NCBI GenBank assembly: GCA_028876335.1
Contig: JAGWSG010000089.1
Coordinates: 1 to 41,723 of the forward strand
DNA from: Acidobacteriota bacterium
Lineage (GTDB): Bacteria; Acidobacteriota; Terriglobia; Terriglobales; Acidobacteriaceae
DNA: 41,723 nt
Direction of reading: 5' to 3'
A program made the translations under genes and the position numbers. The notes beneath the pieces were generated by a model. That model had not been told where the DNA came from and did not search any database. It saw only the letters and a program-made list of their open reading frames with translations. Positions 1 through 41,723 of this stretch are shown here, in pieces; the first letter of the stretch is position 1, and each line of letters begins with the position of its first letter.

Positions 1-1
1 C

Positions 2-487
2 CTACACGGCAAAACTCGTCTTTTCAAAGATGACTGTGGCTCGGTTCTTGTGGAGTTTGCTCTCAGCGCGTGTATGCTTCTGCTCATTGAGATAGGGCTC
101 TTCCATCTTTGTATCGCCATCTATTCGTACGGATTCGTGTCTGATGCCGCGCGTGAGGCGACGCGTTATGCAATGGTGCGAGGACTAACACTTTCCAACG
201 ACTGCACGCAACCGGAATATGCTGACTGCATTGCCCAGACCAGTGACATTCAGTCATATATCCGGGGGCTTTCGCTGCCGGGCATCAATCCCAACAACAT
301 CACCGCTACGACAACATGGCTTGCCGCCTCTGGAGCGTCATGCGGTACCGCCGATAGCTGTAAAGCTCCGGGCAACCTTGTACAAGTGAAAGTCTCCTAT
401 GCCTATCCGTATCTGAATCCATTTTCCTCGTCTTCTGCGACTACGCTCACCATGTCCAGTCAGTCGCAGGTAGTAGTCGTCCAGTAG
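2..487 (+). CDS. TadE-like pseudopilin, 5' end outside the window
   Basis: This is the 3' part of a TadE-family minor pseudopilin of the Flp/Tad pilus machinery. The frame is open to the window edge, with no start codon before a GTG at 50. The residues before that GTG (DDCGSVLVEFAL) are the family signature: a glycine followed five residues later by glutamate, which is the prepilin-peptidase cleavage pattern. The GTG at 50 would cut through this motif, so the true start must lie upstream. A hydrophobic helix (ACMLLLIEIGLFHLCIAI) follows, then the typical AAREATRYA segment and a beta-rich extracytoplasmic domain with three cysteines. The stop is TAG at 485-487. No second tad gene follows inside the window. 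The family call is secure; its role in a complete pilus system cannot be judged here. Confidence 0.85.
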   Translation, partial: LHGKTRLFKDDCGSVLVEFALSACMLLLIEIGLFHLCIAIYSYGFVSDAAREATRYAMVRGLTLSNDCTQPEYADCIAQTSDIQSYIRGLSLPGINPNNITATTTWLAASGASCGTADSCKAPGNLVQVKVSYAYPYLNPFSSSSATTLTMSSQSQVVVVQ

Positions 488-613
488 GGGGGCGGTGAGG
501 TGCGGGCCGACCTGCAGCGTGAGCGGGCGGCTCGCAAAACAATGGCAGTGTTGGCAATTGCGCATTGAGAAACTCAGTGAGAGCTAGAGGAGGCCCAGCT
601 TCCGGTATTCTGG

Positions 614-1852
614 TTGGTGAGCTCCATATCCCAAACTGATCTGCCGCCTAATTTTGTGCCGAGTAAGCGTGCCGCAGTGGCTGTTACCCTATGCGGAATT
701 TGCGCTTTTCTGGAGCTCTATTGCACGCAACCACTTCTGCCTCTGATCACCCAAATCTTCCATTCTTCTGAGGCCAGCGCAGGACTTACTGTTTCTGCTA
801 CCACTCTGGGCGTCGCACTTTCCGCACCTTTCTTTGCGGCACTTGCAGAGCGTTTGCCACGCCGGCGGGTCATCGTTGCCTCGCTCATTGCCCTGGCGCT
901 GCCCAGCCTTCTGGGTTCAACAGCAACATCCCTGCATCAACTGGTCTTCTGGCGCGCACTCCAAGGGATTGCCGTGCCGGGAGTCATCGCGGTTGTGGTG
1001 ACCTATATCGGCGAAGAATGGCCACCGCAAAAACTGCCGCTAATGATGAGCTTCTACGTCAGCGGAACGGCCCTGGGAGGATTGCTGGGCCGGCTGGCCA
1101 CTGGCCTACTGACGGAGTGGTTCAGTTGGCGCGTGGGATTTTTGGCTCTTGGCGTGACCGCGTTATTCGGTGCATTTGTTGTGTGGTTGTGGTTGCCGCA
1201 CGGCCGCCGCAGACCGTCGGCGCCGCCGCTTGGACATGGCGCACTGGCCGCCCTTCCACGGCAATCCATGTACCTGCTGCGCAACCGGTCGCTGGTTAGC
1301 ACCCTGCTGGTAGGTTTTAACGTGCTTTTTTGCATGGTAGGTGTCTTCAGTTGGATTACGTTCCGCCTGAGTGATGCGCCGTTTCATCTTTCGACTGCGG
1401 CGCTAAGCTACCTTTTCCTTGTCTATATGGTCGCTTTGCTTGTTACGCCGGGCGCTGGTTTGTGGATTGCACGCAAAGGCATGCGTACGGGCATTGTCCT
1501 TGCCATATCCTGCTCCACCTCAGGTGTGTTGCTTACGCTGGCGTCGCGGCTTGTGCCTGTGATTTTGGGCCTCGCACTTGTGGCCACAGGAGTACTGATT
1601 GCGCAGACCGTTACCCAAAGCTACCTGCGGCATGCGGCTCCACCTGAAGCTAGGGTGACGGCTGCAGGCATGTATCTTACCTGCTATTACATGGGAGGAA
1701 CTGCGGCTGGAGTGGTCCCGGGAATCTTCTGGCACCTGGGCAAATGGCCAGCCTGCGTTGCCTTCATTCTTGTGACCCAGGCCTGTGCGCTTTGGGTGGC
1801 TCTGTGGGGGTGGCGAACTCCATCACCCTCCATGAGTTACGCTCGGCAATGA
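614..1852 (+). CDS. MFS transporter, YnfM-like (12 TM)
   Basis: Inner-membrane major facilitator superfamily permease of 412 residues, about twelve hydrophobic segments. It carries the YCTQPLLP stretch (residues 36-43) characteristic of YnfM-like drug/metabolite exporters and a loop 2-3 motif A variant LAERLPRRRV (residues 77-86). The chosen start is TTG at 614, and GTG at 617 is equally possible. A strong purine tract AGAGGAGG lies at 586-593, which is farther away than usual, and no start codon occurs in frame between it and 614. The substrate is unknown. A second exporter of a different MFS subfamily follows 150 bp downstream on the same strand, so the two may be co-transcribed. No terminator was seen between them. 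Confidence 0.85.
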   Translation: MVSSISQTDLPPNFVPSKRAAVAVTLCGICAFLELYCTQPLLPLITQIFHSSEASAGLTVSATTLGVALSAPFFAALAERLPRRRVIVASLIALALPSLLGSTATSLHQLVFWRALQGIAVPGVIAVVVTYIGEEWPPQKLPLMMSFYVSGTALGGLLGRLATGLLTEWFSWRVGFLALGVTALFGAFVVWLWLPHGRRRPSAPPLGHGALAALPRQSMYLLRNRSLVSTLLVGFNVLFCMVGVFSWITFRLSDAPFHLSTAALSYLFLVYMVALLVTPGAGLWIARKGMRTGIVLAISCSTSGVLLTLASRLVPVILGLALVATGVLIAQTVTQSYLRHAAPPEARVTAAGMYLTCYYMGGTAAGVVPGIFWHLGKWPACVAFILVTQACALWVALWGWRTPSPSMSYARQ

Positions 1853-2003
1853 TTCGCTGAACCCTGCGCCTTATCAGCGTCATCTATTAGCAGTACGTAG
1901 TGGTAAAGCATCCATCTTCTGCAGCCGTAAGTGCGTCCCCAAGGAGCGGCATTCACGGCCAGGAAACTGATTCTAAGAGGCTGTTCAAGCAAGAAAAGGA
2001 GCC

Positions 2004-3683
2004 GTGTCTTTGGCCGACTCAATCGCCCAACCTATGCCCGAGTCACCGGGCGCTGCACTGGCAAAAAGCGGTAACGAAAAGAGCATGAGTAATCCCAACC
2101 AGGTGGATTTGCATGCAGTCTGGAAGCCGCGCGTCAATCCATGGTTGATTGCGGCCACGGTGGCACTTGCCGCATTTATGGAGGTGCTGGATACCTCGAT
2201 TGCAAATGTGGCGCTTCAGCATATCGCCGGCAGCCTGGGAGCAAGCTCTGACGAAGCGACGTGGGTGCTCACAAGTTATCTGGTGTCCAATGCGATTGTG
2301 CTACCGCTGGGTGGATGGGCCTCAAGCCTGATGGGACGGCGCAATTTCTTCGCGTTCTGTATTGTCGTCTTTACCGTCTCAAGCTTTCTATGTGGCGCAG
2401 CTCCGTCATTGCCGCTTTTGCTGCTCTTCCGCGTAATTCAGGGCGCAGGCGGCGGTGGAATGCAGCCGATGGCGCAAGCCATCATGGCGGACAGTTTTGA
2501 GCCGCAAAAGCGCGGCCAGGCCTTCGCACTGTATGGGCTTGTAGCGGTGCTTGCGCCGTCGATTGGACCCACGCTGGGTGGATGGATTACCGACAACTAC
2601 TCATGGCGCTGGATCTTCTTCATCAACATTCCAGTGGGCATCGTGGCCTTCATTTTGCTCAACCGGCTCGTCGAGGATCCACCGTGGATCAAAGCCGACC
2701 CTTCAAAGCTGAAGAACATGGACTACCTGGGACTGACCTTCCTGACGTTGGCCATGGGCGGGATGCAGATCATGCTCGACAAGGGCGAGGAAAATGACTG
2801 GTTTTCCTCGGGCTTTATACGCTTCTTCGCGGCCATGTTCATTTTTGGAATGATCGGGTTGTTCGTCTGGGAGTGGAGAAAGAAAAATCCGCTGATCAAT
2901 TTGAAGTTATTCCGGTTCAAGAATTTCGCTATCTGTTGTTTTTTAATGCTGCTGGTAGGCGGAGTTCTGAATGCAAGTACCGTATTGCAGCCGGAGTTTA
3001 CCCAGATGCTGTTGGGGTATGACGCCACCACTGCGGGATTGGCGCTAACGGCGGGCGGATTTGCGCTTGTCATCATGATGCCGCTGGCAGGCTTTGCCAC
3101 AGGAAAAGTGTCGGCACGAACGCTTGTGGTGTGCGGCTTCATCATGTTCGCGCTCAGCTTTTGGTACGCGGCTGCAGTTACCAACATGAACATGACTTTT
3201 GCGCAGGCCTCATGGTTGCGCGTGATTCAGATGTTGCCATTGCCGTTCTGTTTTATTTCCATTACGAATGCAGCCTACGTTGGCATGCCTAAGGAAGAAA
3301 GCAACCAGGTGGCGGGACTGATTAACTTCGTACGCAATCTGGGCGGCAGCATCATGATTGCCATTACCAACGCGCAGTTAACCAACCGCTCCATGTGGCA
3401 CCAGGAACATCTTCAGAACTTCATGCAATCCGGAACGCTGGCTTTTCAACAGCAGGTGAAACAGCTGGAAGGGTTCTTCAGCGGTGTGGCGGGAAGCGGA
3501 AACGCGCGTGGAATGGCGCTGGGAGCGATCTACCGCCAGTTGAATCTGCAGGCGCTGACGCAGGGTTTCCAGGATGTCTATATGCAGCTTTGCTATATGT
3601 CGATCGTTCTTGTCCTGCTGGCTTTCATGCTGAATAAGAACAAACCGGGCGAGGGCGCGGGTGGTGGCGCGGCAATGCACTAA
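2004..3683 (+). CDS. DHA2-family MFS drug exporter (EmrB/QacA type, 14 TM)
   Basis: Proton-driven multidrug exporter of the DHA2 family in the inner membrane. Visible signatures are LDTSIANVAL (residues 62-71), a motif A variant GWASSLMGRR (104-113) and the antiporter motif C around GPTLGGWITD. The length of 559 residues and about fourteen hydrophobic segments match EmrB. The start is uncertain: GTG at 2004 has AAGGAG only 2 nt upstream, while ATG at 2034 or 2085 would trim the non-conserved N-terminus before the first helix. No EmrA-like membrane fusion protein is adjacent, so it may work alone or with a distant partner. A strong terminator lies 30 bp after the stop. Confidence 0.9.
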   Translation: MSLADSIAQPMPESPGAALAKSGNEKSMSNPNQVDLHAVWKPRVNPWLIAATVALAAFMEVLDTSIANVALQHIAGSLGASSDEATWVLTSYLVSNAIVLPLGGWASSLMGRRNFFAFCIVVFTVSSFLCGAAPSLPLLLLFRVIQGAGGGGMQPMAQAIMADSFEPQKRGQAFALYGLVAVLAPSIGPTLGGWITDNYSWRWIFFINIPVGIVAFILLNRLVEDPPWIKADPSKLKNMDYLGLTFLTLAMGGMQIMLDKGEENDWFSSGFIRFFAAMFIFGMIGLFVWEWRKKNPLINLKLFRFKNFAICCFLMLLVGGVLNASTVLQPEFTQMLLGYDATTAGLALTAGGFALVIMMPLAGFATGKVSARTLVVCGFIMFALSFWYAAAVTNMNMTFAQASWLRVIQMLPLPFCFISITNAAYVGMPKEESNQVAGLINFVRNLGGSIMIAITNAQLTNRSMWHQEHLQNFMQSGTLAFQQQVKQLEGFFSGVAGSGNARGMALGAIYRQLNLQALTQGFQDVYMQLCYMSIVLVLLAFMLNKNKPGEGAGGGAAMH

Positions 3684-3712
3684 TTCATCATTCTGATGTC
3701 CAAGGAAAACTC

Positions 3713-3746
3713 AGCCGGCGATGCACAGTGTGCGCGCCGGCTTTTT
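3713..3746 (+). terminator. Rho-independent terminator after the DHA2 exporter
   Basis: Perfect 8-bp arms AGCCGGCG (3713-3720) and CGCCGGCT (3735-3742) enclose an inner GCAC/GTGC stem, and the right arm runs into a TTTTT tract (3742-3746). It sits 30 bp after the exporter stop and should end that transcript. Confidence 0.9.
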
Positions 3747-3867
3747 GGGATGGGGAAATACGACCGAAAACGAAAGCGCCGGAAACCTTTCGGCTCCCGG
3801 CGCTCTCCGGATGTCTCATAAGCTCATCGAATCATCGTTCGCCCCTTCAGTCTATGGCGCAGCTTGC

Positions 3868-4612
3868 GGGTTACCCCACTCCCTTTGCCTTCCCTCCACG
3901 CCCGGTGTGCGTTTCAGAGTTGCCTCCTACTGTGCCCCTTCTTGACGCTTCAGGCGACCGCACCGCAGGTTGCCCCGCTCAGTCGGTCCTTTGACCATGC
4001 CGGCTTCGCGTTTCGGGTTGCCCCGTGTCCTGAGTTTCCTCAAGACTGCGATATTTTCGCGTCGCAGTTCGCACGGATCGGGTTGCCCCGTCTGCCTGCT
4101 CCCGCTCGGCTATTAACGCTGGTTTCCGGTTTCCCTTCATCCTGCGTCTCCGGCTTTGCCGCGATGAAGCTCCAGGTTGCCCTGTTTCTTCATCTTTCGG
4201 CGGTGCCTACTTCCTGATAGCGAGTTTCCCCGCCATCGTGTTTTTCGGCATCGCCGACAATTCATTCCCCGGGTCGCCCCGTTTCCTGAATCCTTCGGCC
4301 CGGCTGGCGTTCCTGCCGGGTTGCCCCGGCCGTTATGCCTTCCGGTATGCCAGTGGCGATTTTCCCGGCTCTCACCGGTTCCTCTTTCCTCTGGACTCGC
4401 CGTGGTTTGAACTTCCAAGTTTCCCTGGCTCTTCGCTCCGCCTGCGGCTCCCAGTTGCCTCGGCTTCAGGTTGCCCCGTTGCCGCGCATTCCTGAGTGCT
4501 GCCTTGAGCTGATTTTCGAGTTGCCCCGAATCTCTGTCTCTTGGCCTCCGCCTGCGCTCGGTCGAGTTGCCTCTTCTCTGCACCTGCGGCTGGGTCGATG
4601 ATGAGTCCCTGG
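3868..4612. repeat. Degenerate tandem array, about 15 units of ~49 bp
   Basis: A conserved box close to RGGTTGCCCCG recurs at 3868, 3917, 3967, 4015, 4080, 4127, 4173, 4222, 4271, 4318, about 4358, 4417, 4468, 4518 and 4564. Most intervals are 46-51 bp. One is 65 bp, and the 99 bp from 4318 to 4417 equals two units with a poor copy in the middle. GGTTGCCCCG is exact in five copies (3968, 4016, 4081, 4319, 4469). The sequence between boxes is divergent but often holds TTCGGC or GGCTTCG about halfway. Open frames on both strands show a 16-residue periodicity that only mirrors the DNA period, with no ribosome binding site, so I do not call them genes. Function unknown. Confidence 0.8.
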
Positions 4613-5150
4613 CTCGGCTCGAACTTTGCATCCTCGGCTTGCGCCGCGGATGAATCTTCGCGTCCAATCAGGTCCCGCAATTCGTTCCGGGTACGCTACG
4701 CGCTCTCGATCTTGTCTCTGCTGTCTGCCGCCGTTGCCGACTGCAAACCACATTTCAATCTCAATCCTGCGTCCGTTGCCTGGCCGGTGTTGCTGTCCGA
4801 TTTACTACTGGGCCATCAACTGATTGGGGACTGTATGCCCGTTGAATCTGTGGAAGCAAGTGCAAAAAATCAGTAAATCTGTGGATTTCACCAAGGCTGG
4901 TGCAGAAGTGGCGGGAAGGGGGGATCTTTTCGGGGAGAGTGAGGTGGTTTGCACCGAATTAGAGGCGAATTCGATCAACACAACGAAGATTTTTGAGTTG
5001 CAAAAAGCAACGTAAATGAGGCGATTTACGCAAAGAATAATTCGTTGGCTGATCGTGCTGGTGATATCCGTTTCATCGCGGATGGAGGGAGGTTATATCT
5101 GATTCCTCGTGTGCCGGCAAGATTCGCGGTCGTAGACGAGTGGTTCGCCC
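4613..5150. other. Non-coding stretch after the array
   Basis: The box fades here into weak matches (GTTGCC near 4733 and 4774). Only short frames without ribosome binding sites are present. No terminator, RNA gene or mobile-element end was recognised. The promoter of the following MFS gene is presumably at the right edge, but no convincing -35/-10 pair stands out. Confidence 0.5.
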
Positions 5151-5160
5151 ATGTACCCTA

Positions 5161-5168
5161 GGGAGGAG
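5161..5168 (+). promoter_or_regulatory. Strong ribosome binding site fixing the start at 5172
   Basis: GGGAGGAG at 5161-5168 stands just before ATG 5172 and would lie inside the gene if the earlier ATG at 5151 were used. It therefore selects the later start. Confidence 0.8.
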
Positions 5169-5171
5169 TTT

Positions 5172-6503
5172 ATGGGCTCAATCTCTCCATCTCCTTCCCC
5201 GGATGACAGGGAAAGGCGCGGCATTGAGGCGTTTGCCTCACGCGATTTTCAGCGTTATCAACTTGCGCGTGTCGCGGTAATCCTGGGTGCCGAGGCTCAG
5301 GCTGTTGCGGTGGCGTGGCAGGTGTATTCGATTACGCACCGGGCGCTGGATCTTGGTCTGACCGGGTTGGCTCTTTTCTTACCGGGGTTGCTGTTTCTTC
5401 TGCCTGCCGGGCATGTGGCGGATCGCTTTGACCGGCGTCAGGTGATACTTACCTGCTATTCGCTCCAGATACTTTGTACAGGCGCCCTGATTTGGTTCGC
5501 GCATGCCCAGTTGCAGAGCGTGCTGCCGATTTATGCGGTGCTGTTCCTGGTGGGCACGGGCAGGGCCTTTTCCGCACCAGCGAGCTCAGCGCTGATTCCG
5601 CATCTTGTGCCCGAGAAGCATTTTGTGAATGCAGTGACATGGGGCGGCGCGATCTTTCAATTCGCGAATATGACTGGCCCGGCGTTGGGCGGGCTGCTGT
5701 TCACATTTCCGCTGGTGCACTTTTTCCCCGGCACGACCATGCAGGGGGCGGGAATTGTCTACCTGTTCAATCTGATCACCTTACTCTGGTTCCTGGCGCT
5801 GATTAGCTCACTGCGGGTGCGGCTGGGACGGATGGAGCACAAGGCGACGTCACTGGATACGATGCTGGCGGGCTTCCGTTACGTATGGTCAATGAGGCTG
5901 CTTCTGGGGTCATTCTCACTGGATTTGTTTGTTGTGCTGCTGGGCGGAGCGGTTGCGCTGATGCCGATTTTTGCGAGCGAGATTCTGCACACGGGCCCGA
6001 CGGGGCTGGGGGTGCTACGAGCGGCGCCGGCGGTGGGTGCATTGAGCATGTCGCTGGTGATGGCGCGGTTTCCCATCAAGCGGAAGGCTGGGAAGCTGCT
6101 GTTTAGTTGTGTCGCGATTTATGGTGTTGCGATTGTTGTATTTGGGCTCTCGAAGAATCTGTGGCTTTCGCTAGGGGCTCTGGCGATCAGCGGCGCAGCG
6201 GATACGATCAGCGTGATTATTCGCGGATCCATGCTGCAGTTGGCCACTCCGCCCCAGATGCGCGGGCGAGTCAGTGCGGTCAACTCTTTGTTCATTGGAG
6301 CATCCAATGAGTTTGGAGAATTTGAGAGCGGTGTAACCGCGCAGTGGTTAGGGGCTGTGCGTGCCGTGGTGATCGGCGGCATCGGTTCTTTAATGGTCTC
6401 GGGAATCTGGTCGGTACTTTTCCCGAGCCTGCGCAACGCGGATCAGCTTACGGCTGAGGCGCTGCGTGCGTCGGAGAAGGGACATACGGAGGCAACTGCT
6501 TGA
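5172..6503 (+). CDS. MFS transporter, EntS/MFS_3-like
   Basis: Inner-membrane permease of 443 residues from the group that includes enterobactin exporter EntS. The N-terminal FASRDFQRYQLARVAVILG and motif A GHVADRFDRRQV (residues 80-91) support this, along with about twelve hydrophobic segments. The start ATG at 5172 is chosen over ATG 5151 because of the ribosome binding site at 5161-5168. The stop codon overlaps the start of the next gene (TTGA, 6500-6503), so the two products are made together. The substrate is not evident. No siderophore genes are nearby, so an EntS-like role is only a family inference. Confidence 0.85.
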   Translation: MGSISPSPSPDDRERRGIEAFASRDFQRYQLARVAVILGAEAQAVAVAWQVYSITHRALDLGLTGLALFLPGLLFLLPAGHVADRFDRRQVILTCYSLQILCTGALIWFAHAQLQSVLPIYAVLFLVGTGRAFSAPASSALIPHLVPEKHFVNAVTWGGAIFQFANMTGPALGGLLFTFPLVHFFPGTTMQGAGIVYLFNLITLLWFLALISSLRVRLGRMEHKATSLDTMLAGFRYVWSMRLLLGSFSLDLFVVLLGGAVALMPIFASEILHTGPTGLGVLRAAPAVGALSMSLVMARFPIKRKAGKLLFSCVAIYGVAIVVFGLSKNLWLSLGALAISGAADTISVIIRGSMLQLATPPQMRGRVSAVNSLFIGASNEFGEFESGVTAQWLGAVRAVVIGGIGSLMVSGIWSVLFPSLRNADQLTAEALRASEKGHTEATA

Positions 6504-7219
6504 GGAATTGGAAGGTATTTGTCATCCCGACATTGATCACTCTCGTCATTGGGGGAATCTATCTTGCGATTGTGTTCCACAACCGCAACACACCACCTGC
6601 GGCGCAACAGGCGATGGATCAGCGGATGAGTGCCGATGATCTGGCGGTGGTGCGGATGGAGTTTCCGCAGCATTATGACGACCTGAAGAACCTGGTGGGC
6701 AAGAGCGTTTGGATGAAGGATGGGTATGTGATTCCAGCGTTCCCGTACACGAATGGAAGAGTTGACTTTAAGAAGCCTGCGGGAATGCTGGCTCCGCTGC
6801 AGAAGCTCAACATTCAAAAGGTGGTCAAGGCGGTGACGCCGGACTCGGTAGACGATGCGATGAGCCACGGTTCACGGCAGGTGTTTTATGTGGTGACCGA
6901 GCCTGGCAACAGCCAGCAACTGGCCGTGCCGGTGGGGGCGATGGAAGGCGACCAGGAGCAGTATTTCTCAGACCTGCTGTTCTTCTATGACGATCCGCAT
7001 ACGATCTATGACAACTGGTCAAAGGATGTGTGGGCAGCGGTGGATGCGCACCAGGTGAAGCCTGGAATGAACGAGTTGCAGACGCGGCTTTCCGTGGGGC
7101 AGAAGGTTCACTCGGACACTCACGTGGAAGGGAACCGGACGGTGACTTACACGACGCCGACAAAGAAGTGGGCTGTGACGTTTGCGGACGACAAGGCGAC
7201 AAAGATCAGCGAGCAGTAG
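6500..7219 (+). CDS. Membrane-anchored protein with a possible BamE-like C-terminal domain
   Basis: Protein of 239 residues of unrecognised family. It begins with TTG at 6500, preceded by CGGAGG (6487-6492) at good spacing, and overlaps the stop of the upstream MFS gene by four bases. One N-terminal helix (VFVIPTLITLVIGGIYLAIV) should anchor it with the rest outside the cytoplasm. The middle part (residues 45-180) is soluble and unknown. The last 50 residues (VKPGMNELQTRLSVGQ, then alternating strands) resemble the SmpA/OmlA/BamE fold by pattern, which is an inference only. Tight coupling suggests it assists or is assisted by the permease. Confidence 0.7.
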   Translation: MRNWKVFVIPTLITLVIGGIYLAIVFHNRNTPPAAQQAMDQRMSADDLAVVRMEFPQHYDDLKNLVGKSVWMKDGYVIPAFPYTNGRVDFKKPAGMLAPLQKLNIQKVVKAVTPDSVDDAMSHGSRQVFYVVTEPGNSQQLAVPVGAMEGDQEQYFSDLLFFYDDPHTIYDNWSKDVWAAVDAHQVKPGMNELQTRLSVGQKVHSDTHVEGNRTVTYTTPTKKWAVTFADDKATKISEQ

Positions 7220-7612
7220 GCCTGGGGGCTTTACTGTTTTCTCATGCGCCTGCTGCGCGCCTTTATAAAATGCCAGAAAAACCCGGAGATTTTGCACGAA
7301 TTTCTACCGGTGATCTCCGGGGAAATTGGGCCTGAAATCTGCGAAGGTGCAAAATCTCCAGATATATCTCGGAATTCGAGGCGGCTTTTTCGAGCCATTT
7401 GTGGACGGTTGCGCTCGAAGGCAATTTCAGCGATGAGGACCATTGCATGGAGCGAACGCTCATTCTTCGCTCCCGGGTGGTGCGAGATGCCACTCACTCC
7501 ATTCCCCGATCTCGTCGCGGAATTGGAACAAGCGGTGGAAGCATAATGCGGCTCCAGTCTCCGACTTTTCAAGTTCGTTGAGCGGGAGCCGCGTTGGTTT
7601 TTGATCTGCCAA
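7220..7612. other. Convergent non-coding region with inverted repeats
   Basis: No gene is supported in this 393-bp space between convergent genes. It holds the competing inverted repeats at 7283-7359, a 10-bp palindrome AGATATATCT at 7360-7369 and a distant GCGGCTCC/GGAGCCGC pair (7548-7555 and 7585-7592). No T-rich terminator was found on either strand. Confidence 0.6.
7283..7359. repeat. Inverted repeat with two alternative partners
   Basis: GGAGATTTTGCAC (7285-7297) is perfectly complementary to GTGCAAAATCTCC (7347-7359). The left arm, extended to CCGGAGAT (7283-7290), can instead pair with ATCTCCGG (7313-7320). The two pairings exclude each other. AATTTC (7299-7304) and GAAATT (7322-7327) give a further inner stem compatible with the long form. 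Confidence 0.8.
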
Positions 7613-8959
7613 TTATTGCGCTGGGGCTGTTGCCGCCTTTTTTGCGTTTCGAGGGTCGTTGGCTGGATCGACGTATTTCGTCGAGGATGGCCCATAGCCA
7701 GTAATCTGCACTTCGACAGCCTCGGTGCCTGTTTCTGCGAAATGATTCTGGCCAGGCGGCTCCGTGTAGAAGCTGCCGGGAGGAAGCTCCTTCAGCTTTG
7801 ACTCGTTGAATTGATCGCCATAGCCGATGTGCCATGTTCCGGAGACGACGGTTGCGACGCGGTCATCGCGATGGGAGTGGGCCGCAATGCGGGTATGAGG
7901 CGGCACGCGGAGCATGATGGTGTAGACGCCGGGCTGGTCCGGATCCCCTTTGAGCACAATCGTGCGAATGTCTGCAACGCCGGAGCTGCCGGTTCCGGGA
8001 TTGCCCGTCGTGGGGAAGTTGTACTGGCTGGGGGCGAGGCGGATTTCCGGAGATGCATCGAGGAAGCCGCGGATGAGAGCGACGGTTTCCTGCGGCTTCT
8101 CCTCCATGAGCCAGTGGCCGGAGCCAGCAATCACTGCCTCCCGCACATTGGTTGCAACGTGGCGCATGATGACGGCCTGAAGAGGACCGAAGGACTTTTC
8201 TCCACCGACGGCGAGAACGGGCATGGTCAAGGGAGTCTGCTCAAAGATTTTGTTGTCTTTCGCATCCTGCGCGAGCGCGGTGAACTGGGCGAATCCGGCA
8301 CGCATGCCGCCGGGCTGTGCGTAGGTAGCTGTGAAGAACTCGCGGGTGGCTTCGTCGGGCTCACCGGGGTTTGCAGTGAAGTCATTCCAGATGCGGTCAA
8401 AATAAATGCGCTCGCGGCCCTGCACCAGACGCTCGGCGTCGGGACCGTGGAAGTTGAAGTGCCAGACACCGGGGTTCTGCAGAACTTGGCTCCAGGGCTC
8501 GATGCCAGGAATGGGAGCGTCCATCACGACGAGGCGCTCGACTTTATCCGGGTAAATTGAAGCGTAGGCATAGGCAACCATGTTGCCGATGTCATGCGCG
8601 ACTACGGGCGTTCGGTCATAACCGAGAGCGGTGACAACGGCGCGCATATCTCCGGCCTGGGTTTTCTTGTCATACCCGCCGGCCGGTTTGGAAGAGCGGC
8701 TGATGCCGCGCAGGTCGGGCACAATGACGGTGTGGTCTGTCATCAGGTTTTTGGCGAGCGGAGCCCATGAGTCACTGTTTTCCGCGTAGCCGTGAATGAG
8801 AAGGACGGCCGCGCCGGTGCCGCCGTAGCGCACGAAGATGTCTACGCCATCGCTTACGTGAACCGTTCTGGACTTAAAGCTGGAAGGAAGAGACGGCTGG
8901 GCCAGGCAGCAGACTGCCGACGCGGCCGAAAGCGCGAGAACGAGAACTCGGCGGAACAT
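7613..8959 (-). CDS. Secreted alpha/beta-hydrolase fused to a C-terminal cupin
   Basis: A 448-residue two-domain protein. Residues 1-20 look like a signal peptide. Residues 30-305 form an alpha/beta-hydrolase of the epoxide hydrolase/haloalkane dehalogenase type: HGY (56-58), nucleophile elbow AHDIG with Asp123 in place of serine, and catalytic histidine H282 in SGHW. Residues about 330-425 form a cupin with HSH (361-363) and H406 as likely metal ligands (E400 is a weaker candidate). The Asp nucleophile points to epoxide or C-halogen substrates, but the real substrate is unknown. AGGAGAAATC before the ATG is a good ribosome binding site. A TetR-family gene lies 136 bp upstream on the same strand and may control it. 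The fusion is unusual and not a frameshift artefact, since one open frame spans both domains. Confidence 0.85.
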   Translation of the reverse strand: MFRRVLVLALSAASAVCCLAQPSLPSSFKSRTVHVSDGVDIFVRYGGTGAAVLLIHGYAENSDSWAPLAKNLMTDHTVIVPDLRGISRSSKPAGGYDKKTQAGDMRAVVTALGYDRTPVVAHDIGNMVAYAYASIYPDKVERLVVMDAPIPGIEPWSQVLQNPGVWHFNFHGPDAERLVQGRERIYFDRIWNDFTANPGEPDEATREFFTATYAQPGGMRAGFAQFTALAQDAKDNKIFEQTPLTMPVLAVGGEKSFGPLQAVIMRHVATNVREAVIAGSGHWLMEEKPQETVALIRGFLDASPEIRLAPSQYNFPTTGNPGTGSSGVADIRTIVLKGDPDQPGVYTIMLRVPPHTRIAAHSHRDDRVATVVSGTWHIGYGDQFNESKLKELPPGSFYTEPPGQNHFAETGTEAVEVQITGYGPSSTKYVDPANDPRNAKKAATAPAQ

Positions 8960-9095
8960 GATTTCTCCTAAGTGGGGAAGTTACCGGTGATGCCGGCTTA
9001 CTGAAGATTCCGGTGGCTGTGGAGAGGATAGTAGACTGCGCGGTCCAGAATGTCACGAGAAAAATTGATTACAGAAACGTGGAGCCGTGCTTCAC

Positions 9096-9674
9096 TCAAT
9101 CCAGCGATGAGAGCGCGACCCTGGAGATCTGCTCCAGTTCCTTCCGATCGTGATTAAGACGGGCCAAGGCACGCATGCCCTGAATGGTTGCAACGAAGAA
9201 CCTGGCAAGCGCGGCAGGGTCTTTGTCCGCTGAGATTTCACCGCGGTCCCTGGCCCTGGTGAATGCGGCGGCGAAGATTCTTTCAACTTCGCGCTGGTTG
9301 GCACGCAGAAACTTTGTCATCTCCGCGTCATTGACGTTTCGGCTGAGGTTGGCACTCATGAGCAGACAGCCCCGCTGATGCTGCTCCTTTGTTTCGCGCG
9401 CGATGGAACCGAAGATTTTGGTCAGGCCTTCGCGGACCGGCGTGTCCGCAGCAAAGACTACGCGCAATGAATCATTGGTGGACTTGCGGTAATGGTGCAT
9501 GGCTCTGAAATAGAGAGCGCGCTTGTCTCCGAAGGTATCGTAGAGGCTCTGTTTGGAGATTTTCATCTCTTGCATAAGCAGCTCGAGCGAAGTCTGCTCG
9601 TATCCGAGACGCCAAAACAGATTTACCGCTGCCTGGAGCGCCACCTCGGGGTCGAATTCCTTTGCGCGTGGCAT
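9096..9674 (-). CDS. TetR/AcrR-family transcriptional regulator
   Basis: DNA-binding repressor of 192 residues. The N-terminal part (FDPEVALQAAVNLFWRLGYE, then the helix-turn-helix around residues 29-49 with KISKQSLYDTFGDK) is a standard TetR domain. The C-terminal ligand domain is helical, with the common GCLLMSANLS segment. It starts 23 bp after the hipA stop and ends 136 bp before the hydrolase-cupin gene, all on the same strand, so that hydrolase is its most likely target. No clear palindromic operator was identified in the gap. The ligand is unknown. Confidence 0.9.
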   Translation of the reverse strand: MPRAKEFDPEVALQAAVNLFWRLGYEQTSLELLMQEMKISKQSLYDTFGDKRALYFRAMHHYRKSTNDSLRVVFAADTPVREGLTKIFGSIARETKEQHQRGCLLMSANLSRNVNDAEMTKFLRANQREVERIFAAAFTRARDRGEISADKDPAALARFFVATIQGMRALARLNHDRKELEQISRVALSSLD

Positions 9675-9697
9675 GTTGGAAGGATATTCGAGGCAAC

Positions 9698-10990
9698 CTA
9701 GAGCGTGCGCAGATCTTTTGTAATGCGAGTTTGAAGCGCGGAAGACAGCTTTGCCTGTTGAGCAAATTCGGACCAGTTATCAATGGCGGCGCGTACATCG
9801 GCGAGGGCGTCGGAAGGTCTTCTAATGCCGAAACGATCGGCAACGGCGAGCAGATCTTCTCTTGTAATGTCTTTGAATTTTCCATTCACGCTCATCAGGT
9901 GCTGGTATGTCCACTCTCCCTGCGGATTGAAGGCGTGGGTTACGTCGTATGCCGGAGCGAGGTTCCAGGGAGAGCCCTGACGGAGGAAGAAGCTGAAGTT
10001 CTTGGTGTGGTCGTCACAGTTGGCGGCCATGACGTTGAAGGCCATGCGCCGGAAGAGTTGCGACATGGCGTCGTCACCGAGGCCGAGCCGGGCGGCGGCG
10101 ATGAAGAGCTGGGCGTAATCATGCGTAGCGCGCTGACGGAAGTCGAGATGGTCTAGCGCGCAGAGCGAGAGGATGTGATGCTTTTGGGTTTTTCCATCGA
10201 CCACTTCACGGTCGAAGCGTTTGGTCATGAAGTGCGCGCGTCCATTTTCTTCCAGCAGGTGCGAGGCAGACATGTGGATGCCGGCGGCCTTTGCCATGAG
10301 GGAGTAAGCGTATTCGATGCGTCCGTAGCCTTCTCCTGTTCCGAGCTCCTTATCCTTGCCAATGCCGTCGAATTTCAGGAGCCAAAGTTCGAATCCGGGA
10401 GCCGCATTGAATTGGCCGCTTCTGACTTCGTTTGTCTGCGGGTTCCAGGCGATGACGGCCTTTGTTCGGGCACCGCCCGCAGAGGTGCCGACTTTGATGA
10501 TGTTGGCGAGGGCGGCTTTGGCTTCACGGTCGATGGCGAAGGAGCCCTGCATGAAGTTTCGAGCCTCTTCGACGAGCTCCTTCATTTCAATGGGTGCCGT
10601 GCTTTCTGTGTGCGCACCTCTTGCAGGTCGAAACTCCAAAGCGCCCATTGCTTTTTTGCCCATGTAGGCAAGGCGGTCAAGTACGGTGATGGAGGCTTTT
10701 TGGACGCCGTGCTGCGCCATCCAGGCATCGATGAGTGCATTGCCGAAGTCATCGGGCAGGGAATCCGCAAGAAGCGCGGGGAGGCGGAAGTAGGTTGCCT
10801 GAGGGAGTGCAGGAAAGATGAAAGTGGATTGCGGTGAGGTGAGCGGCATGTGTAAAGGTGCGAGCTCGATGCCGGATTTCTTCCAGGCAGGGGCGTACTC
10901 GAAGGCATAGGAGGCAAGGGAGGGGTCGAGCGCGACGGCTCCGACGAGCTGCCCCCATGCGCGCACTTCAATGACGGCAATGTGCTTCAC
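9698..10990 (-). CDS. hipA: HipA-family serine/threonine kinase toxin
   Basis: Type II toxin kinase of 430 residues, close to the length of E. coli HipA. In known members the kinase phosphorylates a translation factor such as glutamyl-tRNA synthetase and causes growth arrest. Visible parts are the N-terminal subdomain, the glycine-rich GTSAGGARTK (168-177), FMTKRFDR (254-261), the catalytic loop CDDHTKN (325-331) and the metal-binding AYDV (347-350). All key residues look intact, so it should be active. The Gly-rich loop has the GTSxGGAR form rather than the E. coli form. The start overlaps the stop of the upstream hipB-like gene by four bases, so antitoxin and toxin are translationally coupled. 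Confidence 0.93.
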   Translation of the reverse strand: MKHIAVIEVRAWGQLVGAVALDPSLASYAFEYAPAWKKSGIELAPLHMPLTSPQSTFIFPALPQATYFRLPALLADSLPDDFGNALIDAWMAQHGVQKASITVLDRLAYMGKKAMGALEFRPARGAHTESTAPIEMKELVEEARNFMQGSFAIDREAKAALANIIKVGTSAGGARTKAVIAWNPQTNEVRSGQFNAAPGFELWLLKFDGIGKDKELGTGEGYGRIEYAYSLMAKAAGIHMSASHLLEENGRAHFMTKRFDREVVDGKTQKHHILSLCALDHLDFRQRATHDYAQLFIAAARLGLGDDAMSQLFRRMAFNVMAANCDDHTKNFSFFLRQGSPWNLAPAYDVTHAFNPQGEWTYQHLMSVNGKFKDITREDLLAVADRFGIRRPSDALADVRAAIDNWSEFAQQAKLSSALQTRITKDLRTL

Positions 10991-11310
10991 TGGCGGCCCG
11001 CTTCTGCGTGGGAGTGGCGGACGCGGTGGCGGGGTTTGCCGGCGTGGCGCAAGAGGGCGAGAGGACTCACCGATGGTTCAGGTGCGACCGACTGGAGGCC
11101 ATCGAGTGCGTCAAGCGCCTTGAGGACGCGCACTAGAGTCTCGACGCTGGAGCCGCGTCCGGCTTCAAGATTGCGCAGGGTTTTTTCCGAGACGCCGGCT
11201 TTCTCCGCAGTAGTCCTCTGATCGAGATTTTTTGCGATGCGCAGAGCCTGCAGCCGGGAGCCTAGATCCTGCTGGAGTTGAGCGGGCGACATGAAGTTCA
11301 AGTCATTCAT
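10987..11310 (-). CDS. hipB: HipB-like XRE antitoxin
   Basis: Antitoxin and autorepressor partner of the adjacent HipA kinase, 107 residues. It has an XRE/Cro-C1 helix-turn-helix (residues 31-51, QRTTAEKAGVSEKTLRNLEAG) and a basic disordered tail ending in RHRVRHSHAEAGRQ. The start ATG at 11310 has no ribosome binding site but lies 6 bp after a perfect TATAAT, which suggests leaderless translation. ATG at 11292 is the alternative. The order antitoxin then toxin with a 4-bp overlap is the classic one. Confidence 0.9.
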   Translation of the reverse strand: MNDLNFMSPAQLQQDLGSRLQALRIAKNLDQRTTAEKAGVSEKTLRNLEAGRGSSVETLVRVLKALDALDGLQSVAPEPSVSPLALLRHAGKPRHRVRHSHAEAGRQ

Positions 11311-11316
11311 AGCGGT

Positions 11317-11355
11317 ATTATAGTTCCGTTTATGATGAATAGAATGAATAAACGG
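11317..11355 (-). promoter_or_regulatory. hipBA promoter and probable HipB operator
   Basis: On the minus strand a perfect TATAAT (11322-11317) ends 6 nt before the hipB ATG. Around the -35 position lie the perfect 8-bp arms CCGTTTAT and ATAAACGG (11326-11333 and 11348-11355, spacer 14 bp), suited for a dimeric repressor. CGGTATTATAG and CGGTATAAAAG flank the site as direct repeats (11313, 11353). Autorepression is inferred from the HipB family. Confidence 0.65.
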
Positions 11356-11592
11356 TATAAAAGTTACTTTTATTGATAATTACTTTAAAGGAATAATATT
11401 ACCTATTATATAAAATAATCGAATTTAAAGGTAATACATTGCCTATAAATAGAAATATATTGTCAACTTTCGACTGACGATCGCATGAGCTCGACGAGGG
11501 ATGAGGCAGTGAGGTTTGAGGGCGGGCGTCGGAAGCATTTGAGCGGTTCTCTTGACGCCCATACTTAGATATCTATATAAAGACATCTGAGT
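11341..11592. other. Non-coding region with an AT-rich island
   Basis: Bases 11341-11460 contain only about 22 G or C in 120 (about 18%), against a GC-rich surrounding. The island holds short repeated and inverted words (ATTACCT/AGGTAAT, TTTAAAGG twice). The rest, to 11550, is ordinary non-coding DNA. The contrast suggests foreign origin of the hipBA unit or a protein-binding tract. Confidence 0.7.
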
Positions 11593-11595
11593 ATG
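11552..11595 (+). promoter_or_regulatory. padR promoter with operator overlapping the start codon
   Basis: TTGACG at 11552-11557 and TATATA at 11574-11579 (16-bp spacing) make a good sigma-70 promoter. The expected transcript start is only a few bases before ATG 11593, and no ribosome binding site is present. The arms CATACTTAGATATC (11560-11573) and GACATCTGAGTATG (11582-11595) are complementary at 12 of 14 positions, and the second ends in the start codon. AGATATCT (11567) and AGACATCT (11581) repeat the core. Binding by PadR itself is inferred. Confidence 0.7.
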
Positions 11596-11922
11596 GCTAA
11601 GACAGATGCATTGCAGGGCTCGCTTGATTTGCTTGTGCTGAAGATATTGTCGCGGCGGCCGCGGCTGCACGGGTACGCGATTATGGCCGCCATTGCCAAC
11701 ACTTCAGGCGAGGTGTTGCGCGCGGAGGAAGGCTCGCTCTATCCGGCGTTGCACCGAATGGAGGAGGCGGGCTGGATTCGCGCCGAGTGGATCAAGAAGG
11801 AAACGGGCCGGCGGGCGCGGGTGTACGAGTTGACCGCGGAGGGCAAGAAGCAACTTGGTGCGGAGGAGTCGCGCTGGCAGGCGGTGAGCCTGGCGATCAA
11901 CCGAGTGCTGAGGGAGGCCTGA
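11593..11922 (+). CDS. PadR-family transcriptional regulator
   Basis: Winged-helix repressor of 109 residues. The sequence LQGSLDLLVLKILSRRPRLHGYAI and EEGSLYPALHRMEEAGWI is diagnostic of the PadR family, with the short C-terminal dimerisation helix. The stop is one base before the start of the large permease, so both form one operon. This PadR-plus-permease pair occurs in many copies in Acidobacteriota. The operator around its own promoter points to autoregulation. Confidence 0.93.
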   Translation: MAKTDALQGSLDLLVLKILSRRPRLHGYAIMAAIANTSGEVLRAEEGSLYPALHRMEEAGWIRAEWIKKETGRRARVYELTAEGKKQLGAEESRWQAVSLAINRVLREA

Positions 11923-11923
11923 G

Positions 11924-14605
11924 ATGGGGTTTTGGTCACGCTTGGTGAATGCCACTCGCGGTGAGAGGTTGAATCAGGAAATCGACGAGGAGATACAGGC
12001 GCACATGGATGAGGCGGTTGCTTCGGGTCGCGATGCTGAAGAAGTGCGCCGGGCGTTTGGATCGACGACGCGTGTGCGTGAGGTGAGCCATGGCGTTCGC
12101 GCGGCGGAGTGGCTTGAGTCGCTGCTGGCGGATGTGCGTTTTGGGTGGAGGCAGCTTTGCCGGACCAAGGTATCGACCGCGGCGGCGGTGCTTTCACTGG
12201 CGCTGGGCATTGGGTCGTGTGTGGCGGCGTTCCGGCTGATTGATGCGCTGCTATGGAAGCCGCTGCCGATTGCGGGAGCGAGCAGACTGTACTTTCTTTC
12301 AAGCAAGATGGTGGGCTTCAACGGCAAGCCGATGGAGGACAGTTACTGGTCTACGCCGGAATTCGAGCAGATGCGCGAGGCGGTAAAGGACCAGGCGGAC
12401 CTGATCGGGATCAGCGGTGCGGACCGGACGGATATTTCGTGGGCGCTGCGAGGTGCAGGTAATGGCAGCGGTGCGGACGACATTGAGAAGGCACATGTGG
12501 CGTATGTTTCCGGCAACATGTTTTCTCTTTTTGGGCTGAAGCCGGTGCTGGGGCGGCTGCTGATGCCTGCCGATGATCGCAGTGGCGCGGCCAATCCGTT
12601 TGCAGTGATTTCGTGGGATTACTGGAATCATCGCTTTGGGCGCGATCCGAATGTTGTGGGCAGTTCGGTACATATCGATGACCAGACGTTTGAAGTGATT
12701 GGGGTGGGGCCGCGCAGTTTTACGGGAACGGAGAAGGGTGTTGATACCGATGTTTTTCTGCCGCTGAACTTGAACAGAAGCGCGACGCACGAGGATACGA
12801 GCTGGCACCACATTTTTCTGATGTTGAAACCGGGTGAGAGCGCGGCAACTGTGCTGGGGCCGATGTTGCAGCATCTTTCCGCTGTGAACCACGCATTCGG
12901 GAGCGCGTGTTCGACTTGTCATCGCGGAGAGACAAAGGAGGCGATCGAACGCTTTCTCAATCAGACGCTTTCTCTTCAGCCGGCAAGTGCGGGCATGAGT
13001 GATCTGCAGAAGGAGTACCGTCGCCTGCTGGGCGCGCTGGGTCTGCTTGCCGCGCTGGTGCTGCTGATTGCGTGTGTGAATGTGACCAACATGATGACGG
13101 CGCAGGCTGCGGCGCGCGCGCATGAGATGGCGCTGCGCATCTCCATTGGTGCGGGGCGGCGGCGACTTGTGCAGCTGATTCTGTGCCAGAGTGCGTTGCT
13201 TGCGGTGCTGGCTTCAGGGCTGGGCGCGCTGTTCGCGGCGTGGGCGGCGCCATTTGTGCTGAGCCTTGTGAATCCGCCAGACAACCCGGTACGGCTTGCG
13301 CTGCCGGCAGATTGGCGCGTGCTGCTGTTTGGCTTCGGGCTGATTGTGCTGATTGTTTTGCTGCTGGGCCTGCTTCCAGCGATGCGGGCTTCTGCTGTCC
13401 GGCCTGTTGCCGCGTTGAAAGGTGGCGAGGATCCGCATTCATCGCGACGGTTGATGCGTGGGTCGATTGCTCTGCAGGTTGCGTTCTGCTTTCTGGTTCT
13501 GTTTCTTTCGGCGATGTTTGTGACGTCGTTCGAGCGGTTGCAGAACAGACCGCTTGGATTCTCGACCGACCGGTTGCTGTTGCTTGAGACGGTTGCCGGG
13601 AAGGGGCAGTTGCCTGTGGTGTGGAGCCAGACCGCGGAGGCATTGCGGGCTGCGCCGGGGGTTGACTCAGTTGCGATTGCAAGCTGGCCGCTGCTGGGAC
13701 GCATCCGCATTAACAGCGATATCTCGATCAACGGTGCACCGCCAAGTCCGACCCCTGCGTTCTTCCTGAACGTGTCTCCGGGCTGGTTTGCGACGATGAA
13801 GATTCCGCCGATTTCCGGGCGCGAATTCAATGCGCAGGATACTTCTCCGGGCGCGGCGATTGTGAGCGAGACGTTCGCGAAGACGTACTTTCCGGGGCAG
13901 GATCCGATTGGGCGGACATTTCAGCGCGGGGTGCATGAGCCGATCAACAAGATTGTGGGCGTGGTGCACGATGTGCCGGACCACGATTTGCGCGAGTCAA
14001 TCCTGCCGGTTTTTTACGTTCCCATCAACACGGTGAATGACAACTTCGCTCCCAGTGCATTGGGCTTCTCGACGTTTGTGATTCATACGCAATCGGAGAA
14101 TCCACTGGCGCTTGCAGGCACGTTGCGGCAGATTGTGGCACAGCAGCACAACGGGCTTCGTGTGTCCAATGTGACGACGCAGCTTGAACTGGTGCGCGAC
14201 CAGACGATTCGCGAACGGATGATTGCGATGCTGGCGGCGTTTTTTGCGGTCGTGGCACTGCTGCTGGCGGGTGTTGGACTGTACGCGGTGCTGAGCTATT
14301 CAGTTCTGCAGCGGCGGCGAGAGATAGGGATTCGCATGGCGATTGGCGCAAGCCGAGTAGGCATTGTGCGGATTGTGACGCTGGACGTGCTGCTGATGCT
14401 GCTGCTGGGAGGGTGTGCAGGCGTGGCACTGGGACTGGGCGCGGCGCGGTATGTTGCGTCGCTTTTCTACCAGGTGAAGGCGACGGATGCGGCGATGATT
14501 GCGATGCCGGCGATTGCGCTTTTGCTGACGGCTTTGCTTGCGACGCTGCCTGCCGTGCTGCGGGCTGTGCGGACGGATCCTACGGAGATTTTGCGGGCTG
14601 AGTGA
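11924..14605 (+). CDS. Orphan duplicated ABC permease (ADOP type, MacB/FtsX-like)
   Basis: Very large inner-membrane permease of 893 residues. Residues 1-70 form the cytoplasmic prefix domain of this family (LNQEIDEEIQAHMDEAV). Then comes a MacB-type module (first helix about 83-103, periplasmic domain, three-helix FtsX block around 365-490), followed by a second copy with its FtsX block near the C-terminus (LQRRREIGIRMAIGASR). There is no ATPase gene beside it, which defines the acidobacterial duplicated orphan permeases. The periplasmic part of the first half contains CSTCH (residues 329-333), a possible heme or disulfide site. Substrate and energy source are unknown. Start ATG 11924 follows GGGAGG. 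Confidence 0.92.
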   Translation: MGFWSRLVNATRGERLNQEIDEEIQAHMDEAVASGRDAEEVRRAFGSTTRVREVSHGVRAAEWLESLLADVRFGWRQLCRTKVSTAAAVLSLALGIGSCVAAFRLIDALLWKPLPIAGASRLYFLSSKMVGFNGKPMEDSYWSTPEFEQMREAVKDQADLIGISGADRTDISWALRGAGNGSGADDIEKAHVAYVSGNMFSLFGLKPVLGRLLMPADDRSGAANPFAVISWDYWNHRFGRDPNVVGSSVHIDDQTFEVIGVGPRSFTGTEKGVDTDVFLPLNLNRSATHEDTSWHHIFLMLKPGESAATVLGPMLQHLSAVNHAFGSACSTCHRGETKEAIERFLNQTLSLQPASAGMSDLQKEYRRLLGALGLLAALVLLIACVNVTNMMTAQAAARAHEMALRISIGAGRRRLVQLILCQSALLAVLASGLGALFAAWAAPFVLSLVNPPDNPVRLALPADWRVLLFGFGLIVLIVLLLGLLPAMRASAVRPVAALKGGEDPHSSRRLMRGSIALQVAFCFLVLFLSAMFVTSFERLQNRPLGFSTDRLLLLETVAGKGQLPVVWSQTAEALRAAPGVDSVAIASWPLLGRIRINSDISINGAPPSPTPAFFLNVSPGWFATMKIPPISGREFNAQDTSPGAAIVSETFAKTYFPGQDPIGRTFQRGVHEPINKIVGVVHDVPDHDLRESILPVFYVPINTVNDNFAPSALGFSTFVIHTQSENPLALAGTLRQIVAQQHNGLRVSNVTTQLELVRDQTIRERMIAMLAAFFAVVALLLAGVGLYAVLSYSVLQRRREIGIRMAIGASRVGIVRIVTLDVLLMLLLGGCAGVALGLGAARYVASLFYQVKATDAAMIAMPAIALLLTALLATLPAVLRAVRTDPTEILRAE

Positions 14606-14710
14606 GAGATGAATTCTTGCTGACGGTGAGTCCGCACTTTCCAATGTGGTGGAGAGCAGTCCATGAATCTGGTGTCCATCCCACTTCTTCTTTGCTCAAT
14701 TTAAAGGATT

Positions 14711-15820
14711 TTGAGTGAGATAGCCCATTCGAGGGATGGCAAAAAGAGGAGTGAAGAACCTATATTTTTCTTCTCCCATCCTGTTCGAATTGATGGGGCC
14801 AAACACCGAACAATGTTTACCAGGCCCACCAGGAAAAAGAGCCGTGCTTCGGCGAGGAATGCATCACCGCCATCGTGCGATGGTGTGCATGATGGAACCT
14901 CAGGCGACTATGCGCGCTTTTTCGCAGCGGCCGAGTGCAGCCTGGATGACTTTTACATTTTTGACGGCGTCGCCGACGCGTCTGGCGAGATCGTCGATTT
15001 CCGATTCAACTACATCAATCCAAATGCAGAGCGGCGGCTTGGTGTGCTGCGCGAAACTCTTTACGGCAAGGTGCTGACGGAAGTGAGACCGTTCATGATT
15101 GAGTCGGGACTCATTCACAAGTATCGCGAGGTGGTTCGCACGGGCACGCCGTATACGTGTGAAGTTTTTATTGATGACGAGATGATCAAGGAGACCTGGC
15201 TTAACGTACAGGTGGTGCGGCTGGGCACCGGAATCGCCATTACCAGCCGCGACGTTACGGAGCACCGGCGACGGACCGACTATGTGAATTACCTGGCCCA
15301 CCATGACCATCTGACAGGATTGGCGAATAGAACGCTTCTGCTTGAACGAGTTCGCACTGCGATCCAGAGAGCGCGCGGCAACGACCACAAGGTGGCTGTT
15401 TTCCTGATCGACATAGACAACTTCAAGCAGATCAACGACTCGCTTGGCCATGCCGATGGGGACATTTTGCTGGCTACTGTCGGGCAGCGCTTGCTGTCTT
15501 CGGTTCGTGAGACCGACACGGTGGCAAGGATGGGCGGAGACGAATTCATCATTCTGATTCCGGAAGTTCACTCCGAGCGAGAAATCGAAGCCTGCGGGGA
15601 ACAGATTCTCCGCTGCGTATCGGAGCCTGTGGAGATCAGCGGCCGGACAATCGGCCTGACCCTGAGTGTGGGTGTGGCCATTTATCCGACGGATGGTCAG
15701 TCAGCGGATGAGTTGCTTCGCAATGCCGACACGGCCATGTACACGGTGAAGAATTCAGGGCGCAACCGCTTCTGCATTTTTGACCGGTACCAAATGTCGA
15801 TGGAACGTGCCACGGCCTGA
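14711..15820 (+). CDS. PAS-GGDEF diguanylate cyclase
   Basis: Makes the second messenger c-di-GMP from two GTP. A PAS sensor domain (about residues 70-185, ending in SRDVTEHRRRTD) precedes a GGDEF domain (from HDHLTGLANR) with intact GGDEF at 275-279. The inhibitory I-site RETD (266-269) is present at the right distance, so product feedback is expected. No membrane helix is seen, so it is cytosolic. The chosen start is TTG 14711 with AAAGGA a few bases upstream. The basic first 50 residues are not conserved, and ATG 14816 is an alternative. It stands alone between the permease and a convergent gene. Confidence 0.9.
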   Translation: MSEIAHSRDGKKRSEEPIFFFSHPVRIDGAKHRTMFTRPTRKKSRASARNASPPSCDGVHDGTSGDYARFFAAAECSLDDFYIFDGVADASGEIVDFRFNYINPNAERRLGVLRETLYGKVLTEVRPFMIESGLIHKYREVVRTGTPYTCEVFIDDEMIKETWLNVQVVRLGTGIAITSRDVTEHRRRTDYVNYLAHHDHLTGLANRTLLLERVRTAIQRARGNDHKVAVFLIDIDNFKQINDSLGHADGDILLATVGQRLLSSVRETDTVARMGGDEFIILIPEVHSEREIEACGEQILRCVSEPVEISGRTIGLTLSVGVAIYPTDGQSADELLRNADTAMYTVKNSGRNRFCIFDRYQMSMERATA

Positions 15821-15872
15821 GCGAAGCGGTAGGCACATCGTGTTGCCGGCCAATCGGAATTACCTGGTCCGA

Positions 15873-17477
15873 CTAACGCTGCAACAGATCGATGGGCTGG
15901 GTGAAGTCTGTTACGCGGATGTGTTTTGCGAGCGACGGGTGCTGGCGCTGGACGGCGAGGTACATTTCCCACGCAACCTTGCGGTAGCTGAAGTGGCCGG
16001 CGGGCGCGGAGCGGAGCTCACTGATGTATTGGGCTTCGGCGAAGTCCATTTTGAAGAGGCAGCGGAGGCGCGTGGCCAGCGGCAGGACGTACAGCGCGGA
16101 GGATGCAGCCTCAGGCGCGGAGGCGGCGGCGATGGTGGCGCTGGCTTCATGCGCGGCTTCAACGGCGGCCTGATAGTCGTGGACGATACCTGCTTCTTCA
16201 AGCCCGGCGATGTCACCGGAGTGGGGTGTTTCATAGCCGTGGACGGCGGTGAAGCCCTGCTTGATTTGCGTGACGCGACGGTGGCGGTGCATGTCGCGGA
16301 AGCCGCCGACGTCCATGAGGATGTCAAAGCGTAGCGCGGCTCCAGCGTGGAAGGCGCGGAGCGCTTCGTCGTGACGGCCGCGATGGCGCAGACCGGTTTC
16401 GATGATTTCATTAATGCGCGCGGCGGGAAGACCGGCGGCGGCGTCGCGGACCTGACGGTAGGAGTAGTCGCTGCCCCAGTAGAGCAGCGTGGCGGCTAAC
16501 TCGACTTCGAGCGACTCGGTGCGTTCGACGAGATCGACGAGCGGGGCGGGGGCGATGTCTGCGCCCTGCATGGTTTCGCGGGCGATCTGCTCGAGAAGGT
16601 TGCGGGTCTGGATGAGGTACTCGTTGGGGACCGCGTATTTGACGAGCGTGGGCGCGGTGCGGACTTCGCGCGTGAGCAGGCTGGCAGCTTCTTCGGCGAG
16701 CTCGGGCTGGGTGGAGAGTTTGGCAACGAATTTTTCTCCGGCGGCGGCGTTGACGTTCCACGCGGCGCCGGTGGCGGCATCACGGAGCTTTTCGCCGAGC
16801 TGGCGGACTTCCGCAATGGGATGCGAGAGCAGACGCGAGACCTGGGTCTCAAGCGTGCGTGCGTTGACGATCTGTCCGAGCGATGTATTGGTAGCGAGCG
16901 GGAGCAGGTAACGGGCGACGTCAAAGGCGCGAGCGCGCAGCGTGCGCTCGTAGGCCTCGGGCTTCATGGCCTCGGGGCGTGCGACGCGCTGGCGCAGTGC
17001 GTCCTGCACGGAGGCTGTGGTGCTCTGGTATGCGGAGAAGAGGTTCTGGACGGTGGAGGCGTAGAGTTTTGCCGACGCAGAGTCTTGTCCGAAGTCAGGA
17101 AAATACCAGCCTGACTTCATGAAGTTCTGGTAGCGGGTGGAGCGTTCCTGGCCGTCCCAGCGCTGCTCGTCGACGAGGACGATGGCGGCGAGGAGGCTGA
17201 GGCGCTCGATGGCGAAGGCGATGTGGGCCAGGTCGGCGATGGAGCGGTGGCCGTATTGGAAGTAAAAGGTGTTGAGAAACTGCTCGGCCCGCTGGGCGCT
17301 GATTTCCGCCAGCGACTCCTTCATGGAAAGGGCGGAGCGGGAGTATTTGGCCATGGCGTAGGCAAGTACTTCAGGATCAGCACCATGGACGGCGTAGACA
17401 TCAGTCTGGTTGGCGGCGCCTTCGGGCAGAAAACTTTCACTGGACATTCGATTCGACTCGCGACAAGAATACTTCAT
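15873..17477 (-). CDS. Duplicated ThyX-like (FAD-dependent thymidylate synthase family) protein
   Basis: A 534-residue protein about twice the usual ThyX length, with two ThyX-like halves. The first half has YGHRSIADLAHIAFAIERLS (75-94) and then DEQRWDGQERSTRYQNF (103-119). There the RHR of the ThyX signature is lost but the E-x-S-T-R-Y end is kept. The second half has RHRGRHDEALRAFHAG (364-379) and RHRRVTQIKQGF (398-409), keeping RHR but losing the end. In classic ThyX both parts are needed in one motif to bind FAD and dUMP. The protein could combine half-sites in an internal pseudo-dimer or have changed function. ATG 17447 is an alternative start. No thyA or dfrA gene is in the window. Confidence 0.75.
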   Translation of the reverse strand: MKYSCRESNRMSSESFLPEGAANQTDVYAVHGADPEVLAYAMAKYSRSALSMKESLAEISAQRAEQFLNTFYFQYGHRSIADLAHIAFAIERLSLLAAIVLVDEQRWDGQERSTRYQNFMKSGWYFPDFGQDSASAKLYASTVQNLFSAYQSTTASVQDALRQRVARPEAMKPEAYERTLRARAFDVARYLLPLATNTSLGQIVNARTLETQVSRLLSHPIAEVRQLGEKLRDAATGAAWNVNAAAGEKFVAKLSTQPELAEEAASLLTREVRTAPTLVKYAVPNEYLIQTRNLLEQIARETMQGADIAPAPLVDLVERTESLEVELAATLLYWGSDYSYRQVRDAAAGLPAARINEIIETGLRHRGRHDEALRAFHAGAALRFDILMDVGGFRDMHRHRRVTQIKQGFTAVHGYETPHSGDIAGLEEAGIVHDYQAAVEAAHEASATIAAASAPEAASSALYVLPLATRLRCLFKMDFAEAQYISELRSAPAGHFSYRKVAWEMYLAVQRQHPSLAKHIRVTDFTQPIDLLQR

Positions 17478-17543
17478 AAGGGCGGGAAGTGGCTGTGAAT
17501 CGCTTCAGGCCGACGATCCGTTTGGTAAACGTGGGAGAACGTT

Positions 17544-18362
17544 GTGCCAACACGTGAGTTCAAGCTGCGGCTATCGCATCGTCCCAGGCCGATGCCGGAA
17601 GGGCGCTGGGCCATGGCCCAGCGTTGGAATGACCTTTTATTTGCGCACTGGCCGGTGCCTGCCGCCTCGATTGGACATCTGCTACCGGAAGGACTGCAGC
17701 CGGATACATGCAACGGTTCGGCATGGGTGGGCGTGGTGCCTTTCTGGATGGATCGCATCCGGTTTCGCGGTGTTCCGCCAATGCCGGGCACGCGGAGTTT
17801 TCCCGAGCTGAATTTGAGAACGTATGTACGGGATCAGCACTCGGGCACTGAGGGCGTTTACTTTTTCTCATTGGATGGCTCAAACATTCTGGCGGCGGCG
17901 ATTGCGCGGACCTTTTACAACCTGCCCTACCATTGGGCGGAGATGCGGCATGAGCAGCAATCGGAACGCGAGTTTGCGGTGTATAGCAGGCGGAGGCTAT
18001 CGAGCCGGGAAGTGATCTTCAAGGCGCGGTATCGTGGGCTGGGGCCGACGGCAAAACTGGTGGAGCCGGCGCGTGGGTCGCTGGAGTACTTTTTGACGGA
18101 GCGGTATAGTCTGTTCGCGGAGAACCGCGCAGGGGAACTGGTGCAGGCGCAGGTGCAGCATGCGCCGTGGGCGCTGGAGGATGCGGCCGCGGAGATTGAG
18201 CGGAACGATCTGGCTGAAGTAATTGGGCTGGAGTTGCCGTCGGATACGGCTCCGGTTCTGCATTATGCGCGGCGGCAGGCGGTCTATCTATGGCCTGCCA
18301 GAGTAGTACGTCCGCTGCGGAGGCGCCAGCCGATCCCGGCGCAGGCGCTGCCGTCGATCTGA
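17544..18362 (+). CDS. DUF2071 (YqjF-like) protein
   Basis: Cytosolic protein of 272 residues in the DUF2071 family, whose members have no established reaction. Typical segments are FAHWPVPAASIGHLLPEGL, AWVGVVPFWMDRIRFRG, FPELNLRTYVR and GVYFFSLD. The GTG start at 17544 has GGGAG about six bases upstream. The gene diverges from the ThyX-like gene with only 66 bp between starts, so the promoters must overlap. A short gap separates it from fabG downstream. Confidence 0.85.
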   Translation: MPTREFKLRLSHRPRPMPEGRWAMAQRWNDLLFAHWPVPAASIGHLLPEGLQPDTCNGSAWVGVVPFWMDRIRFRGVPPMPGTRSFPELNLRTYVRDQHSGTEGVYFFSLDGSNILAAAIARTFYNLPYHWAEMRHEQQSEREFAVYSRRRLSSREVIFKARYRGLGPTAKLVEPARGSLEYFLTERYSLFAENRAGELVQAQVQHAPWALEDAAAEIERNDLAEVIGLELPSDTAPVLHYARRQAVYLWPARVVRPLRRRQPIPAQALPSI

Positions 18363-18435
18363 CCGGGGGCAGCAGATTTTCTTCTGAGAACTGGCGATTT
18401 GAGAGGCTGTGTGCCGGGTATTGGATTCGTGTACC

Positions 18436-18441
18436 TATAAT
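18436..18441 (+). promoter_or_regulatory. Possible -10 box before fabG
   Basis: TATAAT at 18436-18441 lies about 47 bp before the fabG start. No convincing -35 hexamer is seen at the right distance, so this is only a candidate. Confidence 0.35.
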
Positions 18442-18488
18442 GACCATCGAGACAATTTGGCAACAGATACGAAAGAAGGAAAGAAGGA

Positions 18489-19238
18489 ATGGCGGATCTG
18501 CAGGGAAGAATTGCACTTGTCACAGGAGCTTCGCAGGGGATTGGGCGCGCGTGTGCGCTGGAACTGGCAGCGAAGGGAGTAACGGTGGCGCTGGCGGCGC
18601 GCAATGAAGCGAAGCTGGCCGAGGTGGCGCAGGAGATTGCTACGGCCGGCGGGCAGGCGGTGCCGGTTGCACTGGATATTGCCAGCGAGGAGTCCATCAG
18701 GACGGCTGCGAAGACGTTGATTGACCAGTTTGGGAAGGTGGAGATTCTGGTCAATAACGCCGGCATTACGCGCGACGGTTTGATGATGGCGATGAAGCGC
18801 GCAGACTGGGACGATGTGATCGGTACGAATCTGACAGGTGCCTTTCTACTGACGCAGGCGTTGCTGCGGCCGATGCTGAAGAACCGGTGGGGGCGGATTG
18901 TGAACATCACGAGTGTGGTGGGCCGCACCGGGCAGGCCGGGCAGGTGAATTATGCGGCCTCGAAGGCTGGAATGATCGGGATGACTCGGTCGCTGGCGCG
19001 GGAAGTAGCGTCGCGCGGGATTACGGTGAATGCGGTTGCGCCGGGGTACATTGAAACGGCGATGACGGCCGTGCTGGACGACAAGCAGCGTGATGCGATG
19101 ATGACGCAGATTCCGCTGGGGCGCGCAGGAACGGACGTGGACATTGCGCACGCGGTGGCATTTCTGGCCTCAGAGCAGGCCAGCTACATTACGGGGCATG
19201 TTCTGGACGTGAATGGCGGCATGTTCATGGGTGGCTAA
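18489..19238 (+). CDS. fabG: 3-oxoacyl-ACP reductase
   Basis: NADPH-dependent ketoreductase of fatty-acid elongation, reducing 3-oxoacyl-ACP to the 3-hydroxy form. The 249-residue length and short-chain dehydrogenase features are textbook: TGASQGIG (12-19), NNAG (89-92), catalytic N114, S142, Y155 and K159, and the C-terminal NGGMFMGG. Start ATG 18489 has a clear AAGAAGGA ribosome binding site. It is not clustered with other fab genes here, so a PhaB-like or other SDR role cannot be fully excluded, although the similarity to FabG is very strong. Confidence 0.9.
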   Translation: MADLQGRIALVTGASQGIGRACALELAAKGVTVALAARNEAKLAEVAQEIATAGGQAVPVALDIASEESIRTAAKTLIDQFGKVEILVNNAGITRDGLMMAMKRADWDDVIGTNLTGAFLLTQALLRPMLKNRWGRIVNITSVVGRTGQAGQVNYAASKAGMIGMTRSLAREVASRGITVNAVAPGYIETAMTAVLDDKQRDAMMTQIPLGRAGTDVDIAHAVAFLASEQASYITGHVLDVNGGMFMGG

Positions 19239-19250
19239 AGCTGCCTGATT

Positions 19251-20594
19251 TTGGTCTTTTCACAAAACAGGGTACATCTCAAGTCGATTTGTGTTTTAGC
19301 CGATAACGAGTACGTGACAACGCAAACGGCTGAATCTGCATTGAGAGTTGAGAATGAATCGCTGACTGGAAGTGGGACGGCGAGTGAGGCGCGCTACGTG
19401 GCGCGGCAGCCAATCTTCGACCTGCGTGGTCGTGTGCACGGCTATGAATTGTTGTTCCGAAGCGGCCCAGTGGGCGGATTTTCCGGTGATCTGGATTCCG
19501 CGACCCGTCAGATGCTGGACAATACGGTGTTGTTCGGGCTGGAAAAGCTGAGCGGGAATGTGCTCTCGTTTGTGAATTGCACCCGTGAAGCGCTTGTGGG
19601 TGAGTTCGTCAAAGTATTGTCTCCCAATCAGGTGGTTCTGGAGATTCTGGAAAACATTGAGCCGGATGAGGAACTGATTCATGCACTGAAGAAGCAGAAG
19701 GCGCATGGGTTTCGACTGGCGCTTGATGACTTTCTCTGGAAACCGGAATTGCAACCATTCGTGGAATTGGCCGATTACATCAAGGTAGATCTGCTGCAGT
19801 CAGGTCCATTGGAACGGAGGGAGTTGTTCCGAAGACTGGCGGGCAGACCCGTGGCCTTGCTGGCGGAAAAGGTGGAATCGATGGAGGATTATCACCTGAC
19901 CTGCAGCGAAGGGTTCCGATTTTTTCAAGGGTATTATTTCTGCCGTCCAACGCTTCTGGAAAACCACAAGGTTCCGGAGAACAGGATTTCGCAGCTCGAA
20001 CTGCTGGCTACGCTTCAACAGAGCGGCTTTGATGTGCATCGCATTACGCGCATGGTGAAGCGGGATGCAGGGATTACCTATCGGCTCCTGCGTCTGATCA
20101 ACTCACCGATGTACGGTCTGCAGAAGGAAATTGGATCAGTGGAGACTGCTCTCATCACCGTGGGCGAAAGCACGTTTCGGCGAATTGTGATGCTGGCCGT
20201 GGCGAGCGAGTTGAATGCGGGGGGCACCGGCGAGATTCTGAAAATGGCACTGGTTCGGGCGCGCTTTTGTGAACGGGCAGCGGGTGACTTTGGTCTGGAT
20301 GCGAATGAGCAATACCTGGTGGGAATGTTCAGCGTGCTTCCCACCATGCTGCGGGTTCCGATGGAGTCTGCAATTGAGAGCCTTCCACTAGGAAATGAGA
20401 TTCGCTCGGCGCTGATGGGCGATCAATGCGCGGAACGCTGCGCACTGGATTGGGTAGAGGGTGTGGAGCAGGGCGACTGGAGGCGTTGCGACGCGATTAC
20501 ACGAGAGAGCAACGTTGCGGGATCCAAGTTGCTGGAAGCGTATGAGGCCGCAACCCAGTGGGCAGCGGCCCTGTTAAGTTCTGCAGGAGTGTGA
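19251..20594 (+). CDS. EAL-HDOD signalling protein (YuxH-like)
   Basis: A 447-residue protein combining an EAL-type domain and an HDOD domain. ARQPIFDLRGRVHGYELLFR (residues 51-70) and LALDDF mark the EAL fold, but the EAL triplet is ELL and several metal ligands are missing, so c-di-GMP hydrolysis is unlikely. From about residue 235 comes HDOD (LLATLQQSGFDVHRITRMVK, then YRLLRLINSP), a domain of regulators of motility and biofilm. The start is unsure: TTG 19251, 12 bp after fabG, or GTG 19314, which removes a non-conserved leader. The close spacing suggests co-transcription with fabG. Confidence 0.88.
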   Translation: MVFSQNRVHLKSICVLADNEYVTTQTAESALRVENESLTGSGTASEARYVARQPIFDLRGRVHGYELLFRSGPVGGFSGDLDSATRQMLDNTVLFGLEKLSGNVLSFVNCTREALVGEFVKVLSPNQVVLEILENIEPDEELIHALKKQKAHGFRLALDDFLWKPELQPFVELADYIKVDLLQSGPLERRELFRRLAGRPVALLAEKVESMEDYHLTCSEGFRFFQGYYFCRPTLLENHKVPENRISQLELLATLQQSGFDVHRITRMVKRDAGITYRLLRLINSPMYGLQKEIGSVETALITVGESTFRRIVMLAVASELNAGGTGEILKMALVRARFCERAAGDFGLDANEQYLVGMFSVLPTMLRVPMESAIESLPLGNEIRSALMGDQCAERCALDWVEGVEQGDWRRCDAITRESNVAGSKLLEAYEAATQWAAALLSSAGV

Positions 20595-20602
20595 ACCGCG
20601 CC

Positions 20603-20635
20603 GTTCGCAGGAATCCGAATAATGCTTTTGCGAAC
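20603..20635. terminator. Weak stem-loop between convergent genes
   Basis: GTTCGCA (20603-20609) and TGCGAAC (20629-20635) are perfect arms in the 41 bp between two convergent stops. There is no clear U-tract, so terminator function is a guess. Confidence 0.35.
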
Positions 20636-21397
20636 TTACTGAGGAGGCATTGGCGGGTCCTGTTGACTGGGGCCCTCTGCGCCCCGCGGCCTGCCCATGA
20701 CTGTGACACCCGTCGCGACGAAATGGCCGTCTTTCAGAGCACCTTCGGCGCGGACCATGTCGCCGACCTGAATGTCAACGAGAGTGATGGGTTCGCGGCG
20801 GCGACGGAATTCGGTATTTTCGTCCGCTCTGAATACGTGGGTTGCGTTTCCGGAGCCGCCCTGCAGAGTGACGGAGACACCCTGGATGGCAGTGACTCTG
20901 CCAGCGAGCCAGGTCTTGCCGAAGTTGGCTTCCATCTCGCGCATTTGTTTTGCGCGTTCGGGATCAATTTGAACGATGAAGACGGCGCCGATGGAATTGT
21001 GCGCGGCGTCCACTTCACCGTTGGCTCCAATGATGTCACCGACTTTGATTTCGTCCGGCTTAAGCATTTGAGGAGGAGTCCTCTGCCCACCGTCTTCTTT
21101 GCCGGCGCGTTCGCCGCGGCTGCGACGCATTCCCTGCTTCATAATGCGGGTGTTGACGCTGTAATGAACGGTGTAGGTTTCGTCAGCATCCGTGCGAATG
21201 GTGTAATGATCGGCTGTGACCTCAGTGACCGTGCCCATGACACCGCGGCCCATGCCCATGCCATTACCCCAGGTTCCACGAGGCGCAAAATTGCCTGAAG
21301 GGTTGGATTGAGCGTCCGGCGGCACAGCCGCTTCCTGCGCAAAGGAGGCGCTTAAAGCGGCGCCAAGAAAGAGGACTGCCAACAGGCGGATACTCAT
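20636..21397 (-). CDS. Secreted protein with DUF5666-like repeats
   Basis: Exported protein of 253 residues with a signal peptide (MSIRLLAVLFLGAALSASFA, then Q). Two similar beta-rich units follow. The first runs from GVMGTVTEVTADHYTIRT with VGDIIGANGEV, the second from AGRVTAIQGVSVTLQGG with VGDMVRAEGAL. The alternation of G-x-V-x-x-V and VGD segments matches the DUF5666 pattern, a domain of unknown role found in secreted bacterial proteins. The linker is rich in Arg and Pro. A GGAGA ribosome binding site precedes the ATG. The TPR gene lies 112 bp upstream on the same strand. Confidence 0.75.
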   Translation of the reverse strand: MSIRLLAVLFLGAALSASFAQEAAVPPDAQSNPSGNFAPRGTWGNGMGMGRGVMGTVTEVTADHYTIRTDADETYTVHYSVNTRIMKQGMRRSRGERAGKEDGGQRTPPQMLKPDEIKVGDIIGANGEVDAAHNSIGAVFIVQIDPERAKQMREMEANFGKTWLAGRVTAIQGVSVTLQGGSGNATHVFRADENTEFRRRREPITLVDIQVGDMVRAEGALKDGHFVATGVTVMGRPRGAEGPSQQDPPMPPQ

Positions 21398-21509
21398 GAT
21401 GCGGTCTCCAGGATTGAATCGACCGGCACGTTATGCCGTGCCTGAGCAGATAGACGTATCAGGAGGCCGGTAAGACGACGGTGGATCCGCAAAACTCAAG
21501 GCCGGATCA

Positions 21510-22340
21510 CTACGGTGACTTTTGTTCGGAGAGCAGTTGCTCGAAGATGGGGTTGCCGTGAAGCGCTGCAAATTCGTGATCATCTCGGATCATTCTGGGA
21601 TTGGCAAATCCTTCATTGAGCGCCTTGCGCAGATATTCAATGGCGCGATCATTAAAGCCGGCACGGACGCACCCTTTGGCCATGTAGTAATTCATGGCAC
21701 CTCGCTCTTTAATGGTGGCTGGATTTTCCACCTTGGGGCGCCCTGCGGAAGAAAAGATGGTCGGATCGGCGGCAAGCGCGGCCTTGTAGGCTTCCCAACC
21801 TTTTTCGTATTTGTGACGTGTGAACAATTCCGTTCCAAGATTCTTGAGGACAAGCGCGGAATGGGGATCGCTCTTGAGCGCTTTGCGGTAGAGCTTTTCT
21901 GCCTGCTTGTATTTTTTCTGCGAGTCGTAAACTGTTCCCAGATTGTTTAATACGACAGAGTTGTTGGGATCGAGCTTCAGAGAATTTTTGTAAGACTCTT
22001 CGGCATCGTTAAGATTGAACATCATTTGATAAGCGATTCCGAGTTTGTTCCATGTGGTTGCGCTGGGATGCGCCTTCTTGTATGCCTCAATGGCGGCCTG
22101 ATAGCGCTTTCTCGCCATCATGGAATCGCCCAACTGCTCCGGAGTGGGAGAGAATGCGGCAACAGGCTGAATGGCAAGTTTATTTTCGCTTGAAGTAGTC
22201 TGCTGCGTCTGAGTAGGGGGTTGAGGAGTGGGAGGAGCTGCAACTGGATCTTCCTGCTGTGCATAAAGGGCTGTGCCCGCAATGACGAGAGCCGAGCTGA
22301 TCGCAATTGCCCGCAGCTGCGCGCGTCGATCGGAGAACAT
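21510..22340 (-). CDS. Secreted tetratricopeptide repeat protein
   Basis: Protein of 276 residues with a signal peptide (ALVIAGTALYAQ), a Pro/Gln/Thr-rich linker (residues 30-60) and at least four TPR units between about 65 and 270, including TTWNKLGIAYQMMFNLNDAEESYK and VVLNNLGTVYDSQKKYKQAEKLYR in part. TPRs mediate protein-protein contacts, so it likely acts as a periplasmic scaffold. The ribosome binding site AAAGGAGG before ATG 22340 is excellent. The partner is unknown. It diverges from egtB. Confidence 0.88.
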   Translation of the reverse strand: MFSDRRAQLRAIAISSALVIAGTALYAQQEDPVAAPPTPQPPTQTQQTTSSENKLAIQPVAAFSPTPEQLGDSMMARKRYQAAIEAYKKAHPSATTWNKLGIAYQMMFNLNDAEESYKNSLKLDPNNSVVLNNLGTVYDSQKKYKQAEKLYRKALKSDPHSALVLKNLGTELFTRHKYEKGWEAYKAALAADPTIFSSAGRPKVENPATIKERGAMNYYMAKGCVRAGFNDRAIEYLRKALNEGFANPRMIRDDHEFAALHGNPIFEQLLSEQKSP

Positions 22341-22416
22341 GTTTTCCTCCTTTGCAGAAGGAATTGCAACGGTCGTTGAACCGTCGCGAAGAATTAAAGC
22401 ACCTTCGGAAGTAATT

Positions 22417-22459
22417 TGTCATGCGTGACAGTACACTTTGTGCCGCGATTCGTCACAAA
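22417..22459. promoter_or_regulatory. Candidate operators between the TPR gene and egtB
   Basis: TGTCATGCGTGACA (22417-22430) has perfect TGTCA/TGACA arms. TTTGTG (22437-22442) and CACAAA (22454-22459) form a second inverted pair. Both lie in the divergent gap. The cognate regulator is unknown. Confidence 0.4.
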
Positions 22460-22548
22460 ATCGAGGAGTTGAGGGTAATACCCAAAAAAATTCAACAGTT
22501 TAGGAATCACCTTCTTTGCTCGTGCATCCAGTCATAGAGAGAGACCCA

Positions 22549-23811
22549 ATGGCCGCAACTGTTTCCGCAATCTCTGAAACAACGAGAATTTATACGCGTT
22601 TTGATTCTGTGCGTACGCGCACGCTGTACCTGTGCCGCGGGCTGACAGCCGAGGACATGATGGTGCAGTCGTGTGCGGAGGCATCGCCTGCGAAGTGGCA
22701 TCTGGCACATACCGCCTGGTTTTTCGAGTCGTTTGTATTGCGCGAGTTTCTGCCGGGGTATCAGGTTTTCAATGAAGACTTTGCGTGGTTATTCAATAGC
22801 TACTACCAGAGCTTTACGGCGTTTCCTGAGAAGCGGCTTCGGGCATCGTTCTCGCGTCCACCCCTGGATGAAGTGCTGCGCTATCGCACGCATGTGGATG
22901 AGGGTGTTCGGCGTCTGCTTGAAAATGGCGCTCCGGCAGAGGCGTTGCGTCGGATTGAGTTGGGCCTGAATCATGAGGAGCAACACCAGGAGCTTTTGCT
23001 CACGGATATTCTGCATGCGTTTTTTACGAATCCATTGAAGCCGGCGTATCTGGAGGGGAATACGGAAGTGAACGCGGCTGAAACTTCACAGGCGCTGGAG
23101 TTTGTCCGCTTTGATGGCGGCCTGCGCGAAGTGGGGCATGGCGGTGGAGGATTTGGTTTTGACAATGAGATGCCGCGGCACAAAACCTGGCTTGAGCCTT
23201 ACCGACTTGCCACGCGACTTGTGACGTGCGAAGAATTTGCTGAGTTTATGGCCGATGGCGGATACAGCCGTGCGGAGCTCTGGCTTTCCGCTGGCTGGGA
23301 TGCGGTACAACGTGAAGCGTGGAGGGCGCCGCTGTACTGGAGCGAGCATGATGGAGAGTGGAGAGTCTTTACGCTGCGCGGCGAGCAGACGCTTGAGGCA
23401 TTGCGCTCAGCACCGGTGAGCCATGTGAGCTACTTTGAGGCCGATGCGTATGCGCGATGGGCAGGGTACCGTCTACCGACGGAGTTTGAATGGGAGGCGG
23501 CAGTTGAAGGCAGCCCGGTGGAAGGGAATCTGCTGGAGAGTGGACGGCTGGTGCCTGTTGCAGAGGACGAATGTGCTCGATGGTTCGGCAACTGCTGGCA
23601 GTGGACGGCAAGCGCGTATCTTGGGTATCCCGGATTTCAACCACTGCCCGGATCGCTGGGCGAGTACAACGGAAAGTTTATGAGTGGGCAGATGGTGCTG
23701 CGCGGTGGATCATGCGTAACGCCAAGAGCGCACATACGTTCCACCTATCGCAATTTTTTCTCGCCGGAGACACGCTGGCAGTTCTCCGGAATCCGTCTTG
23801 CAGCACTGTAA
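22549..23811 (+). CDS. egtB: Ergothioneine biosynthesis sulfoxide synthase EgtB
   Basis: Non-heme iron enzyme joining hercynine to a thiol (gamma-glutamylcysteine or cysteine) through an oxygen-dependent C-S bond. Numbered from ATG 22549 it has 420 residues. The N-terminal DinB-like domain gives the iron ligands H51 (KWHLAHT), H142 and H146 (NHEEQHQE). The C-terminal domain is of the formylglycine-generating-enzyme fold, with GYRLPTEFEWEAA, NCWQWTASAY and LRGGSC. ATG 22549 is preferred over TTG 22516 because GAGAGAG precedes it and the extension is not conserved. egtD follows 33 bp downstream. Confidence 0.93.
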   Translation: MAATVSAISETTRIYTRFDSVRTRTLYLCRGLTAEDMMVQSCAEASPAKWHLAHTAWFFESFVLREFLPGYQVFNEDFAWLFNSYYQSFTAFPEKRLRASFSRPPLDEVLRYRTHVDEGVRRLLENGAPAEALRRIELGLNHEEQHQELLLTDILHAFFTNPLKPAYLEGNTEVNAAETSQALEFVRFDGGLREVGHGGGGFGFDNEMPRHKTWLEPYRLATRLVTCEEFAEFMADGGYSRAELWLSAGWDAVQREAWRAPLYWSEHDGEWRVFTLRGEQTLEALRSAPVSHVSYFEADAYARWAGYRLPTEFEWEAAVEGSPVEGNLLESGRLVPVAEDECARWFGNCWQWTASAYLGYPGFQPLPGSLGEYNGKFMSGQMVLRGGSCVTPRAHIRSTYRNFFSPETRWQFSGIRLAAL

Positions 23812-23844
23812 CCGCGCCCCGCTCACGCGCATCGAACGGACAAG

Positions 23845-24822
23845 ATGGCAATTCTTTCTGCACTAACTCCCTCTCTGCCTCTTCGTGAACGAATCGCTCT
23901 ATCCGCGCGGGAAGGCCTTCTGTGCCGCCCAAAGTGGTTGCCGTCCTGGCTTTTCTATGACGATGCGGGGTCGGTGCTTTTTGATCAGATCACGGAGCTG
24001 CCCGAGTACTACCTGACGCGGACCGAGCGCGGGATTTTTGAGACCAATGCCGACGACGTTGTTGCGCAGGCAGCGCGAGGCGCACAGTTGCGCATTACAG
24101 AGCTGGGAGCGGGAACCGCGGGTAAGACACAGTTACTGCTTGCTGCTGCTTTGTGCAGGCAGGAACGGATTGTCTATGAACCGGTGGACGTATCTGCAAG
24201 TGCGCTGACAGCGGCGCAGGAAATGATTGAGCAGGAGTTTCTGACTGTTTGTGTTGAGCCGAGCGCGATGGATTATACGGATGGTTTGACGCTGGAACCA
24301 CGAAAGCAGAATGAGCGGCGTCTGGTGCTTTACATCGGTTCAAGCATCGGCAATTTTGAGCCTGCGGAGGCAGAAGCGTTGCTCGCGAGGATGCGAGAGT
24401 CACTGGAGCCGGGAGATTGTTTGCTGCTGGGCGTGGATCTCGCGAAGGACGAGCATCTGCTGCTGGCTGCGTATGACGATGCGGCGGGAGTGACTGCTGA
24501 CTTTAACAAGAACATGCTGGTCCGGCTGAATCGCGAACTGGGCGCGGATTTTGATCTGGACGCGTTTAAGCATCGCGCGTTGTGGAACGCGGAGGCTTCA
24601 CGCATGGAGATGCATCTGGAAAGTGTTCGTGCGCAGAAAGTAAACCTGGCTGCTGCAAATCTCGAAGTGCAATTCAAGGCAGGCGAGACGATTCACACGG
24701 AGAACAGCTACAAGTACCGGCGCGGCGATGCGGAGAGGTTACTCCGATCCGCGGGTTTTAGACCAGAGCTGACGTGGACCGATGAGCATGGTTGGTTTGC
24801 TGTGCATTTGGCGCGGGTGTGA
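23845..24822 (+). CDS. egtD: L-histidine N-alpha-methyltransferase EgtD
   Basis: S-adenosylmethionine-dependent enzyme that trimethylates histidine to hercynine, the first step of ergothioneine formation. The 325-residue length fits the family. Signatures are YDDAGSVLFDQITELPEYY, ELGAGTAGKT (SAM-binding loop), YIGSSIGNFEP and HTENSYKY near the C-terminus, which binds the substrate in known EgtD. The order egtB-egtD with no egtA, egtC or egtE nearby suggests the shorter route or genes elsewhere. It ends 9 bp from the convergent regulator gene. Confidence 0.94.
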   Translation: MAILSALTPSLPLRERIALSAREGLLCRPKWLPSWLFYDDAGSVLFDQITELPEYYLTRTERGIFETNADDVVAQAARGAQLRITELGAGTAGKTQLLLAAALCRQERIVYEPVDVSASALTAAQEMIEQEFLTVCVEPSAMDYTDGLTLEPRKQNERRLVLYIGSSIGNFEPAEAEALLARMRESLEPGDCLLLGVDLAKDEHLLLAAYDDAAGVTADFNKNMLVRLNRELGADFDLDAFKHRALWNAEASRMEMHLESVRAQKVNLAAANLEVQFKAGETIHTENSYKYRRGDAERLLRSAGFRPELTWTDEHGWFAVHLARV

Positions 24823-24831
24823 TCGCCCGGC

Positions 24832-25680
24832 TCAACTATTTGGCAGCGTATCCGCGGCCCCCATGAGAATGAGCGAGCGTTGCGCGAAGGGTGAGTAGAC
24901 GAGAATCGCCGTGCAGGCAATGGCCAGGCCGAAGGGAATGTGGTGCAGAAGCAGGAAGGGCGCCAACGACCAGAGCACATCACAGAGTAAAAGTGCGGGC
25001 CAGATGCGCAGGATTTGATGGCGCGCGCGTGGCGCTTTGAAGACAACGGCGCAGAATTGGAAAGAGCGCACAGGGATCAAGATTGCCGCGGTAACGATCA
25101 GCAAATCGAAGAGCGCCGTTGCGTAAGGAAGTGCGGAGAGTAGTTCGTTAATCTCCGCAAGGTTGGCGAGCGCGCCGATATAGAAGCCCAGATACATAAT
25201 CTGCAAAAGCAGGAAGAGCGTTTTGGAGACGCGATGGGGGACGTGTGGCAGATCCTCTGGCGTGGCAAGAATGCTGGTGGCGCGTGGGGAGGCTTCCTCT
25301 GCTAGCGGGGCCTGTGCTGCCGGCAGCAATGGAGACATGTCCAGGCGTTCCACAGGGGCGATGAATCGATAACCGCGGCGCGCAAGAGTCTCCACAAAGC
25401 GCGGATTGGAGGCTGTGTCGCCGAGTGCTTCACGAATTCGATTGATCGCTGAGTTGAGTCCGTGATCGAAATCGACAAAGGTACCATCAGGCCAGAGAGC
25501 GCTGGCAATCTCTTCGCGTGAGAGCAAGTCGCCCGGTCTTTCAAGCAACAAAAGCAGGACTTGAAAGGGTTGTGCGTTGAGCTTGACCCGGATGCCCTTG
25601 CGGCGGAGTTCACCGGCGGACGCGTCGGCTTCGAAGATCCCAAAGCGATAGCGCGCCGCGGTTTTGATCCCGGGTGTCAT
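24832..25680 (-). CDS. CadC/ToxR-like winged-helix regulator with membrane helices
   Basis: One-component regulator of 282 residues. Residues 10-110 are an OmpR/PhoB-type winged helix (RYRFGIFEADASAGELRRKG, HGLNSAINRIREALGD, RFVETLARRGYRFIAPVE). A linker follows, and then about four hydrophobic segments (residues 150-275, LFLLLQIMYLGFYIGALA and others) instead of the periplasmic sensor of CadC. DNA-binding proteins fixed in the membrane like this are common in Acidobacteriota. The signal and target genes are unknown. It is divergent from the operon starting at 25848, which it may control. Confidence 0.88.
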   Translation of the reverse strand: MTPGIKTAARYRFGIFEADASAGELRRKGIRVKLNAQPFQVLLLLLERPGDLLSREEIASALWPDGTFVDFDHGLNSAINRIREALGDTASNPRFVETLARRGYRFIAPVERLDMSPLLPAAQAPLAEEASPRATSILATPEDLPHVPHRVSKTLFLLLQIMYLGFYIGALANLAEINELLSALPYATALFDLLIVTAAILIPVRSFQFCAVVFKAPRARHQILRIWPALLLCDVLWSLAPFLLLHHIPFGLAIACTAILVYSPFAQRSLILMGAADTLPNS

Positions 25681-25847
25681 TTGGGTTCAGTTTACCTGTG
25701 TAAGGCCGCGGAAGGACAGTTGCCTGTCCGGTGAGACTGTGTTCCAAGGTACACATTGGAGGCGGGTTATCCAGTGAGGAAAATGCGCGATGCAATTGAG
25801 GCTGGATGGATTGCATTGGTTCGACCCGATGCGCGAGAGTCAGGTGC

Positions 25848-26660
25848 ATGAGACAGCAGATCAGGGTTGTTGTACTTGTGCTGATGATCGTGATTTTGTA
25901 CCCGATTTGGAAGCCGCGATCGGCCAATGCAGAGGCGCCATCTGCGGAGGCGGCGGCAGCCTTCGATCGATATGCGGCAAAGGTGGAAGCGCGGCTCGCG
26001 CAGCAACATGCAAAGTCGAAGGGGTTCGTAGCCGGCGCGGAGGATTCGTCGAAGAGCATAGTTCTCCAACAAGGTCAGCTTGCACTGGAGAATCTGATGC
26101 CGACGGGAGAGGCCGAGGCCGATGGCGCCATGCTGCACCACTGGCGTGGAACGGCATTTGTTCCGGGGGCAACAGGGGCGAAGTTTGAACAAGTGCTGCG
26201 CGATTACGGGGATTATCCAAGCAGATTTGCGCCGGAAGTTGTGCGTGCGACAGTTCTGTCAATGAGCGCCGCAGAAGCACGCGCGAAGCTTCGCTTCCGA
26301 CAGAAGCATGTACTGACGGTTGTGCTGGATGCAACCTATGACGTGCGTTTTGAGCAGCTTGATGCGGAGCATCGGTATTCGATGTCGCGCAGCAGTTCGA
26401 TTAAGGAAATCTGGCGAGAAGGTTCGCCCGAAGAACGTGCGCTCAGTGTGCAGGAAGAGCATGGATTTCTTTGGCGGCAGAATACGTACTGGAGCTGCGA
26501 GGAGCGGGACGGTGGCTTGTTGATTCAGATCGAAACGATTTCGCTCACACGAGATATCCCCAGAGGGCTCGGCTGGGCATTGCGGGGGTATGTGGAAAGC
26601 ATTCCGCGGGAGACGCTGGCTTTTACGTTGACGCGGATGCGCGAAGCATTACGGCGTTGA
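25848..26660 (+). CDS. Anchored or secreted START/SRPBCC-like protein
   Basis: Protein of 270 residues from ATG 25848; the upstream ATG 25806 would place polar residues before the signal. The hydrophobic start VVVLVLMIVILYPIW is a signal peptide or anchor. Residues about 95-265 have the pattern of an SRPBCC/START lipid-binding fold (GTAFVPGATGAKFEQVLRD, GYVESIPRETLAFTLTRMRE). These proteins hold a hydrophobic ligand in a cavity. It is the first gene of a three-gene operon with a phospholipid synthase-type enzyme and a GtrA protein, so a lipid ligand is plausible. This is inference. Confidence 0.7.
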   Translation: MRQQIRVVVLVLMIVILYPIWKPRSANAEAPSAEAAAAFDRYAAKVEARLAQQHAKSKGFVAGAEDSSKSIVLQQGQLALENLMPTGEAEADGAMLHHWRGTAFVPGATGAKFEQVLRDYGDYPSRFAPEVVRATVLSMSAAEARAKLRFRQKHVLTVVLDATYDVRFEQLDAEHRYSMSRSSSIKEIWREGSPEERALSVQEEHGFLWRQNTYWSCEERDGGLLIQIETISLTRDIPRGLGWALRGYVESIPRETLAFTLTRMREALRR

Positions 26661-26702
26661 TGGAGTGGGATTGTGCGGAATGCGAGAAGGAGGGAGTGAG
26701 GG

Positions 26703-27389
26703 ATGGCTGCGACATCACAGGTTCAGGCAGCGGTAACGGCAGTGCGGGTGAATCAGTCCTTGACTGCTGCGGCGGAAAAACGTGCGCTGGTGTGGATGGC
26801 AGAGCGCGCGCCTCGATGGGTCACGTCCGACAAGCTAACGGTGCTGGGACTGGCCGCGCAATTTGGAGCTGGAGTTTGTTTTGCACTGGCACGGGTCAAT
26901 CATCTTGCATTGCTCAGCGTGATTGTATGCATTGCGTTGAACTGGTTGGGAGACAGCCTTGATGGAACGCTCGCGCGGGTACGGCAGCAGCAACGGCCTC
27001 GCTACGGGTTCTATGTGGATCATATGGTGGATGTGCTCGGCGCCATTTCACTAATGACGGGAATGGCGTGTTCAGGATTTGTGCACTGGCAGATTGCGTT
27101 GGTGATGTTGATTGCATTTCTGGTGCTGGCGAGTGAGAGCTATCTGGCGACGTGCTCTCTGTCACGGTTCGAAATGGCACACGGATTTTTCGGGCCGACG
27201 GAGATTCGAATTCTGCTGATTGCCGGATGCGTGGCGCTGATGCGTAGCCCCTACGCGACGATTGCGGGGCATCGATTCTTGCTCTTCGATGTGGGTGGCG
27301 CTATTGCGACAGCCGGGATGATGACAATGGCAGTCATAACGACGGCGCGACACACTGTGCAGCTCTACAAAGAGGAGCCGCTGCCGTGA
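26703..27389 (+). CDS. CDP-alcohol phosphatidyltransferase family protein
   Basis: Integral membrane enzyme of 228 residues that transfers a phospho-alcohol group from a CDP-linked donor. The catalytic signature is present: D84, D87-G88, A91-R92, G102, D106 and D110 (GDSLDGTLAR, then GFYVDHMVD). Nine residues separate AR from G, one more than in the usual consensus. About six hydrophobic segments follow the basic N-terminus. A GAAGGAGGG tract lies before the ATG. The product cannot be named: no pgsA or pssA context is present, and the partner genes suggest a specialised lipid. Confidence 0.88.
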   Translation: MAATSQVQAAVTAVRVNQSLTAAAEKRALVWMAERAPRWVTSDKLTVLGLAAQFGAGVCFALARVNHLALLSVIVCIALNWLGDSLDGTLARVRQQQRPRYGFYVDHMVDVLGAISLMTGMACSGFVHWQIALVMLIAFLVLASESYLATCSLSRFEMAHGFFGPTEIRILLIAGCVALMRSPYATIAGHRFLLFDVGGAIATAGMMTMAVITTARHTVQLYKEEPLP

Positions 27390-27784
27390 GCATCTGGGAG
27401 CGCTGGCTGCGATTCAATGCGGTGGGAGCGGGTGGCTTGGTGCTGCAGATTGTCGTGCTTGCTCTACTGCACAGGTTTTTGCCGGCACCCGTTGTGCTGG
27501 AGACGGCCGTGGCTGTGGAATGCGCGATTGTGCACAATTTTGTGTGGCACGTACACGCTACGTGGCGAGACCGGAAATGCGAGAGCAATTGGCTGACGCG
27601 GCTGATGCGGTTCCAGTTGTCGAATGGGATGGTTTCGCTGGTGGGGAATGTTGCGCTGATGCACATCCTGGTCAATGACTTACATTGGCCGATTCTGCCA
27701 TCAGACGGGATCGCTATTGCAGCGTGCTCGATTTTGAATTTCGGCCTCGGCGACAGGTTTGTGTTTGCCGCCGAGACCCAGTGA
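27386..27784 (+). CDS. GtrA-like membrane protein
   Basis: Four-helix membrane protein of 132 residues of the GtrA family, proposed to flip polyprenol-linked sugars or act with glycosyltransferases. The pattern RFNAVGAGGLVLQIVVLALL, EIAVAVECAIVHNFVWH-like segment and CSILNFGLGDRFVF near the end are typical. The GTG start overlaps the CDP-alcohol gene by four bases (GTGA, 27386-27389), so the two are coupled. It is the last gene of the operon and ends 7 bp from the convergent alpha-galactosidase gene. Confidence 0.88.
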   Translation: MSIWERWLRFNAVGAGGLVLQIVVLALLHRFLPAPVVLETAVAVECAIVHNFVWHVHATWRDRKCESNWLTRLMRFQLSNGMVSLVGNVALMHILVNDLHWPILPSDGIAIAACSILNFGLGDRFVFAAETQ

Positions 27785-27791
27785 AGAGACC

Positions 27792-29003
27792 TTATTTTGC
27801 CCAGTGCGGCGATGCCAGACGTACGAGCAGGATGTCGTGGCTGCCAATCTCAATGGGCATGTTATTGGTGAGAGTTACTTCTTTACCTGTCCAGAGATTC
27901 TTGCCCTGTTGCGGACCCTCGAGGCCGAGTTTGGTCAGGTCGAGATGGAATGGGTGTGTCGAGTACCGCGAGTCGCCAGCCGCGAGAATTGCAACGGCAT
28001 ATGCTCCGCCGGAGAGATGGCGCCCCCAGACTTCAACTTCACCATCGGCATAGATACGGGAGGCCTGTTTGCCGAGCTTATCCTGGTCGATTGCGATGAC
28101 GTCGCGATTGGTGAGGATGTCTTTAATTTCCGGCTTCATATTGGGCAGATCGTTGCCGGCAAGCAGTGGAGAGGCGAGCATGGCCCACATGGAGAAGTGT
28201 GAACGGTTTTCCGCCAGAGTGAGTTTCCCGTTGCCAACCTCGAGCATGTCGGGATCGTTCCAATGGCCCGGGCCTGCGTATTTTTCGAGCCCTGCCTGTT
28301 GCTCAAGGATGGTGTAGATACGATCCCAGTGCGCGTTGATGTCCCCGGTTGTGCGCCAGGAGTTGCCGCCAAGCTCAGGCGCCCATTCCCACGGTGCGTC
28401 CCAGCCGTACTGGCAGAGCGAAAAGACGATTGGACGGCCTGTGTCTTTGAGTGCCTTACCCATCTTCTGATAGGCGGCGATCATGAGCTTCATTTGCGCG
28501 GCTTTGTCATTGGGAGCCTGCTTCTGCATTACATCTGGAATGAAGCTGCAGAGGTCGTACTTAAGGTAGTCGATACCCCAGGCGGCGTACATTTTGGCGT
28601 CTTGTTCTTCATGGCCGAGAGAAGCCGCGTAACCACCGCAGGTTTTGGTGCCAGGACCGGAGTAGATGCCGAGTTTGAGGCCCTTTGAATGCACGTAGTC
28701 GGCGAGCGCCTTCATGTCAGGGAACTTCGAATTGGTGTGCAGCACGCCGTTCGCGTCACGCTCACCTTCCCACGAATCGTCGATGTTGATGTAAATGTAG
28801 CCGGCATCCTTCATGCCGCTGGCGACAATTTCATCTGCAGCGTTGCGGATGTCCTTGTCCGTGACCTTTGTGGCGAAGTAGTTCCAGCTATTCCAGCCCA
28901 TGGGCGGAGTTTGCGCTACCTTCTGCGCGAGCGCAGGTGAGGGAGCAAGACAGGCAAGAGTGGATGCAAGTGTGACGAGGGGCAGCAAAGCACGAAGGCG
29001 CAT
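27792..29003 (-). CDS. Secreted alpha-galactosidase, family GH27
   Basis: Retaining glycoside hydrolase that removes alpha-linked galactose from oligo- or polysaccharides. It has 403 residues with signal peptide 1-26 (ending PALAQ). The TIM-barrel landmarks are PPMGWNSWN (33-41), INIDDSW (72-78), nucleophile D150 in YLKYDLC, and acid/base D221 in WRTTGD. A C-terminal beta domain completes the protein. A good AAAGGA ribosome binding site precedes the ATG, with a LacI-type operator just upstream. It follows the PfkB kinase and sugar transporter genes on the same strand. Confidence 0.93.
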   Translation of the reverse strand: MRLRALLPLVTLASTLACLAPSPALAQKVAQTPPMGWNSWNYFATKVTDKDIRNAADEIVASGMKDAGYIYINIDDSWEGERDANGVLHTNSKFPDMKALADYVHSKGLKLGIYSGPGTKTCGGYAASLGHEEQDAKMYAAWGIDYLKYDLCSFIPDVMQKQAPNDKAAQMKLMIAAYQKMGKALKDTGRPIVFSLCQYGWDAPWEWAPELGGNSWRTTGDINAHWDRIYTILEQQAGLEKYAGPGHWNDPDMLEVGNGKLTLAENRSHFSMWAMLASPLLAGNDLPNMKPEIKDILTNRDVIAIDQDKLGKQASRIYADGEVEVWGRHLSGGAYAVAILAAGDSRYSTHPFHLDLTKLGLEGPQQGKNLWTGKEVTLTNNMPIEIGSHDILLVRLASPHWAK

Positions 29004-29017
29004 GTTCGATCCTTTAT

Positions 29018-29031
29018 TGAAAACGATTTCA
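29018..29031 (-). promoter_or_regulatory. LacI-family type operator before the alpha-galactosidase
   Basis: TGAAAACGATTTCA is a near-perfect palindrome with central CG (TGAAA-N-CG-N-TTTCA), the hallmark of LacI/GalR-family sites. It lies 15 bp upstream of the start codon, between the ribosome binding site and the expected promoter. No LacI-type gene is in the window. Confidence 0.75.
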
Positions 29032-29091
29032 GTGGGACATGCTAAGACGTGCGGTGCAGTCTGGGCAAGTGAATTCGGAACGGGACGATTG

Positions 29092-30030
29092 CTAGTCCGT
29101 GGCTGTTTCGAGAGTGTAACGGTTGGCGGTCGCCATCAGTTGTTCAACGGTCTCGACGGGGCCGATTCCGCCCCGCGCGCCAATCGCGGTGCAGTTGAGC
29201 GCAGCTGCGGCACAAGCAAAGTCGAGTAGACGCGGAAGCGGCCAGCCCTGCAGGAGACCATAAATAAATCCGGCGTGGAAGATATCGCCCGCGCCGGTCG
29301 TGTCGGCTACAGGTACGAACCAGGCAGGACGATGGTGTAGCTGCGATCCATCCCATGCGAGGACGCCTTCCTGACCGAGGGTTGCCGCAGCTACAGTGCA
29401 TCCGAAGCGACTCTTCATGCGGCGCAAAGCGGACTCAAGGTTGCGCTCGCCGGTAAGAACGGTGGGAAAGTCGCGGCTGACGACCAGATAGTCAATCAGT
29501 GCGATGAGGTCTTCAACGCCGTCGTACATTTCGTCGAGATCCGCAACGACGGGGATGCCCGCAGCGTGCGCCCATGATGCTGCTTGTGTGGCGGCCGCGG
29601 TTTCCAGGCCATCGACCAGCAGGCAGCGCGCGTTGGTGATCCAGGAGCGCTGCAGATCTTCAGGCTGCAGCAACTGTGCTTCTTCACGCAGATTGAGAAC
29701 GGTTCGTTCACCGCCGCCATCCACGATCACAAGCGAGTGAGGGCTTGAGATTTCCGGGACAGTGATGATGCGCGGATCGACGCCTGTGCGCTCAAACTCC
29801 CGCATGTGGAGCCGTGCCGCATCATCATCGCCAAGTTTGCCCACATACCGTGTGGAAAGGCCCCACGTTTGACAAGCGATGACAGCGGAGGCAGTTTGAC
29901 CGCCGGGCAGAATGGAGGGTTGCCGGTATTTGACCTTGGAGCCTCGCGCGGGAAACGCGGGCAGCGAGATGAGGGTATCCGTGGCGTTCAAACCCACACC
30001 AACAAGATCAACCAGCAACGGCTCGGTCAT
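29092..30030 (-). CDS. PfkB-family carbohydrate kinase
   Basis: ATP-dependent sugar kinase of 312 residues, ribokinase fold. PfkB signature 1 is around GGQTASA (43-49), and signature 2 DTTGAGD (243-249) carries the catalytic base D249. The specific sugar cannot be told from these motifs. It starts 18 bp after the sugar transporter gene, so the pair imports and phosphorylates a sugar. The alpha-galactosidase 88 bp downstream has its own operator but probably belongs to the same pathway. Confidence 0.88.
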   Translation of the reverse strand: MTEPLLVDLVGVGLNATDTLISLPAFPARGSKVKYRQPSILPGGQTASAVIACQTWGLSTRYVGKLGDDDAARLHMREFERTGVDPRIITVPEISSPHSLVIVDGGGERTVLNLREEAQLLQPEDLQRSWITNARCLLVDGLETAAATQAASWAHAAGIPVVADLDEMYDGVEDLIALIDYLVVSRDFPTVLTGERNLESALRRMKSRFGCTVAAATLGQEGVLAWDGSQLHHRPAWFVPVADTTGAGDIFHAGFIYGLLQGWPLPRLLDFACAAAALNCTAIGARGGIGPVETVEQLMATANRYTLETATD

Positions 30031-30048
30031 TCAAGTATTGTACCGGCC

Positions 30049-31335
30049 TCAGGAGAATCGTGTGGTCTTCCAGAGCTTCCAGACACAGACAATGGCGGAA
30101 AGCAGAAGAACCACAGAGAGGATACCGGTCCAGGTGAAGTCCATGGGTAGTGCAGGAATCTGTGCCTGCCATGCAAGCCAGATAAATACGGCGATGCCGC
30201 CGGCGAGGATGAAGTAGTCCCACCATGCTCGATCTTTTCCGGTGTGTTCGGCGGTCCCACTGAAGGTGCTCAACACGCGGTTGTAGTCCAGCCCGTATCG
30301 GTTGCATTCGCGCAAGAGGGCCTGATTTGTGGAGGAGTGCTCGCGTTCCGTGGCCACCGCGGTACTGACCGCCAGCGCACCGAGAATCATGATGATAGAA
30401 CCGCCAACAACCAAGAGCCGATGGTGCGCATCGGCCTTTGCGAGTTCGCCAAAGACAAGTGCACCCCATGCGAGTCCCCAGATCTGATTTGTATTGGAAA
30501 GGGGAATGCCGCGGCCGATTCCGAGGAATTTGGTGGCGTACTGCTGGAAAATGTCTCCGACAACCCATACGAAACCGCCAAGGAATAGCCAGAAAAGCAT
30601 GGGACGTATATTGGGGTTGAAGAAGACACCTGCGGAGGGGCGGTCCAGTGCAAAGGCCAGCGCGAAGACAGCGCCAAGCTCGCCGATGGTAAAGACGGTA
30701 ACGAACGAGAGAGGATTCATGCCGCTGATGTAGGCCTTGCGATAGGGCACGTACATTGTGCCCCACATGAGGCTTGCACCGCCTGCTGCGAGGATGCCGC
30801 CCAGAGCGTGACTGGAGCCTGTAGTGTTGCTGTGTACGGTGCTGAAGCCGAGCATGATGGCTGCTGCGACGATTGCCAGAGAACCTAATACTACTTTTGC
30901 GATATTTTTGCCGCTCGCGCCCCGCAATTCACCGAAGAGAAGCCAGCCCCAGAAGATGCCGACGAGAGAATTAGTGTTCCAAAGCGGAAATGCAATCGCC
31001 AAGCCGACGTCGCGAATGGCAAACACGGTGAGCGTGTTGGCGACTGCCCACAGCATGCCGGCGAGGATGGCTATAGGAATCAGGTGTGTGTTTTCACGAA
31101 GATCGATGAAGACCTGACGGGTACCTTTAAGAAGCGTGGGAACCGTCCAGCGTGCGGTGAAGACACCGGCGACCATGCACAGAGAGATGGCGAAAGGAGA
31201 CAGGCCAGAGTTGACCAGTTTGGTGGGCGCTTCCGCCGCGCCGAGCCAGACGCCTGCGCTAAGCGCGCAGAGCACGCCAAGTGTGTGTACAGAACCGAAG
31301 GTGGTTGCAGATGATGCAGAACGGGTTTCGCTCAT
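30049..31335 (-). CDS. GRP/DMT-type sugar transporter
   Basis: Membrane permease of the glucose/ribose uptake group in the drug/metabolite transporter superfamily, 428 residues from ATG 31335. About ten helices are visible, with WLGAAEAPTKLVNSGLSPFA near the start, FPLWNTNSLVGIFWGWLLFGE at the end of the first half and the matching IPLSNTNQIWGLAWGALVFGE in the second. A C-terminal extension of about 100 residues adds two more helices. An upstream in-frame start at 31404 would overlap the small ORF ending at 31361 and add a polar cysteine-rich leader, so ATG 31335 with AAAGGA upstream is preferred. Confidence 0.85.
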   Translation of the reverse strand: MSETRSASSATTFGSVHTLGVLCALSAGVWLGAAEAPTKLVNSGLSPFAISLCMVAGVFTARWTVPTLLKGTRQVFIDLRENTHLIPIAILAGMLWAVANTLTVFAIRDVGLAIAFPLWNTNSLVGIFWGWLLFGELRGASGKNIAKVVLGSLAIVAAAIMLGFSTVHSNTTGSSHALGGILAAGGASLMWGTMYVPYRKAYISGMNPLSFVTVFTIGELGAVFALAFALDRPSAGVFFNPNIRPMLFWLFLGGFVWVVGDIFQQYATKFLGIGRGIPLSNTNQIWGLAWGALVFGELAKADAHHRLLVVGGSIIMILGALAVSTAVATEREHSSTNQALLRECNRYGLDYNRVLSTFSGTAEHTGKDRAWWDYFILAGGIAVFIWLAWQAQIPALPMDFTWTGILSVVLLLSAIVCVWKLWKTTRFS

Positions 31336-31360
31336 CAGTGACTGGTCCTTTCGAGCGCAA

Positions 31361-31465
31361 TCAGCGCAACATGATGAGCAAAGCCAGGCCAGCACAAAAG
31401 ACAATTGCAGGTATGAGGAAGTGGACGTCTGTGAGGACGGCAGAAGTGTGAGTAAACAATTTCAT
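31361..31465 (-). CDS. Small membrane protein (34 aa) preceding the sugar transporter
   Basis: A 34-residue frame starting at ATG 31465 and ending at TGA 31361-31363, with sequence MKLFTHTSAVLTDV followed by a single hydrophobic helix HFLIPAIVFCAGLALLIMLR. The ribosome binding site of the transporter gene begins just after its stop (25 bp between stop and next start). Position, lysine-then-helix layout and the neighbouring transporter support a real small accessory peptide. Against it, no Shine-Dalgarno sequence precedes its ATG. Unknown function. Confidence 0.45.
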   Translation of the reverse strand: MKLFTHTSAVLTDVHFLIPAIVFCAGLALLIMLR

Positions 31466-31540
31466 ACGTAATCAGGGAAGTGCAGACAGGGCCAACCTTA
31501 CTGAGGAGCGGCGGGTGGTGTCAAGAAAACCGAGTAAACT

Positions 31541-31591
31541 ACAATGCGCTTCGGCGAATCGGAGGACTGCCCGATGGCCGAAGCGCATTGT
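31541..31591. repeat. Long perfect inverted repeat after the alcohol dehydrogenase gene
   Basis: Arms ACAATGCGCTTCGGC (31541-31555) and GCCGAAGCGCATTGT (31577-31591) are perfect over 15 bp. ATCGG (31558-31562) and CCGAT (31571-31575) extend the stem, leaving an 8-base loop. It begins 22 bp beyond the minus-strand stop at 31614. There is no strong U-tract, so it may end or stabilise that transcript. Confidence 0.8.
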
Positions 31592-31613
31592 GGAATGGGA
31601 TGATGCCGTTGGT

Positions 31614-32660
31614 TTACTTCAGCGAGCTCATGTCGATAACGAATCGGTATTTCACGTCCTGTTTGAGCATGCGCTCGAAAGCCTCATTGATTTGCTGAAT
31701 CGGAATCACTTCAACCTCAGACGTGATGTTGTGCTGGCCGCAGTAGTCAAGCATCTGTTGTGTCTCAATCATGCCGCCAATCATGGAACCAGCGATTGAG
31801 ACTCGCTTGGTAATGAGCGAAAAGGCGCTTAGCGCGGGCGGCTTTTCAGGCAGGCCGACTAGGCACATGGTTGCGTCGAGCTTCAGTAATTGGAGGTAAG
31901 GCTCGAGCGCGTGCGGAGCGGAAGCTGTGTCGAGGATAAAGTCGAATGACTTTGCGTGCTTCTTCATTGCCTCGGCATCGGTTGAGACTAGAACTTCGTC
32001 CGCTCCGAGCTTGATGGCATCGTCCTTCTTTTTGGGAGAAGTGGTGAGCTGTACGGTGTGCGCGCCGAAGCTGTGCGCGAACTTGAGGCCCATGTGTCCA
32101 AGGCCGCCAAGGCCGACGATGCCGACCTTCATGCCGGGACCTACATTCCAATGACGCAGAGGTGAATACGTTGTGATTCCGGCGCAGAGTAAGGGTGCCA
32201 CGGCGGGGAGACTGAGATTGGATGGAACTGTGTGCGCGAAACGCTCGTCGACGACATAATTCGAGGAGTAGCCACCCATGGTGGTTGTGCCATCGACGCG
32301 ATCCTTTGCGTTGTAGGTAAGTGTTGAACCTTCGTCGCAGAAGTGCTCCTCGCCGCGACCGCAGGGCTCGCAATGTCGGCACGAATCGACGATTACGCCC
32401 ACGGCTGCGATATCGCCAACCTTGAATTTGGAGACGGCTGAGCCTGTGGATGCGACGCGGCCGACAATCTCATGGCCAGGAACGAGCGGATAGGAGGTCT
32501 GTCCCCACTCGTTGCGGGCCATATGAAGGTCACTGTGGCAGACGCCGCAGTAAAGAATGTCGATGTTGATTTCAGTGGGACCGGGATCGCGACGGGCAAA
32601 TCCGAACGGGCCGAGGGGGGACTTTGCATCAGCAGCAGCAAAGGCTTTTGTAGCGGGCAT
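31614..32660 (-). CDS. Zinc-dependent NAD(P) alcohol dehydrogenase (YahK/CAD-like)
   Basis: Cytosolic medium-chain dehydrogenase of 348 residues oxidising alcohols or reducing aldehydes. Catalytic zinc ligands C41 (YCGVCHSD) and H63 in GHE, structural zinc cysteines C94, C97, C100 and C108, and the cofactor loop GLGGLGHMGLKFA are all present. The segment TMGGYSSNYVVDERF is typical of the YahK/AdhC subgroup. ATG 32660 has AAAGGA upstream. It is flanked by a hairpin after the stop and the prmC gene upstream, with which it shows no obvious functional link. Confidence 0.93.
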   Translation of the reverse strand: MPATKAFAAADAKSPLGPFGFARRDPGPTEINIDILYCGVCHSDLHMARNEWGQTSYPLVPGHEIVGRVASTGSAVSKFKVGDIAAVGVIVDSCRHCEPCGRGEEHFCDEGSTLTYNAKDRVDGTTTMGGYSSNYVVDERFAHTVPSNLSLPAVAPLLCAGITTYSPLRHWNVGPGMKVGIVGLGGLGHMGLKFAHSFGAHTVQLTTSPKKKDDAIKLGADEVLVSTDAEAMKKHAKSFDFILDTASAPHALEPYLQLLKLDATMCLVGLPEKPPALSAFSLITKRVSIAGSMIGGMIETQQMLDYCGQHNITSEVEVIPIQQINEAFERMLKQDVKYRFVIDMSSLK

Positions 32661-32753
32661 GAATTTTCCTTTCGAGTTGAAGCATAAACGATGGTGATCA
32701 CTGAGCCGATGGTTCGAGCGCAGTTGAAGTAGGAAGATTTCTGTGGAATTTGC

Positions 32754-33596
32754 TCAAGGCTTGCGTGCCGAAGCAACGCGGGGGATGCCCTGCAGATCGG
32801 GCGTGAATTCAATGGCATTGAATCCTGTTGACAGGAGGAGCGATTCAATCGCCTGGTGCTGACCATGGCCGATTTCGAGCAGCAAATATCCACTCGATGC
32901 GAGATGTGCGAAGGACTGCAGGATAAGCCGACGGAAGATTGCAAGACCATCTTCATCCGCGAAGAGAGCAAGAGCGGGTTCATAGTCGCGGACTTCAACG
33001 TCAAGGCTGGCGCGGTCGGAAGAGGGGACGTACGGAGGATTAGAAACGATAAGGTCGAACTGTTCGGTGTCGAAAGCGCTGAGCAAATTGCTTTCAACCA
33101 AGCGAACCGGGCAGTGGTTTTGTGCCGCGTTGGATGAAGCGATCGCGAGTGCTTCCGGCGAGATGTCACAAGCAGTGACTTCAGCATTGGAAAGATGGTG
33201 CTTTATTGCGACCGCGATTGCGCCGGAGCCAGTGCCCACGTCGAGGATGCGCGGAGATGGTAATTCTCGCGCAAGTTCCAGGGCCTTTTCGACGAGATGT
33301 TCGGTCTCCGGGCGGGGTATAAGAACGTGAGGCGCGACATGGAATTGCAGCCCATAAAACTCGCAAGTGCCAGTGATGTATTGAACCGGTTCGCCGGTTG
33401 TGCGGCGTTTGATGAGTTCAGCGAAGCCAATGGAACTGCAGCCGGCGTAACTCTCATCACGATGCGTGATGAGCCAGGCGCGGCTTTTACCGATGTGATG
33501 AAGCAGGAGCAGTTCAGCATCCATTCGAGCTTTGGCCGGATGAGGCCCGGCGCGCAGTTCTGTTTCACCCCAGGCAAGCCACTCGCGGAGGGTCAT
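32754..33596 (-). CDS. prmC: Peptide chain release factor N5-glutamine methyltransferase
   Basis: SAM-dependent enzyme methylating the glutamine of the GGQ motif in release factors, needed for efficient termination. The 280-residue length is usual. It has the N-terminal helical release-factor-binding domain, the SAM loop DVGTGSGAIA (119-128) and the catalytic NPPY (186-189). Its ATG overlaps the prfA stop by one base (TGATG), so the enzyme is translated with its own substrate. Confidence 0.95.
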   Translation of the reverse strand: MTLREWLAWGETELRAGPHPAKARMDAELLLLHHIGKSRAWLITHRDESYAGCSSIGFAELIKRRTTGEPVQYITGTCEFYGLQFHVAPHVLIPRPETEHLVEKALELARELPSPRILDVGTGSGAIAVAIKHHLSNAEVTACDISPEALAIASSNAAQNHCPVRLVESNLLSAFDTEQFDLIVSNPPYVPSSDRASLDVEVRDYEPALALFADEDGLAIFRRLILQSFAHLASSGYLLLEIGHGQHQAIESLLLSTGFNAIEFTPDLQGIPRVASARKP

Positions 33597-34669
33597 CAGG
33601 CTTCCTGAATGCTGGCTTTCAACTGCTCGGCCTGGTAATGAGCCACAAGTGCGTCAACAACGGGCTGCAGACGGCCTTCCATGACGAGGTCGAGCTGATG
33701 CAATGTGAGACCAATGCGGTGATCGGTAAGTCGGTTCTGTGGAAAGTTGTAGGTGCGAATCTTCTCGCTGCGGTCACCCGAGCCGACCTGCGATTTACGC
33801 GCTGCGGCGAGCTCGGCGTTTTGTTTTTCAAGCTCAACTTCGTAAAGGCGCGAACGCAAAACGCGCATGGCTTTTTCGCGATTCTTGATCTGCGATTTTT
33901 CGTCCTGGCAACTGACTACGGTGTTGGTGGGCAGGTGTGTGATGCGTACGGCTGAGTAAGTGGTGTTAACGGACTGACCACCGGGACCGGAAGAGCAGAA
34001 AGTGTCTACGCGGATATCTTTGGCTTCGATCTTGACGTCCACTTCTTCGGCTTCAGGCAGCACGGCGACGGTGACAGCAGAGGTGTGCACGCGTCCCTGT
34101 GTTTCCGTGGCGGGCACGCGCTGAACGCGGTGCACTCCACTTTCCCACTTAAGCTGCGAATAAACACGCTCACCTTCAATGATGGCGATGACTTCCTTGT
34201 ATCCGCCAACGCCGGATTCGGAGAGATCCATGACTTCGACTTTCCAGCGATGCTGCTCGGCGAAGCGAGTGTACATGCGGAAGATTTCGGCTGCGAAGAG
34301 AGAAGCTTCGTCGCCGCCTGTGCCGGCGCGGATTTCGAGAACGATGTTTTTCTCGTCGTTCGGGTCCCTGGGCAGGAGGAGAACTTTGAGTTCGTCTTCT
34401 AGGGCAGCAGCACGCGGTTCCAGCGCGGCGATTTCTTCCTCCGCCATGGTGCGCATATCCGGGTCCGACTCTGCCAGCATGGCGCGCGCATCCGCCAGGC
34501 CCTGCTGTGCCTGCTTTAGCTCGCGATATTTATCGACGGTAGGTTCAATTTCACGAAGGGCTTTGGCGGTTTTGGTGTAGCGCTCGTGATCATTGATCAC
34601 TTCAGGCAGCGTGAATTGCTCCTGCAGCTCCGTGTAGCGCTTCTCCATTTGTTCCAGACGGTCCAGCAT
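33596..34669 (-). CDS. prfA: Peptide chain release factor 1
   Basis: Terminates translation at UAA and UAG. Numbered from ATG 34669 it has 357 residues, matching known RF1. The codon-reading PAT tripeptide is at 186-188 ([10 protein letters not shown]), and the peptidyl-hydrolysing GGQ at 230-232 ([12 protein letters not shown]). The PAT motif separates it from RF2. The frame is open further upstream to 34879, but that extension is basic and non-conserved; GGGAG before ATG 34669 decides the start. It is followed by prmC. Confidence 0.96.
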
Positions 34670-34869
34670 GTTCGATTCTCCCTGCCGCTGGCAAAGATGA
34701 GCGGCGTTTCGCTTTGATTTTTGGATGGGGTAAATGGGCGCGAGAAAGTGTAGGCGGCGGGGGCCGCTAGAGGAGAACCGGGATGGGACGGAGATGCGCC
34801 ATGTCTCTTGCTTAATTTTACCGCGATTTTGACTCCGGCAGGGAACGGGAACTTCCATGCCGGAGCCAA

Positions 34870-37026
34870 TTAGAAGCACTTGATGTGGTCGCAGGGGTTC
34901 ATGAGCGGCATCTGCAGGCTGCTCTGGTGGTCAGGATCCGACAGGATGGTGATTGTGGCAGGCTTATAGGCAGCTGGGTCGGCGGTCATGATGTTGGGCA
35001 CAAAGGTTTGCGGATTGCGGTCATAAAGCGGAAACCAGGTGCTCTGGATCTCGACGATGACTGTGTGGCCTGCTTTGAAGACGTGGTCGATATCGTGCAG
35101 GCTGAAGCGGTATTCGTGGATGGAGTTGGGTCGCATGGGCTCGGGTTTCACAAAGGAACGCCAGTAGCGGCCGCGGAAGATTTCCGCATTAGTCATTAAT
35201 TGATAGCCGCGCATGGTTGGATCGGGATCGTTGTCGGGGTACTGGTCGATGAGCTTTACGACCATGTCGTTGTCTGTACCTGTGGTTTTGGCGTAGATAT
35301 CGGCGACAACTTCACCGGTCACGATGAGGTCTTTCTTTAAGACGGGGAGCTTGAAGACGGCAACGTCTTTGCGGCCTGTGACGAAGCGTTGATCTTCGGT
35401 GAGCCAGTTGTACCACTGCGAGCCCTGACTGTACGTCGGCTGAATGGGACGATGGCGATAGGGGACTGGGTTGGCGGGATCGCTTGTGTACGACGTTGTG
35501 CCCTGCGTGGTCGGGTTGTTCCAACTTAGGGCGCCTCCGCTGAGCAGATAGAGAGTATTGTTCTCAGCTTTGATGGGAGGGAAATGCTCATAGAACTTCC
35601 AGGTGTTGGAACCGGTCTGGAAGCTGGCGGTATCCTTCAGGTCGAAGCCGGGCTTGTCCTTGAGGTAATAGGCGAAGAATTTGGCCTCGATGTTAGCGCG
35701 GAATTCGTCACCGATGGGTTCGCCATATTTCACATTGCCCAGATGGGTGGACGAAGAAGCCCAGTAGCCATGACGCCAGGGGCCAAGTACGAGGAAGTTT
35801 TCATGCATGTCGTCATGCGGCTCGAGTGAGGAGTACTCCTCCTGCGGACCGTACATGTCTTCCTGATCGTAATAGCCGCCAACGGTAAGGGTGGGCACCG
35901 TTACCTTGTTCAACGAGTGCTCGACGCCGCGAGAGGACCAATAAGAGTCGTAGGTAGGGTGGTCGAGAAAAAGTTGCCAGGTGGGAAGCATTTTGGAGCC
36001 GGACTGTTTCACATCCTGCTCGAAGTTTCCGCGCTTGAGGAAATATTCGTAGCCGTCCGCAGGCTTGCCGTTCGGACCTTCACCGTAGCTGACTTCGCTG
36101 TTCTCCTTGCTTGACTCCATCATCTTGACATAGTCGTAGCCATAGCTCTGACGGAAGGCTCCATTGTGAAAGAAGTCGTCTCCCATCCAGACGTCGATCA
36201 TCGGCGCCTGCGGGCTGATCGCCTTCACCGCAGGATTGGGATCAATGCCGGCCATCATGGCGAGGAAGCCGGGATAGCTGGTTCCGATGAAACCAGCTCG
36301 GCCATTGTTGCCAGAGACGTTTTTGAGCAGCCATGCAACGGTATCGTATGTGTCCGTGCTTTCATCGATAGCCTTGGGGTCTTTATGGTCTGCGAGCGGA
36401 CGACTCATGACGAATTGTCCTTCACTCTCGAAGCGGCCGCGGATATCTCCACAGACATAGATATAGCCTTCGCGCGCCAGTTCAGGGCGTCCACCGAAGA
36501 ATGATTCACGGCTGGTGCCGTCGCAGCCGTAGGGGGTACGTTGGATGAGGAATGGGAGCGGGGTTTTGATGTCGGTGGGCTTGAGAATGACGACATGCAG
36601 CTTGACGCCGTCACGCATGGGAATCATGGCTTCGCTGCGTTCGTAGTCATGAAAGACGTTGTGGATCGCATCGCCGGTGCGCTTGTAGACATCGCCTGGG
36701 TCGGCAGAAAGAGTGACTGATTCAGTTTTTCCATCCACGCTCATTTTGAAATCGAAGTTGTTTTTCGATTCGGGGTAGGAGAAGGAGGTGGCAGAATGCG
36801 CGTCCAGGGACGTGGGCACGCGGCGGGGAGACTCGATGACCAGCTTGCCGTCGTGCACGTAAAAGCTGAGCGGCATGTCCGGCTCATTTGCACTGGTGTA
36901 GGAGCCGGAGAGAGCCTGGAGTTGCGCTGAGGTGGGCGCGGACTGGCCGTGCAGAGAGGCACTGTAAAAAGAGCAAAGTGCGAAGGCAACAAGAGAAGGA
37001 ATCAAACAACGGCGGGCCGAAATCAA
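34870..37026 (-). CDS. Secreted CocE/NonD-family hydrolase
   Basis: Exported serine hydrolase of 718 residues in the family of cocaine esterase and X-Pro dipeptidyl-peptidases (S15). Signal peptide to about residue 27. An N-terminal beta domain (30-125) is not part of standard CocE. The hydrolase proper starts near [10 protein letters not shown], with nucleophile S250 in GTSYPG and likely histidine in GPWRHGYW. The C-terminal jelly-roll domain ends with CDHIKC. The start is TTG 37026 with GGAGGT seven bases upstream. Whether the substrate is an ester or peptide cannot be told. It is separate from the CDF gene 21 bp upstream, which shares its strand. Confidence 0.9.
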
Positions 37027-37047
37027 GGATGGGACCTCCAGAAGAAA

Positions 37048-38004
37048 TTAGTGCATGTGACCGTGGTGCGATTGTGGAATGTTGCCGGCCATTTCTTCGA
37101 TAGGAACGACGCAGCCTTCCAACTCCACGCACCCTGTGTGCTCAAACTGAATGGTGGTGTGGCTGATATGAAAATGCTCGCGCAGGACGTGATTCAGCTT
37201 GAAGAGGATGCAGGCGCTTTCGGATGGCGGAATGTCGTCGATGGTGACATGACAAGCGAGCGCGCGAGAGTCGGAGCCAAGACTCCATACGTGCAGGTCG
37301 TGCACATTGATTACGCCGTCAATTGCCTGCATGCCGGAACGGATTTCGTCGAGATTGATGCCGCGTGGCGTGCCTTCAAGAAGAATGTTCAGCGTTTCGC
37401 GCACGATGCCGGCGCTCGACCAGAGGATCAACGCGGCAATGCCAAGGGAAAGAATCGGATCAATCCAGTTTGCTCCCGTGAACAGAATGCCCGCGCCGCC
37501 TGCAATGACTGCGGCAGTGGACAAAGTGTCACCGGCCATATGCAAAAATGCGGAACGCATGTTTACGTCGCGGGCGACACCCCACAATAGCCCGGCAATC
37601 ACTCCGTTCATCAGCACACCTGCGGCGGCCACAATCATCATCAGGCGAGGGTGTACTACCACTGGGTTGCTAAGACGATGGATTGCTTCAATGCCGATCC
37701 AGACGGCGATGACGATCAGAGTGGACGCATTAACGAAGGCGGCCAGGACACCTGCACGCTGGTAGCCGAAAGTACGGGCGCTGTCCGCTGGACGGGTTTG
37801 GAAATAGACCGCTACAAAGCTGAGCGAGAGAGCCAGGAAATCAGAAACGTTGTGACCGGCTTCTGAAAGCAGTGCGAGTGAATGCGCGCGCAGCCCTGCA
37901 ATAAAAGTAATCAGGACATAAACGAGCGTGGCTGCCAGGGAAAACTTGAGAACAAGGTGTGTTTTGCCTGTGTTGTCCGACGACGGTGCTGCATGCACAT
38001 GCAT
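37048..38004 (-). CDS. CDF-family divalent metal exporter (CzcD/ZitB-like)
   Basis: Inner-membrane cation diffusion facilitator of 318 residues exchanging Zn2+ or similar ions for protons. The transport site pairs are H51/D55 (SEAGHNVSDF) and H155/D159 (FLHMAGDT), which fits zinc-type members. Six hydrophobic segments are followed by a C-terminal cytoplasmic domain (VINVHDLHVWSLGSDSRALA). A His-rich end (SHHGHMH) and start (MHVHA) may bind metal. No metal regulator is adjacent. It sits 21 bp before the hydrolase gene and may be co-transcribed with it. Confidence 0.92.
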   Translation of the reverse strand: MHVHAAPSSDNTGKTHLVLKFSLAATLVYVLITFIAGLRAHSLALLSEAGHNVSDFLALSLSFVAVYFQTRPADSARTFGYQRAGVLAAFVNASTLIVIAVWIGIEAIHRLSNPVVVHPRLMMIVAAAGVLMNGVIAGLLWGVARDVNMRSAFLHMAGDTLSTAAVIAGGAGILFTGANWIDPILSLGIAALILWSSAGIVRETLNILLEGTPRGINLDEIRSGMQAIDGVINVHDLHVWSLGSDSRALACHVTIDDIPPSESACILFKLNHVLREHFHISHTTIQFEHTGCVELEGCVVPIEEMAGNIPQSHHGHMH

Positions 38005-38079
38005 GGCTAAAGTTTAAATGGGGTTTGGTCTACGCGCCAGCGGCGCGGTTTGTGCGATGGAGCACGATGTGGAATGCGG

Positions 38080-38517
38080 TCAAGCGGGGTCTCTTAAAGC
38101 TTGGAATTTACCACTTACCGAACGCAGTCCGCTCCACTCTTCCGCGAGGACAATACTGTCCTGTGGAAAGCCCTGTTTATAGCGCACGCTGCATGGAAAA
38201 CCGGCGCGCAGCAGTGAGGGAGAAATCGCCGAGGCTATGGTCGTAATGTCCTGCGAGCACTCGTAGTCGACGCCCCCTATGCGGTAGTTGTAAATGAGCA
38301 TGGTACGGGTGGTTCCATCTGCACCTTCCATCTCGCAAATATCCAGTACCATGCCATCGACAAGGCGGCCTGTGCGGGCAAGTGTGGAGCGGCGCATACG
38401 CTCGAGCTCGTCCAGCGTTGGACGATGACGCCGCACCAGCCACAGGGTGAGACCGATGGCTACAATCGCGACCAAAGACGATGCAATTTTGATGCTTGTT
38501 GCGGTGAGTAAAATCAT
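38080..38517 (-). CDS. Small membrane-anchored protein of unknown function
   Basis: Protein of 145 residues with one N-terminal helix (IASSLVAIVAIGLTLWLV) followed by basic residues RRHR, so the rest is probably cytoplasmic. The following domain is beta-rich (GRLVDGMVLDICEMEGADG, TMLIYNYRIGGVDYECSQDI, CSVRYKQGFPQDSIV). This pattern recalls DUF3592-type proteins, but only loosely. It lies 75 bp upstream of the CDF gene on the same strand and diverges from the FadN-type gene. Function unknown. Confidence 0.75.
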   Translation of the reverse strand: MILLTATSIKIASSLVAIVAIGLTLWLVRRHRPTLDELERMRRSTLARTGRLVDGMVLDICEMEGADGTTRTMLIYNYRIGGVDYECSQDITTIASAISPSLLRAGFPCSVRYKQGFPQDSIVLAEEWSGLRSVSGKFQALRDPA

Positions 38518-38610
38518 CGCGTTGCAGAGGAGTTTTCCTCATAGCTCTGCTGCTTTCAGCATAGCGCAAATCGCATGTTGCCCTACAGTTACTTCCGCAC
38601 GCCTTGACCC

Positions 38611-41073
38611 ATGAAAGTAAGTACTCGTATGCTCGGGGCCATGATGCGAGACGCTGATACGCAGTCCGCTGTGAGGCCGATGCTGGTTAAACGAGCCGCA
38701 GTGCTTGGCGCGGGCACAATGGGTTCGCGTATTGCAGGTTTGCTGGCAGGTGTGGGTATTCCCGTACTGCTGCTTGACATGGCACCCAAGGGGGACGGGC
38801 CGAAGAACCAGCTTGCGACCGCGGCTATTGCCGCACTTGGCAAGTCAAAGCCGGCGGCATTGTTCGAGGCGTCTTCGATTGAGTTGATCTCGGCGGGGAA
38901 TTTCGACGATGATCTGCCGAAGCTGAGCGATTGCGACTGGATTGTTGAGGCGGTGGCAGAGAACCTTGCCATTAAGCAAACGCTTCTGGCGCGCGTGCTT
39001 CCGCATCTTGCGCCTCATGCGATTTTGACGACGAATACCTCGGGACTGCCGATCCGGTCGATAGCCGCGGATTTGGGCGGTGTGGAGCGGCGATTCTTCG
39101 GTACTCACTTTTTCAATCCGCCGCGCTACATGCGACTGCTGGAAGTGATTCCGACCGAAGAGAGCGATGCGAAGTTTGTAGCGGCGTTTGCCGCATTTGC
39201 GGACCTGATGCTGGGCAAGCAGGTAGTTTACGCACACGATGCGCCGAACTTCATTGCCAATCGAATAGGCATTGCAGCGATGTTTACAGCGGCGCGGCTC
39301 CTGCTGGAGCAGGGTTTGACGGTTGAGGAAGTGGATGCGATGACGGGGCCGGCGATCGGCTGGCCGCGGACGGGAACTTTCCGACTGGCGGATATGGTGG
39401 GCATCGATGTTCTGGCGCATGTGGCGGCGAATTTTCCCGAACCTGTCACCCAAGGGCCGTTTACCGAGACATTGAAGAAGATTTTGGAGCGCGGGTGGCT
39501 GGGCGATAAGTCGAAACAGGGCTTCTACAAGAAAGTGCGCGGCGCAGATGGAAAAGATGAACGCTTTGCGCTCGATTTGAAAACCCTGGAATATCGCCCG
39601 CTGGCGAAGGCCGCGCTGCCGTCGCTCGAAATGGCCAGGAATGCAGCGACGCTGGGAGAGCGCCTTCGACTGCTGCTGGCAAACGATCCGGCAAAGGACA
39701 AGGTCGCACGATTCCTGACGCCATTTCTTGCAACATTGTGGAACTTCGCCGCGGATCGTGTGGGCGAGGTTGCCGACAGCATTGATGCCATCGACCGAGC
39801 AATGCAGGCGGGCTTCAACTGGGAGCTTGGTCCATTTGCGATGTGGGATGAAGCCGGCGTTACAGCAAGCGTCGAGAGCATGAAGAGTCTGGGGCTGGAG
39901 CCAGGTAAAGGAACGCAGGCATTCATCGCAGCGGGCCGCGAACGCTGGTACAGCGACGAGGGCAAGGAGAGTTTTCAGCCTTCTACGGGAAAAATGGTTG
40001 CGGTGCCGGAGACGCCGGGGCATGCCCGCATCGCAGCCTTCCGCCGTTCAAACGGATTTGTGCGCGGTAATGCGGGTGCATCACTTATTGACATTGGTGA
40101 CGGGATTGGTTGCATTGAATTGCACTCTCCGAAGGATGCGATTGGCGGCGATGTAGTGACACTGGTGCGGTCGGTTCTGGATGCAGGGTCGAAAGACGTC
40201 GGGCAGTTCGCCGGTTTCGTCATTACAAGCGACCGCGAGAACTTCAGCGTGGGCGCCAACCTGATGCAGCTTCTGCTGACCGCGCAGGAAGGCGAATGGG
40301 AAGAAGTCGATTTTGCCATTCGTGGATTCCAGCAGATGACTGCCGCCATCAAGTTTTGTCCGCGACCTGTGGTGGTTGCACCGTTCGGCATGACGCTGGG
40401 CGGCGGAGCGGAGATGTGTCTGCATGCGGCACAGCGCCAGCCGCACATGGAAACGTATATCGGCCTGGTGGAGGCCGGTGTCGGTTTGATTCCCGGCGGC
40501 GGCGGTACGAAGGAAATGCTGTTGCGGGCGATCGACAAAGCTACGGCGTTGGCTCCGCCTGATCCGCGTGCGCCTGCGTCAAAGTTTGCACAGTCAGCCG
40601 AATTGCTTTCCGCATTGAAAACGTCACTTGAGTCGATTGCGATGGCTAAAGTTGCCACGTCAGCAAAGGAAGCGCGCGGACTTGGATTGATGGCAGCTTC
40701 GGATGAGATCTCGATGAATCGCGAACGTCTGCTGCTTGATGCGAAATCGAGAGCTCTGTCACTGGCGGAAGCTGGCTATGTTGCGCCCACGCCACGGATG
40801 CAATTGCCTGCGCCGGGAATCGCGTCGTTGGCGACTCTTGAGACGGGAATTTTTCTTATGGGAGAGGCGGGTTACGCATCGGAGCACGACCAGAAGGTGG
40901 CGCGCTGGGCTGCCTACATTTTATGTGGAGGGCGCATTTCTGCGGGTGAAGCAATTTCGGAACAATACCTCCTTGATCTTGAGCGTGAGGCATTTCTGTC
41001 GCTTTGCGGTGAACGCAAGACACAGGAGCGTATTGCCTTCACATTGAAAACAGGCAAGCCGCTGCGGAATTAA
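38611..41073 (+). CDS. 3-hydroxyacyl-CoA dehydrogenase/enoyl-CoA hydratase, FadN type
   Basis: Bifunctional beta-oxidation enzyme of 820 residues. The dehydrogenase half comes first, with NAD loop GAGTMG (33-38), NTSGLPI and HFFNPPRYMRLLEV, followed by two C-terminal dehydrogenase domains. The enoyl-CoA hydratase half is C-terminal (GMTLGGGAEMCLHA, VGLIPGGGGTKEML). This order is that of Bacillus FadN and opposite to E. coli FadB. The thiolase partner is not in the window. The start is unsure: ATG 38611 lacks a ribosome binding site, and later ATGs at 38641 or 38644 would still keep the NAD fold. Confidence 0.93.
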   Translation: MKVSTRMLGAMMRDADTQSAVRPMLVKRAAVLGAGTMGSRIAGLLAGVGIPVLLLDMAPKGDGPKNQLATAAIAALGKSKPAALFEASSIELISAGNFDDDLPKLSDCDWIVEAVAENLAIKQTLLARVLPHLAPHAILTTNTSGLPIRSIAADLGGVERRFFGTHFFNPPRYMRLLEVIPTEESDAKFVAAFAAFADLMLGKQVVYAHDAPNFIANRIGIAAMFTAARLLLEQGLTVEEVDAMTGPAIGWPRTGTFRLADMVGIDVLAHVAANFPEPVTQGPFTETLKKILERGWLGDKSKQGFYKKVRGADGKDERFALDLKTLEYRPLAKAALPSLEMARNAATLGERLRLLLANDPAKDKVARFLTPFLATLWNFAADRVGEVADSIDAIDRAMQAGFNWELGPFAMWDEAGVTASVESMKSLGLEPGKGTQAFIAAGRERWYSDEGKESFQPSTGKMVAVPETPGHARIAAFRRSNGFVRGNAGASLIDIGDGIGCIELHSPKDAIGGDVVTLVRSVLDAGSKDVGQFAGFVITSDRENFSVGANLMQLLLTAQEGEWEEVDFAIRGFQQMTAAIKFCPRPVVVAPFGMTLGGGAEMCLHAAQRQPHMETYIGLVEAGVGLIPGGGGTKEMLLRAIDKATALAPPDPRAPASKFAQSAELLSALKTSLESIAMAKVATSAKEARGLGLMAASDEISMNRERLLLDAKSRALSLAEAGYVAPTPRMQLPAPGIASLATLETGIFLMGEAGYASEHDQKVARWAAYILCGGRISAGEAISEQYLLDLEREAFLSLCGERKTQERIAFTLKTGKPLRN

Positions 41074-41094
41074 TATGCACGGGATAGATCGAAG

Positions 41095-41694
41095 ATGAAA
41101 TGCTCTTACGTTTCAGTTGCAGTGCTGAGTTCGCTGGTTGTGTTGGGTGCGGGCAGGACAAGCGCTTCTCAGACGCTCAATGAAAAGGGCATGACTACCG
41201 TGAATGGACACGCGGTGCCATACGTGATTCAACGGCTTCCAGTGAGCTCGTTTCCATTACTTCCCAGTGAAGTAGCAAATGAGTTAAATGATCGCGGATG
41301 CATGATTCCGCAGACCTATGAGGCGCATCAGCCGGAAAACGTGGTTCATGCGAGTTTGGCGCATGCTGATTCGTCGGACTGGGCGGTTTTGTGTTCGGCA
41401 AAGGGCAGGGTGTCGCTTCTGGTTTTTCTTGAGGGGATGTATGAGCATCCGAAGGTGCTGGCATCCGCATTGGAGACGGCGCGCTTGCAGGTACGCGATT
41501 CGAGCGGTGTGCTGGGATTTAACTGGGGTATCGATCGAGCGACTCCGCGGCAGATGCATGACGCGGAAGCGGGTCTGGAGCGTCGCCCGCCAGCAATCGA
41601 TCATGATGCTCTGGCAGACTCGAAGATCGAGCGACACACGGTGTATCACGTTTATACGCATGGAGTCTGGACACTCCTGGACTTTTCAAATTAG
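41095..41694 (+). CDS. Secreted protein of unknown function
   Basis: Protein of 199 residues with a signal peptide (MKCSYVSVAVLSSLVVLGAG, cleavage probably after TSAS). The mature part has two cysteines (GCMIPQTYE and VLCSAKGR) that could pair, and no recognised family. It ends with HTVYHVYTHGVWTLLDFSN. The gene starts 21 bp after the FadN-type gene and may be its operon partner. I do not recognise the family. Confidence 0.75.
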   Translation: MKCSYVSVAVLSSLVVLGAGRTSASQTLNEKGMTTVNGHAVPYVIQRLPVSSFPLLPSEVANELNDRGCMIPQTYEAHQPENVVHASLAHADSSDWAVLCSAKGRVSLLVFLEGMYEHPKVLASALETARLQVRDSSGVLGFNWGIDRATPRQMHDAEAGLERRPPAIDHDALADSKIERHTVYHVYTHGVWTLLDFSN

Positions 41695-41723
41695 TGAGTG
41701 GAAAAGAGCTGTCTGGCATCGAA

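Follow-up and report, generated by a model that had tools for sequence, protein, structure and literature searches.

A candidate gene for a large structured noncoding RNA with tandem GNRA-tetraloop hairpin modules in Acidobacteriaceae

Results

Organization of the locus

The window is the whole 41,723-nt stretch analyzed from contig JAGWSG010000089.1 of an Acidobacteriota bacterium (family Acidobacteriaceae). An MFS transporter gene (2004–3683; Pfam MFS_1) lies to the left of a degenerate tandem array, which on the minus strand is preceded by a conserved 5′ block, a 5′ domain and a leader, and followed by a 3′ tail and an intrinsic terminator (Table 1). The array region had been described as gene-free, which agrees with the absence of a Pfam match for the one open reading frame scanned there (176 aa, minus strand, 4137–4667); the Pfam scan took in four neighbouring genes of the window. 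The interval originally assigned to the array, 3868–4612, does cover it, but conserved sequence runs to the right to about 4904. The original prediction overlooked which strand is sense and that a leader and a 5′ block lie to the right, and it did not assign the terminator to the array.

Table 1. Layout of the predicted RNA gene (minus strand, approximately 4904 to 3765), in 5′ to 3′ order.
Feature	Coordinates	Strand	Basis or remarks
Conserved 5′ block (promoter and/or RNA 5′ end)	4845..4904	-	TGCACYANNNTGGTGAWATCCACAG, ~12 nt, TTTTGCACTTGCWTCCACAGATT
5′ domain with conserved stretches (e.g. CAGTTGRTGACCCTGTAGGGAATTGG)	4675..4844	-	Alignment and RNAalifold; structure partly resolved
Leader	4575..4674	-	Hairpin CGAAGATTCATCC..GGATGCAAAGTTCG at 4620-4660
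Tandem GNRA-tetraloop hairpin array	3868..4580	-	Period ~49 nt; homologous arrays in relatives
Array loop starts (low coordinate)	4567, 4521, 4471, 4420, 4370, 4321, 4274, 4225	-	Hairpin listing
Array loop starts, continued	4177, 4083, 4035, 4018, 3970, 3920, 3871	-	Hairpin listing
3′ tail, last hairpin to terminator	3808..3867	-	Resembles relatives by eye
Intrinsic terminator	3765..3807	-	16-bp stem (3772-3807), GAAA loop, tail GTTTTC

The 5′ block is present in 22 of the 23 aligned loci, with conservation beginning abruptly at TGCAC; the remaining locus (L146) has a run of N nearby. Its core pattern was found in 34/80 genus genomes at 35 places (once in 33 genomes, twice in one), the reversed control gave none, and the block is nearly unique to the RNA locus. 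No sigma-70 consensus was found in a promoter scan of the window locus. Two CCACA motifs, which we take to resemble part of a DnaA box, stand in the minus-strand 5′ block 31 or 32 nt apart at all 35 places, under a pattern that permitted a wider range of spacings. One genome (G033, locus L214) carries two 5′ blocks ~870 bp apart (C66:15654–15689 and 16523–16558), which suggests a duplicated locus.

Two covariance models of the leader were used, R1 from 7 sequences and R2 from 26 leaders; the window leader, itself included in both, matched them with E-values of 4e-24 and 8e-27, respectively. Across the 26 leaders, 98.2% of cells in the hairpin are paired and 18 cells show double changes (4.2 in shuffles), as scored on the same alignment from which the structure was derived. 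The region 4575–4860 (minus strand), which includes the 5′ domain, has a fold z-score of -1.8, little better than shuffles. In one MAG (L052, 7434–7582, minus strand) an extra repeat unit interrupts the leader region, as though insertion of units were possible there.

The terminator carries a T-rich tail on the sense strand. It is the single terminator-like site in window 3600–5200, where shuffles average 2.8, so that the count alone carries no weight; the weight comes instead from its position and from like hairpins in relatives, which a narrow pattern picked up in 15 of 31 loci, downstream of the leader. A strong terminator isolating the array on its left was part of the original prediction. 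The hairpin exists, but its T-run belongs to the minus strand; the hairpin would therefore mark where the transcript of the array itself ends and would not isolate the array. A typical locus comprises the conserved 5′ block, the leader hairpin, 1–16 hairpins ~49 nt apart (by the hairpin caller) and the terminator, and where readable the RNA gene spans ~0.4 to 1.1 kb, counted from the 5′ block through the terminator-like pattern.

Period and hairpins of the window array

About fifteen boxes, exact in five copies and mostly 46–51 bp apart, had been reported. Five exact copies of GGTTGCCCCG were indeed found (3968, 4016, 4081, 4319 and 4469), and three further array copies differ by one mismatch (4175, 4272 and 4519). 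With one mismatch at most, GKTTGCCCCG matched 14 times in the whole window against 6.8 expected, and 14 matches were reached in none of 100 shuffles. The 4-mer autocorrelation of the array, summed over lags 47–51, was 63 vs. 24.5 ± 6.9 in dinucleotide shuffles, a value equalled at any lag from 20 to 120 in 1/500 shuffles; lags 96–97 were also among the top eight. The ~49-nt period is therefore real, and the autocorrelation check proposed for it leaves the original claim standing. Tandem Repeats Finder did not report the array, the units of which are ~37–43% identical to one another over the 40 positions compared.

Read on the minus strand, the box is CGGG-GCAA-CCCG, a hairpin tip capped by a GNRA tetraloop. 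Variants of the box keep the GNRA rule, with GGTTTCCCCG giving GAAA, GGTCGCCCCG giving GCGA and GGTTACCCC giving GTAA. GNRA hairpins on the minus strand between 3860 and 4620 number 15, 14 and 8 for minimum stem lengths of 3, 4 and 5 bp (shuffle means 1.7, 0.57 and 0.16), and the same scan found none on the plus strand. The loops of the 15 hairpins with stems of at least 3 bp lie between 3871 and 4570, and 12 of their 14 intervals are 46–51 nt, in line with the number and spacing of boxes first described; the two others are 94 nt (one unit without such a hairpin) and 17 nt (one hairpin out of phase). Fold z-scores of the array were -8.4 on the minus strand and -3.5 on the plus strand (60 shuffles per strand).

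Structure and covariation of the unit hairpin

Of 31 loci, 18 were used for the unit, loop, linker and open-run analyses (215 units), short, divergent and duplicate arrays being left out; one analysis behind the commonest unit form drops L149 as well. That form is GAUG-c-AG-GA-UUCGGG-GNRA-CCCGAA-GA-UU-CAUC, in which the inner stem is bounded by a tandem G.A mismatch, followed outward by the covarying pairs -9 and -10, a one-base bulge and the outer pairs. Of 484 position-pair z-scores, the top eleven without exception fall on the hairpin diagonal, led by (-10,+10) at 10.5, (-2,+2) at 10.1, (-5,+5) at 9.5 and (-9,+9) at 7.7, whereas the best off-diagonal pair reaches 4.0; the hairpins were chosen by a score on loop, pairs 1–5 and spacing near 49, a choice that biases intervals, loop counts and z-values alike and leaves only the pairs beyond 5 untouched by the finder's selection. 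Pairs (-10,+10) and (-9,+9) thus covary though unused in hairpin finding. The z-scores come from permuting 3′ arms within arrays, a procedure that leaves shared ancestry in place, and are therefore fairly judged against the off-diagonal level. A register that pairs one box with the next was rejected on the same comparison (best z 4.0 vs. 10.5).

Pairing is kept through compensatory change: 69 of the 215 units, one row of which is misaligned by gaps, show 90 double-change cells vs. 22.7 ± 7.5 (0/500 shuffles) and are 84.9% paired vs. 71.5% when shuffled, and sliding the alignment by one column lowers pairing to 50.5% or less. Pair (-6,+6) is unpaired in 31/68 sampled units. When loops were called by stem and spacing alone, in stretches delimited by the biased hairpin finder, 165/169 were GNRA and none was GNYA. 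The loop-closing pair is G-C in 206/215 units, a GGAA loop occurs in 1/215, and 176/197 intervals in the 18 arrays are 47–51 nt, a spacing for which the caller favours 49.

Over eight pairs, G-U wobbles outnumber A-C by 184 to 46, mostly from pairs 1–5, which the finder scores; at the unbiased pairs 6, 9 and 10 the counts are 56 vs. 39 (pair 6 alone, 17 vs. 19), and the strand signal from wobble pairs is there weak. A short linker hairpin between the GNRA hairpins is moderately supported, since stems of 4 bp or more occur in 36% of 191 linkers but in 12.8 ± 2.2% of shuffled ones. A kink-turn reading of the tandem G.A was rejected because pairs 9 and 10 covary and make the bulge too short. The search for tetraloop-receptor covariation gave nothing convincing, the best z being 4.5 within the same hairpin and 3.0 outside it (140 positions).

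Divergent loci

Ninety-eight units from 11 loci represent a divergent subtype in which the closing pair is mostly C-G or U-G (82/98 including U-A). These loci were picked for having arrays, and the caller rewards GNRA loops and pairs 1–4; at pairs not used for finding, covariation is again seen at (-11,+11), (-12,+12) and (-9,+9), with z of 5.6, 4.9 and 4.2. In seven (L202, L203, L205, L206, L207, L210 and L211) of 18 divergent loci with a 5′ block, the hairpin chains scored no higher than the best of 20 shuffles and the caller could not tell them from shuffled sequence; those of L214 and L191 were 1–2 points above that best. The seven are perhaps a third subtype.

Three-unit super-period

Over the 16 arrays with at least seven units (L149 and L157 dropped), units three apart are more alike than others (mean excess 0.024; 0/2000 permutations), and periods of 2, 4 and 5 show no excess similarity. 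The super-period is individually significant in 6/16 arrays (L146, L151, L154, L155, L159 and L141); the array of the window lacks it (p = 0.67). Its phase agrees between species in 22/55 array pairs (p < 0.05), in a test of 11 of the 18 arrays picked after the super-period result. For units separated by 147 nt, the mismatch rate is much the same at all three codon positions (0.451/0.434/0.459), and coding therefore does not explain the super-period.

Distribution and neighbourhood

The RNA gene is present in more than half of the genus sample, with matches in 54/80 genomes by the union of R1 (41), the 5′ block only (8) and R2 only (5, E ≤ 3.5e-5). One of these (G013) is counted on an R1 E-value of 4e-4 alone, and three genomes with R2 E-values of 0.002–0.004 (G008, G255 and G274) are not counted; 26/80 gave no match at the thresholds used. 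At E ≤ 0.01, R1 matched 41/80 genus genomes and 6/200 genomes of a family sample, and R2 matched 46/398 in a family sample that takes in part of the genus. Two other genera of the family also carry the gene: nine R2-matched genomes lie outside the genus, two of them strong (G188, E 2e-21; G430, E 3.5e-17) and seven at 8e-4 or weaker, and by eye the locus of G430, a member of another genus, shows 5′ block, leader, short array and terminator. All four R2 matches in the phylum sample (4/396, E ≤ 0.001) belong to the genus.

A two-box pattern matched 7/60 relatives, one of which (G057) shows no such hairpin. Of 87 collection stretches with three boxes, only those from two Acidobacteriaceae MAGs (L044 and L052) carry the R2 leader. 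On an acidobacterial (gp7) contig, L060, three boxes stand at 42-nt spacing (~4706–4798), and the R2 leader was not found there. Several unrelated genomes (L019, L022, L058 and others) hold the box at a strict 61-nt period, with 131-nt matches every 183 nt; such regularity is expected of CRISPR arrays, and the box probably coincides with a CRISPR repeat by chance.

A phage or plasmid origin was rejected: window 4575–4920 had no match in the phage and plasmid collections, the exact 22-base pattern of the 5′ block had none in viral contigs, and R2 matched 0/40 viral stretches holding two boxes. A homologue of the MFS transporter gene lies downstream in 11/21 loci; in the other 10 it was not seen in the stretch examined, some of which are cut by contig ends. 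The RNA gene is not tied to one neighbouring gene.

Discussion

A probable structured RNA gene with a possible docking role

Judged from its sequence, the array is almost certainly part of a minus-strand gene whose product is a structured noncoding RNA of large size (~1.1 kb), and this case is carried by the GNRA loop rule and the covariation. The original prediction had weighed an RNA with repeated modules together with a set of protein-binding sites. The former gains from the compensatory stem changes, the GNRA loops, the leader and the minus-strand terminator; the latter, taken as DNA sites, is disfavoured, as it is the pairing, not the letters of the box, that is kept.

A chromosomal gene would thus yield an RNA consisting of the conserved 5′ block, leader hairpin, ~15 modules, 3′ tail and intrinsic terminator, which we predict to be transcribed and stable. 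In each module a short linker hairpin would accompany a stem that is capped by a GNRA loop and made up of an inner stem, often a tandem G.A, and an outer stem; the module would dock a putative protein or RNA partner, such that the number of modules sets the docking capacity. Multivalent docking or titration best fits units that vary in number yet keep a nearly fixed period and a hairpin face in common, and the likeliest function is accordingly conceived as that of a multivalent scaffold or titrating RNA. We propose docking by the array modules tentatively, at somewhat less than even confidence; the structured RNA gene and multivalent docking taken together, with the weight on the gene, are likely.

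Solenoid proteins repeat one fold and thereby give scaffolds of any length. The predicted RNA might be their analogue, a repeat-RNA solenoid whose self-similar GNRA-hairpin modules vary in number and, in some species, come in groups of three (147 nt). It would serve as a size-tunable scaffold and evolve by gain and loss of modules under selection on fold and spacing; this is a speculative reading, which we hold more loosely than docking itself. If true, large noncoding RNAs would have a new design principle, namely a natural RNA counterpart of solenoid proteins in which the number of modules can differ freely between species. Over half of the sampled members of a soil-bacterial genus would gain an uncatalogued RNA gene, and the natural series of array lengths could be used for finding the partner of the RNA.

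Alternative explanations

The main rival of the docking reading is a regular assembly of RNA only, in which GNRA loops dock in the helices of other modules to build a regular rod or coil, or a homo-oligomer as in ROOL and GOLLD, and the assembly is itself functional. GNRA loops are established docking elements, and the narrow range of intervals (for which the caller favours 49) and the three-unit super-period, with its phase agreement between species, would suit such an architecture. Natural RNA-only assemblies exist (PMC12286853). Loop type nevertheless shows no convincing covariation with a neighbouring helix, and the super-period, significant in a minority of arrays, is missing from the window's own; we regard self-assembly as possible yet rather unlikely. 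Tandem hairpins in one RNA and GGA-containing stretches between them could also speak for a sponge of a CsrA-type translational regulator, as in CsrB/RsmZ. This is very improbable, given that the loops are GNRA, with GGAA almost absent, and that CsrA (PF02599) was found in 0/79 genus genomes, among which 42 reach 90% completeness or more with contamination no higher than 5%, by a search that matches 3/14 control genomes (E. coli, B. subtilis and T. maritima). For CsrA itself the sponge is excluded unless a diverged CsrA escaped the model; a sponge for a regulator unrelated to CsrA falls under the main docking reading.

Regular spacing, a conserved box with dyad symmetry and the small wobble asymmetry at unbiased pairs would be compatible with an array of double-stranded DNA-binding sites, but the GNRA rule holds on one strand, the fold excess is larger on the minus strand, and next to the array stand a minus-strand terminator and a leader in which base changes are compensatory. 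The closing pair, moreover, shifts from G-C to mostly C-G or U-G in the divergent subtype, which keeps its hairpins and covariation, so that pairing is conserved rather than box letters; we give DNA sites very little credence. A coding sequence built of 49-residue repeats (3 × 49 nt), whether decayed or evolving fast, would account for a 147-nt super-period, and the longest sense open run reaches shuffle p ≤ 0.05 in 5/18 arrays, being longer than the antisense run in 3 of these 5. Yet antisense runs are as long or longer in 11/18 arrays, T content is 9–15%, interval lengths shift the frame, the stems covary, there is no codon-phase signal in the mismatches, and the window open reading frame is without a Pfam match. 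The check for decayed coding sequence raised with the original prediction has hence not overturned it, and a coding origin is scarcely credible. Somewhat less remote, though still improbable, is the view that a hairpin next to a transcribed leader was duplicated in tandem by neutral processes and has no function of its own, which would explain the varying hairpin number and fast sequence turnover; against this, pairing, GNRA loop and spacing persist among window units as diverged as they are, which points to selection on structure.

Comparison with known systems

Searches with Rfam 15 gave two matches in window 3600–5200, both below gathering (E 0.1 and 0.58), and none at E ≤ 0.5 in 20 relative loci; a known Rfam family (including Acido-1, OLE, GOLLD and ROOL) was rejected, there being no covariance-model match above gathering. 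To our knowledge, OLE, GOLLD and ROOL are without tandem modules. The predicted RNA resembles these three as a large structured noncoding RNA of poorly known function (PMC12286853). GOLLD and ROOL are described as residing in phages and prophages (PMC12286853), unlike the array RNA, which was not found in phage or plasmid collections or viral contigs. Acido-1 (RF01686) and Acido-Lenti-1 (RF01687) are noncoding RNA candidates of Acidobacteria (PMC2864571). Neither matched window 3600–5200 (E ≤ 1) or the 20 relative loci (E ≤ 0.5).

With CRISPR arrays the locus shares regularly spaced repeats in non-coding DNA, but it lacks the alternation of near-identical repeats and unrelated spacers: its units diverge over their full length and keep their pairing. 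Sponge RNAs of the CsrB/RsmZ type present many similar hairpins, with GGA loops, in one transcript. The predicted transcript is like them in its many similar hairpins and unlike them in its GNRA loops, its near-fixed 49-nt period and the absence of CsrA from the genus genomes searched. No paper on such an RNA was among the matches listed in a literature search, the scope of which left out most subscription journals, and we know of no described RNA of modular, solenoid-like design. Large structured RNAs and tandem-hairpin sponges are already known; a modular, solenoid-like design would be new.
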